DNA of 64,000 nt from Siphonodentalium dalli (lineage: Eukaryota; Mollusca; Scaphopoda; Gadilida; Siphonodentaliidae), in assembly GCA_032622095.1 (NCBI GenBank), contig CP136066.1:183184716-183248715 (forward strand). The letters run 5' to 3'. Below the pieces are notes generated by a model. That model ran no database searches. It saw nothing but the letters and a program-made list of their open reading frames with translations, and was not told where the DNA came from. Positions 1 to 64,000 of this stretch are shown one piece after another. Within the stretch, counting starts at the first letter, position 1; each line of letters begins with the position of its first letter. The position numbers and the translations under genes are program-made.

Positions 1-76
1 CGCGTCATGTCTCGAGTATTGTTGGTCTGTATACAACTACAGCAATGCAATAAGATATATTTCATTACTATCAATT
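1..76 (+). repeat. Direct repeat, left copy (window edge)
   Basis: The first 76 bases recur at 2381-2456 with only about three differences. The copy begins exactly at the window edge, so its true left limit is unknown. Lying either side of a minus-strand gag remnant, the pair could be terminal repeats of that retroelement or a tandem duplication of a 2380-bp unit. Confidence 0.7.
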
Positions 77-1092
77 TAAGACAGACCAACCATATTACGA
101 TTTCTATATTTATTTTGATCATATAAAATATACACATAAAACACAAATATACGTTTGGCTTCATGGGGGATGTTCATTTTTCGCTCCACCTGACAATCAA
201 CTATGTAGGCGCTGTGTAGACCCGTTATACAGACGATGCAGAAATGAGTTAAGATTGCATGTGATACTAGAATGTCTGTTGAGTGTCTGGTCTACCACAG
301 CGATTGAAAAGATGAGAGGCCTGGCAGGCTATTGTAGTTATGCATTTACACTGGGTTTCACCGCAGTGGTTTAGAGTGAAATGCCTGTCAGGCTTTATTG
401 GGGAGGATATATCAGTATCCAAAGCCCAAGTTGAGTGTAGTGAATGCCATCTTCTTCACATTAGTCTAGACACAAAATTCGTCTAATAAATATAGAACAT
501 GCTCAACAAGAAAACATTTTATGCTATCCAACATTTCGATACAACTAAAGTATCAAAAATACACTGGGCACTTCGACTGCCGAAAATTGACGATCAAATG
601 TTAACATAACCGGATCTCCCAAGCTTTAATATCACAAATAATGCGAATTGCATCATCAATACGAATATACGACAGCGAATAGTCCTCCTGGTCTATTAGA
701 TCATTAACACTTCAAACGGAAACATGATCATGCGGAGAACTTAGATCCACTATCAGCCGTTTTTATTCGAATATTTCCCGGTTGCCACGCCCTGAGGGCT
801 CACTCTATATGGAAAAAGGGTCAATAACATAACTCTTCAACACTTCATGTGTAAGCAGTGCGGTCACTGCTGCTCTCCTCTGGAATAATGTAGATTGGAA
901 ATTGCGGCACTCTTAGAAATGCGAAGGTAGACTCCGAACCAGTAAGAAACCTGCGCGAAGGCCACTCAACATATAACACACAAACACACGATCAGGATGC
1001 TCGGACACAAATAATTCCAATTGTGAAATTGATATCGGAGTTGACGCCACCATTTCAAGTGGAGTCTCACCATAAACAGGACTACTTGCCAG
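77..1092. other. Non-coding part of the gag-bearing repeat unit
   Basis: No convincing coding segment was seen. It lies downstream of the gag remnant on the minus strand, where a reverse transcriptase would be expected, but no RT motif was found, so the element is internally deleted or ends here. Confidence 0.4.
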
Positions 1093-2112
1093 TCATTTCC
1101 TTTGACCAATAGGGTGAAACCAGAAATTTACGGGGTGGTTGCACAAACACTTTTCACACTTGAAGAAATGAACACAATTTCCTGAAGCAGCCTCTTTCCC
1201 CATCGAAATTAAGACATATTTCCTTGCCATTGTGAACACACCGAATTCGACGTTTCCTTTCTTTCGTGTGTGGTGGCTGTGACCGGGTACCTGTGTCTGC
1301 TGCTGATCGTGGTGTGGCTGACGTAGACAGCAAATATAGGGGCAGAATTCTGAGTTGTGAGAGCTCTGGTTGCAGGATTTGCACCTCAACATCTGATGGC
1401 CAGAAAACACTGTTAAGTTTTTTACCACGCAATTGTAGGAGTGTTGCTGCTTGCGAGGAGAATGTCCTGTGGGATTCGTAAAACAGAGTTCCACCAAATT
1501 TGTGTCAAAAGTCGACGATCATTTTGCCGTATATGACTAACTCCTCACGACGATTGGGGTACTGCTCACACATAATCGATTTATACATCTGAAAGATGTA
1601 GACAAATTCAGACAAGCTCAGATATCTGGCCAAACGTGGATCAAAGTGTGTGCTTGACGTATCTGGGGTCTGGCGGAGTCAGAAGTCCAGGCCGTATTGT
1701 GGGATCAGAAGCGTGGCCAAGTTGAAATATTGGCCAGCGATGATCAGATGTCTAACAGCCGGGACACTAGATCAACTGTGTCCAGAGAGTCTGGGTAAAT
1801 ACCGCGACCATTTAGCAGAAAAATGCCCGTTATATAGTCCGAGATGTTGGGTCTAAAATGAAACATACCGTCATCTGTTCCCAGTGGGGTAGTGTGGTGT
1901 GTGTCCGCCGCCGACGCCGAACGCTCCAAGCGTGGTACAGTCCGCTGCAGGTGAGGAAACTATACCTCACCATCCGAATCGTCGGAAACACATGAAGCGA
2001 CATCGTCGTTCGTAAGTCCTGAACACACGCCCAGCTTGTATATCCATCGGTTGCCGCAAATAACAACATATACAAGTCCCTAAGTTGAAACTGGGCTACG
2101 CGTAGCCTTTTT
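1093..2112 (-). pseudogene. Degenerate DIRS-like retrotransposon gag
   Basis: Reading the minus strand and changing frame where needed gives a continuous gag-like pattern. It runs MFHFRPNISDYI, GQYFNLATLLIPQYG, LSLSEFVYIFQMYKSIMCEQ, YPNRREELVIYGKMIVDF, CKSCNQSSHN-x-x-FCP and a C-x8-C-x5-C finger (EICLNF...GCFRKLC) followed in a shifted frame by KCEKCLCNHP. The arrangement is the one I know from gag proteins of DIRS/tyrosine-recombinase retroelements. Several in-frame stops (after LVSRLLDI, after GLDF, after MIVDF), at least one frameshift and a His-to-Gln change at the last finger position show it is dead. No RT or recombinase is nearby. Confidence 0.6.
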
Positions 2113-2380
2113 TGTTCCCGACTTCTGCCTATAGGAGCCACATTTCACACAAGTCTACGGCACTGACGGTATTAACAAAAGCTTGTCTGAACAGCCTATC
2201 TTTGAGAAGTAATCTGTATAAATGATTCCACACGTATACCACTCGGTCTTACTGTAACACCGTCTGCTCTGGAATCTGAGAGGTGCCATGATAAGCGGCG
2301 TCGACCTTAAATAACACCACATGGCCTTGCCCTGTGTGGGAACATGTTCTAGCAGATTAACTCATGCCCTTTCGTGATCG

Positions 2381-2456
2381 CGCGTCATGTCTCGAGTATT
2401 GTTGGTCTGTATAAAGCTACAGCAATGCAATAAGATATATTTCATTACTATCAATT
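2381..2456 (+). repeat. Direct repeat, right copy
   Basis: Near-identical to bases 1-76 in the same orientation, starting CGCGTCATGTCTCGAG. Similarity stops at TATCAATT in both copies. An AT-rich (CACATATATA)-type microsatellite follows at about 2510-2550. Confidence 0.7.
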
Positions 2457-2459
2457 ATA

Positions 2460-3700
2460 TACGATATTTGAGCTCGATCCGACCAGCCGTTTTCGATTCT
2501 ATGAAGTACCTACATACACACATATATACACACATATATGCATATATACGGATAAGCATTGCGCCACATGTGTATCAAGAAGAGTGTTGAAAATTCCGGA
2601 AAAGTAACAAACTAGTATTTATACCGCAAGGGTATCCACTTCAGTTTCTCCGTTACATTCAATAATTAATCACCATGTCAAATGAAACTACCATGCACTG
2701 TGTGGCGAAACGTTACGTGTGTTGTATGCCTGAAATTATTATTTTTAGCCCGACAGTTAGATGTTGGATAAGTAGAAAAGCCAAACTTTAAAGATGTAAA
2801 TCATTTGGGGTTTGTGGCGCCGCTCGAGTCAATGATAGGATAGGGGAGGGAACCCAAAACTGATAAACTATTTTAGCGCCGATAGGCGAGCTCACTGATA
2901 TGTTACTCTCTATAGACTTCATAACCCGTGCTGTTGTTAACATACACACCAAACAAGAAAAATCGATAATGTTCCCTCTGATAACCAGAACCGCTTGAAA
3001 TCAAATAACGCTTTTATTATTTTTCTATAGTCGCTGCGATCTATTGTAGGTATATTTCGAAAGTGCGCCAATGATCTGTACCCCATTTTTCATATTATCC
3101 GTTAGAAGTCTATAAATTGGTGTCGATTGATTTGAAAATGGACAAAACAATAATTTTACTTAAACTAAAGGTATGGCGAGCAGCTGAAATATCAAAGGTA
3201 AATGTACATATTTTGTTATCAATCAGAGTCAGTTTAAAAGAATGTGGGGCTATTTTCTAAAATAATGAGTATGATATATCGCTGCGAGAAAGCAATGGGA
3301 TTCGTCCATTATTGTCAGAATAACATAATAATGAGATAACATTGCGTATCAAGAGTTCAAGTTACCTTCCTATAATTTCAGTCTATCTTATCGATCATAA
3401 TGATACCGATAACTTGTTCGTGAAAATGTGAAGTCATACCATGAAGTGGAATGGTTGTAACGGGGCATATACTAATTACCTGTAATTTGGGGGGGTATTT
3501 GATAATGGGTTGTCGATGGGTTCACGACGTATCACTTATCAGAAAACAATGTGCATGCATAATGCTATGTGTTGAGCGTACCATATGTGGTTCAAGAAGT
3601 GTACTATTATTGGTGTGACATGTATGTAGGGGACGGGTCATTATTCACAGAAAGTTCCGATATGGATATGTGCAGAGTACGGTTACAACGGTTTAGTATT
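2460..3700. other. Intergenic, nothing recognised
   Basis: AT-rich sequence with a short dinucleotide tract near 2510-2550. No coding, RNA or mobile signature was recognised. Confidence 0.4.
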
Positions 3701-3712
3701 GTAGTCTGTATT

Positions 3713-3960
3713 AACCCGTTCATGACGGGAGCTTCGCTGGTACAGTATTGAAAACCATGTGCCAGTGCATTCTTTATATATATGAGTCTCCCATATATAA
3801 AATAATGAACTGGCTTACCTAATCAATGTAAATATTGTTAGGCCAAAGTATTTTCTTATATATGTGAGGCGCCATATGGGCGAATCGCATATATAAGATA
3901 ATGCATTGGCACAGGGTTTTCGCAAAATTTCAGAAAACTCCAGTCAGGAAACTGTTAACC
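3713..3960. mobile_element. Diverged twin-hairpin element with TTAA ends
   Basis: An old-looking relative of the twin-hairpin family lies between TTAACCCGTTC and GGAAACTGTTAA. The two inner hairpins (about 3772-3825 and 3840-3912) keep the TTATATATG...CATATATAA arms and the GGCACAGGG tail but have many changes. Both ends carry TTAA, as in the younger copies at 37, 47 and 56 kb. Confidence 0.5.
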
Positions 3961-4800
3961 CTATAGAAATGGTTTAAAAGAGATTGTTCGAATGTGCTTT
4001 GGAAATGTTCCATTTACTCTGTTGTTCCTAATGTTGCAGTGGGATTGTCTGTCCAAGTCCAGGAATTTATAAGTGTGTTATCGCAGGGTCCAATTAATTT
4101 GTATTAATATCTATATTGTAGTATATACCTCTCATATGGCTATATGTCTATATTCTATTGTCTCTGACAGAACTACATATTATATTGTAGTATATACGAT
4201 AGAGCTGCATGCTACATGTTACATAATTACATGGTGGAATGTATAACGGGGTGTATGTCTATGTGTTTATGGGCGGTATGCCTCCCCATGGCAATGGGGT
4301 GAGTTGGGCGAGATATAATTGGCCTTATTATCTATTACCAAAATTCTACTATTTAAAAATATACAAGAAATTATCGGTGGGCAGGTCAGAGAGATGTGAG
4401 CTAAATATGTTCGTAAGTTATATAGGCAAGATTGTTGTCCAGATGATTTGGTTTATTTATTTTGTTTTACTTGACTAGCAATATGTTTAGTAGACTGTGT
4501 GTTATGGGTATAGGGTGTCAAATGGTATGGTGAGGTATTCTGTGGGTGGCTGGGTGACGCTGTTGAGTGAATGTTATGCTTGTAGTTCAAGGTTAATTTG
4601 TTAAGTATTTATTACTGATTATGTCAGGTCCTGAGGAAATGTGTCAGAATGTTAAAATAAATAAGTCATCTATTTTTTATGTGTTAAAAAATTATGTCAT
4701 TTGATTCGACTTGAATAATTGCCAGAAAAATCATAGACTTGGAAGGAATCCGCGTGCTATTTATAGTTTCTTTACATGTTTAGTTTATATGAATATGTAT
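3961..4800. other. Intergenic, nothing recognised
   Basis: No coding or repeat signature was recognised. Short tandem-like copies of a TTGTAGTATATAC motif occur near 4116-4200. Confidence 0.3.
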
Positions 4801-4807
4801 AGGCGAT

Positions 4808-5062
4808 AATGAGTTTTAGTGGTGGGGGAAATCCACGCATTTATGGCTAACCTAGCAGTGATTTCAATGGCTGATAAACTCGTCGACCATGTGCGGCAAA
4901 CCACCGGCCATCGGCGAGTAACTGGCAACTCCACCAGATAACGATTTCGAGTCACAAAGTCCAAGATGGAAACATGTGGATTTGAACACTCATCGCCAGC
5001 GCTGGAGGGCCAGACCGCTTGGAGTTGTACCCCTTATCAACTGAGCCACCGATGGCCCTTAG
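4808..5062 (-). mobile_element. tRNA-derived SINE-like element
   Basis: On the minus strand, starting near 5060, there is an A-box-like TGGCTCAGTTGATAAGG (about 5033-5048) and a B-box-like GTTCAAATCC (about 4977-4987), spaced as in tRNA genes. A roughly 170-bp tRNA-unrelated body follows. It does not fold as a normal tRNA by eye, so a SINE head or tRNA pseudogene is more likely than a functional tRNA. Confidence 0.5.
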
Positions 5063-5350
5063 GTATGGTGGAGATGGGAAGTAAAACAAATCATACGATA
5101 TGGCGTTACATAAACCTAATATTTATTGAATTAATTAAGGAATAGTGTGTGTAATGGGAAAAATGATTATGTTTATACTGGCTAAAACAGGCTCCCATTG
5201 GGAGCCTTTTTTCACCATCGGAGGGGCACGCGGCCCATTTTGCGTTAGCAGCCTGTGATTCCTGTGTGCGCTTCGAGCACATGCCATACATATCCTATTC
5301 TTTTATATATATATAGAGAGAGAATTAGAGACAATAGTAATTATGCTAAC

Positions 5351-5640
5351 TCAATATATCTTCGTGCAGATAGGTTTATATTGGACCTAAATTTTGACAT
5401 TGGTTCATATTGGACTTATTAAACTCTGGAATAAGCCCATAGTGGACTTATACCCGTTATTTCGTTGGATGGCGCGGGCCAACATATCCTCGTGCAAATA
5501 GGTTCATATTGAACCTAAATATAAATATTCACATAGGTTCATATTAGACTTATTTGATTCCGAAATAGGCCCATAGCGAGCTTATTTTATTTTAAATTAC
5601 TTATTTAATTAAATTTTTTTAATAAATATTTTGAAAACCT
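5351..5640 (+). repeat. Tandem pair of a dispersed repeat (GGCGCGGGCC family)
   Basis: Two successive units of about 135 bp share CCTCGTGCA-type starts, GGTTCATATTGGACCTAA and AATAAGCCCATAGTGGACTTA; the first ends ATGGCGCGGGCC. Related single copies lie at 33663-33797, 35500-35790 and 36602-36740. Confidence 0.65.
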
Positions 5641-5760
5641 CCGCATGGTACCCCGAGTCACCACACCAACTTTGGATGAAATTGGACAATCAGTCTGGGA
5701 GAAAAATCCGGACAGACAGACGAACAGACAGACAGATCCTACGTTTTATATATATAGATT
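5641..5760 (+). repeat. LINE/SINE 3'-tail-like repeat
   Basis: The segment has the CAACTTTGGATGAAATTGG, CCGGACAGACAGACGAACAG and TATATATATAGATTA pattern seen at the 3' ends of RTE-type elements and their non-autonomous relatives. No coding part is attached. Confidence 0.4.
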
Positions 5761-6660
5761 ACCAAATTGCATAAGAAGGTTATAGAGTAACAGAATTTTG
5801 AAGTTTTTCTTGTATATTCTTCGATTTTATTATCTTTCATTATCTATATACAATCGATGTCATCCACAAAGTTAAAGAATGTCTTTCTGGTCCCTTTTGA
5901 TTAGTGTGTTTAATTTTTCTTACTCCTGTCTAACTGATGAAATCATAGAAGTTTTATCTATTGGAAGTGTTGATATGTTGATGGGTGCTTATAAATTTGG
6001 TCAACTGAAACTATATATTGTAAGGATTACATGTGGAAATGTAAGTGATTACAAATACATGTGCCATTTTGTCCGAAACTACTTGTTGATATAGGGAACT
6101 AGCGCATGCATGCAATGACTGCCGAACAAACGAGAAACTTATTTAAAATCACTTACTAAAAATCCAAGAGTTAGAGTAAACGTTATTCGTCACCCCACCC
6201 ATATTGTAAACAAAACGACAGCCTTTTAGAACATTTAAAACCGACAGTGATTTAGTAAGGACTGAAAATCATTATTCCAGATGCTGAAGATCAACACACC
6301 GTATGTGCGTGTCACCGTATGTGGAGCAAATCAAGAAAATATATAATCGCTATTCGCAACGGGGGTTCTGAGTAGCTCATGTCGTCCATTGCGCCTAACA
6401 TATCACTGACAGAGGGTTTTTTCAGTCACAGGCAGTCTTTATAATTAGTTGCCACATGCATGTGGACTTAGAAAATGAAATCTTTACTCACGTGTGCTTC
6501 GTAATTAGTTGAGTACTGGTCACGTTGGTGTTTAGCCTGAGTACAGTCCATACCTGTTCAAGTATGACTATAAGTGAACGAATATCTTTGCACTGTTTGG
6601 CAGAAATTTAAGGAGAACATTTTTACCTTAAGTGTTCACATCGCCGCACATTCCATGCTC
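5761..6660. other. Intergenic, nothing recognised
   Basis: AT-rich sequence with one 71-codon open frame at 5879 that has no recognisable pattern and is probably chance. Confidence 0.3.
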
Positions 6661-6664
6661 GGAT

Positions 6665-7360
6665 ATTGGCTGCGGACACACCTACCACAGTAGCGATGGC
6701 ATAGTAGGTGTGACAATTTATTATGGTGGAGTTTTGTGACAATTTTGTGACAATAATTCTGTGCCATAGCAAGCCATGTTGCCCGCTGAGTTTCCACACA
6801 ATGAGTTGACTGGACCAATTAATACATTGCGTTTTACCAAGGTTGATCACTGCTCATTACGTTTTGCTGCATTGTATTCTCTACGATATATATAATTGCA
6901 CGACCGATCGTCCAGAATTGTGTTTGACCGTGGCAATCCCTCATTCACTCACATATCATGCGCGTATAGTATTTTATTGATATGCTCTCACTACTTATAT
7001 TAATTCATGCGTATTAAGACAGTTCCCCAATTGCGTTTTTAATTTTGCGACTTTTAGTTCTACGCATAATTCCGCTAACATTATCATGTGGGCCGATGAA
7101 GCTGTGTCGGAACTGTTGGGGGAAATGCAGCTGAAAGAAAGTATCTGGAACAAACAAAGCGAACAATATACACAAGGACCAAAACAAGAAAAAGGCTGAT
7201 CATAACGAACTTTGGAAGACTAATGGTGCGAATATGCAGTGGGCGACATGGTTAGCTATGGCATATTAATTGTGACGACCAATTGTCACCAAACTCCACC
7301 ATAATAAATTATCACACCTACTATGCCATAGCTACTGTGGTAGGTGTGTCCGCAGCCAAT
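6665..7360. mobile_element. 696-bp MITE with long terminal inverted repeats
   Basis: The ends are inverted copies starting ATTGGCTGCGGACACACC, with similarity continuing for about 130 bp (for example CTCCACCATAATAAATT near 7295 and its complement near 6720). No clear target duplication was found. No coding capacity. Confidence 0.7.
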
Positions 7361-7970
7361 GGCTACCCGTTATCAACTGCGGCATTTTGTCATGCTTTTT
7401 TGTTGCTTGTTCTTTTCTCGTTTCAGTTTAGATTCATTATTCAATTGTGTGTGTTTCAACGTATTTCGTCTGAATGTAATTTCAACCTACGTGATATTTG
7501 CAACATTAATTGATTATTTCCCAAAAATATATTTTCATTTAACCATAATATTTCTGCTATATTTGTCTTCTATCTTTAATACTACTATTGATACACTTTC
7601 CTTGTAGTATATGGACCTGATGCGTAGCCACACGTAGTCGACAGCAGCATACACATTTATGTGCATTTCATACGCATGCAGGCTCCGTTCTGTCTAAACC
7701 ATGTCCATATGGCACGTCTGTATGTTACCCACATTGATAGTGTTGTGTGGACACCCTATACATCGCCATGCATACTTAATTGTATTCTTAGATTAGTACC
7801 TATTCGATTAAAAGCGATCGCACCTTGCTTTGAGGTAAAATCGTACAATAACCACATGCGTGTGATATAGATTCGATCAAATATTGATGTAAAATAAAGT
7901 ATACTCTAACCACATACGTGTGATTTAGAATTGATACACTGCAAAATCATGGTATATATATTTCACTACC
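7361..7970. other. Intergenic, nothing recognised
   Basis: Chance-looking open frames only. A motif around CCACATGCGTGTGATAT is present twice (7853 and 7910). Confidence 0.3.
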
Positions 7971-8561
7971 TTAAAGGGGTACTGTACGCCAAATGTTGTT
8001 GTTGGTTTCTATAGTCTCCGAGTCGGAGAATAAGGTAACAATTTTTCCATTATTTGAAAGTCCGTTGAGTACGAAGTCATGTTACGGATGACAAATTTAC
8101 CGGAATGCAAAAATACAAATTGTCGTTGTCGAGTAATATTTGTAAAGTTTTCAACCAAGTGAATCAAATAAAAGTTATATTATATGCATACTAGTCCCAT
8201 ATTATCATTTAAGTTATTGTATCGTCGCTAGTCAGTGAGTGGCTTGAGTGTTCTCCCCGTATCATCATAATATTTTAAGCGATCGTGTGTGCGATCGGTT
8301 TAACAATCCAGTATCCCTCAATTACTGTTTTTGATTACGGTAATTCGTAATTTAATTGACGCCATTTTATGGCTCCAGTCATAAATTCAATTTATATCAA
8401 ATTATTAACTTTTAAATTATAAAATTTTAAGATAGCCTATTAACCTGAGCGTTTACAGAATACATCTTCGACTCAAATTACTTATGTTTCTATATATTAT
8501 CGATATTAGATCGTTGTTGTCACCGGAAATTTAATGAAAATGGCGTACAGTACCCCTTTAA
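7971..8561. mobile_element. TTAA-flanked 583-bp MITE
   Basis: TTAA at 7971-7974 and 8558-8561 flank an element (7975-8557) whose ends are inverted copies of AGGGGTACTGTACGCCA (17 bp). TTAA duplication is the hallmark of piggyBac-type transposition. The interior is non-coding. Confidence 0.75.
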
Positions 8562-9184
8562 GCTTATAACACAATATCACATCAACTTACACAAAAACCA
8601 TCTAAAACCACCTTGGTATTACGTGCATTTCTTCATTTTTATCGCCAATGTTTGTGGGTTGTTATTTTTAATTTATATACTATATTTACTGCATTACCCC
8701 CTTTACTTTCTTTCTCTTACTTATATATTTTAATTATATACACATTCTACACACAGTAATATGTGCAGGCATGAGATCATACCTTTGTATTTAATAATAA
8801 TTATTAATTAATAATACACATGACCGTTTGAGTTGAGTTGGGATATCAGCTCACAACAGTCATGAAAAAGCCTGCAATCTCGATCTGGGTCCACCCGCTT
8901 CGGGTGCACACCTAATGTGAAATAGATTATTGAGGAGAAATTATTAACTAAGAATTATATTCTCTGCCTTGCATGTTTGTCCAGTGTTATAACCCCAATT
9001 AGAACTGGTCATCATAAAGTGCCCAGGTACTGTACTGGTGGAATATGATCCCTTTACGGCTGAAGCAGAAATTCGTGGCATGATCTATCGATGGTGACGC
9101 GGTTGGCCCATTGGCTGGTTTTGGTGCCAGTGCGATTTTATATAAATAAAGGTGATAACTCTCACACGACGAACTATTACTCAC
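8562..9184. other. Intergenic or intron, nothing recognised
   Basis: A 61-codon minus-strand frame (8999-9184) continues past the donor of the PAN-like exon but shows no domain pattern and is probably intron. Confidence 0.3.
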
Positions 9185-9500
9185 CTGGATTAATCCGCCG
9201 GTAGTACTCTGCCCCTGTTAAAGGTATATTTGATGGGCTTCCACTGAAGAGATTCTGTTAAAAAAAGTGACACATCTGACTGTTCTTGTCATAGACGAAA
9301 GATACACATTTATTGGATAAACATATTCTCGTACAGTACATCTCTCCAGCTGAAATTTGAACCGGGGTTGGAACATTAGCGAACTGCCTTGCCATAGTTA
9401 CTCCGTCCAACTTTTGAAGGTGTTTCATGCGGACAACAGATAGCATGGAGAGACATGTCTGGAACGAACACCACGCCACTGTGAGATAAAAAGGCGACAG
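9185..9500 (-). pseudogene. PAN/apple-like domain exon with in-frame stop
   Basis: The minus strand reads EMYCTRICLSNKCVSFVYDK then NSQMCHFF, the C-x3-C-x5-C-x-S-F-x-Y pattern of PAN/apple domains. After a TAA it continues in the same frame NLFSGSPSNIPLTGAEYYRR and ends at a CCAG/GTGAGT donor (intron from 9184 downward). A possible acceptor (TTTTTATCTCACAG) lies near 9472. The TAA follows a run of seven T. A frameshift does not explain it because both halves share one frame. It is either a nonsense mutation or an inactive exon. PAN domains bind proteins or carbohydrates in secreted proteins. No other exon of this gene was identified. Confidence 0.45.
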
Positions 9501-9959
9501 CATTTCATCTAAGTGTGGAATGATTTAAATCAGAATAAATTATGATGCGTATTTATCTGCTAAACAAAATGCATCACAGCACCACGTGACTATCTCTCTC
9601 AGGCGGGAACCAGCTGCAACAATGAGCATCGATTTATCATGGAACACTGCTGTAGTCACTTCCCAATGTCACTTTCGTCGCGCGACAAAACTTTGCGATA
9701 ACTCGCGTTCTCCGCCGCGCGACGAAAGCGACAGAAGCGACGAAACATGCGATATTTCCCACTTTCCGTCGCGAGATTTCTGTTTTGTTATTTAAACAAA
9801 TTATTATTCATTTCGAAGTTTTGAGTTTAAGGACTTTGCTAACCCAATTTCAACCCAAATTTGATAGTCAAAATAATAGATTGTGCTCACTTTTATTAGT
9901 AATCACAGCAACTAAACCCATGGATGCAGAATTTTAACAGTATAATTCATGGTGGATTA
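9501..9959. other. Intergenic with a small GC-rich inverted repeat
   Basis: TTTCGTCGCGCGACAAA near 9675 and CGCGCGACGAAAGCG near 9717 are inverted copies and could form a 60-bp hairpin. Otherwise nothing recognised. Confidence 0.4.
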
Positions 9960-10199
9960 TCTTAGAAATACACAATGTGAACTTTATAGAGTAGTAGAGT
10001 CGCTTATGTCCGATTTTGGGCTCCCGTGGGAAATTCATGAACAAATATAGAGACCATGTTCATGAGCCAGTATATGGTCTCTACTTCAGAAAATAATTTG
10101 TAAGACCCCCTGGGGTCGCGACTGGGTGGTCTGATGACGTCACAAAGATGGCCGCCATGCTCATTGTCTTAAGTTCGCCATTGTTAGATTTCATGATAA

Positions 10200-11326
10200 A
10201 ATTATAATTGTGACATAAAATATATGACAATCATTTTGTACCGTGTATGGTGTGACGCCATGTTATATTTTTATTTAAACAAATTTCCTCTCGATCAAAG
10301 ATGGCCGCCAAAATGGCGACCGGAAGTGGGAAAATTGATGATTTTCCATACATGTCGCTTACATCATTTCCGATTGTATCGAATTGGTGACGATTAAGGA
10401 ATATACTTCTCTTCAATCTTGATAACAACTCACTTAGGCATCACATTAGTTGATTTCTTTAATCATAACCTTGATTGTCTTCTCCAAGTGCGATGATTTA
10501 AAGGAAATGGTTGAATTTCGCCAAAATATACTTTTATATTTTCTAACTATTTCCTTTTAGAAATTTAAAATTAATCGATGATGGAAATGAGTATGATCAT
10601 TACATAAGGTATTTAAATCTAACTAGATCCCGAAACTGTCAACTTAATCCAAGATGGCTTCCAAGATGGCGGCCAAAATACGATAATACGCAAATTTTAC
10701 CCTCTTTCATCCAATTACGTTTCTGTCATGCAGAAGGTGAATGCAGTAAACTAATTTGCTTCTTCCAAATAAATATTCGCCATGTTATGGCCATTCATTG
10801 TAGTTGTCTTACCGCAATGATTCAAAATGCCAGTTCATATGGCAATTATTGTCCAAATAAGCATCGTGAAAATTCGCCAATCATTATATTTGTATACGTC
10901 AAATAAATTGTCCACCAATTTTCGTACAATAACCTCCCCATGACCGTGTTCTGCTGAAGTTAATCTATATATGCCACTTGGTTGGGGTGGGTATCAAGAT
11001 GCATGAATGCAGCATGATATATTCAATTTATGGGATATAGCCAGACTGATCTGATTAGTCTTAGTCGAATAGAATTAGAACAGTTTGAGTCATTAGGATA
11101 TATATGGATCGGCCTTTATAATATGATCTCAAAGATGCCATTATTATTATAGTGAACCATGACCACCTCCGTAGTTACGCGTGCTGATTAAACTTCCTTC
11201 ATTTCCACATTTCCTTTGGTTCATGATAACGTTATAACCAGAATCAACACGGCACGTCATGAGATGTTATTAACTCCAACTATTACTTCACATTATGTTG
11301 TAAGAAGTTAGTGGACTGCGTTGCCC
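10200..11326. other. Left arm interior of layer 1, non-coding
   Basis: Contains several AAGATGGCGGCC/GCCGCCATCTT-type motifs (about 10146, 10298, 10651-10676). No coding pattern was recognised. Confidence 0.45.
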
Positions 11327-11359
11327 CATAATGTACGGTGGCTGGATGAGGACATGGGA

Positions 11360-11690
11360 AATTTAATTTTTATCTCGTTTAAACGAGATAACTATCTCGT
11401 TTAAACGAGATAGCAGATGGGAAATTTTATTTTTATCTCGTTTAAACGAGATAATTTATCTCGTTTAAACGAGATAAGTGATGGGAAATTTTATTTTTAT
11501 CTCATTTAAACGAGATAACTTATCTTGTTTAAACGAGATAGCAGGTGGGAAATTTTATTTTTATCTCGTTTAAACGAGATAACTTATCTGGTTTAAACGA
11601 GATAGCAGGTGGGAAATTTAATTTTTATCTCGTTTAAACGAGATAACTTATCTTGTTTCAACGAGATAGCAGGTGGGACATTTTATTTGT
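11360..11690. repeat. Array of palindromic 20-mers, left arm
   Basis: About five units of roughly 60 bp, each with GGTGGGAAATTTTATTTT and two copies of the perfect palindrome TATCTCGTTTAAACGAGATA, some with single changes. The inverted counterpart is at 17865-18110. Confidence 0.9.
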
Positions 11691-11744
11691 ATAGTTATAA
11701 TACAACAGTTACTAGTGGCCAGTCCAGACGGTTGCGCTCGTATA

Positions 11745-12168
11745 TAGGTGGTACCCAAACACCACCCCATACCATCACCCATAGTATATTGTGCTCCGCA
11801 GGCGCTCGTATATGGGTAGTTACCCACCCACCACCACATCACGCCACGCATAGTATCTTATGCGCCGCAGGCGCTCGTATATATGTAGTTACCCACCATT
11901 CACCATAGTATATTGTGCGCCGCAGGCGCTCGTATATATGTATAGTTACCCACACACCATCCCATCACCCATAGTATCCAATGCGCCGCAGGCGCTCGTA
12001 TATAGGTTGTACCCAACCACCACCCCATCACGTCACCCATAATGATGGGATGGGGTGGTGGGTGGGTAACTACCTGTATACGAGCGCCTGTGGCGCATAA
12101 GATACTATGGGTGGCGGGATGGGGTGGTGGGTGGGTAACTATCTATATACGAGCGCCTGCGGCGCACA
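11745..12168. repeat. GCGCCGCAGGCGCTCG tandem array, left arm
   Basis: Units of about 65-75 bp combine CACCACCCCATCACCCATAG with GCGCCGCAGGCGCTCGTATA. The array flips orientation near 12040, so it is itself palindromic. Inverted matching units lie at 17628-17815. Confidence 0.85.
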
Positions 12169-13213
12169 ATATACTCTTATAACTAATGTGTAGAAACGAT
12201 TACACATCAAATGTGTAAACTCGGATAATACACATAGCAATGTGTAGTTTTACATATAAATATACATTGACCAAGGGCCGTTCTACACATAATATGTATA
12301 TTTTGTTACACACAATTGTGTAAGAATGTAGAGCATGCGCATTGCGCTGCCTCAGTTTCATAGTCTGCTACATGACGGCCATATTGTTTGAGTATATTTT
12401 TTGGAATACAATCTACAGCGATCGTAGACAAGGAATGTAAGTTCAGAATTCCGACTTGTGGGTATAGTATTAATGATATATCAGGATTTACTTGTTAAAT
12501 CTTTCATTGCGAATACTGCTGTCAGACTCGTTTATATGATTGTTGTAATACGGTAATACTAATATTATGCAACCACGCCACGACCCTGGTTTGTTCAATT
12601 AAAACGAAAACTCACACATGACGGAGCTAAATATTACGTACCATTGTACGCCATGAAAGTTTTAACGTATAAATCTCAATATGTCATAAATACTATATAG
12701 TCTGGTCGGAAAAGCTACATTTGTGGAATACTAGAACCCTAGAGGCATTTTTGGGGAAAAGCATGAAACTAAGTTTTCTAGCATAATTCAAGTATGCTGA
12801 ATCCAATGAGGGTGCCTGTCGCTGCCTGTGACCCATATTTCACCCATAAAATCAACTTAAAGTCACATACTGTTTTTATTGCCGCGAAAATACAGTTAGT
12901 CAATATCGAGACATATATCACACTCGTTATACATATAATCTCATGAACATGGGAATACTTTGTTATTTGAATCACCCCTCGTGACCTTTCTGTCATAACT
13001 ATATCATCATCTGCTATACATATATGGACAAGTATGTTATTTAATAAATAAACGCTTTTCATGAAATCACACCCGGTTGAAAGTTCTGTGAATCAGGATT
13101 AAGTTGAAAATATGACGTTTTTTCACAAATATCTTCTAGACCAGTTCATGCTGTTTGGAACTGCTTGAGTAATGTGACTTTATATTGTGTTTTGTATATT
13201 AACTGATCATTGG

Positions 13214-14100
13214 AGCAATTAAATATGCAATTATTGGAACACGGTATAAAATTTCACAAAAAAATCACAATTGGGATTTTAGTCATATTTCAACAAGAAA
13301 TGAACAGAACTTTGTAATGTAAGTGAGGCATATCATTACCTATGAATATTCCAACTCATTGGAACCAAAATTGTTACTTTGGCTCAAAATGGCTGCCAAA
13401 TTGGCCGCCAAAATATGGAAAATGGTAAATATTGCCCAGCGTGTCCTGCAATCGCTTACAAGTTGTGGTTGATGTATAAAATTGGCTATTCTGCCTCCTA
13501 TACATTGAATATTAACATATCTGATGCACCATGGTTAATTGTTACTATTGTTACCACTGACATCACCAAAAATATTGGACTTTTCTCACTAAAACTTGAC
13601 ACAAATATCGGCAAAAATTAACTTTTCAGGTATAGACCATTTTTTCAAGTAAAATGCAACTATCATTGGTAAAATGTAACTGTCTCTGGATTCAAATGTG
13701 TTTATTGTTTTGGTCTATCTTAAATGTGTCACACTACGGTATCTATAGACCAAATTGCTCAAGATGGCTTCCAAAATGGCAACCAAATTTGTATAATTTT
13801 TTTTTTACATATATCCTGAACATTATTCTCTGTGTTATCCGAAAAGGTAGTAAATTGTGACTCACTTGGTTATTATACGTGTTAGTTAATTAACTGACAA
13901 CTATATGTTCTATTCTGGTTGTCCCAGTTCCGTATGGGGCATGACAAATTCATTTTAAAGTATGGAATTTTGCCGAGAACCTCTTTTGTGATTCTGGCCA
14001 TATTATTGAATAGAAATGGGCAGAACGTTGAGACGGAACCGAGATGAACCATAATCTGTGGCTATTCTGGTCCATTATGGTAACAAAAAATATCAACTGG
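13214..14100. other. Left interior of layer 4, non-coding
   Basis: ATGGC-rich blocks (13386-13420, 13757-13785) resemble the AAGATGGCGGCC motifs elsewhere in the nest. No coding. Confidence 0.4.
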
Positions 14101-14109
14101 ATGCAGGGT

Positions 14110-16500
14110 GGATGCCAATATGGTAGTCAGGGAGTTACTCTATGATCATAGTTGAGGTGAATAGGTATACAGGGAGTTAATGTACGTCATGAATGATGTG
14201 AATAGGTATACAAGGAGTGACTATATGGTTATGTGTGGGTTGTCCATAGTAAGATGTATAGGTATACAGGGAGCGGTCATGGTCATGTGTGAGGTGAATC
14301 GGTATGAATGGAGTGACTGTATGTTGTATGGTTGTGTATATCCAGTACGGGAGAACCCGATGTGCCTGTATGGACATTGATGTGGTGTATGAATATAGTT
14401 ACATGGTCATCTATGTGTTGATTATGTATATATGGAGTGACTGTAAGGTCATGGGTGGGATGTACATGTGTTGTCTGTATGATCATGGATGGGGTGTGTG
14501 GATAAATAGGGAGTTATTTTATGGTTACGGGTAATGTGTACATGTATACATGGAATGACTGTACGGTCATGATTGAAGTGTATATGCATACCTGGAGTAA
14601 GCTGGGTGGACATTATCGAGCGTGTAGGTATATAGGGAGTGTCCTTGTGGTATATATTTATATATCTCGTGGATGGATTATCATTGGTGGGTGTATAGGG
14701 ATTAGCTGTATGATCATGGATGTCGTGTATGATTATACAGTGAGTTGCTGAATTGTCATTTGTGAGGTGTATATGCAAGTATGGAAGGTATGAGTGGTCG
14801 TGTGTGCAGGTTTTTTGTATATATGGAAGGGCTGAATGACCGTTGGTGAGGTGTATATGTATACCTGGAGTGACTCTATTGTCTAGGGTGGGCTGCATAT
14901 GTATATATCGAGTGGTTATATGACTATGTGTGTCGAATAGGTATACATGCAGTGACTGTATGGTCAATGGTGGTATGAGTACGTGTAGGTATACAAGGAG
15001 TGACTGTATGATCATAAATGTAATGAATATATATATAGGGAGTGACTAAATGGTCATGTGTCAGGTGTATGAGTATACCTGGTGTTCCTGCTTGGTGACT
15101 CGTGGCGGTATGGTCATGTGTAGGTTATATGGGTATACACACGTGTTGCTATATGGTCATGGGCGAGGGGTATGTGTATATAGCGAGTGGCTATATGTCC
15201 ATGGGTGAGGTGCATATGCATACATGGAGTGACTTTTCTGACATAGCTGGGATGTATTAGTATATCTTGTGTCGCTATTCGGCTATGGTGCGACACATAG
15301 GGATACATGGAGTGACATGGCCAATGGTGAGGTGAATATGTATACAAGGATTGACCATGATCATGTATGAATGTTTTGAATAGGTACACACGGGTGACTA
15401 TATGGACATATGTCAGGTGAAGGAGTATACCAGGTGGCATGGGTGAGGGTATGTGTATGAAGCGGGTGGCTATATGGCCATTAGTGAGGTGCATATGTAT
15501 ACATGGAGTGACTCTATGGTCATTGTTGTGGTGTTGATGTATATATTGAATGTCTATTTGACCATCTGTGTGGAGAATAGGTATACAGGGTATTACCGTA
15601 TGGCCAATCGTGAGGTGAATGCATGGGTATACACGGAGTGACTATATGGTTATGGGTCACGTTTAGGAGTATACCCGGTGGGCCTCCATTGTGACTCATG
15701 GATGTATGGTCATCCGTGGTACTGGGTCAGGTGTACGTATACACATTGGGTCACTATATTGTTGTGCCTGTGGTGTTTATGTATATATGGAATGACTGTG
15801 TGATAATGGGTGGCTAACGCTTTCCACGTTTAACGTTTCCCCCATGTACATAAACACCATCAAGATGGAGAACTCTCTGACATGACCTCTCTGTTGATTA
15901 ACATATCCTTGAGATATTGTGGAAAGTGATAGCCACCAATGTACACATGTACAACCCACCCATTACCTCAGTCACTCCATATGTACATAAACACCACACA
16001 AATGACAATATAGTCACCCACTTTATACACGTACACCTGACCATACAGCCATACTTGGTTTTACCCGTACATACCACAAATGACGATACAGCCACGATTC
16101 ACCATGCATGAACACCAGGTGTACTCATACAGCTGGTACATGACCATATAGTCACTCTATGTATACATATGCACCACATTCACGACCATACATATTCAGT
16201 GCATACATATTCAGTGCATACATATTCATACATATTCATACATACATACTCATACATATTCAGTGCATACATATTCAGTGCATACACTCAGTGCATACAT
16301 ATTCATCTCACAATGGACCATACAGCCACTACATGTATCCCTATTCGCCATACCCATGACCATAGGGTCAATCCAGGTATACATATACACCTCACCAATG
16401 GTGAGCTCTTCCAGATATACGAATACCCACACACACGCCCACTTATACCTTCCGTACTTGCATATACACCTCACAAATGACAATTCAGCAACTCACTGTA
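14110..16500. repeat. Degenerate 50-60 bp minisatellite that reverses orientation
   Basis: Units built on GTATACATGGAGTGACTGTATGGTCATG.GTGAGGTG run in one direction from about 14110 to 15810. From about 15830 the same unit appears inverted (CATGACCATA...CACTCCATGTATAC) until 16500. The junction includes CTAACGCTTTCCACGTTTAACG around 15815-15840. Between 16180 and 16310 there is a sub-array of CATACATATTCAGTG. Confidence 0.8.
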
Positions 16501-16639
16501 TACTGTATTCATACACGCCGCTCCAATGATCAGTTAATATACAAAAGACAAAATAAAGTCATATTACTCAACCAGTTCCAACAATATGAACTGATCTAGA
16601 AGATATTTGTGAATAAACGTCTTATTTTCAACTTCCGGC

Positions 16640-17330
16640 GGCCATTTTGGCGGCCATCTTGGAGGGTGAGTTTCAATTTTGGGCCAAAAAAGTGTCATTA
16701 TGTCTTAGCTTCACGAAAATACATACATTTGTATACATTTTACTAGATTTTCCCGCTATAATTTGCATAAAACTGACTTAGGGTCTGATCTGAAAAATGG
16801 CGCCAGGATGGACGCCATCTTGTCTGAAGTCTACACGGCCACTTTTTGTTCTTATTAACATTGCTTAAAAGTTGAAGGACATAATAAGGAACATAATGAG
16901 TGTGGTGAAGTTAAGTACCCCTATTGGCTCCCGGACTATAAGAGAATTCTTACGAGAATCGTCGATAAATATACAAAACAGCAATGTCTTACCGTAGGTA
17001 CCTGATTAATATGATGTTAATGTTTCAGAATTATTACTGTGATGATAGTATCTTGATACAACGCGGCTTTGAACGTTCCGTGAGGAATATATAAGTTTGA
17101 GTATGTTCAAGGCCAGTTACGTGATTTCATATGACGTTGTACGGTGCCGTATCAACAACCATCCAGCGAAGAAAACACGAAGATTTTAAAAGCCTTTTAT
17201 TGAACCCTATGTTCATCCAATCGGGCGACAGGCAGTCTATTCGTGTTCGGCACCTTCGAATTATGGTAAAAAAGTTGGTTTGACACTTTTCCGCGGAAAT
17301 GCTTCTAGAAATGTCTGTTCTGAGAATTAC
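16640..17330. other. Right interior of layer 4, non-coding
   Basis: Holds GGCGGCCATTTTGGCGGCC (16625-16645) and ACGCCATCTTG (near 16810). No coding. Confidence 0.4.
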
Positions 17331-17627
17331 GACTAGACTAATATACCCACTGTTCGGAATACTGAACTTGCATTCTTGTCTACGATCTATATGTGTAAGA
17401 ATCTACACAAAATGTGTAAGGGATATGTGTTGATTTTATGCACACCAGTGTGTACAAATGTGTAGACATTTACAATTTATTGTGTAACAATTGTTACACA
17501 ATGTGTGTACTTTCATAAAACTACACATATACTACACAAATATGTTTAAGATCAAAAATGAATAATGATTGTGTAGCAGGGCTACACATTATGTGTAGAA
17601 AACCTACACATTAGTCATAAGAGTGTA

Positions 17628-17815
17628 TGGGTGATGGGATGGGGTGGTGTTTGGGTACCACCTATAATATACGAGCGCCTGCGGTGCATAAGATACTATG
17701 GGTGGTGGGATTGGGTGGTAGGTGGGTACTACCTATATACGAGCGCCTGCGGCGCATAAGATACTATGGGTGGCGGGATGGGGTGGTGGGTGGGTACAAG
17801 AAGTTCCCTATACAT
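17628..17815. repeat. GCGCCGCAGGCGCTCG tandem array, right arm
   Basis: Three units in the orientation GATGGGGTGGTG...GAGCGCCTGCGGCGCA, matching the left arm at 11745-12168 in inverse order. Confidence 0.85.
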
Positions 17816-17864
17816 TCCCGGTGCAACTGTCTGGACTGGCCACTAGTAACTGTTGTATTATAAC

Positions 17865-18110
17865 TATCTCGTTTAAACAAACGAGATAAGTTATCTCGTT
17901 TAAACGAGATAAAAATAAAATTTCCCACCTGCTATCTCGTTTAAACAAGATAAGTTATCTCGTTTAAACGAGATAATAATAAAATTTCCCACCTGCTATC
18001 TCGTTTAAACAAGATAAGTTAAAAAATAAAATTTCCCACCTGCTATCTCGTTTAAACAAGATAAGTTATCTCGTTTAAACGAGATAAAAATAAAATTTCC
18101 CATGTCCTCA
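17865..18110. repeat. Array of palindromic 20-mers, right arm
   Basis: Inverted counterpart of the 11360-11690 array, with AAAATAAAATTTCCCACCTG between palindromes. It has fewer units, and one unit has lost a palindrome near 18019. Confidence 0.9.
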
Positions 18111-18130
18111 TCCAGCCACCGTAATAATGT

Positions 18131-20070
18131 CATTCAGTCTTAAGAACCTGAATTCCAGAGTATATTGGACATAATAAATCAAACTAATGACATGACACGA
18201 CACCGGAAGACCCATCACTACCAATGGATGCCTCACTCGTTTCCCATCGTGTGGTCGTACAGTTTGTCAAAACGCGGGAAATAGTATCATAATAAGTATC
18301 GGCTGTCTATTTTTGGCTCGTATCTATTGCGCTTACCATTCACATTCTTTCGTCGTCTAAGCTGCATGGTTGGACATGCAAGCAGTTGCCCCTGTTGATT
18401 TCTATAAACTTTCAAATAATCACAAATCAAGTGCGACCGGCAGCACAGTCATAACCCTTGCCCAGAACCACTTTCATATTAAACTGATGTACAAACGTAA
18501 TGTATTGTCTCACTAAACTTTTCACATGCCTAAATCATAGAAATCAATATGGGATATTAGTTTGATGTATACTATCAATGGTCCATGTCAGCCTACCGTG
18601 TTCATGCCAAGCCACCTTTCGTATATCGGGCGAATCACTTTGTGTGGCGACCACCAATTAACTGAACACGATGAAAGCCAAGAATCTTTCACACCACTTC
18701 GCCCGTATGTGGGGATCTAGCCTGGTGTATGACAATGTTCATTTCAACTGAATAACATGTCCTGTGGGGTCACTAACTTATATTCACTTTTCAAAACGCC
18801 ACATTTGCAATGAAAGTGGTTGGACTACTTTGTTGAAATAAATCATCCAGATAACAGAACCTGGTATTCACAATATATCACTTTAAGCTTGATAGCGGAC
18901 ACTACCGCTTATACGGATATATTACCCACCTATGTGTGTATATTCTATTTTGATCTGTCGTGGTTATCAATACGATTGAAACATGCTAAGTTCAGATAAA
19001 CGAGGTTCAAATTGTGTTACGATGCAAATTTAATTAAAGGTTACAGCGCAACTAATATTGAGACAAGCAGGCCATGACACCCATATAATTAATTCTACTA
19101 TTGTTCGTGTTTTATAAACAAGGATGTGTTGTTTCTTGCTTGCCAAGATTCATGGTATCGCTGAGAAGTACAATCTCACTTCATAGCTATCACAATAAAC
19201 AATTGGATATTGCTACCTTCTATGATACACTATATGCATTGTCTACCGATATGTCACGACAAGAACTAACACTAACGATTAACTGCATCATCGATTACTA
19301 TTTGATATGGTAACCACCAATACTTCTCAATTTGTACTCTGGCTTAGAGTATAGCACAGAGGTGTAGACATTGGAATAGTAAAACTTGCCCACCCAAGCT
19401 AAGATGGCGGTTTAAGATACTTTCTAATTTCACATAGTGAGTTGTATTTTCTCTTCAACACCCTCCTCACTTAATATTAGGAAATTTGAAGAAATGACGC
19501 GTATGCCGTATAGGACATCGCTAATGTCTATAAGAAATTAAAGCTATGCGCATTTACTTAAAAATAGCCGATTAACAGCATTCCCCGTGATGGAATGCCA
19601 GGGCGACATTTGCTGATGTACCGTAACGAGCACTGACTTTTGTATTTTGCCTGCCATTTTGGTAGCCATCTTGGATGAAATTGATAATAGTGTGATAATA
19701 ATTCCGTATGTGGCACGAATACTTATTTCCCATCACTGAATACCGCTCATTTCTGTAAATATATTGCTACAATATTGGAATAGATTTTTGACAAGATGCT
19801 ACAATTCGGTTGTCTAAAATAGTTTTTGGACAGATCGAACATGTTTTGTACAATACAATTGGTCACAACATTACTGAAGCAATAATTAAACACAGAATTG
19901 TCACAATTCGCAGTCGCTACCAAACGGAAGGTCATTTACATGAGATTCTCGAAAATCGCAAAAACTACTATTTATGAATTGCCCTAACAGAAAAAAATGT
20001 ATAACATAAAAATTTAAGAAATATGCGCTGAATTCGTTAGTTCTTATGCCAACCCTACATCTGAACTGAC
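18131..20070. other. Right arm interior of layer 1, non-coding
   Basis: No coding pattern; GCCATTTTGGTAGCCATCTT near 19652 pairs with the left arm block near 10650. Confidence 0.4.
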
Positions 20071-20290
20071 AATGATGTCATCGTTGTGGCGTCATAATTC
20101 TCTCCAGTCGCAGACCCATGAAGTCTAACAAACTTTTTCCGACAAAGTAAGTGATACCCTATCATAATATCATAGTCTCTACATTTGTTCAAAAAATTCC
20201 CACGAAAGTACATAAGCGACTCTACTAGAGGTTTTAAAAAATATTTTTTTCGAACCCAAATCCAACCAAAAAAAATATATTTCTAAGAAA

Positions 20291-21490
20291 AAGATATGGA
20301 AATGTGTACTGAATACTGTGAAGAATGATAAACAATAAAACTATATTCATATTTACCAAGTGTTCTTTGAGACCGTGTACTTGAACTTAACCTCGCTCAT
20401 ATAGGCATGATTCTGGACTTGTATATTCTTCCCAGACGGAGGCGATCACAAAGAAATCCCTAAATAGCCCGGGCACATCAGGTAGTGTAAAATTTATCTG
20501 ATCTTGAGGAAAGACATTTCTATACCCAAATGCGAAGAAATGTTGTCGGGGAGTATATATTACATTTTTATCAGGCTAAAACAATTAGAAAATATATACA
20601 GTAAAGTATTTTTCAGTTATCGCGTGCTCAGTACCGCCAGCTACATTTTTGTTAACAGTCGAAAATTCGAATATTCGAGATAAAAAGTATGTCAGTTGGT
20701 TCCATAAGACTTGTCAGCGGGTGTCGCCATTCATGCGTTCTGCGCTGAGTATGAGATGTGCTTGATATCCACGAACGTTATTATCATTCCTTCAAGTTAT
20801 CGAAAGTACCATGCTCCGATCGGAATTGGACATGAGGCGATTTTAAGGTGAAAAGGGTGTAAATCCGTAAGATTTTGGCTAGTCCCTTTGTTCCCATTTT
20901 ACCATAAACTACAGTCTATATACATGTAGAAGCTTTGAAACGACATCACAAACGAATAAGGTCTATTACAAAGAGATGTTATAATGTGAGAGCTTTCGAA
21001 ATATACAATGCAAATATTATCAGTGTCCAAATTATTCATTAAGCACGCCGCGTGTATACTAATGTACAGATTCCTGTTTCGCCTGGGCGCTGCCATAGCT
21101 CATGGGTTCTATTTATAAAATGTTAATTACTGGGACACATTAAAAGTTGTAGTGCGACCCCGAGGCCGAGATGTAGTGTTACACTGAGGCCGAGCCCAGT
21201 AAAAGGTGTCGTTGAAAATTTCAATTTCGTTTATTGGCTTTTACATTATGTCAATAATGTTGATTTTTGGTTTGTAATAAGCTATGCCATTTACAAATAA
21301 CATAAATGAAACTGAGATGCTAAGCAAAGCGGCCGCATATCATTTATCCCACGGGGGGGGGGGGGGGCTACATTGTATATATATTGGAAGGGAAAACCAC
21401 GACAGTACTGCATTCAATCACGTATACTACGTACAGTACATGCGGAGCGATATGGAAATCAGGTACTCAATTTGCCAGCTTCTATTCCGC
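20291..21490. other. Intergenic, nothing recognised
   Basis: A run of 16 G at about 21353-21368 is the only notable feature. Confidence 0.3.
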
Positions 21491-21499
21491 ACTTCACTA

Positions 21500-21690
21500 A
21501 TTGTCAACTGAGATAATGCCTGTGTTTGTTCTAAAGGGACGAGTATATGCTAAGGTATTGGAACAATGCCAATCGAGATTGAGGGAGGAACTATTTTGTC
21601 TTGCGTCAGGTCACATGGGTAATCACATGGACAGCAAACAGCCTTTTGCGATAAGATTCGATACAGCTCGGTCGACAATTATTTAGCGTA
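21500..21690 (+). pseudogene. Possible LINE reverse transcriptase scrap
   Basis: The open frame LKGRVYAKVLEQCQSRLREE, with IRFDTARSTII later, resembles the K-V-Y-x-K-V-L...GFR...RST segment that opens many LINE RT domains. No catalytic motif is present and the match is short, so this is tentative. Confidence 0.25.
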
Positions 21691-22210
21691 CCACCCTCCC
21701 ACCCAGTATTCCTCCTTCCATTTTGGGAGGAGGCACCCAGTTTTGCTAACAGCTACGCTTAGTGTATTTCAGGACTAGATCAGTGATCATTGCCAGGACC
21801 CCATGGTTGGCGCTTGGTGGTACCAAAAAAGGTCCTTCAACAATGACAAGAAAGCTGGAGGTCTATAAACACGTTTCAGACTACCAGTTGCTTTAGTGAT
21901 TAATAAATGGTAGTCATTAAGGCACACCTGTCTTGTTATTAATAACAACCATGTGGGATAAAACAGATTCTATAATTACAATCATATTATTTTTGAGCGC
22001 GTTACCATTTCTGACTATGGTTTTCTTGTAATGTATGTTTATATAGAAGTATTGGTGGACTGGAATAAACATTCGGCCCAGGGAATTTACTGGGAAACCG
22101 ACTCACAGTTTTACGGCTCAGCCATGGAGGTGCATGGCTATGTATGCGCTCTTCGTTCATGTGTTCATCATCTTTATTTGAGCACGACTCTGTTTGACTC
22201 TTAGTCCCCG
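21691..22210. other. Intergenic, with a small dispersed repeat
   Basis: GCGTTACCATTTCTGACTATGG (about 21999) recurs at 47203 and inverted near 58650. Otherwise nothing recognised. Confidence 0.35.
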
Positions 22211-22212
22211 TT

Positions 22213-22581
22213 AATAATATGTGACCCGCCATATCAAATCCAGTCGTAAGACCATAGGTCGCCTCGCATATATAAGAGAATGCATTGGCCTAACAATTTT
22301 TTACAATTTTTATAATTTTTTCTTGTATTCTTTAACAATTTTATAATTTCACCCATACAGAGCCCCAGACAAACATGAGCAGACGACACTCTTCTATATG
22401 CTTCTATATATGTGTGGGGCTCCCTGCAGGGTAATGGATGTTTTTTTTATTTGATGTCCTAAAAATTGTAAGAAACATTTATTTTAAAAAAATTGTTAGG
22501 CCAATGCATTCTCTTATATATGCGAGGCGACCTATGGTCGACTCGCATATATAAGAGAATGCATTGGCACATGGTAAAAAA
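22213..22581. mobile_element. GTGACCCGCC-family hairpin element, truncated
   Basis: Starts ATATGTGACCCGCCATATC like the full copy at 33799-34262 but lacks most of the left hairpin; the right hairpin (22498-22570) is whole. The right terminus is missing: after GGCACATGGTAAAAAAA it joins the inverted-repeat element starting at 22582. Confidence 0.75.
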
Positions 22582-23440
22582 ACAGATATGGAAGCCTATG
22601 TTCGTGAAATCTCCATGTGAAAAAGTTAAAATTGGTTTTTATCAGCTCCATGATGATTCCATACTTTCGTGACGCCATATTCTAAATTTAAGCACCAACA
22701 TTCAGGAGCAGTGTGTGTCGTTCCCATGTATTATGTGTGTTGTTCCCATGTATTATGTGTGTTGTTCCCATGTATTATGTGTGTTGTTCCCATGTATTAT
22801 GTGTGTTGTTCCCATGTATTATGTGTGTTGTTCCCATGTATTATGTGTGTTGTTCCCATATGTGTGTTGTTCCCATGTATTATGTGTGTTGTTCCCATGT
22901 ATTATGTGTGTTAACGTCTTTGCAGAAATGTGAAGTACTAGGTTTCAAGAAAATGCCATCGGAACTGTCGTGCACGGCCCTCTCCAATATTGGTAAAAAT
23001 AAATTGCTAGATTTACGTCCAACTTTTTCAGAAAACTGGGGCGGGAGGGCTAATTTTATTTTTTATATTTTATTCTTCCTAACATAAATGGTCATGAAGA
23101 GTTATAGATATTGAAGCAGTGTCCTATCTTATATAATACAATGTAATTTAGATTGTCCTTATTTTATGAAAATAGACTGATAAATGGATCATTGGAATGT
23201 AAAAATATTTACCTTGATCTTGTAAGCCAGTGCATTCTATTATATATGCGAAGCTCCCTTTGGGAGACTCGCATATATAAGAGAATGCACAAGCACAATT
23301 TCTTTAATGCTGCACCAGCACAGCTCCCATCATGAAAGAGTTAAGGCATGGGAAAGTATGGAATCATCATGGAGCTGATAAAAACACATTTTCACTTTTT
23401 TTCACATGTAGATTTCACGAACATAGGCTTCCGTATCTGT
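22582..23440. mobile_element. Inverted-repeat element carrying a 22-bp minisatellite
   Basis: About 92 bp at 22582-22672 (ACAGATATGGAAGCCTATG onward) return inverted at 23349-23440. The interior holds the 22-bp array, a segment CAATATTGGTAAAAATAAA, and a single diverged TATATATGCG hairpin at 23225-23290. No coding. Confidence 0.7.
22711..22913 (+). repeat. 22-bp minisatellite, nine units
   Basis: The unit GTGTGTTGTTCCCATGTATT plus AT is repeated almost perfectly; one unit near 22853 is 7 bp short. Open frames across it are a by-product of the repeat. Confidence 0.95.
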
Positions 23441-23845
23441 TTCATGCCTGAGGCCAATATAAAAATATTGCTAGATTTACATCCCCTCCCGACCCTATTT
23501 TTAGTCCCCTCCTCAATTTTGTTTATTTGCATATCTTTTATGGGAATATTGGTCCAAACCAAGGGGACATAAAATTAAGTCTGTGCCAGTAACAGAAATT
23601 CGCAGAGTTTCTGTAGACCACAGCTGACCAGAAAAGGGAAATCAAATGAAAATGGCGTTCTGAACTAATAGGTGCAATAACTATTGAAAGCTGATAAGGT
23701 TACCATCATTACTTCCTGTCGGCGAAGTCGTTTTTTTATATCAGGAAACAAAGCTCTCACATTATTACGTAACAAATAATGACAGGAAAGAGCAAATGGG
23801 TGCGCGTACAATTCATATGTTATCACGATGTCAAAACTGTAAATG
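23441..23845. other. Intergenic, nothing recognised
   Basis: Begins with a second copy of the ATTGCTAGATTTAC segment seen at 23003. No gene. Confidence 0.3.
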
Positions 23846-23847
23846 TA

Positions 23848-24275
23848 TAATATGTGACCCGCCATATCAAATCCAGTCGTAAGTCGGGATTTGTTTTACC
23901 CTGTGCCAATGCATTCTCTTATATATGCGAGTCGAACATAGGTCGCCTCGCATATATAAGAGAATGCATTGGCCTAACAATTTTTTACAATTTTATAATT
24001 TTTTCTTGTATTCTTTAACAATTTTATAATTTCACCCACACAGAGCCCCAGACAAACATGAGCAGACGACACTTTTCTATATGCTTCTATATATGTGTGG
24101 GGCTCCCTGCAGGGTAATGGATGTTTTTATTTTATGTCCTAAAAATTGTAAGAAACATTAATTTATTTTTTTTAAATGATAAACAATTGTTAGGCCAATG
24201 CATTCTCTTATATATGCGAGGCGACCTATGGTCGACTCGCATATATAAGAGAATGCATTGCCACAGGGTAAAAAA
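23848..24275. mobile_element. GTGACCCGCC-family twin-hairpin element, right end lost
   Basis: The left terminus and both hairpins (23905-23972 and 24193-24262) are present, with the CAGAGCCCCAGACAAACATG interior shared with 22340 and 33990. After CACAGGGTAAAAAAAG the terminal GTCACATAT is missing. Confidence 0.8.
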
Positions 24276-25030
24276 AGACAGCGAGAAAACATCACAATCC
24301 TTTTTATATGGCAGATAAGTAACCAGATGATACTATTGCGCGCGACTCTTTGTTATTCCAATTATGAGCAAAATGAGACATTAATGACACATTAGTAAAC
24401 CAAAGAAGCGTCAACACTTCGTGACTTCGCAGTAATGAATCCGCATTTCATTGTCGTAAAATATATATGTAAACATATTTGAAGAGCGAGGTGAAAACTT
24501 TTCACAACATAAGCTTATGTTACTTTCAGGAACATCAAGACTTGCGAAGCAGATTAAACTTATTTGATGAGCTTTAAACTGTCCCCATCAGTTATGTCGC
24601 CAGTAGCACGAAGAAGATAAAAAGGGACAAATTTGGAGATATTTTGCTTTGAACATATATGTATATCGTTTTTTTGTTTCGATGTCTTCGATAATATTTA
24701 TATAATGAGTTTGGCCGCGAAATCTATCATGCGTAACCATTTTGCTAAATCTATTTGTCGGCTTCGCAAAAGGGATAAAATTAGCACAAATTCAACGTTC
24801 GGGTATCGAGTGTCTCATGGCCGCATTACTTCATTATGTCGAAAATTCGCATGTTTCACTTTATACGATCAATAATGTGATTTTAAGATAGCCGATTTAA
24901 GTCAGACTGAATACTAAGAGCAGCCAGGTTGTCTAACCGCAAAAGCTGGAGCGAAGATACGCTTAATCTTATATAGTACACGCGATCTCATTGGCTACTG
25001 GCGATAAGTGCAGATCTGTCAATTGGTTGA
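24276..25030. other. Intergenic, nothing recognised
   Basis: AT-rich, with no recognisable coding or repeat structure. Confidence 0.3.
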
Positions 25031-25031
25031 A

Positions 25032-25185
25032 AGGTTCCTCGCTAAACATGCAATGGCCATTGCATTGATACCAATAACCACACGCCCATTGCCAAAAAAA
25101 AGTGACGAACGCCTTGACGGTTGATACGTTATTATGTTGACGCAAATCCACTAAACTGTCGGTTTCTAGGTTCTCTTATACGACA
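25032..25185. repeat. Dispersed repeat shared with 58918-59083
   Basis: Both copies contain AAACATGCAA-G-CCATTGCATTGATA, ACGTTATTATGT-GACGC and ACTAAACTGT-GGTTTCT in the same order and strand. Unclassified. Confidence 0.7.
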
Positions 25186-25620
25186 AGCAGTTGAGTTGCA
25201 TGACGGCTTTTGTTGATAGAGTAACGTGCAGATGACGCGGGTTATGGTGGTCACTGTAGGTTGAGTGACTAAATGAACCAGCTCGTGCAAGAGCTTTCGC
25301 CATTAGGCCTTCATTGAATATTATTTATTGACACAAAATTTACACGATGGCATGCAGATAAACACTTGTAAACAACAATGCAGGATACTTCCTAACGACT
25401 GCCTTTAAATTTCTTTCATCACAAATTATCGTGGTAGCATTACTGCCCGGTTGTCTGATATCTAGCTAGAATTTCATAGTTTTCCAAGTGTGTAATGTAC
25501 GTAGCATGGGACAATGTGACTGTTCTAACTAAAAATTGCTGTTCCATAACTGCAATACATGAGTATATATAGAGAGGTCCATTCACATAACAATCCTATT
25601 TTGCGCAATAAAAAATATTA
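25186..25620. other. Intergenic, nothing recognised
   Basis: No feature beyond AT richness. Confidence 0.3.
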
Positions 25621-25622
25621 TC

Positions 25623-25845
25623 AGTATACACTCTATATATTATGAGTATACACTCTATATATTATGAGTATACACTCTATATATTATGAGTATACACTCT
25701 ATATATTATCAGTATACACTCTATATATTATGAGTATACACTCTATATATTATGAGTATACACTCTATATATTATCAGTATACACTCTATATATTATCAG
25801 TATACACTCTATATATTATCAGTATACACTCTATATATTATCCGT
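25623..25845 (+). repeat. 22-bp AT-rich minisatellite, ten units
   Basis: The unit GTATACACTCTATATATTAT plus GA or CA is repeated ten times; the two variants alternate irregularly. Half of each unit is close to self-complementary. Confidence 0.95.
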
Positions 25846-26990
25846 CTTACAGGATATGGCATGGTCTTATTCATCAAGAATATAATTCTCTTTATTATAC
25901 CTCCTTCAAATATAATTAATTTCGGAATGAAGATTTAGTTAGGTAAATATGTTATTGGGTCCAGAGTATCATAACGTTCCATGAACTGAGAGTAATTTGT
26001 GAAAATTTAATTAAACAGATTTCCGCTTCTATTTCCGCATCACAACATTTTACAATCACAGTCCCAAACGCAATTCAAGCGAGCGTTGTGTATTTTTCCC
26101 GTTTGCTGTCGAACCATGCAATATTTACAATATTTACAATACGGTCTCAATATTGTTAAATTTACTAATTAAACTGTTTATGTTAAATTCAGAACTTAAA
26201 TCAATTAAAGCTGCACATAGTGTTTGGAACATTGAATCTGCAAACCTTAAATATTGCACACCATCGACCACTTTAACCGGTTAATAAGGGGAATTTAAAG
26301 TTATTCGGAAGACAAACAAATAATCTGTTGGTTTTTATCACCATTGTTGTTGCTAAAGAAAGTCCATTTCAGGCAAAAATATATCAAGGTAGTATCTAGT
26401 ATCGGTTATTGGTCTTGCTTTTAAGTTGAACGATGATTGTTAAAATTGTCCTAACACATTGTGTGGCTTTAAATGTTTTCTAATTGCATGTCACAGGTTA
26501 GAAAGTAAGCCAGGGCATGGAAGATCGAAACTCTTCCATGTCTTGGACTGAGAGCATGGATGAGTGAATGTATTTTGTCTGTTTCTTTGTTATTATTCTT
26601 CTTTATCAATAAAAAAAATATATAACAGCATTATATGCATGCATGCGTGTATTCATGTTTCCGAGTTGTTGAATAAAATAATTTGTCCGCAAGAAAAAAA
26701 CAAAAAGATTTCCGCTTCTAAGCCACATTTGAAACCATTATCAAAATTGAGCTAGCAGATATCAAATTTAATCAAGAAAACATAACCATTGTGCCAAGGA
26801 TTTTCCCACTCATTAGGGATCGCCAGCCTTTCCTTGTGACAATTTCGACCATTTTGACCACCCCTATTTATTTCCCTAGATTTCTCAAAATTCATCAAGG
26901 CTGTCGACACTGCAGCCGGCTGAGTCTTCACAATGGTATCCTAAACCACCAGAATCAACTGAGAAAAAATGCATACGTTCAAACAGGCAT
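25846..26990. other. Intergenic, nothing recognised
   Basis: AT-rich sequence with a tandemly repeated AATATTTAC at 26131-26150. No gene. Confidence 0.3.
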
Positions 26991-26993
26991 TAC

Positions 26994-27410
26994 TAGAGAC
27001 CTTTCGCAATATCACTATTACGATTACGGATAGGATATATTGTCGAAGTAAGGTGGACGCCATCACAACTTACAGACGATTGTTAATTGGTGAGACGGCA
27101 TATGCCCCACTATATTCAGTTACACATACATTTGATGGAAAACGTAATGTGTATCTCTTTAATATCACATGTCCTTACTCGTGTATTATACACCATACGG
27201 ATACATACGGATAATGTTAGAGCGTCTCCAACCAGGACCGGCGGCACATCCTTGACACATCTGCACATAACTAAACTGCGTGGGGTATATTTCGTCGCAA
27301 ATAAGAACCCCCTTGTGAAAAGATCGATATTTTTGGCCGTATATGGGCGTATATTGGCAGGATATTGTCCATATCCGTAATCGTATTCGTTATTTTGCGA
27401 AAGGTCTCTA
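26994..27410. mobile_element. 413-bp MITE with TA flanks
   Basis: The ends are GAGACCTTTCGCAA and its complement inside TA duplications (26994-26995, 27409-27410). A second inverted block, TACGATTACGGATA, lies inside the ends. TA target use suggests a Tc1/mariner-type mover. Non-coding. Confidence 0.75.
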
Positions 27411-27890
27411 TTAAAAAAGTGTGTTCCCCGAATTAACTGTACAACCTTAAGTGTACCACCTTATGAGAAAAAAGTCCAATCTGCAGGGCAGAGTTCAGTC
27501 CCCTGCTGACCTGACCACTGTCACCACGTACATAATGTTAAGAAATTTTTCATTTTTAAACATTAAGATTATACTGTTAAACCAAACTGTCCATATTCAT
27601 TTGAATTTGGCTAGATCAAGCCATAATTAATTGTAACCGACAAAACTCTTAGAGACTCTAGATTTAATTACGAAAATATACGTGATGGCATTGGCCAATC
27701 AGATCAGCAAAGGGAGGGACTGACCTCTGCCTTGTAGTTTAAAAAAAAATCCTGATAGCAACATATTACTCTATTTTCCCGCAGTGATGACCAGATGCGA
27801 TACGATTGATATGTGAAGGCATGTGACAGGAAAACTATTTATTAACAGAAAGAGACATTGAAAAGGGTTAAAATGTCAACAGGCAAATTC
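27411..27890. other. Intergenic, nothing recognised
   Basis: No coding or repeat structure recognised. Confidence 0.3.
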
Positions 27891-27892
27891 TA

Positions 27893-28270
27893 GCCATTAA
27901 ATACCAAATTTGTCTCGTACCAGCCATCAAATACCAAATTTGTCGCGTACCAGCCATCAAATACCACATTTGTCGCGTACCAGCCATCAAATACCAAATT
28001 TGTCGCGTACCAGCCATCAAATACCCAATTTGTCGCGTACCAGCCATCAAATACCCAATTTGTCGCGTACCAGCCATCAAATACCCAATTTATCGCGTAC
28101 CAGCCATCAAATACCCAATTTGTCGCGTACCAGCCATCAAATACCAAATTTGTCGCGTACCAGCCATCAAATACCCAATTTGTCGCGTACCAGCCATCAA
28201 ATACCCAATTTGTCGCGTACCAGCCATAAAATACCCAATTTGTCGCGTACCAGCCATCAAATACCCAATG
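27893..28270. repeat. 30-bp minisatellite, about 12.5 units
   Basis: The unit CAGCCATCAAATACCCAATT plus TGTCGCGTAC is repeated with few changes. The period is a multiple of three and the unit lacks stops in several frames, so open frames of 123 and 132 codons appear on opposite strands. A lone partial unit (TTTGTCGCGTACCAGCCATG) is at 28759. Confidence 0.95.
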
Positions 28271-28572
28271 TGTCCACCTAATGCGCACGAGTGTAGACTA
28301 TAAACGATATCTGATCCTACGGAGGATAACATAGGTTTTGATATGCGATCTTTATCTGTTTTTAGTGATTTTATATGAAGGGTAATAACTCTATAAAGAA
28401 TGTCCCTTTACTAAATAACGGCGATTTGTATGAGAAATTACACCACCACAATAGATCAACTCTGGTGAAATATAAGTCAATTTCTTCTATAGGGTGGGTG
28501 GGTTTGGGGGAGGTTCGGGGTACGCTCTTTAAAACATTTCTTCAAATATTTCCGTTATTTCGTCAAAAACAC

Positions 28573-28638
28573 ATATCAAAATGAGAGGATATGGTGATCC
28601 CCTTTTCATGGGATCACCATATCCTCTCATTTTGATAT
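28573..28638. repeat. Perfect palindrome, 29-bp arms
   Basis: The left arm ATATCAAAATGAGAGGATAT...GATCCC pairs base for base with the right arm, separated by an 8-nt loop. Perfect identity implies recent origin or gene-conversion-like maintenance. Confidence 0.95.
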
Positions 28639-28810
28639 ATGATCCTGCCTTCATTGAGCCACGAGTGACTCCTGAGACGAGGGTCACATATTATATGATA
28701 CCATATCCTACGGAGGATCACATATTGTTTGATATCTACACCCGTGCGCATGGCCCGATTTGTCGCGTACCAGCCATGTTTTGCTTGAATCCCGAATACC
28801 ACTCAAAAGA

Positions 28811-28965
28811 GGAGTATGAATCCTGAATACTGGTTAACAGCGGGGTATGAATCCTGAATACTAGTTAACAGCGGGGTATGAATCCTGAATACTAGTTAAC
28901 AGCGGGGTATGAATCCTGAATACCACTTAAAACAGATGTATGAATACCGCATACCGCCTGAAATG
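28811..28965 (+). repeat. 31-bp minisatellite, about 4.5 units
   Basis: The unit GTATGAATCCTGAATACTAG plus TTAACAGCGGG is repeated; the outer units decay. Confidence 0.9.
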
Positions 28966-29549
28966 GCCCGAATCCCGCATACCATAAGAGAGAGGGGATG
29001 ACACCCTCCTAATTCATTTTTTTCACAAAGCCATGCACATGGCGGTTTGCGCTCTAAAATAGACCTAATAATATTCGCTTTTGAAATTTTCCCGTTATCG
29101 AAATAGGTCGATAAATACTTTAGCTACATGTACCTTTATACGGGAATTATATTTTCAAGAAAGACGCATTTAAGTCATAAATAATACAACTTTGATCATG
29201 GTATTGGGTCCCAAACAAACAACAGCCATGTGCACGGCATGAACAGAAAAGAGCGCTCAGCCTATTCCTGATATGATAGAAATAAAGAACGTTTGTTTCA
29301 ATTGTGTGCAAATATGAAAACAGCTGACAAATGGCCGTAACCGTGAATGGCAAGTATTTTTCAGACCATATGAATCCGGTATATCAATGTTTCGCGTATT
29401 TCTCAACCTATATTATACCTCCTTCCAAATAACGTAGACAAAATTTGGAAATCTCGAATGAGCCATGTCCGTTTAACATACACGTTCGACAATGATTCAA
29501 CAAACGAAGTTAAATACATGTAATTCACTTGTTTTCCAAATGGCACTGT
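28966..29549. other. Intergenic, nothing recognised
   Basis: No feature recognised. Confidence 0.3.
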
Positions 29550-29949
29550 TTAACCCTTTACCCAACAGAACGGCCCTGTGCCAATGCATTCTCTTATATA
29601 TGCGAGTCGACCATAGGTCGCCTCGCATATATAAGAGAATGCATTGGCTTAACACATTAAAAATTATAAAATTGTTAAAGAATGTAAGAAAAAATGGTAA
29701 AAAGTGTTCAAAAAAGATTTTATTTAGGCCAATGCATTCTCTTATATATGCGAGGCGACATATGGTCGACTCGCATATATAAGAGAATGCATTGGCACAG
29801 GGCATAACTGTAACCATCACAATGTGGTCAAGGAGCCGGTTCCAATGATATCCATATTTGTATGGTTCTATTGAGACAGACCGAAGATATTTTAGGCTGT
29901 TGAAGCTTTATTTGGCCGGTTTTGGCCGGTTTGTTGGGTAAAGTATAAA
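29550..29949 (-). mobile_element. Twin-hairpin TTAA element, copy 1
   Basis: TTAA at 29550-29553 is followed by CCCTTTACCCAACAGAACGG. Hairpins lie at 29580-29648 and 29730-29797, and the long arm with TTGACCACATTGTG sequence is on the right. The right end reads TTGTTGGGTAAAGTATAA, so the right TTAA and last bases are altered. Orientation is set by the long arm. Confidence 0.85.
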
Positions 29950-31240
29950 ATCAACGACAATAACTTTGTTGGACAAGAGTACTCCATTCTAAACATCCCG
30001 TGTCACATCACTTTAAAATAAAACTTATCAGTCATGAAAATAAAATATGGTTGATCAAATTGTGGTACAAAGATAATATGTAAATTATATCGGTCATCCA
30101 GTTTCGAACGCTTATCTAAGTATCTGCAATCATAGCATATATAGGCTCTAAAACTGCATCGAAGGGGGAGTCGCGCGTGATACGATAACACTCTCTATAT
30201 CACACGGGAGCAGGGTTATATGTACCACAGTGGGTTTATATCAACAACTAACAAGGTAAGTTACATTTTTGGGCTTTGGTCGATCTATTTATCCATTATT
30301 TTGCATTTATTCACAAAAACCCCCATGATATTGCAACCGGCATATTTCGTGACGTAACTATACAGTTTCTTGAATTAATGAATGGAAGTTTACTGCAAAG
30401 TCAGTAAAGCTCAACAAGCACACTCGAATTTACAATATATTCACATTCAATCATACACAATAAATCGTTAGTGTATGTGTAGGTGTTATACAAATAAAAT
30501 TAAATACTTTATTGAACTAGACGAGTTAATTGCACAAGTATGTCTAACAACATGAGGTGAAATAAAATACAATACAATAAAATAAAATAAAACATGATAT
30601 GAGGTTTAACAGTGTTACAGTAATTATTATATTCATAGTCATAGTTTAGACATAATAATTAATTGAGTTGAGTTGTTATATAATAATGAATTAATTGAGT
30701 TGAGTTGTTGATCAGTTGACAATCGATAGTACACATGTGAATAAATAGTTTGACTGGTGTGTGTCTCATACTGTAGTTTAAATTTATGCAGGTTATTTTA
30801 GTTCATTTCTAGTTGGGTTGAAAGATATACTGTTCATACATATTATGTATATTATTTTATTACATATCTATCAACGTAATTCGCATTCCATGCGTGTGAT
30901 AATTCTCAGAATCGCACTAGTGCAATCTGTCGACGGAACTATTTCATTCATTGTTGTTAGACTGGCTCTCGCCGTTACTATTTTTACTTTTTCAACTTTC
31001 AACGCAAGGGCGACAACCCACTTGCCAAAATCGCAGCGCGCTGATTGGGTTATATTTTTGGAAAATCTGGGAAAACCCAACTAACACCTTTTAGCGGGTA
31101 ATGATGGGTCAAGTTCACTCGCGGATAGACGGGCTCCCTGTCTGATTGTTGTGTCAACCCTAAAATCCGTTAAAACTCAAATAAATTCACATTTTCTGTA
31201 GCGGAGATGTACGATTGTGAATCAACTTACAGTAATACGG
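29950..31240. other. Intergenic, simple repeats only
   Basis: An AATAC/AATAA-rich tract lies at 30565-30597, and a duplicated TTAATTGAGTTGAGTTGTT at 30658 and 30691. No gene. Confidence 0.35.
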
Positions 31241-31243
31241 AGA

Positions 31244-31421
31244 TATGTAATAAAAATATAACCGCATGAGTGTCTGGATTTTGACGAATTATCGCACTCG
31301 ATTTGTGGGCGGAACGCAATAGCTCTCGCAATTTATTCGAGGTATCGCTCCGCCAACAAATCTCATGCGATAATTTCGTCAAAATCCAGACATTCATGCG
31401 GTTCTATCTATTTATTACATG
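31244..31421. mobile_element. Palindromic MITE, about 178 bp
   Basis: Arms of about 70 bp begin ATGTAATAAA and pair with TTTATTACAT; CGCATGAGTGTCTGGATTTT and its partner are almost perfect. The centre contains GCAATAGCTCTCGC. Non-coding foldback structure. Confidence 0.85.
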
Positions 31422-31816
31422 ATCCTACCCTTATTTCATTCAATAAACCCGTTCTATAAATTGTGATATTAAACGTTCGTTTAATAACGGGAAATAGTGC
31501 CAGGTGATCTTTGACTTCCGATTTCCGTACGCTACGTCTCAAAAATACTATGGCTTCCAATATATTTCCAACAAATTATGATGAATGAAGAGTTTGAAAA
31601 GTTATGTCAATAAATATACACCATTATATACACCAGAGAGTCATTATATATCTGTGACTATTTCTTTACGCGGGCAAACAACGCATAGGTACGAGAAACG
31701 TCATCGCGTGCCTTATATAAGTCGATGTTAGTTTCGCGTCCCATTTGTTGATTTAAGCATGTTTTTTCCATGTTTTGGATCTTGTAATAAATAGAATCTT
31801 GAACTCGTCCCCAGTT
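31422..31816. other. Intergenic, nothing recognised
   Basis: No feature recognised. Confidence 0.3.
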
Positions 31817-31817
31817 T

Positions 31818-31919
31818 ATAGCGGAATTTACAAAACTCGTGCAATAAATTAGATTTGGACCGAGCCAAAGGCTCGGTCCAGACCTAATTTACTGGACTCG
31901 TTTTGTAAATTCCGCTATT
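31818..31919. mobile_element. Palindromic MITE, about 102 bp
   Basis: Arms ATAGCGGAATTTACAAAACT...GGACCGAGCC pair across a 3-nt loop with a few mismatches. It abuts the 5' side of the LINE endonuclease fragment that starts within a few bases. Confidence 0.85.
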
Positions 31920-31921
31920 AA

Positions 31922-33215
31922 CAGGAGACTGGTTTAATATACTGTCTCCAAGACACGCACTTCACAAAATCAATGGAAAGATGTATAGAAGCTGAATGGG
32001 GCTACAAAACTATCATGGCTCCCTTTACGTCTCAATCGAGAGGAGTAGCTATTTTATTCAAAAATAATTTTGACTTCAAACTGCATCAGGTCCAGCGAGA
32101 TCCAAGTGGAAATTTCATTATAATGGATATTACTATCGAAAATCTTAGATTAAGTCTAGTCAATCTATATGACCCAAACGAGGATAACCCTGACTTCTAC
32201 TCTAACTTGAAAAAAATACTCGACAAAATCGGGAATACCCAGATTATAATGTGCTGCGACTGGAATCGCGTTAAAAATCAGAATCTTGATACTTATAACT
32301 ATAAACAAGAAAACAACCCACGTGCAAACATTGAAGTTAAAAATCTTATCGACAGCCTCGAACTAATCGACATTTGGAGAATCTACAATGCCAATGAAAC
32401 CCGATACACATGGAGAAGAAAGTCCCCGATAAAAATGGCTCGGCTGGACTATTTCTTAGTTTCCTCGGAACTCCTCAATTTATCAAACACGGGACCCGCG
32501 ATAATACCGGGATATAAATCCGTTCACTCAATTATCTCCTATCAAATAACAGTTAGCAACATGAAAACTGGTCATGCGTTTTGGAAGTTCAATAACTCTA
32601 TATTTTACATAGCAAGGAATATTTGCGACTTGGTTAAAAGGATCATACAGAAGAAAATAAAGTGCGCTATGGCTACTCATATGTAGAAGATGAAGGTGAA
32701 CGTAAAGTTTCATGTAATATCAATAAGAGACTTCTTTTAGATGCCATTTTGTTAGACATTAGGGGAGAAACTATAAAGTTATGTGCGAACCGTAAACGAG
32801 AACATCTTAAAAGAGAACAACTCTTTTCTGAAAAGAAAAACAGAATATTATTTGATCTCGACAACCCATCACAAAGTCTCGAATGTAAGCAGAAGCTCAT
32901 GGAAGACATGGAAAAAAACTGAATTTGAATTAGAAAAAATACGAAGAGAGAGCAATCGTGGTGCTATGATTAGGTCCCGAGCGAAATGGGTCGAGGAAGG
33001 AGAAAAACCCACAAAATATTTTCTGAATTTAGAGAAACGTAATTATATTTCCAAAACCCTGACCATGCAGTTTGACAGATAAAAACGGTAATAATTTGAC
33101 AACACAAGACAGTATCATGTCGGAAGCTCGAAATTTCTACCAAACTCTTTATTCACATAAATATACTTCTGATCAAGATCTAAAAAAAACAAAACAGGAG
33201 ACTCATTGTATAAAT
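31922..33215 (+). pseudogene. LINE ORF2 fragment: endonuclease and linker
   Basis: The frame contains YCLQDTHF, SRGVAILFKNNF, LRLSLVNLYDPNEDNP, CDWN (position of the usual D-x-N), TWRRKSP..MARLDYFLVSS and YKSVHSII. These are apurinic-like endonuclease motifs of L1/Tx1-type LINEs. The canonical SDH near the end is SVH, so a catalytic Asp is lost. Downstream, in changing frames, come IRSRAKWVEEGEKPTKYFLN and NGNNLTTQDSIMSEARNFYQ, the linker before the RT. The RT itself is absent. It is truncated at both ends and frameshifted after 32686, so inactive. Confidence 0.88.
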
Positions 33216-33662
33216 ATATATCTTCGTTCAGAACTTCGATTTTCCGATCAAACCAGATCAAGTATGAACCTTCTAACTGTATTCTGGTGGTTTGAGATGG
33301 TATATATTGTGGAATTTGGGAAACTCTTTGACCATCCCCTCACCCCACATCTGCCACCATGTTCCACACCTTGTATCGTTGTGAGATAGGTTGATTTGTA
33401 TCTTACTTTGGTTGGCATATTCTTCAGAAAATGAATACCATCCGATGATTTGTAACTGACTGCAACACTGCACACAAGAATGACAGCGATGTCACAGTTC
33501 CCGCAGTTCCTACTCCAGATAATGATGTTATCATCCTGGATTACCACCACAAGAAGCCTTGTGAATTTCGGAGGGGGGACCATGAGTTTCACTTTCACAG
33601 AAAACAAGAAGGTACCCAGCAAACTATAAAACACTAGCAGCATAGTATCATGGTCTAGGCAA
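33216..33662. other. Unclassified, coding-like on plus strand
   Basis: Between about 33450 and 33632 the plus strand can be read as VTVPAVPTPDNDVIILDYHH then EFRRGDHEFHF, ending at a TAG. It looks protein-like but I do not recognise it. The 143-codon frame on the opposite strand looks like chance. Confidence 0.25.
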
Positions 33663-33797
33663 CGTAGCCTCGTGCACAAGGTTCACATTGGACCTAAATA
33701 TTCGCATTTGTTCATATCCGACTTATTTTATTCTGAAATAAACCCATAGTGGACTTATAACCGACATTCCGTTGTATGGCGCGGGCCACAATGAAAA
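33663..33797 (+). repeat. GGCGCGGGCC-family dispersed repeat
   Basis: CCTCGTGCACAAGGTTCACA...ATGGCGCGGGCCACAATGAA matches the units at 5351-5600 and 35500-35640. It abuts the hairpin element that follows. Confidence 0.65.
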
Positions 33798-33798
33798 G

Positions 33799-34262
33799 AT
33801 ATGTGACCCGCCATATCAAATCCAGTCGTAAGTCGGGATTTTTTACCCTGTGCCAATGCATTCTCTTATAAATGCGAGTCGACCATAGGTCGCCTCTCAT
33901 ATATAAGAGAATGCATTGGCCTAACAATTTTTTACAATTTTAATAATGTTTTCTTGTATTCTTTAACAATTTTATAATTTCACCCATACAGAGCCCCAGA
34001 CAAACATGAGCAGACGACACTCTTCTATATGCTTCTATATATGTGTGGGGCTCCCTGCAGGGTAATGGATGTATTTTATTTTATGTCCTAAAAATTGTAA
34101 GAAACATTTATTTTAAAAAAATGATAACAAATTGTTAGGCCAATACATTCTCTTATATATGCGAGGCGACCTATGGTCGACTCGCATATATAAGAGAATG
34201 CATTGGCACAGGGTAAAAAAAATCCCGACTTACGACTGGATTTAATATGGCGGGTCACATAT
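33799..34262. mobile_element. GTGACCCGCC-family twin-hairpin element, complete
   Basis: Both termini are present as inverted copies of about 60 bp (ATATGTGACCCGCCATAT... to ...ATATGGCGGGTCACATAT). Two hairpins, at 33853-33920 and 34138-34206, are reverse complements of each other. The interior has CAGAGCCCCAGACAAACATG and CCTGCAGGGTAATGGATG. The target duplication is not clear. Non-coding. Confidence 0.88.
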
Positions 34263-35375
34263 TATAAAGAGCTCACATCTGGTAAGTTAGTTGGTTGATT
34301 CGTGTTATTTTCCAGCATGTTCTCGTGAAAATTACCACAATACGGCTTATTAGTAAGTTATTACATATTGAAACAGTTCCATATATGGCTGTTTTAATAA
34401 CAAACTTTAGGCCCATATAAAACGTATGTGAGTTTCCAATTAATATGAACTTATTTCGCGCATGAGAACAGGCCGAGTGTATGATACCGATGCAAAATTG
34501 TTAAGGCCTAATGTAGCAATAATAGTGTTTTCGCTAAACCGAACGGCCGTCTGTGGGAACCACGACGGAGACAATAATATTGGGTCTTCATGGGCAACCA
34601 ACTTAACATATAATCGTATATTTAGAGACATCTTCAAATCATCTGAATAATTTAATGTCAGTGTTTTGATTCTACCACCCTGGTCAAGTGGTCCTGCCAA
34701 TGTGCTATGATGCGGTTGTGTCCTGCTGAACTACTATGATGCTATTAGGGTAACCTGATGCTGTTAACAAAAAGCACCTTTATATTTTTTTAATTTGTCT
34801 TTTTCGCTGTGTTCCGATAATCTGAAAATATACAGTAAAAGCCATTATGCGTATCAAACATTCAAAAACATATTTATTGCGAAATATTTTAAATACTGGT
34901 TGTATTAGTTGTTGAAAATCGACTATAATTAAGATGGTTAATCGCGTTGTTTTATAAACACCAGCGCAGGAATTATTATATACTTCAAACATATAATGTT
35001 CTTGAATGTTTCATACACACACTGTTTTTTGTTGTTTTTTTTTTCTTCAAATCGCTCGGATTAACCAAACACCGGCGAAAATGACAACTTTAGAAAAAAT
35101 ACGGTACTTTTTCGTAACGGCATCAGTTTGCCCTACTCGCAACATAGCGATACAGCAGGACCACCAGCATCATAGCATATTAGCAGGACCACTTAACCAG
35201 AGGTGTCTACGGACCTTGGGAACTTTAGTTCTCATATCATTGTTCCATTGTTACGACATATGCTCTATCTTTACGTGTACTATTTCCGTAAAACTATCAG
35301 TCATAGTTCCGTATATGTCGACACGTGACTTAGCCACATGGTTTGATCACTTTGTGAGGCAACACATAATTTCGC
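34263..35375. other. Intergenic, nothing recognised
   Basis: No coding pattern, including no candidate signal-peptide exon for the gene starting at 36262. Confidence 0.3.
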
Positions 35376-35445
35376 GTGTGGATTAAGTCGCCAGTTTCTT
35401 CAATATATGCACGTTTCGAGAATGTACACGCATGCATGGTAAATC
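35376..35445. repeat. Dispersed repeat shared with 58572-58645
   Basis: GTCGCCAGTTTTCTTCAAT-ATGCACGTTTCGAGAA-GTACACGC is common to both copies. Unclassified. Confidence 0.6.
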
Positions 35446-35499
35446 AATTATACGTTGTTGTACGTAATTGAGGGAACTATTAACCCCGTTGTCCACGCT

Positions 35500-35790
35500 G
35501 TGTGAAATAATTCAACATATTCTCGCCCATACATAATCGGCCTATAGTGTGAAATAGGTACATAACGAAATAAGCATATAATGGACAAATCGCCGTTATT
35601 TCGTTTTATGGCGCGGGCCACAATGAAAACACACATTAAAGAGCGTACACCTGTAAAGTCTTGAGTTAGCTTAGTTGTGTAATTGTCGGCACATAATCTG
35701 CTTAGAATCACCTCATTATGAGTCGATAATGACTAACTAAAATGCTATCTTTTCAGCACATTATCGACTCAAAATAAGGCAATTATAAGC
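35500..35790. repeat. GGCGCGGGCC-family dispersed repeat with inverted tail
   Basis: Contains ATGGCGCGGGCCACAATGAA then AAAGAGCGTACACCTG, and an inverted pair GAGTCGATAATG / CATTATCGACTC at 35719-35770. A related copy starts at 36602, just after exon A. Confidence 0.55.
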
Positions 35791-36261
35791 AGAATATATC
35801 TACCTAAAATAAGTTCTATTATAAACAGATAATGTGCGGATTTCAGGCTGAACTATTTGTTCATCAAAATTTTTTCTGTGATGCGATGGTTTCTTCGACG
35901 TATTTTTTTTGGAATTTGATACATGCGGCCAACACATACTGCCACTGTACTGCATTCTGTACTTCAAAGTATGAAATTAAATTATGATGTGCCTGGTATA
36001 TTTCCAACAGAATATAACTGATTTACCATACTTTCATACTTTCTAAAATTACGTCAGTTACAACCATCTTATATGTGGACATTAGTCCTGTCACAGATCA
36101 TTGTTAAATCATAAAATCGGGAACCAAAGTTCTGTAAAATTATTGCACTTACAACCGTCATATATATGAATAGTAGTTCTTTCACGGATGATTATTCCCA
36201 TAAATCCTCGACTTCCATTTTCCCCGATCAGTTGGTTCTAGCTTACAATATTTGATTTTAG
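35791..36261. other. Intron or upstream sequence, nothing recognised
   Basis: Leads into the exon A acceptor. A repeated TTCACGGATGATTA / GTCACAGATCATTG motif (36090, 36180) is visible; no gene. Confidence 0.3.
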
Positions 36262-36584
36262 CTTAAGGTCGATCTGCTCGAGGGGTTTTCTTTGGGTGAT
36301 GGTCCATGCGGGATGAGCTGCAGCAAGCAGGATGTCGGACAAAACACCATATATAGTCGCTGGAATGCGATAAATCAGACAGACGGCGACCATTACAGAT
36401 TCGGAAAATGGAAGCTAGAACATCGTGTATTCGGAGGCAGTGTTATTGTGGACGATATCAGTGACCAGATTGAACATGATAAAACGGAATACGTCATCGC
36501 CGTGAGCGAAACTGATCATTGGGAGCAGGAGAGGGCATGGGTGGAGCTGGACGTCACTAGCAGACCGGGCCAGTTTGATGTGTA
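36262..36584 (+). CDS. Exon A of the extracellular-protein gene
   Basis: The acceptor is TTTGATTTTAG and the frame opens with LKVDLLEGFSLGDGPCG. The exon carries the paired cysteines of PCGMSC, a DVGQNTIYSRW segment and VIAVSETDHWEQE. It ends on a consensus GTAAGT donor with two bases left over, which join exon B to make a Tyr codon. It enters in phase 0, so an upstream exon is expected; none was recognised between 28 and 36 kb. Confidence 0.85.
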
Positions 36585-39500
36585 GTAAGTGAGATATATA
36601 TACCAACATATCCTCGCGCAGATAGGTTCCTAATCGTCCTATAATATTAAGATATGTTCATTTTCGAGTATTTGATTCTGAATTCGGAAATAAGCCCATC
36701 CATTATTCAGTTTAAAACACATCTTAAAGAACGTATATCTGATTAGTCGTGAATTTGGATTATTCATATAATATATAAGTCATATGAGTCGATAATGGCA
36801 CTAAAACACTCTCTTTGTAAGATCGTTATGACTCAACTTAAAGATATATGATTTACTTATTCGGGTGCGTGAAACTAGTAAGTTAGTATTCAGACACTAT
36901 GCCAACTGCAGGAATATAGCATTCTAGTAACATCGCCGAAAATTTCAAACAAATCGATCTTACCAGTTCATAGAAAACATCGTCTGAACTACGCGCAATT
37001 GTAAATATTTACTTCTAGATTCGGGACGCTACTATCTGCGATAAGTTAACGAAAACGATTTCGCCATTAACAGTCACTTTTTTTAATTAACATATAAGAA
37101 TGGCGATGTTTGTTGTCAATTAGGATATAATATTTGTAAAAATTACTACTTTCAGCAAGAGTATTCTGGTCGGAAACAAAAGAAAATAAGATGAAAACAA
37201 ATCACTTTGAGACAACAGTGTATAGCTATGGGGGTGACTCATTTTATCTTAACCCTTTACCCAACAAACCGGCCAAAACCGGCCAAATAAAGCTTCAACA
37301 GCCTAAAATATCTTCGGTCTGTCTCAATAGAACCATACACATATGGATATCATTGGAACCGGCTCCTTGACCACATTGTGATAGTTACAGTTATGCCCTG
37401 TGCCAATGCATTCTCTTATATATGCGAGTCGACCATAGGTCGCCTCGCATATATAAGAGAATGCATTGGCCTAAAAAAAAATCTTTTTTGAACACTTTTT
37501 ACCATTTTTTCTTACATTCTTTAACAATTTTATAATTTTTAATGTGTTAAGCCAATGCATTCTCTTATATATGCGAGGCGACCTATGGTCGACTCGCATA
37601 TATAAGAGAATGCATTGGCACAGGGCCGTTCTGTTGGGTAAAGGGTTAAATCAGGGACAAGTTGCAACATCTATCTAAAGTATGTTGCTCCGCATGTTCG
37701 CAAATGTGTAGATCAGAATTCGTCAGTGGACACACATGTGCGTGATTGTTGTTGTGTTTTATATAATTCTGGTGTTAGTTTCGTCGTGTTATGTCCGTCG
37801 TAGATCATGCCATGAATCTCTACTCCGTAATGGCGTAAACCAGAGTAGAGATTCATGGCTTGATCTAGTTCCTTCGAAGACATGGGACAAATAATTGACT
37901 ACTGGCTCTATAAACAATGGACCGATCGCCAATATTGCGACCATATCCTCATGTAGGATAAGATGAAGCCAGCTATTCAGTAACTTTCCGAATTTTAATC
38001 GATGTAAGGCTATGTGCATCGGTTTGGGTAATCGACCAAATAGATATTTAAGACACCAGAATATGTCTATAGGATTATGCTTAATATAATATTAACTAAT
38101 TGCGCCCCTTACCAAAAAGAGAATGAATAATAATGCAATACTTAAATATATCAATTTATGTATATAATGCGCGATAGTTATGCATTTTTGAATCTGGATG
38201 TTGCTTCAACATATGTATGTTATGACAAAGGTGTCTGCTTATAATTCCCGAACATCCATCCAGAAGAATAATAGACCATTCCAATGGATAATTTGATAAC
38301 TGATGGGATGCATCCATTTAAAGGTACTCAATCCGATTAGACGCTCCTAAATTAATATTTCTTTGGCTTTGGGGGTAAAACATATTTAATTCGAGTCGAG
38401 GAACCCACCCATCAAAGTTCAAAACGGACAAATTGCGGGTGTAAGATGGATCACTCTAAAATCAAGTGGTTATTATTGTTAACAGTAACCACTTGATTTT
38501 AGAGTTATCCATCTTACACCCACAATTTGTCCGTTTTGAGCACGTGGTTATATGTCTGTCTTCTCTTGAACAGCTTTGATGGCTCCGCAAGGTGGCATCT
38601 CGATTATACGTCTGTCTTCTCTTGAACAGCTTCGACGGCATCGCCTGGCGGCATCTCGATTACCAGAACTTGCGGGATGACACGTGGCATCTTCAAATCA
38701 AAGTCCAACAAGGCGAGAGAAACGACACCAATCGACCTAACAGAAGTCCCATCTCACTGGCTCAGCCAATTTATCGGTCAGTATACATCTATGTTCTTAT
38801 GTTCAGTTATATGGTCGTGTTTTTGTTATACCAGTATCATGACGGTCCTGTGACCCGATAAACCACATATGTGGCAAACATATTGCGGGTCAGGTCTATC
38901 ATTGAGTGGTATATAGAACTCTAAACGATGGTATGATTACACAACGAATAACCAATCATTTTCCATAAACAACCGTAGCCAGACCAACGTTAGGATTGAG
39001 ACATTGTGTTGATAAAAATTCCGCTTTGGAATCAATAGGACAAAAGGAGCAACACAAACTGTTAAGACGACACTGAGGTGACCAATGGTTACCCTATTAG
39101 AAAGGCGGTATTAGTATAAACAAATTGTACACTGTATCTGATTATTGTATGCGATATTTAAGTTTTAAGACTTTCATGCCCTAGGCATTTTACTGAAAAC
39201 GGTATGCAAGGTCACAATCCCTCGATTTCGTAAGAACTTTTCCCGATATTTTTTTTTATTTTTAAATTCTTCCTGCCGAACTAAAACAATTCGTAGTGCG
39301 CATGGCAAACCAACAAAGACAAATAGAGACATCCGGAAAATGTTCGTGCATACTAACAATGCGTTGCAGAAATTTTAGTTTCTACCAGCTAGGAATTAAA
39401 ATATTTGATGCCACCAGTTCGAATTTATATTAAACTTGCAATCGTTTGTAACCTATATGCACTGTTGGCTTTTAAGGGAGATATGCTATTAAAATAAACT

Positions 39501-42500
39501 TGAATTGAGATGAAGCAGAAAATCACGAAAAATGAAAGCTTATATTGTTAGCAAATACACTCATTCTTCTATTAGTTCAAGGAAATTCATTATGGTAGAA
39601 AAATTGTTTTGTCTTTAAAACCAGGAGGTGCCGTTTTCGAAGAATGTCACATTGTCGAAACAATAAATTTTCTGAGACAAAAACACACAAACGAGTGCTT
39701 GCACTACTTAAATACTTTAGCATTGCTTTAGCGTCTGAATCAATCATCTAGTTTGAAAATGTAGCTTTGTTTATCCTAAAAATAAGTTTTTTAAACATAT
39801 TGCCATGGATATCGGTTCTGAAACATGGTATACGTGTGCCATATTATAAAGTTATTATACAATGTTGTGTACAGTATGTGTTTTTCTTGTACGAGTCCAG
39901 GTTGTGGTGAAAAGTCATATTGGACGAGACACGCAGTGTCGAGTCCAATATGACTTTTCACCACAACCTGGATGAGTACAAGAAAAACTCATACTGCACA
40001 CAACATTGTATAATGACATTTGTATTATCCATCTGTATGTTGATCCAAATTTTGGGAATAAACTTTAGTGATTATTTTTGGTATTTGTCGGCGCTTAATT
40101 CTCTATAAAAGCCAGTATTTGATCATCGGAAAGCATGAGTTGGAACAGTAAACACGGAAATGATAAAAGACTCCACCAGTGTTGCGCGCGCATCACAATT
40201 TCACCGATTCATTTCGCAATAGTTAATTCGTGACGTCACGGAGTCCCAATAAAAAAGTGATAATGCACACATGGGACTCCCAATATGACATTCGGAGCAG
40301 TTTCATTGACCGAGAATCCTAGTACATAACGTTTTGTTCTCCTATTAAACTCCAACAATGTGACTGTCCTACATAAATTAAGCGATTATATAAGACGAAC
40401 GTCTACTTGACGAGTTCACCGCTCCCAACACAACACAACCCATTCCAACCCCCCTTTTGAGTAACTTAAACAGCACGAACCTTCTCTATATGACCATATT
40501 CCTGATATGTAAACGTTAGAAGATATGTACTTATTTGTTAGTATCAACGCCATACCTCTTTTATGTATATTGTATTACATGTATATTTGTGATCTCTATA
40601 TATCATATCATGATGATGATGAATGAGAATAAACTAATTTGGAGCCAATATGTTTTTTTCACGGATTATCATGTGACGCCTTTTGCCCAATCAGAAAGAG
40701 TGTTAGTTAAGGGATGGATAATAATAATAGATCTGATTCGAAGTAATGAAGTTGAAGCTGCCTTTGTCGAATTTTTAACATACAGATTTACCAGAGCATC
40801 GAATTATTTAACTGACAATATATATGTTGAAACATTAAAGTTTTATTACATGCTAACCAGTTCACATGAAGTCAAGTTACTGTATTATAAATGTATTACC
40901 TTCAGGTAGCTGTGTACCACTACTTCTGGTTCCATTGTGTACAGTGTTAATTTAATATGCATGTTTGTCAATTTATGTCAATCTTCATTTATGGAGGAAA
41001 TAAAGACGTAATAATATAATCTTTATCTTCAGGGTGATAATATAGGCCTAAGTTGGCCGGGTGCATTGTGTAATGATTAATCAATGTGTATTATATACAC
41101 CTGAACATAGACACCACTCACATAGCGAACAAGTTAAGCTTGATGACATATTAAACTTGAAATGTAATATAAATTGTATTGTTTAATCGTTATTCACCAT
41201 TGGATTTGTATCTAACATGATCCACCTAGAATGCTAGATTGTGTACATGATTATCACTTATAATGTACTACTGTATTAGTATTATATTGACTGTATTCGA
41301 ATTTCAATATTCACTCTGACGAAAATTTCCTACAAACTAGAAGGAATTAGAAGGGACCAGTCTGAGTCTGACTTCTCACTAAACTTAGTTCTCAGCATAA
41401 ATATATTGAAAAGTTATAATCTGTTTTTGGAAGCTATGGGTGGACACAGGCTGTATCGCGAATACACTACTCAGTATTTATGCGGTTTATGCTCACCCAT
41501 AGCCGACAGCAACATACACATAGGCCCAGCTGGTGAATTATACGTGTCTCCCATTTTCGACTTGAGCGACACGTGCAAAAAAAAACAAAAACAGATTTTC
41601 AATTTATAACAATTAGTGCATACAGAAAGACATAAATGACAGCGAGACTCAGAGCATTAAGATAAATCTTGGATAACATCACTGTAACAATAAGTAAATA
41701 AATTAAATTAAGTTTACATAGCTAAATTTCTTGACAGAAAGACCTCTACGAAATCAGGAAACATTAAAATTACGAAAGATAACTCTAGACAATAGACAAT
41801 CGACGATCCGGTCAATAAATCGCCACGACATTTATCCGGCCACTGTAAACTCACAACAGAGTCAACTGAAATAAACACAAGAGGAGTCAGAATGTATATA
41901 ATTCATGTCTATAGACTACCATTTCTGATACTGTACATATATTTTGTACATACACTCATTTATCCCCTCTGTAGAATTGTAAGCCTTCTTAGGCACCATT
42001 GTTCTTCTAGGGCCATACCACGCCGTATCCCGGTGTTCTTGTTCGATATTTGTTAACTAAACAGGAAACACTTATTTCGTATTACCCCGCAAAAATTGTC
42101 GTCGCTATATAGAGAAGACAGATTTTACACGGGTCATAACAATCTCGTATGCCCCGTGTAAAAGTGATATTACCCCGCAAAAATTGTCGTCGCTATATAG
42201 AGAAGACAGATTTTACAAGGTCATAACAATCTCGTATGCCCCGTGTAAAACTTATATTACCCCGCAAAAATTGTCGCCGCTATATAGAGAAGACAGATTT
42301 TACAAGGTCATAACAATCTCGTATGCCCCGTGTAAAACTTATATTACCACGCAAAAATTGTCGTCGCTATATAGAGAAGACAGATTTAACAAGGTCATAA
42401 CAATCTCGTATGCCCCGTGTAAAACTGATATTACCCCGCAAAAATTGTCGTCGCTATATAGAGAAGACAGATTTTACACGGGTCATAACAATCTCGTATA

Positions 42501-45500
42501 TGCCCCGTGTAAAAGTGATATTACCCCGCAAAAATTGTCGTCGCTATATAGAGAAGACAGATTTTACACGGGTCATAACAATCTCGTATGCCCCGTGTAA
42601 AAGTGATATTACCCCGCAAAAATTGTCGTCGCTATATATATAGAGAAGACAGATTTTACAAGGTCATAACAATCTCGTATGCCCCGTGTAAAACTTATAT
42701 TACCCCGCAAAAATTGTCGTCGCTATATAGAGAAGACAGATTTTGCACGGGTCATAACAATCTCGTATGCCCCATGTAAAACTGATATTACCCCGCAAAA
42801 ATTGTCGTGTCGCTATATAGAGAAGACAGATTTTACACAGGTCATAACAATCTCGTATGCCCCATGTAAAATTGATATTACCCCGCAAAACTTGTCGTCG
42901 CTATATCAAGAAGACAGATTTTACACGGGTCATAACAATTTCGTATGCCCCGTGTAAAACTGATATTACCCCGCAAAAATTGTCGTCGCTACATAGAGAA
43001 GACAGATGTTACACAGGTCATAACAATCTCGTATGCCCCGTGTAAAACTGATATTACCCCGCAAAAATTGTCGTCGCTATATAGAGAAGACAGATTTTAC
43101 ACGGGTCATAACAATCTCGTATGCCCCGTATGAAACTTATATACCCCGCAAAAATTGTCGTCGCTATATAGAGAAGACATATTTTACAAGGTCATAACAA
43201 TCTCGTATGCCCCGTGTAAAACTTATATTACCTCGCAAAATTGTCGTCGCTATATAGAGAAGACATATTTTACAAGGTCATAACAATCTCGTATGCCCCG
43301 TGTAAAACTTATATTACCCCGCAAAAATTGTCGTCGCTATATAGAGAAGACAGATATTACACGGGTCATAACAATCTCGTATGCCCCGTGTGAAAGTGAT
43401 ATTACCCCGCAAAAATTGTCGTCGCTATATAGAGAAGACAGATTTTACACAGGTCATAACAATCTCGTATGCCCCGTGTAAAACTGATATTACCCCGCAA
43501 ATATTGTCGTCGCTATATAGAGAAGACAGATTTTACACGGGTCATAACAATCTCGTATGCCCCGTGAAAAACTTATATTACCCCGCAAACATTGTCGTCG
43601 CTATATAGAGAAGACAGATTTTACACGGGTCATAACAATCTCGTATGCCCCGTGTAAAACTTATATTACCCCGCAAAAATTGTCGTCGCTATATAGAGAA
43701 GACAGATTTTAAACGGGTCATAACAATCTCGTATGCCCCGTGTAAAACTGATATTACCCCGCAAAAATTGTTGTCGCTATATAGAGAAGACAGATTTTAC
43801 AAGGTCATAACAATCTCGTATGCCCCGTGTAAAACTGATATTACCCCGCAAAATTTGTCGTCGCTATATAGAGAAGACAGATTTTGCACGGGTCATAACA
43901 ATCTCGTATGCCCCATGTAAAACTGATATTACCCCGCAAAAATTGTCGTGTCGCTATATAGAGAAGACAGATTTTACAAGGTCATAACAATCTGGTATGC
44001 CCCATGTAAAATTGATATTACCCCGCAAAACTTGTCGTCGCTATATCAAGAAGACAGATTTTACACGGGTCATAACAATTTCATATGCCCCGTTTAAAAC
44101 TGATATTACCCCGCAAAAATTGTCGTCGCTACATAGAGAAGACAGATTTTACACAGGTCATAACAATCTCGTATGCCCCGTGTAAAACTGATATTACCCC
44201 GCAAAAATTGTCGTCGCTATATAGAGAAGACAGATTGTACACGGGTCATAACAATCTCGTATGCCCCGTGTAAAACTTATATTACCCCGCAAAAATTGTC
44301 GTCGCTATATAGAGAAGACATATTTTACAAGGTCATAACAATCTCGTATGCCCCGTGTAAAACTGATATTACCTCGCAAAATTGTCGTCGCTATATAGAG
44401 AAGACAGATTTTACACGGGTCATAACAATCTCGTATGCCCCGTGTAAAACTTATATTACCCCGCAAAAATTGTCGTCGCTATATAGAGAAGACAGATTTT
44501 ACACGGGTCATAACAATCTCGTATGCCCCGTGTAAAACTGATATTACCCCGCAAAAATTGTCGTCGCTATATAGAGAAGACAGATTTTACACAGGTCATA
44601 ACAATCTCGTATGCCCCGTGTAAAACTGATATTACCCCGCAAATATTGTCGTCGCTATATAGAGAAGACAGATTTTACACGGGTCATAACAATCTCGTAT
44701 GCCCCGTGAAAAACTTATATTACCCCGCAAAAATTGTCGTCGCTATATAGAGAAGACAGATTTTACACGGGTCATAACAATCTCGTATGCCCCGTGTAAA
44801 ACTTATATTACCCCGCAAAAATTGTCGTCGCTATATAGAGAAGACAGATTTTAAACGGGTCATAACAATCTCGTATGCCCCGTGTAAAACTGATATTACC
44901 CCGCAAAAATTGTCGTCGCTATATAGAGAAGACAGATTTTACACGGGTCATAACAATCTCGTATGCCCCGTGTAAAACTGATATTACCCCGCAAAAATTG
45001 TCGTCGCTATATAGAGAAGACAGATTTTAAAGGGTCATAACAATCTCGTATGCCCCGTGTAAAAGTGATATTACCCCGCAAATATTGTCGTCGCTATATA
45101 GAGAAGACAGATTTTACACGGGTTATAACAATATCGTATGCCCCGTGTAAAACTTATATTACCCTTCAAAAATTGTCGTCGCTATATAGAGAAGACATAT
45201 TTTACAAGGTCATAACAATCTCGTATGCCCCAGGTAGAATTTTTATGAAGTTTGAAGGTCTAATGTACATCTTTCAAAGCCACGTTGATTCCTGGTGTGA
45301 TGTTATCTTGCTACTCTTGCTTCATTTATTTACGTTGTCTGACTCATTTACCATTACTATTTTTGAAGTGTATTGCTCTCTTTTATATCTTCTAACATAT
45401 AGATTCCAAAAGTAAGCGAGGCCAGCAAGTATTTATGGACAAATTGTGGAAACAGCTATATAAATATATTCATCGTATGAGCAGTCTAATCAAATAGAGT

Positions 45501-48500
45501 TACTGTTCGTTGCTCGTTTCCGCGCTTTATGTCTGTGGGAATATCTTGTTAATTTTGACCGGGGATAAATACTTTACACGGCTTGTTGATGGGGGATACG
45601 GTGTGGTATGCCCCGGTCGACTCTCGTATCCCCCTCGGCTATCGCCTCGGGGGATACGAGCATCTACCGGGGCATACCACACCGTATCCCCCATCAACAA
45701 GCCGTGTAACTTATAATATCTCAATATCATATATCACTTGGTAAGAGAATAAAGCATTGGAGGAACTACTACTGCACTGACTATCGAAATACGCAAGCAC
45801 TACAGCGGCCAGAGGTGAAACGGGTACCTATCCACTTTGTATAACCCTTGTGAAAGCCACAATCCAATACTGGCTTCATTTAGTATCGATTCCGAAGAAT
45901 TTTATTGGCAGAAAATGTTTTGACGAAAATATGCTGAATCTGAACTCCTGGTCCAAAGAAATTAAATTTCTTCTAAATTATTTCGGATTCGGGCATGTAT
46001 GGCAATACATTAGGAAGAATATATCGCATGGTGGTCTAGAAAAATTAAAGACTCATCAAAATTTACAACTTTCCAAGCGATCGGTAAAACCTTTGGGATG
46101 GCAAAATATCTTAACCTAACCATGGATTATCACACCAAAGCCTCCTTCACTCGTTTAAGAGTGAGTGCCCACTCATTGGATATTGAAACGGGCCGCCGAA
46201 CTAAATCCGATACATGGGAAAGTAAAAGGCTTTGTCCGCACTTCATCGTTCAAGTGGAAGACGAAAAACACTTCCTGCTTTACTGCCCGCCTGTTCTCGG
46301 ACGAACGTTCTGAATTGTTTGATTATCTACCGGCATATCACCCGCGATTAACTTATTACCCGACACTCAATTATACAACACTCTAATCGGAATATTCGAT
46401 AATGACATCACACCGCGGGTAATGAGATATATCCATCTCACTCATGAAAAACAACGCCGATTCGCAGGTGCCGCAACCTGATGATTTGGCCCCAGAGCGC
46501 AGCGGGGGGGGGGGGGGGTCAAACATTTATCTCCTGTATATTGCCGATTTCTAGGTGGTTCATCTTTGTATGTGTTATTAACGCCACCGGTGTATACTGT
46601 TGGGCAAATGTTAGAAATCTGTGGACCTATGGGGATTTTATAAATAGATAATTGTTTTTTTCCGGTTATTTTGGGACGCGAGTCCGGTAAAAGCTGTAGT
46701 TGGAATGTCCAAGTTCGTGAAAGTTCTATTGACTATCCCGATTATTTGAGAAGCTTAATTGTTTTAGGATATTGTAGAAAGGCTAATATGGCCGTGTCAA
46801 ATGGAGCTATAGCGATGGGATATCTCGCAGGACAACACATTTCGGGTTTTCGTGGGGTGTGTATTCAATGGATGTCTTATAGTTGCAGTATGTTGTTTTT
46901 TTTGTGAATATGTAGTGAGTATGTAACTATTATGACCGCGTTAATTGCGTTCGGTATTTAGGTATGAACAATGGTTGGGCCATGCACACTTGAAGATTTT
47001 ATGGCGGGAACCCAATTTTTTATCCGCATTTAGAAGCTTTCTGGTTTGGTGAATGAAATACCTGCAGTAGCCTAATAAGCCGTAGTTTTTTGTAATAATT
47101 TGAAGGATTAGTTGTTTTAACGGAATTCTGAGGCGGTGCATTCATGTAACCAATATATTTTATATTATAATTTATATTTATGGCTAATAATATGATCTTG
47201 GTGGCGTTACCATTTCTGACTATGGTTTTCTTGTACATACTACATTTATATATGTGTATCTTCCTGGTTCTATGTTAATTGACAAATACCTGGCAAATAC
47301 AAATTAAGAACACAATCTCAGCGCTAACTCCATCATTGAGGACCAGAGAATCGATATGAAACTTATTACTATATGATGTGTTTGTGAATTTTGTTGAAAA
47401 CCCGAAACCGTAATGGTAACTATACGGAAATGGAAAAAAACGACAAGTGACACGGTCACGAAAATAAATTATTATACTGCATAATAATGCTTTATTTCTC
47501 TTAACCCTTTACCCAACAGAAGGGCCCTGTGCCAATGCATTCTCTTATATATGCGAGTCGACCATAGGTCGCCTCGCATATATAAGAGAATGCATTGGCT
47601 TAACACATTAAAAATTATAAAATTGTTAAAGAATGTAAGACAAAATGGTAAAAAGTGTTAACAAAAGTTTTTTTTTAGGCCAATGCATTCTCTTATATAT
47701 GCGAGGCGACCTATGGTCGACTCGCATATATAAGAGAATGCATTGGCACAGGGCATAACTGTAACTATCACAATGTGGTCAAGGAGCCGGTTCCAATGAT
47801 ATCCATATTTGTATGGTTCTATTGTGACAGACCGAAGATATTTTTGGCTGTTGAAGCTTTATTTGGCCGGTTTTGGCTGGTTTGTTGGGTAAAGGGTTAA
47901 TCCATAGAACATGACATGATATTTAGAATAGATATTATATACAAAAGATGGTAGAAAGAGAAGCACACGTAATTATGTTCATAATATAAACTGATCACAC
48001 TTATTATACAGTAATGCCCTAAATAATCGACTTCTTAACCACAGCAGAATTATGGGTAACTTTTCAGCATTTAGTCGGAAATATGGCTTGCTTCCATTCA
48101 TCGGAAAGCTCTCAGTGAGAGCTATGGTAACTTGTCAGGATTTAGGAGTCGATTATTTAGGGCATTACTGTACGATCTTTCGTTGCAGTGTTCCGGGAGG
48201 TGTTCGGCAGCGTCTGCTTCTTCCTTATGTCGACCCGGATGGTGACCGAATCAAATGCAGCCTGGCGAAATGGGCCGAGGCAACGCCCATCTCACTCAGT
48301 CAAGTCAAGTTCGTCCATGTCGACGAGGTAGGTCCACATATTAAATAGTATTCGGTGTCCCACACAGTATGAAGTCTCAACCACTCTTTTGTATATAGTA
48401 ACTCAATCTGCCGTCAAACGCAGCTTTTTCATAATCCACAATTCCGCATCGACACAGCAAAACAACCCTAATTTAGCACTCAATATCGTAAAAATATATT

Positions 48501-51500
48501 TTAACAATCAAATATGTTTTTACTTGAAACCGGATCACGCTGGCAGAACTTACCTTGGCTTGCAAATTGAGTTTTTGAGCACGACTAAACGTTTTCTCCA
48601 AACGTTTTCGTTATAATGCGGATACGCTCATTTCTTGAGATCTTGGATAACCTAATGTTCGTCGTTATGGTATTATAATGATCGTCTCTGTGGTAACATA
48701 ATGCTCGTCGTTGTTGTAACCAAATGTTCTTCGTTATGTTAACCTAATGCTCGTCGCTATGGTAACCTAATGCTCGTCGTTATGTTAACCTAATGATTGT
48801 TGTTATGTTAACCTAAGGCTCGTCGCTATGCGATAATGACTAATTTGTTTCCATCTGGCTTTGCCGAAACGACAACCAGTAAGTAAACAAATATGACAAT
48901 TGGGAGTTTGTGATCCATTACCACATGTATCTCTACCACTGGCGCCATGTTTATAATCAAGCAATTGTATGTATGGTGGCTTCTAAATCTAAAACTGGTC
49001 CCATTCTAAAATATATGCCGGCCGCTTGCGAACCCACAATGCGTGTACGGTATCCCGTCATAATACGTGGTATTTGTAAGTAGTTTGTAAGCACAAAAGA
49101 ATGTGCACGGATCGACTGTTTGAAATTGGTAAATAAATGTATACATATATATATAATCCCCACCACAGGACTGTTACGTGACGGTAGACACGACACAGCT
49201 CGGAAGTAAGATCACTCCGGATACCTGGGCGGCGGTGGCTGTCTCCATGCGTGATTACAACGTCCATACTATATCGATCAGAGAAGACATCATGCCCGTT
49301 AGAGTACCAAACGGTGTCCTCGAACTATCAACTATCCCAATTCAGGTAATATTTAGTATTTTATCATAAGGGCTGCAACTATTTCCTTCACTCCTGAGTC
49401 CTGACCTGAAACATCTGTCAATAGTTTAAGTCTGTCTAAGTGAAAGCCAAATAATCCAGAATTGACTAAGCCAAGTTTTCGCTTACCATGTTGCAATCGA
49501 CAGCATTCGTATCGCAAAGGCATCGTGAAATTCCTCAACATCAACCACAAGTTATGCGTCGAAAACGATAGTAAAAGCTCGTAATTGAAAACGCTCTTTA
49601 TTATCTACTGTTTTGTGTGACGGAAGCATAGACACTCTTTATAAAAGACGGTATTTGGAATTTTTCCCGGGCTGACAAAAATTCAAAACATTTTAAAACT
49701 TCCTCTTAATAGTCTTTCTGCTATTGCGTTGTCTGTTGTGTCTATCTGTCGTCTGATTTGATTACCTGAACACCAATCTAAATGGAAAAAAAACCATTCC
49801 AATGTATATTTTTATAACTGGTGGGAGAATCCATTTAGTATACTTGTGTAAAATCGGACACGACACCGCCATTTTTTCACGATGTGCAGGTGTTAATCGC
49901 GCATATCCTACTTATTGTTTGGCAAGTATAATTCTTTACACTCCTCTTGGTATGCATTAACCACATCATCTGAAAATCTGGCATATCGGGCTTCAAAACG
50001 TTCTGTTTGACAACATTATACAAGGAGTCTGAAGGAGGAGAAGACTGCCTTTCTGCTAAATTCTTTGTTTAGCATTTGTACTTTCTTACGTTGAGCACAG
50101 ACATGGCTACCAAACTTTGTTTTTAGGGATTGAAAGTGGCTAAGACCCAAGAAAAAACAAATATCACTGCGCAAATGATAAGATGAACATGACTAATAAG
50201 AACACAATACATACTTTGCCACCAGTTCCAAATAATAGAAACGGATCTAGGAGATATCAGTGAAACATTGTCTATTTTTTACAATTCAGTCGCCATTTTC
50301 GCAGCAAAACGATAGTATAACGTAAATTTATATGTTTGATGAAATATTTTTTCCAACAAAACAGATTAAACTGACACAAAGTTCACATTCTATACTGCGG
50401 TGGCCATATTGGCCGCCATCTTGTGTTCTAGTAAATGCTCAAGGGTAAGACTGACACCCAATTGATGCACACACCACCCTGAATTACAACACACAGAGAC
50501 AAAATCTTTAATAGATAATTATTACTTCACCTCTATTGCTCTAAGACCATGACATCTGATGGTTTTCTTCTGGGGTGTTTCTCCAGCGATTCTATAGAGT
50601 GGGATCATATATGCGCTCAGACGGAGACAGGGACCCAATCTTGTTCGAAATTGACCAGGCTTATGTTAAGTTTAACTGTCCTAGCTAACTCGAGTTACCT
50701 CCGTGCAATTTCGTGCATCGTTGATTCGAAGCTAGTGCAACACTGTCAGGGATTTGGCATGGGTGGGGTTCACATAATGCTATTGAACGCCAAGTTGAAG
50801 GATGGATTAGATACGTCAGCAAATACACGAAATATCGTTCTCCTAAAAATAAACTGGCCGAGCACTTTTCCAGCTGTTTTCATTTTTTTTCGCACAAAGT
50901 CAGATACACAATCTTTAATCTACCGCATCAGGATGCGACTAACAAGGAAGGCTATGTGTTCATTGATGCTGAATCTAGGAGACTGCACACACATACAATT
51001 CGCGGGGATAGGGGTGGTTTGGTGGTTTACCCCTTCACGCCAATCTTGGTCGACATTTTCAACAGGTGACATTTTTATACCAGACACAACATTAGTTGGA
51101 AATATCATTCCAACATTATCTTAAAATTGTTCTCGTAGTTTGATTTTCAAACCAGGAGTTAGTAGAGACTTTATTAAACAGTCGCATACTTTCCTAATTT
51201 TGTTCTGAAATGGCCATCAAATAGAAACCTTGGGGCGGTTGTCAGATTGGTAATTTCCATCACTTGGAGAGCTTTTGGCCAGTCTAGATGTTAAGAGTTT
51301 GCAGTTTTCAAGTTCAGATTTAAAATATTTCTCCCACCAGGCCCAACATAATGGAATCACTGAACTAAATTGTTTCCCATAGGCGACAGTGTTAACGTTT
51401 CGACCGAATTCTATGAATTTAAGCCTACAGGCTATTCCGGTGGTGTTTACCCAGCTAGATTGACACCAGTTGATCACGAAAATGCAAGAAAAATCATAGG

Positions 51501-54500
51501 TCATGTGTTTACTTTTTTAAATAAATCCCCAAGTGTACGACAGGGCTATCCCACAGCAAAATTTGGTCTGGAAAAACCCAGAACTACAACAGCTAGTTAA
51601 ATCAATTTCCCACTCACAAATATCCATTCCCCAATTAATTCACCAGTTTAAATTATTTAGATATGATGTACAAATCAAATAAACACGATGTCATCCTTTA
51701 ATAACGTGTCACATGTATCAGGTGAAGCTTATTCTTCAGTTACCTTCACCTTTAGCATTCCACGGTGTACTCGCTCCCCGACTCTGGAACACATTGAGCT
51801 CCTTGATTCCTATAGGGCCCGGTAGGTCATATTATCCGTCACCGGTGGCCAATCACAATATGGTAATCAGTTACAAAAAGGCAACAAACCAAGGCCTGAA
51901 TTTATCGTGGATTGCAGTTCCAGGTGCTAGGATTTGGCAGTTTTCAACCCTCGGGTTGATGCCGATAGAAAGAGAAATTCATATTAGAAAACTCTCCTTT
52001 CTTGGGAAGCTAATCCACCTGCCGATTGGACATCAAATTCCACTCAGGTTGTTTCTATTCAAAACATATCAGTATACTTTATTCGGTAGGATATTTTCCG
52101 GGTTTGTCGCTGACATCTTTCGAATCTTGGACAGATACAACCTCAGACATTTCCTCACCGATTTCCTTGATAACGGAATATTCCCTTCTGATGACATCTG
52201 GAAAAAACACAGTCGCCAGACCGTTGAACAAAACTATTGTGCAGAGTGGTTCAACTCCACATGTACTACGACTAGCTTGGCTATGTTGGTACGGTGTCAC
52301 CCGCATCCACTGGACAGCTGGAACATATGGGAATTAATGCGTAGAAATCGTCCGCACACCGTGGCACTAAACCACCTGGCCTTACTCCTCAATAAAACTA
52401 CATATGACAATAATGTTCTGTGTCTTAAGTGTGGTTCGAGATACAGCAATGAATTGATGCACGTAATTTGGACATGTAGCTCGGATGGGGAACATGTTTC
52501 TATTCCGAAGGTTCGCTATTCCGAAGGTTCACTATTCCGAAGGTTCACTATTCCGAAGGTTTGCTATTCCGAAGGTTCTCTATTCCGAAGGTTCGCTATT
52601 CCGAAGATTTTTGTTATTTTAAAGGTTAATTCTATATTCTAAAGTATTGAGAGGGTTCTTTGTCACGAAGACTCTTTTTCTGAAGGAAATAACTTAAAAC
52701 ATTCAAACAATAAATGTGACCGACTTTTTTCTTCGCGGGTTTCCTTGAGATTAAATGTTTTTACGTATGACGTTATATACCAAAACATATTCACGTCGGG
52801 CAGCCCACACAATTGCTATGTTTCCATACGATTTAATGTCATCACGTATGACGTTATATCTCAATTATCTTAGAGGCAAGAATACGCTAGCTAAAGGCTA
52901 ATTTTCGAGTCATCGACTATTTTTTTATAGTGCCTTGATATCAGGTTTGAATAACCATCTGTGCCATAAAATATGACTAAAACACTATAGTTCATCACCA
53001 TTTGAAACGTCTGTATAAGAAGATGTCCATAGAGAAATAGAAAACAGCTTAAATCATAAAAAGATCCCCCCCCCCGTTATGGCTCCTAGAATGCAACATA
53101 ATCCAACCTAATGTATTTTCAGTTGAAGGGGAATAACACTATCTTTATAATATAGAGTTATTCCCTTCCATTGAAAATAATACACTTTTCGCAACAAAAC
53201 CAGATGAACCTTAAGCACAAAAACACGTCGTTAACTCAACAAAAACAACATGTTCACAGTTTATTACACTGGATAAGCTGATAATACAGTGTTAGAGAGC
53301 TTCCTATTTCCAATGGTATATATACTGGCATATATGTTATATATGTGATCTGTGTGTTCGAAAATTAAGTCGGCCTTTAATGTTGATGTTTCTTTCAAAT
53401 ACAGATAGCCAGTTCGGAAAATTATATCTCTTACATGTAGTTTATTTCAGTCATCGTGTTTTCAACTTTCCATAATATTAAACGATAAACTGATACTGTC
53501 TTCTTGCTATTAATAACGGACATCTGGAACAATTGGGAATTAGAAGTGGGTGTATATATGTACTATATGTGAATACTAGCATAATAGTATTTTTCATTCC
53601 TCGTGTGTTGTTTGTGGTGGGGGTGCAAATTTTCATTAATTTCTGGTTAAATACGCCCAGAATAGAAAACGTTCGGAATAACGAACCTTCTGAATAGCGA
53701 ACCTTCGGAATAACGAACCTTCGGAATAATGAACCTTCGGAATAGCGAACCTTCGGAAAAATTAACATTCGGAATAGAGAACCCTACCCGCTCGGATGCG
53801 ATTATCCAGATGCGATATAATTATTGGAACCTTATTATTGACAAATATGGTATTCCAATGTATATGTTCCTGGACAGCATGTCGCTTCAACAATTGATGG
53901 CGATTATCCTCGGTGGCTCCTATGTGCATATTCCAGTGGAGTTGGCACCTGCCATTGACAATGTATCATTGAAACAGCATATTGTTTGCTATTTTCTAGC
54001 AGAATCGTGAAGACATTGAACAGCACCTGATTGACTAATATAATATGTGTATCGATTTACTAACATCAGATGTCTGCCACTGTCATGAGATTGATCTATT
54101 CGTACACTAAGACCACCACACCTGTTAATCGATAACTAAATGAATATTTCGCAATTATGTGACCACCGAAATACATAATGTAGATAATGGTTATGTTCTT
54201 AAATGTCACCATTGTGAACGTTCAGAGTCAGATCAATTCGTCAAATTGCTCATTGCTTGACTAGCTTATTTTGGGTAACCCCAACACAAATCTCACGCAA
54301 ATTAAATTACTACACTCTTATAACTAATGTGTAGAAACGATTACACATCAAATGTGTAAACCTGGTTAATACACATAGCAATGTGTAGTTTTACATACAA
54401 ATACATTGACCAAGCGCCGTTCTACACATAATGTGTATATTTTATTACACACAATTGTGCAAGAACGTAGAGCATGCGCATTGCGATGCCTTCAGTTTCA

Positions 54501-57500
54501 TAGTCTGCTACACGACGCCATATTGTTTGCGTATAATTTTGGGAATACAATCTACAGCGATCGTAGACAAGGAACATAAGTTCAGAATTCCGACTTGTGG
54601 GTATAGTATTAATGGTATATGAGGATTTATTTGATTAATCTTTCATGGCGAATATTGCTATTACATTTGTTGTTTATATGATTGTTGTAATACGTAAATA
54701 CTAATATTGGGCAATCACGCCACGAGCCTGGTTTGTTCATTTATAACGAATATACTCACACGACAGAGCAAAATTATACGTACCATTGGACGCCATGAAA
54801 GTTTTGTCATATAAATCGCCATATGTCATCAATACTATATACCCACAGTTCGGAATACTGAAGTTACATTCTTGTCTACGATCTATATGTGTAAGAATCT
54901 ACACAAAATGTGTAAGGGATATGTGTTGATTTTATGCACAGCAGTGTGTATAGATGTGTAGAAATTGACACATTTATTGTGTAAAAATTGTTACACAATT
55001 TGTGTACGTACATAAAACTACACATATACTACACAAATATGTTTAAGATCAAAATTGAATAATGATTGTGTAGCAGGGCTACACATTTTGTTTAGAAAAC
55101 CTACACATTAGTCATAAGAGTGTATGTGATGCACGTGAGGTCGTACTTTAATCTCGATTATCAACAAGTTCTGGTCATCGATCTGGGTAGTATAGCTTAT
55201 ACATAATTATGTCATTTTCCGCATGTCATATATAACAATTAACATCGCTATTATACAGGATCTCATCTCAACCCATGGCATGAAACCTTTATCGAAGTTG
55301 GACTATTCCTGACCATACCTCACCTAGATCATGAATCCCGCTGAACGCATGTGCTTATCCCACGCACAATATTTCTGCCGAATTGCCGGCACGACCATAC
55401 AAATAATTGTATATGTACCTATTATATTGTATATAATTTGCACCTGTAAATATCAAACACACTGTCATGCTCATGCTCATTGTCATGTACACTCTCTCCC
55501 ACGAGGAGGCAATAAAGAATATATACTAATCAATTAAAAGGCAAACAGGATGCAAATTGAATTAAGCGATCTTGTGCATGAGTTTGGCTTGTCTCGTTGT
55601 CTATCTTGATGTTGATGGATTGTGTTGTTTTTCTTCTGTGGAATATGATGAGTTGGGTCTTTTTGGCGTTGAGTTTAATTCTTCATTTTGAGCACCATGT
55701 TGATAGGTCGTCGAGTTTCTTTTGTAGTCTTTTCTGTAGAATTCGGGGGTTTGTATGAGTCGTCCAGAGTCCTAGGTCGTCGGCGAACTGTGATAAGGGT
55801 GGTAAGGGGTGCACGTACACGACATACTATCCGACAAACAACACGGATTCAGATATAAATGTGGACCACAGGTTATTGCCACTTCACATGATATCCTTAC
55901 TCATTACACCAAGTCACAAGTGAACATCGCTGTGCTTCATTTCAGTAATAATAATATATAGCATTTATACAATCTCCAGGCAGAGTTATCTCCCATAGCT
56001 CTGCTGAGATACCACTGCCATTTAACCCTTTACACAACAAACCGGCCAAAAACGGCCAAATAAAGCTGCAACAGCCTAAATTATCTTGGGTCTGTCTCAA
56101 TAAAACCATACAAATATGGATATCATTGGAACCGGCTCATTGACCACATTGTGATGGTTACAGTTATGCCCTATGCCAATGCATTCTCTTATATATGCGA
56201 GTCGACCATTGGTCGCCTCGCATATATAAGAGAATGCATTGGCCTAAAAAAAATCTTATAATTTTTAATGTGTTAAGCCAATGCATTCTCTTATATATGC
56301 GAGGCGACCTATGGTCGACTCGCATATATAAGAGAATGCATTGGCACAGGGCCGTTCTGTTGGGTAAAGGGTTAAGGACATTTGGTAAGGATTTCTGACA
56401 TGATCTTAGTTCTTATGTTTTAGGATTAAAATATTGTCTATGTCTGGCTCAACCTATATTGTTCTTATCGATACCGAAAGAATTACCATTATTGCAAACT
56501 TTTGGTGGTCGAAATAAGATAATAGGTGATAAAATATAGTTCCGACGATATGTAAAAATAGATGTATCGGTCCACACAGTACCATCCTTGTGGCATTGCT
56601 ATATCGCAGAACTAACGTAGAGGGCGCTGCATGGAGTTTGGCATTTATATAGCGCTTCATCTCTGGTGTAGCCCGAAGTAAGGTTTTCGACACTGTGCCG
56701 CACAAATGACTGTTTCATAAACTAAATTTGTATGGTATAAAAGGGAAATTACAGAGTGAATGCAATCTTTTTTTTATATGCAGAAGGTTATAGTAGCGGG
56801 CCAGTTCTCGGATAGCGTAGCTGTAAAATCGAGAAGCCCCAAAGAAAGTGTACTAGGACCTTTGCTATATTTAGTGTACATCAATGACCTTCCTGGCCAA
56901 ATAACATCAAAAGTACGGTTATTTGCCAACGACTGTTCGTCTTTGTTGTCCCATTCAGAACAGTCATGATCAGTTGATACTCCAGGATGATTTGAAACAT
57001 CTTGAACGCTGGCGATCAACATGGAGTATGTCATTCAACCCCTAAATTTTGTATACCATTAACTCACACAGAAGGACCAAACCTTTGTTTTTAAATCGTA
57101 TCACCATATATCGGCGTAACCATACATGTACATCATGAATGGAGCTGGACCACTCACTTATATATAAAATTTGTAAAATGGCCAATTCAACCTTGGGCTT
57201 CTTATGTCGTAATTTAATACGGTGTACGCGATCACTACTCATATTTCCTTGATCAGGCATGGTCTGGAATATTGTGCAACGGTCTGGGACCACGCATTGA
57301 AAGGGATATCAGACAGCTAGATATTATTCAGATTTCCCAGAATCATAGATGGGCTAAATCTTGTAATAATATAAGTCCTGTTAAATATATCTTAGCGTAA
57401 CATATCCTAAAATTCATAGAAAATGGTGCACTGCATTACTATTAATAGTAAATCACTTCACATCAGTAGCTGTCACCTTGTTAGAAGTAAGAAAGATGAT

Positions 57501-60500
57501 TAGTCCAGATTTTTGGAAAACAATTTCTCATATCACATGAAGAAACTATTCATGCCGGCGAGGAAAAGTAATAAACATACATAACCAAAATAAGGATCAT
57601 AATAATAATCATAAATGTTTAATTATTTGGATCCTGAGAGTAAACGTTGAAAAATGTGGAATACAAATAAACCTACTTCAAGTTCTGCTGACACAGTGAC
57701 ACAATTATGTACGTGTATACCACTCTGCTGTTATTTTCCAGTTCCTGATCCAGTTTATTGACGCGGTTGGACAGCCGATGTTTGTCGAGCCTACCATAGA
57801 ATCGTATCACACATTTGAGATTTTCGCTGGCGCCACCTTTGTTGTGGATATGTATGCACAACCATATTTGAAGGACACACAGAGGTAAGATATTTACAAA
57901 GATAAAATAAGATACATTGAACGTACATGGCTCATTTAAAGCACAAATAAAATATGTATACCATATTCTCATTTATTATGGAAATGGCCATGTATCGATC
58001 GGAATGGCACATTGAGATGTCCCTCTATATTCTAAACAATGGTGCAGAAGTCATAGAAAGTTTCCATCTGTTTTCGATTGTTCTCACAGAAATGAGACAA
58101 GCGGTATTTATTTATAACGTTACATGAGCAGATTAAAAAGGAACTCTTTCTTGTTGAAGGAAATTGGTGTCAAAAGTTTTCTCGATTAAATTTTCTGAAT
58201 AATTTTTCTTTTGTGGCATATGAAATCTAAATTTTTTGAAAGTATATTATGTCTATTGACATATGATGATCCCGGAACCGGACCAAGATGTAACAACGGC
58301 ATCATTATTGAGTACAATGTGAGGCTTCAAACCGCCATGCATTCTTTCAGTAATTATGTAGATTTTTTGTCGAAAATGATCTTCTAGGATTTGGTATCTA
58401 CGGTTTAACCCGTTCTGTACTAAATACCCATTGATGATTAGTTCCCTTAGGACATGTTCATATAATAAGACCATAGGTCGTTTGTTGAACTTAATATCTG
58501 AACATTTCCATTAATGAATATGAATCATTCTGTATTTGTATTATCTTTTCATTGAGTAATTCGCATAGTTATCGCGAGTGAATCAGTCGCCAGTTTTCTT
58601 CAATGGATGCACGTTTCGAGAAAGTACACGCAGGCATAGTAAACAAGAAAACATAGTCAGAAATTGTAACGCCATCAATATCATATTATTAGGCATATAT
58701 AAAATATATTCGAACTTTAATGTAGTGATTGTGAAAAACGTGTATATAAGTTTCCTATGTAGTTAATTATATATGATATTTTGTGTATGTGCGTATACTA
58801 TACCTTTGGTGAGAAAGGATGTGAAACATTTCCAAAATCGGACTTGCCAACTAAAGTTTATTTTGAAATATTTACACATTTTCACAACGTATATATATAT
58901 ATATACGTTCTGAAATGTTCATCGCCAAACATGCAACGACCATTGCATTGATACACCAATAACCACACACCCATTGCCAAAGAAGTGACGAACGCATTGA
59001 CGATTGACACGTTATTATGTCGACGCGCTGCCAGCTCGCGGCAAATACACTAAACTGTTGGTTTCTCGGTTCTCTTCTACGACATTTAAATGATGATTAG
59101 TTCCATTAGGAAATGTTCATATAATAAGAACATAGGTCGTTAGTTGAACTTAATATCTGAATATTTCCCACAAATGAATATGAATCATTCTGTATTTGTA
59201 TTGTATTTGTATTGTATTTGTATTGTATTTGTATTGTATTTTCATCTACCAGTCGTCTGCTTTTATTACCGGAACATCCCTCCAAAAGAATGATAGATCA
59301 TTCCATTATATACTATTATAACTGAATTGGGAATCCATTTAGTATAGAAAGGGTTAATCGAAAATTAATGGAAGATAAAATTAAACTTTATGGTTTTTTT
59401 TTATCATTTATTCGTATTTTTGGTACAATTTTCAAGTATTACAATGTTGTATTACATATATACATAATACAAACAGAAAGTACTAATCATACACATTTTT
59501 ATATTGTAACAGTATATATCAATACATTTGTCACCATGCTCCTCAAATGTGTTTTACTCTATATTTGCTGGCGATTTTGCACGTATGATGATTTTGGTCC
59601 TATACTTTGTGAAATTGCAGACGAAACTAAGTTCTAGAAAAGTTGAAAGTTCTGTAGTAATGCTCTGCTTTTAGACAATTATTTGTATACTATGGTTTTG
59701 GGATTTAGCAGATAGTCTTTTAAGCATGATTTGGCACAAATATCAACAATATAAGATTGAGATTACTAGATATAGTGTTGGGCGTTTAAATCTGAGAAAA
59801 GTTTTCAATGATCGAGTGAAGAGAACATATTTAGGACACTGCCCCATTTTTCCCCAAATGCATTTTTAAGTGAAACATTCCATTCATATGCTTGTTTTTC
59901 AATGTTATACTATTGGTTAAAGAAAAGAACGGCTGCTTCAATACTTAGGTTGATTTTGTTGCATTTACACTTATGGTTGGTCATTGTGTTATGAGACACC
60001 GAAAATGTGTGTCCTACTCCCATGTATTGTGGCGGATGTATAATCATTTTGTATTTTTCAACTAAGAGAAATGATTTTACATTGAGTAATGTCTTTTTCA
60101 CTTCATTTCATAGAGTAATTCGCGAGTTCATAATGACAGCAAGAATGGCTGAGCCAGCAACTATTCAGAACCCACCAGTTCTGGATGACCTTAACCGACC
60201 GAGGGTCATGAAGGCCACTCTTATGTGGCAGACGACACTGGGCGACGTTGGCGTGCACATATTCTGCATAAGAGTCAGGGACAACAAGGGGTAAGCTGTG
60301 AATATTTCTGTACAAAGCTAAAAATGGAAAGTTTGTTTTACAGCCACATTCAATGTGCGCCACCTAATTCACATCATAATTAGTCAAATGCCCCAAACAC
60401 AATATTCGTATTACCAGCCAGATAAATAGAAAGTTAACTCCACCGTTTCACGATGACGCATAATGGCTTACCTATAATTGATAGACTTGACATATAGACG

Positions 60501-63500
60501 ACGAGGTATAATGATATCTCATATATCATATCTAACTATTAACATCACTATATATACACCACACGCTCCCAGTCTGCCTTTTTTTTCTTTCTTTTTTTTA
60601 TTGGAATAAACAGACATCAATGCAGGAATGTAAATATAAACAGAGGTACACATTATTATATATCAAGTGACATTCTTCCAATTCGCTCACATCTCGCTCA
60701 CTTCATTTACACGTCTTTCGTACACCATATGCACTCCCAGTGACTGACATGTAAATTGGGATATATCGAATATATGTTCATTTTTATATATTAACTAGCC
60801 GATGAGCCCGACGTTGTCCGGGCTATTCAAAAACCAAATTTCAAGTCGATAGCTCTACCCGTTTCCGAGATCTGGTCTGCGAATGCGCGAAGCTGGCGTC
60901 GCACGGGCTCGGCGACCCGATAAAATTCGTATCCGGGGCAAGATACATTCACACACCAAATTTCAAGTCGATAGCTCCACCCGTTTCTGAGATCTGGTCT
61001 GCGCATGCGCGAAGCTGGCGTCGCACGGGCTCGGCGACCCGATAAAATGTGTATCCGGGGCAAGATACATTCACATAGCAAATTTAAAGTCGATAGCTCC
61101 ACCCGTTTCCGATATCTCGTCTGCGCATGCGCGAAGCGGGCGCCGCACGGGCTCGCCAATACGACAAGGTCGACCGCCTGGTCAAACTACACACACGTAC
61201 CAAGTTTCGTCCCGATCGGTCGAGAATCGTAGATTTGTATAAATGACAGACAAACATACAGACAAACAGACAAACAAACAGAGTTCTTCAAAATATATAT
61301 GAGATTCATATTTTAAATCCTTGAACTTTGTTCCCGTGTACGGCGTATCGGTACGACATCTAACCATAGACGGCATTATGATATTGGCGGGGGTATCGTA
61401 TTTCCGGGTATAATAACTAAGTGAGTTTTCGAATTGGTGAAGAGATAATTTCCAGGACACTCAAGCTGATTGGTGTTGACTCGTGGGTACATGTTATACA
61501 TGTAAAGCCTTTTCTAAAAGGAACCAGTTTTTCGAAAATTCTTCTTGTTTCGATTGGCATCGTGCGGTATACTTCTCACATTGGTATCTATCCTCTTTGA
61601 GGAAAACATTTAGCGATAAGTTAATTGGCTTGAGTATAGTCATGTATGCATTGTTTAATTAGGAGCCATAGCATGTTCGTTGTAACGTTCGGGTCCGTTG
61701 GCGACGAGCCGAGAATCATTGTCATGTGTTGGGGACAGAGATCAATGCTGCTAATTTTACCCCAATCGCTGAGTTCCTTTATGAATTCCTGAACGTGCAC
61801 ACAATTCCAAAATATGTGGGAGATGTCTTCTGTCTCGCTTTTACATCTGTCGCATTTATCATCTTGTCGTAAATTGGACATTTTGAGAAACTTATTAGTT
61901 GATAATATTCGTGAATTTATTCGGAATTGTAGCCATTGCAGCTTTGTGTCCGGCGTCGTGAGAGAAAGGGAAGTTTATCCAGTTTACACCAATTAATTAT
62001 GTTGTCGGGAAATAACACTTGCCATTTTCTGTGTGCTACAGTAGAAGTTGGAATGTCGATTAAAATTTTATAAAAGTCTTGTCCTCCTCGACAATTTTTA
62101 AGCAATTAAAAAAATTATTTGGTAAAAGGGGGGTGCCTGTTCGAGTTATATGCTGTTCAAGTTTTTTTGCAAGTAATTTTATCTGATGTTAGATGTTATT
62201 AAGAGTGATGAAGTTTGTGTGTATGTTATAGATCCTTAGTAGATCGTCTCGTGTAATAAAATAACCTTTATTGTCCACCATATCGTTTAAAAAGATAACC
62301 CTCTTTTCTCGCCAGGAGGTGGAATTTATTACTTTTCCGTACTGCTTTATATTTGTGTTTTTCCATAACGTACACAGGGGGGGGGGGGGGTCGGAAAAAC
62401 ATTTCAGGCACGTATGGCATTTTTTCCATTTCGATCATTTTATGTACCCACCCACCCCCACCGCCAAATTATTTTCCGTTTTCGGCAGTTTTTTTCCGAC
62501 CATTTTTTGACACCCACCCCCCTTTTAACACTAAAACAGAGATTTGCGGGGGGAAATTCACTGTAAACAGCTGTATATGAATTTCTGTGCATACTATTTA
62601 TCATGGATGTTAACATGGACATGTAAATGGGAATGAGTCATTTTGAGGTCATTCGGCCAAAAAAACATGGCTGCCAGCGGCCATCTTGGATTTCAAAATT
62701 TGCAACAAAATACAACACGATAACTGCCTGCAGTCAATGTACCAGTTAGAATTACATTATTTCTCTCATTCAAAGTGGTTTTGAAGCCCAACTCATTGCC
62801 AAAACACTAAAAAAAACAAGCAGGAAATTTTTTTTTTAGTTGCGGAAAAAATTGCTTGTTGGTGGCTTTGACCACCCACCCACCCCGGCATCGACCATAA
62901 TTTGTTTTTTCAACCCACCCCCCCCCCTGACGTACATGATGATATTTGGCGATTATTTCTATCTTTCTCTAGAAGTTTTGTAAATGCCATCAGGACATCA
63001 TGCCAAAAAGGATTGGTTAATTTCTTTGCCTGTTTTTCTATGTAAGGCTAGTCATAAGTAAGGAACATAGGATAATAAAATAAAGGTATATCTATTAATG
63101 GAGTCCACTTGGCACTTTTTGTCACGCAGTCTGCCATGTTAAGCAAGTAGATATATAATTTGTAAATAGCTGGTTCTAAGTACATTTTTCAAAGAATACT
63201 TGATAAAATGAGTATGTTTTATAGTTCATAATTTTGCACAGTGTTCAGTACACATTCCCATATGTGTTTCTTTGATATGGCTTTTATGTTTGTTGGACTA
63301 ATGTAAAAACAAAATGTTTTGAAAACCTCTATAAAGTTCATAATTTGTATTTCTTACAAAATTCGCCAAAATGTGGCATCAATTAGCTTGGTTGCTTTGA
63401 TTATTAATATAAGTGAACATAATCCTTTATTTCACTCCATCGCCTTTGGGGAAAATGGATCCACAATGCCCTTACCGCCATAGCTAACTCAGCACGACCA

Positions 63501-63611
63501 ACGACCATATCACTATGGTTAGACAGGAAGTGTGTAATGTCTGTCGAGATTATTTGTTTCCTTCCAGACTAGAAAGTGTTGATCAGCATTGTTATTTCTT
63601 CGAAGTGAAAG
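36262..63611 (+). CDS. Partial seven-exon gene, uncharacterised extracellular invertebrate protein
   Basis: Joining seven GT/AG-bounded exons gives one open frame of 1150 nt (about 383 codons) with compatible phases at all six junctions. The product has a GDGPCG...CSKQDVG segment, then NRPNRSPI, then a DPDGDRIKC motif, cysteine-spaced beta-rich segments, TWAAVAVSMRDYN, and VGVHIFCIRVRDNKG. From memory this order matches a large family of uncharacterised secreted proteins of molluscs and other invertebrates in which an N-rSP segment is followed by DPDGD-x-[IV]-x-C repeats and Ig/cadherin-like beta domains. No function is assigned to that family that I know of. Signal peptide, start codon and stop are not seen. 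The introns (0.8-9.4 kb) hold LINEs, satellites and MITEs, yet the exons show no stops or shifts, so the gene is probably functional. Confidence 0.85.
36602..36840. repeat. GGCGCGGGCC-family dispersed repeat in intron A-B
   Basis: ACATATCCTCGCGCAGATAGG, AATAAGCCCAT and AAAGAACGTATATCTGA match the 5.4 and 35.5 kb copies in order. It starts within 20 bp of the exon A donor. Confidence 0.55.
37249..37649 (+). mobile_element. Twin-hairpin TTAA element, copy 2 (complete)
   Basis: TTAA at 37249-37252 and 37646-37649 enclose 393 bp starting CCCTTTACCCAACA and ending TGTTGGGTAAAGGG. The left long arm has CCGGCCAAAACCGGCC and TTGACCACATTGTG. Hairpins lie at 37401-37468 and 37553-37619. PiggyBac-type elements use TTAA and often begin CCC. 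Non-coding, intronic. Confidence 0.92.
37801..37867. repeat. Near-perfect palindrome, 25-bp arms
   Basis: TAGATCATGCCATGAATCTC plus TACTC pairs with its complement at 37843-37867 with one mismatch and a 17-nt loop. Confidence 0.9.
38245..38335. repeat. Dispersed repeat, CATTCCAATGGAT family
   Basis: AGACCATTCCAATGGATAAT...AACTGATGGG-TCCATTTA recurs in altered form at 49775-49860 and 59262-59350. Partly self-complementary, so possibly a small MITE. Confidence 0.5.
38419..38539. mobile_element. Palindromic MITE, about 121 bp, in intron A-B
   Basis: Arms TCAAAACGGACAAATTGCGG...AAGTGGTTA pair almost perfectly across a 13-nt loop. It lies about 30 bp before the duplicated exon B acceptor. Confidence 0.9.
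38551..38662 (+). repeat. 56-bp tandem duplication spanning the exon B acceptor
   Basis: Two 56-bp units (38551-38606 and 38607-38662) each contain the polypyrimidine tract, the CAG acceptor and the start of exon B. The units differ at a few positions. The downstream acceptor (exon from 38630) keeps the reading frame. The upstream one (from 38574) would read FDGSARWHLDY and reach a TGA after 17 codons. Confidence 0.85.
38630..38776 (+). CDS. Exon B of the extracellular-protein gene
   Basis: The acceptor TCTTCTCTTGAACAG is followed by FDGIAWRHLDYQNLRDDTWH and then NDTNRPNRSPI, the strongest family signature in this exon. The GTCAGT donor leaves two bases that form an Arg codon with exon C. 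The acceptor and the first 33 exon bases are tandemly duplicated just upstream (38551-38606), see findings. Confidence 0.87.
38777..39850. other. Intron B-C, first part, nothing recognised
   Basis: No coding or repeat structure recognised. Confidence 0.3.
39851..40016. mobile_element. Palindromic MITE, about 166 bp, in intron B-C
   Basis: Arms of about 75 bp begin TTATACAATGTTGTGTACAG and reach AAGTCATATTGGAC before a loop containing GACACGCAGTGTC. Few mismatches. Confidence 0.92.
40017..42080. other. Intron B-C, non-coding
   Basis: A 124-codon open frame at 40535 has no recognisable pattern. A CRE-like TGACGTCA palindrome is at about 40232; its significance is unknown. Confidence 0.3.
42081..45230 (+). 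repeat. 88-bp satellite array, about 36 units, in intron B-C
   Basis: The unit begins ATTACCCCGCAAAAATTGTC and continues GCTATATAGAGAAGACAG, TTTTACACGGGTCATAAC, CTCGTATGCCCCGTGTAAAA. The last two segments contain inverted TTTTACACGGG / CCCCGTGTAAAA, so each unit can form a hairpin. Variants include a 2-3 bp shorter ACAAGG form and a CAAGAAGACAG form. Marker variants recur about 1141 bp apart (42741 and 43882), showing a higher-order unit of about 13 copies. Confidence 0.97.
45572..45711. mobile_element. Large near-perfect palindrome, about 140 bp
   Basis: Arms TTTACACGGCTTGTTGATGG...TATGCCCCGG pair with the right side; a second inner hairpin TCGTATCCCCC / GGGGGATACGA sits in the centre. CTTTACACGGC and GTATGCCCCGG resemble the ends of the satellite unit 350 bp upstream, and GTATCCC occurs just before the array at 42026. 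Confidence 0.93.
45853..46481 (+). pseudogene. LINE ORF2 C-terminal fragment
   Basis: In shifting frames it reads KATIQYWLHLVSIPKNFIGR, FGFGHVWQYIRKN, FTRLRVSAHSLDIETGRRTK, then VEDEKHFLLYCPP and FSDERSELFDYL, and ends LTHEKQRRFAGAAT with a TGA. The C-P-H...VEDE-x-HFLLYC pattern is the C-terminal domain common in molluscan LINEs. At least three frameshifts make it inactive. The natural C-terminus is kept, consistent with a 5'-truncated insertion. A run of 15 G follows at 46504-46518. Confidence 0.85.
46482..47500. other. Intron B-C, non-coding
   Basis: Contains one copy (about 47155-47245) of a small repeat with GGCGTTACCATTTCTGAC, also at 21999 and inverted at about 58640-58700. Otherwise nothing recognised. 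Confidence 0.4.
47501..47900 (-). mobile_element. Twin-hairpin TTAA element, copy 3 (complete)
   Basis: TTAA at 47501-47504 and 47897-47900 enclose 392 bp. It is opposite in orientation to the 37249 copy, with the long arm on the right and hairpins at 47530-47598 and 47680-47747. Very similar to copies 1 and 2. Confidence 0.92.
48189..48327 (+). CDS. Exon C of the extracellular-protein gene (DPDGD motif)
   Basis: The acceptor is TTTCGTTGCAG and the donor GAG/GTAGGT. The exon encodes VPGGVRQRLLLPYVDPDGDR and then IKCSLAKW. The DPDGD-R-I-K-C motif is the hallmark of the family and follows NRSPI at the expected distance once exon B is joined. It ends in phase 0. Confidence 0.88.
48651..48835 (+). 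repeat. 26-bp minisatellite in intron C-D, about 7 units
   Basis: The unit is built on GGTAACCTAATGCTCGTCGT plus TAT, with variants. It starts about 320 bp after exon C. Confidence 0.9.
49169..49345 (+). CDS. Exon D of the extracellular-protein gene
   Basis: The acceptor is CCCCACCACAG and the donor CAG/GTAATA; the exon is 59 whole codons. It starts DCYVTVDTTQLG, includes TWAAVAVSMRDYN, and ends PNGVLELSTIPIQ. In the family this completes the DPDGD domain, a cysteine strand followed by an AV-V-DYN strand. It runs directly into FLIQF of exon E. Confidence 0.87.
49346..50140. other. Intron D-E, first part
   Basis: Includes a copy of the CATTCCAATG dispersed repeat (49775-49860). No coding. 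Confidence 0.4.
50140..50450. repeat. Fragment related to the layer 4 foldback arm
   Basis: CCAGTTCCAA-AATA...GATCTAG-AGATAT and the following CCATTTT/GGCCGCCATCTTG blocks match the right arm at 16520-16665 in order and strand. Confidence 0.55.
50569..51069 (+). pseudogene. Unrecognised degenerate coding region
   Basis: One plus-strand frame runs 167 codons with only two stops (50686 TAA, 50722 TGA). It has protein-like segments such as FYRVGSYMRSDGDRDPILFE, WHGWGSHNAIERQVEGWIRY and EGYVFIDAESRRLHTHTIRG, then VVYPFTPILVDIFNR before TGA. A different frame over the same bases has no stops for 191 codons but looks like shadow composition. I do not recognise the family. Lying in a LINE-rich intron, it is more likely mobile-element debris than host exon. 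Confidence 0.35.
51843..54010 (+). pseudogene. LINE ORF2 C-terminal fragment, split by insertion
   Basis: The frame up to 52487 contains GLMPIEREIHIRKLSFLGKL, long helical segments, and CLKCGSRYSNELMHVIWTCS, a LINE C-terminal cysteine-histidine motif. The coding sense is broken at 52487 by a 1.3-kb foldback insertion and resumes at 53799 with AIIQMRYNYWNLIIDKYG and LMAIILGGSYV up to TGA at 54008. With the insertion and one 9-bp copy ignored, both halves are in one frame. The RT part is not present upstream. Confidence 0.8.
52488..53789. mobile_element. 1302-bp foldback element inserted in a LINE
   Basis: A perfect 9-bp duplication, GCTCGGATG (52479-52487 and 53790-53798), flanks the element. 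Ends are GGGAACATGTTTCTATTCCG and a partner that matches imperfectly, followed by arrays of TATTCCGAAGGTTCGC in opposite orientations (52500-52600, 53660-53785). The interior is non-coding AT-rich DNA. A 9-bp duplication is typical of Mutator-like and FB-type elements. Confidence 0.9.
54313..55122. mobile_element. 810-bp TA-flanked element, uninterrupted copy
   Basis: TA at 54311-54312 and 55123-55124 flank CACTCTTATAACTAATGTGT and its partner at the right. Many ACACAT/ATGTGT motifs form sub-terminal inverted repeats. Same family as 12172-17625, for which it shows the empty site. Non-coding. Confidence 0.88.
55123..55554. other. Intron D-E, nothing recognised
   Basis: No coding or repeat structure recognised. 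Confidence 0.3.
55555..55815 (-). pseudogene. LINE reverse transcriptase fragment (FADD box)
   Basis: The minus strand reads QFADDLGLWTTHTNPRILQK, then LQKKLDDLSTWCSK, a stop where Trp is usual, and RIKLNAKKTQLIIFHRRK. FADD is the catalytic box of LINE RTs of the Jockey/CR1 type, and the K-x-L-N-x-x-K-T segment follows at the normal distance. TGA replaces the conserved TGG. It is a fragment of about 85 codons with both ends missing. Confidence 0.85.
56022..56375 (+). mobile_element. Twin-hairpin TTAA element, copy 4
   Basis: TTAA at 56022-56025 and 56372-56375 enclose 346 bp in the same orientation as the 37249 copy, with a shortened spacer between the hairpins (56177-56244, 56279-56345). 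Confidence 0.92.
56783..57370 (+). pseudogene. LINE reverse transcriptase fragment, mutated active site
   Basis: Reads SPKESVLGPLLYLVYINDLP, ITSKVRLFANDCSSL, then in other frames LQDDLKHLERWRSTWSMSFN, YIGVTIH...WSWTTH, and IRQLDIIQISQNHRWAKSC. This is the RT palm and thumb of a CR1/L2/Jockey-type LINE. The catalytic FADD is FAND. Several frameshifts. Unrelated in orientation to the fragment at 55.6 kb. Confidence 0.85.
57742..57884 (+). CDS. Exon E of the extracellular-protein gene
   Basis: The acceptor is TGTTATTTTCCAG and the donor AGAG/GTAAGA. The exon encodes FLIQFIDAVGQPMFVEPTIE and then FEIFAGATFVVDMYAQPY, reading as a beta-sandwich start. It ends with two bases that give Arg with exon F. 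The preceding 8.4-kb intron is the most heavily invaded by LINEs. Confidence 0.87.
57885..58430. other. Intron E-F, nothing recognised
   Basis: No coding or repeat structure recognised. Confidence 0.3.
58431..58545 (+). repeat. Direct repeat pair, left copy
   Basis: GATGATTAGTTCCCTTAGGA...ATGAATCATTCTGTATTTGT recurs at 59086-59205, 655 bp downstream, at about 90% identity. The two copies could be terminal repeats of a small element or a segmental duplication. Confidence 0.75.
58918..59205 (+). repeat. Dispersed repeat and direct-repeat right copy
   Basis: 58918-59083 matches 25032-25185; 59086-59205 is the right copy of the 58431 repeat. A run of five ATTGTATTTGT units (11 bp) follows to about 59245. 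Confidence 0.7.
59345..60113. other. Intron E-F, last part, nothing recognised
   Basis: An 89-codon open frame at 59368 lacks any recognisable pattern. Confidence 0.3.
60114..60290 (+). CDS. Exon F of the extracellular-protein gene
   Basis: The acceptor is CTTCATTTCATAG and the donor GGG/GTAAGC. It encodes VIREFIMTARMAEPA, then MKATLMWQTTLGDVGVHIFC and IRVRDNKG. The pattern of a hydrophobic strand, W, G-x-H-x-x-C and D-N/S-x-G is typical of the last beta domain in this family. Two bases remain and make Gly with exon G. Confidence 0.87.
60785..61310. repeat. RTE-like repeat with a tripled 122-bp segment
   Basis: Starts TATATTAACTAGCCGATGAG and ends in ACAGACAAACATACAGACAA followed by TATATATGAGATTC. 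Three units of about 122 bp (from 60835, 60957 and 61079) share CAAATTTCAAGTCGATAGCT and GCGCGAAGCTGGCGTCGCAC. The CAAATTT...GATCGGT...(ACAGACAA)n layout is that of non-autonomous RTE 3' ends. GC-richer than its surroundings. Confidence 0.65.
61621..63430 (-). pseudogene. LINE ORF2 C-terminal fragment, split by insertion
   Basis: The minus strand from about 63430 reads GLCSLILIIKATKLIDATFW, then MADCVTKSAKWTPLIDIP, KLTNPFWHDVLMAFTKLLEK. After the inserted element it continues YGKVINSTSWREKRVIFLND, FITRDDLLRIYNIHTNFITL, and CDRCKSETEDISHIFWNCVH (C-terminal cysteine motif). This is the region after the RT in L1/Tx1-type LINEs. Several stops and shifts; no RT. It lies antisense in intron F-G. 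Confidence 0.82.
62375..62929. mobile_element. 555-bp G-tract-ended element inserted in a LINE
   Basis: A 7-bp duplication, ACGTACA (62368-62374 and 62930-62936), flanks ends of CAGGGGGGGGGGGG and its complement. The CAG start resembles hAT-type ends, though those normally duplicate 8 bp. The interior is non-coding, with ATGGCTGCCAGCGGCCATCT at 62668. Confidence 0.85.
63568..63611 (+). CDS. Exon G of the extracellular-protein gene (short)
   Basis: The 44-nt exon lies between the acceptor TTTCCTTCCAG and a perfect GTAAGT donor. It encodes LESVDQHCYFFEVK, continuing DNKG of exon F with the expected cysteine about ten residues later. It exits in phase 1, so the gene continues beyond 64 kb. It is short, but splice sites, phase and family pattern agree. 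Confidence 0.75.
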
Positions 63612-63728
63612 GTAAGTACTTAAATCTGCTCAGTGCTGACCTCATTCGACACACGACATTGAATGTTTGTATTCATTCGCAAAATGGTATTCTGTATGCC
63701 CTAGTAACAAGAAATAAATGTGTCCTTT

Positions 63729-64000
63729 ATGCATTCTCTTATATATGCGAGTCGACCATAGGTCGCCTCGCATATATAAGAGAATGCATTGGCTTAACAC
63801 ATTACAAATTATAAAATTGTTAAAGAATGTAAGAAAAAATGCTAAAAAGTGTTAAAAAAAGATTTTTTTAGGCCAATGCATTCTCTTATATATGCGAGGC
63901 GACCTATGGTCGACTCGCATATATAAGAGAATGCATTGGCACAGGGTATAACTGTAACCATCACAATGTGGACAATGAGCCGGTTTTTGCAATGATACCC
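63729..64000 (-). mobile_element. Twin-hairpin TTAA element, copy 5, truncated
   Basis: Both hairpins (63729-63792, 63874-63942) and part of the long right arm with CACAATGTGGACAATGAGCC are present. The left terminus is missing: ATGTGTCCTT joins directly to ATGCATTCTC. The right end is beyond the window. Confidence 0.85.

Follow-up and report, generated by a model that had tools for sequence, protein, structure and literature searches.

Five nested layers of inverted-repeat elements at a locus of the scaphopod Siphonodentalium dalli, with an inner pair that recurs at other loci

Nested transposon clusters are ordered by which element interrupts which, each level carrying its own target-site duplication (TSD), and foldback elements are characterised by long inverted terminal repeats made of tandem repeats in variable number. 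Among the closest described systems, the Mutator/Foldback family Tm1 of root-knot nematodes has compound terminal inverted repeats (TIRs) of variable length built from tandem repeats, TSDs of mostly 9 bp (8–10 bp) and a putative transposase in some members, and one Tm1 copy hosts an unrelated nested inverted-repeat element (PMC3169594). The non-autonomous foldback Tetris of Drosophila virilis likewise bears tandem repeats in its TIRs, with TSDs of 8–10 bp and, as reported, no transposase found (PMC4079207). The locus studied here comprises five levels, L0[L1[L2[L3[L4]]]], delimited by genomic copies, read-through empty sites and TSDs (Table 1), the search covering 2.23 Gb in 9 contigs. Dissected in this way at its junctions, it is a genuine transposon nest of an ordinary kind already known elsewhere, and its edges and TSDs are now fixed base by base. 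Its L2[L3] part is very probably a mobile composite, and, unlike in nested clusters in general, this inner pair itself recurs at 11 other loci. Any function of the locus is without support. An earlier reading of the window (the whole 64-kb stretch of DNA analysed) from sequence alone was borne out in part: the nest stood, while several edges and TSDs did not. Its count of five levels was right but their membership was not, since L0, which it overlooked and which hosts L1, replaces a minisatellite that it had ranked as a level.

Table 1 Features of the nest, in window coordinates
Feature	Position	Strand	Remarks
L0, left piece	9827..9991	+	Start of TTAA-ended inverted-repeat element; last 3 bases, GAG, are one L1 TSD copy
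L1, including all inserts	9992..20227	+	Ends TAGTAGAGTCGCTTATG; TSD GAG at 9989-9991 and 20228-20230
L2, foldback-like	11334..18123	+	Ends TACGGTGGCTGGATGAGG; TSD ATAATG at 11328-11333 and 18124-18129
L2, left arm, 64-bp tandem repeats	11354..11692	+	Self-comparison, tandem repeats
L2, inner 69-bp minisatellite	11734..12173	.	Turns round near 12044
L3, with L4 inside	12174..17625	+	5 bp lost at left end; right end is GTG (17625), then TA
L4	12698..17340	+	Ends TAGTCTGGTCG / CGACTAGACTA; TSD ATA at 12695-12697 and 17341-17343
L4, inner inverted repeat, left copy	13101..13216	+	Partner 16520-16634, 91%; also in copy L019
L4, minisatellite, first orientation	14122..15813	+	Unit about 42 bp
L4, minisatellite, opposite orientation	15937..16503	-	Self-comparison
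L4, inner inverted repeat, right copy	16520..16634	-	Also in copy L019
L2, minisatellite remainder beyond L3	17626..17797	.	Tandem-repeat analysis
L2, right arm, left-arm repeats inverted	17864..18102	-	Self-comparison, tandem repeats
L0, right piece	20228..20370	+	Begins with second GAG; adjoins left piece in fetched copies

Other copies of the hosts continue uninterrupted across the places where L1 lies in L0, L2 lies in L1 and L4 lies in L3, the duplications measuring 3, 6 and 3 bp; L3, with a duplication of 2 bp, occupies a single defined position within the L2 minisatellite. Three junctions thus have empty sites and the fourth a site shared across the family, which upholds the proposal that inverted-repeat elements were inserted successively. 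Three of the four layer edges first put forward were near correct (11334–18123, about 12174–17625 and 12698–17340), the outermost being the exception. Among the best 40 copies scored per search, none other than the window crosses the L3/L4 left, L2/L1 right or L1/L0 right junction by more than about 11 bases. Every layer is repetitive, which could favour an assembly artefact in which copies of different repeats were misjoined; we regard this as very improbable, as L1, L2 and L4 each carry an exact TSD of family-typical length, the family copies stop at identical bases and the window contains no N.

The outermost element had originally been placed at 9960–20290 with an 8-bp flank containing one mismatch, and this candidate is rejected. 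Most other copies start at 9992 and stop at 20227, the TSD of L1 is the 3-bp GAG, and the former limits fall within the host DNA of L1, where the only inverted match found near them is 10 bp long (9961–9970 with 20278–20287, within L0). On the left, most of the 39 other copies scored start at query base 33 (9992) and the rest no more than 9 bases earlier, and on the right 20227 is the edge in most copies scored. Nine L1 copies, among them that of the window, could be read at both ends, and each has a TSD of exactly 3 bp. At 10917, in the stretch 10917–10992, the window copy of L1 is without about 1.2 kb present in other L1 copies.

The DNA around L1 is itself repetitive and therefore constitutes a fifth, outermost level, though only half an element, the second half of L0 being missing in the window. 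The left (query 328–492) and right pieces of L0 each match many genomic places and are neighbours in all 12 L0 copies fetched, with an exact 3-bp overlap, equal to the L1 TSD, in the better-matching arm of nine copies and an edge blurred by small differences in the remaining three. The nine complete copies measured span 935–961 bp, their inverted arms extend for 308 bp or more, and TTAA lies at or beside both ends in eight of them (the right end of L084 is GTAA). Duplication of a TTAA target is typical of piggyBac and Kolobok-like elements, with which L0 fits, although TTAA does not separate the two families. Outside 9827–20370, the 39 other copies scored per flank search show no match save about 10 bases in a few. 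A second L0-related copy, shorter and more diverged (72–75% identity), lies at 63127–63474 of the window.

The second element had been described as flanked by TA, and its TSD is instead the 6-bp ATAATG. The L2 site is empty in seven of eight L1 copies, which read ...CC(A/T)TAATGT joined directly to CATTC, the eighth (L006) being without the right part. The L2 end motif is TACGGTGGCTGG. Of the 21 copies that could be read at both ends, 18 have a TSD of exactly 6 bp (12/15 in a first set, in which five further loci were without an end, and 6/6 in a set fetched later, whose flanks were read by eye using the outermost right end for L093 and L095). The exceptions are L039, with 5 bp, and the abutting copies L030 and L031, with 1 bp. 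These two copies (G000:C3:90.34-90.38 Mb) have no matching flanks and resemble a local cluster of fused foldbacks. Allowing up to 2 mismatches across 31 bases, the genome has 177 L2 ends, from which about 90 copies are estimated.

L2 works like a foldback element, with 64-bp units in both arms in variable number. It resembles Tm1 in its compound TIRs of tandem repeats and variable length, but differs in its 6-bp rather than mostly 9-bp TSDs, in its 64-bp arm units and in the lack of a recognised transposase, a putative one being reported for some Tm1 members (PMC3169594). With Tetris it shares the non-autonomous foldback layout, the tandem-repeat TIRs and the absence of a detected transposase, and it departs from Tetris in its 6-bp against 8–10-bp TSD and in an inner minisatellite that turns round (PMC4079207). 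Duplications of this length fall short of the 8–10 bp of Mutator-type foldbacks, and the TSD thus speaks against placing L2 beside Tm1 and Tetris in Mutator.

Solitary L3 copies are about 0.8 kb long with ends CACTCTTATAACTAATG. The TSD of this third element is 2 bp and frequently yet not invariably TA, and its left copy has been lost in the window. Eight of the 38 L3 loci examined had no recognisable end; among the 30 with both ends found, 25 carry a 2-bp TSD (TA 16, AA 4, CA 3, TG 2) and only 2 match at 3 bp, these 30 being partly non-independent, with 8 composites representing one TA site and L048/L053 forming a near-identical pair. In composites the left junction reads ATATAC-TA followed directly by CACTC, a sequence that L010 matches exactly and L014 with a single change. 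The window has lost 5 bp there, including the left TSD copy, a loss seen in none of the other composites read.

The L2 minisatellite is contiguous with L3 at the identical place in nine other loci retrieved by the first genome search, and searches with the left and right junctions added one composite each (C2:159371314, fetched as L096, and C1:238338023, bracketed by L2 ends 1.6 kb apart), giving 11 other loci with L3 at the same inner site of L2; C1:117396728, a left-junction match with 3 mismatches, all on the L2 side, was left out of this count. Both L2 ends were read in eight of the 11 (L011–L017 and L096), all with exact 6-bp TSDs that differ from one another and from that of the window, while L009 and L010 are without the left L2 end. 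L4 is absent from the L3 site in the nine other composites of the first search. Its presence at 11 other loci, eight of them with a distinct and exact 6-bp TSD, indicates that L2[L3] most likely moved as a composite, and it probably came into this L1 copy ready-made. A single founding insertion of L3 into L2, later moved by the L2 ends, is the simplest reading; the founding insertion could in principle have taken place at this locus, with the composite departing from here.

Alternatively, L3 may have entered L2 repeatedly and independently at a preferred minisatellite site, each copy inserting in place without any movement of a composite. In an L3 tree of 36 rows, the 10 composites used and 7 of the 26 solitary copies form one subfamily (100/99), within which the composites are not one clade: solitary copies lie among them, at least six label changes are required and a single change occurs in 0 of 200 bootstrap trees. 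The minisatellite also offers many equal sites, and the left-hand contexts differ, L012 and L013 having a different, shorter unit left of L3 and L015 one extra base. Nevertheless, a single composite clade is not rejected (p-AU 0.195), and in 8 of the 10 cases found, window included, the right junction with its variant unit has the same sequence across 34 bp. The composites read share the unit site and orientation despite several TA per unit, and L3 also targets AA, CA and TG, so that we consider repeated entry unlikely and prefer transport of L3 by L2. At this locus the order of nesting should not be equated with the sequence of events, because L2 and L3 also occur together elsewhere as a unit; the insertion order taken from interruption by the sequence-only reading is therefore safe in part, the L2/L3 step being insecure. 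The practical warning is that order deduced from interruption alone may mislead, as an inner pair may be assembled elsewhere and imported as a unit.

The L4 site is empty in 15 of 17 L3 loci, with the sequence ACTATATACCC (one base changed in L016), the exceptions being a small deletion in L024 and a rearrangement in L026. This fourth element has a 3-bp TSD, ATA, and the duplication is 3 bp in six of seven copies (L018 fails; the right end of L020 is outside the view), with a TIR of 11 bp. The 39 other copies scored are 95–99% identical to the window, and a genome-wide census allowing up to 2 mismatches in 31 bases gave 303 left ends, an initial figure of 8106 being rough. The minisatellite that reverses orientation occurs on both sides of the reversal in all four other L4 copies fetched; it therefore belongs to L4 rather than forming a level of its own, and its reversal predates this insertion.

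L1 and L4 are alike in having TAGT at their ends, TSDs of 3 bp and a full length of about 4.6–4.7 kb, and a block of about 110 bp is common to both, in opposite halves (74% identity, E 2.7e-17), which suggests that they may be sister families or belong to one superfamily. Comparison with recognised groups placed neither. PIF/Harbinger elements have a 3-bp TSD of fixed type TWA, and this assignment was rejected because the duplications of L1 and L4 copies vary widely (TCT, TAT, ATT, CCA, CTT, CAT, ATA, GAG, TCC, TAA). CACTA / EnSpm elements end in CACTA and duplicate 2–3 bp; L1 and L4, with ends TAGTAGAGTCG and TAGTCTGGTCG respectively and 3-bp TSDs, were also rejected as members, and L3 has ends CACTC and a 2-bp TSD. 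To our knowledge, Tc1/mariner elements duplicate TA only, and L3, with AA, CA and TG among its TSDs, is not assigned to them. Helitron-type elements have, as far as we know, neither TIR nor TSD, so that the 11-bp TIR and 3-bp TSD of L4 argue against a Helitron-type element with a minisatellite core.

Self-comparison revealed numerous inverted pairs centred on roughly the same point, and the nested inverted-repeat pairs originally described are real: 68 pairs (E<=1e-3) lie in 9992–20227, none occurs in any of 10 first-order Markov controls, and four other equal-length stretches of the window contain 20, 4, 1 and 11. Pairs centred at 14.6–15.7 kb cover 3,911 of 10,236 bp (38%), or 2,207 bp without those wholly within the L4 minisatellite. 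Identity is mostly 60–76% between the arms listed for L1, L3 and L4, a few short ones reaching 86–91%, and as high as 99% among L2 arm units. The description of the locus as a 10-kb compound palindrome is thus accurate as to roughly concentric arms but overstates the pairing sequence. A native palindrome serving a purpose of its own, as a hairpin, origin or recombination site, rather than separate insertions, would account for the shared centre; nested insertions, however, produce such concentric arms automatically, the arms make up only 38% of the span and every layer occurs elsewhere without the next one, which leaves this explanation a negligible probability.

We consider it highly probable that non-autonomous inverted-repeat DNA transposons were inserted one after another to build the nest, with a target duplication at each insertion. 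L3 would have landed once in a founder L2, whose ends may then have moved it along as a passenger; the composite would probably have entered this L1 copy already assembled, and L4 would have been inserted later, into this L3 copy. Transposases would have been supplied from elsewhere, as none was seen at the locus. Terminal branches of the window copy measure 0.012 and 0.037 in the two L0 pieces, 0.012 and 0.043 in two pieces of L1, 0.015 in L3 and 0.009 and 0.014 in two pieces of L4. The further out a layer lies, the older it tends to be, which nesting demands, but this order is rough, the samples for L0, L1 and L4 being small (4–13 rows) and the pieces of one layer disagreeing.

The arms of L2 are highly variable in length: in copies read at both ends, a single arm has between 2 and 25 matches to the unit marker. 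L012 and L013 group as sisters in the L3 tree (99/98), yet their arms show 7/7 and 25/11 unit matches, and according to this pair the arm arrays change fast; the family offers a natural series for studying the growth of foldback arms. One might speculate that L2 represents an undescribed lineage of foldbacks with 6-bp TSDs and rapidly stretching and shrinking arms, accepting large passengers (L3 and, singly, a LINE-like insert or kilobases of minisatellite) and acting as a vehicle that spreads other transposons. We hold this to be doubtful; if true, foldbacks in this genome would serve as carriers for other transposons.

Two long L2 copies are unusual in content. A 7-kb copy, L091 (G000:C7:72354250-72361350), contains long LINE-like reverse-transcriptase frames within an exact 6-bp TSD, and a 4.9-kb copy, L094 (G000:C3:253210830-253215800), has about 4 kb of L2 minisatellite in its middle with frames of more than 1,200 amino acids across it. 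Six longer or further L2 copies yielded no frame recognised as a transposase that would mark an autonomous L2, those seen in L091 looking LINE-like. Seven frames of the window compared with Pfam also gave no transposase, the one weak match being to an endonuclease-reverse transcriptase (31922–32686, E 0.00034, 20.9 bits against a cut-off of 27.4), and Rfam gave nothing in the window at its gathering threshold. Literature searches recognised no paper on the nest or its families, which does not by itself show that none exists. Elsewhere in the window, 27872–28303 and 42061–45415 hold more tandem repeats with repetitive open frames, in the first of these on both strands.
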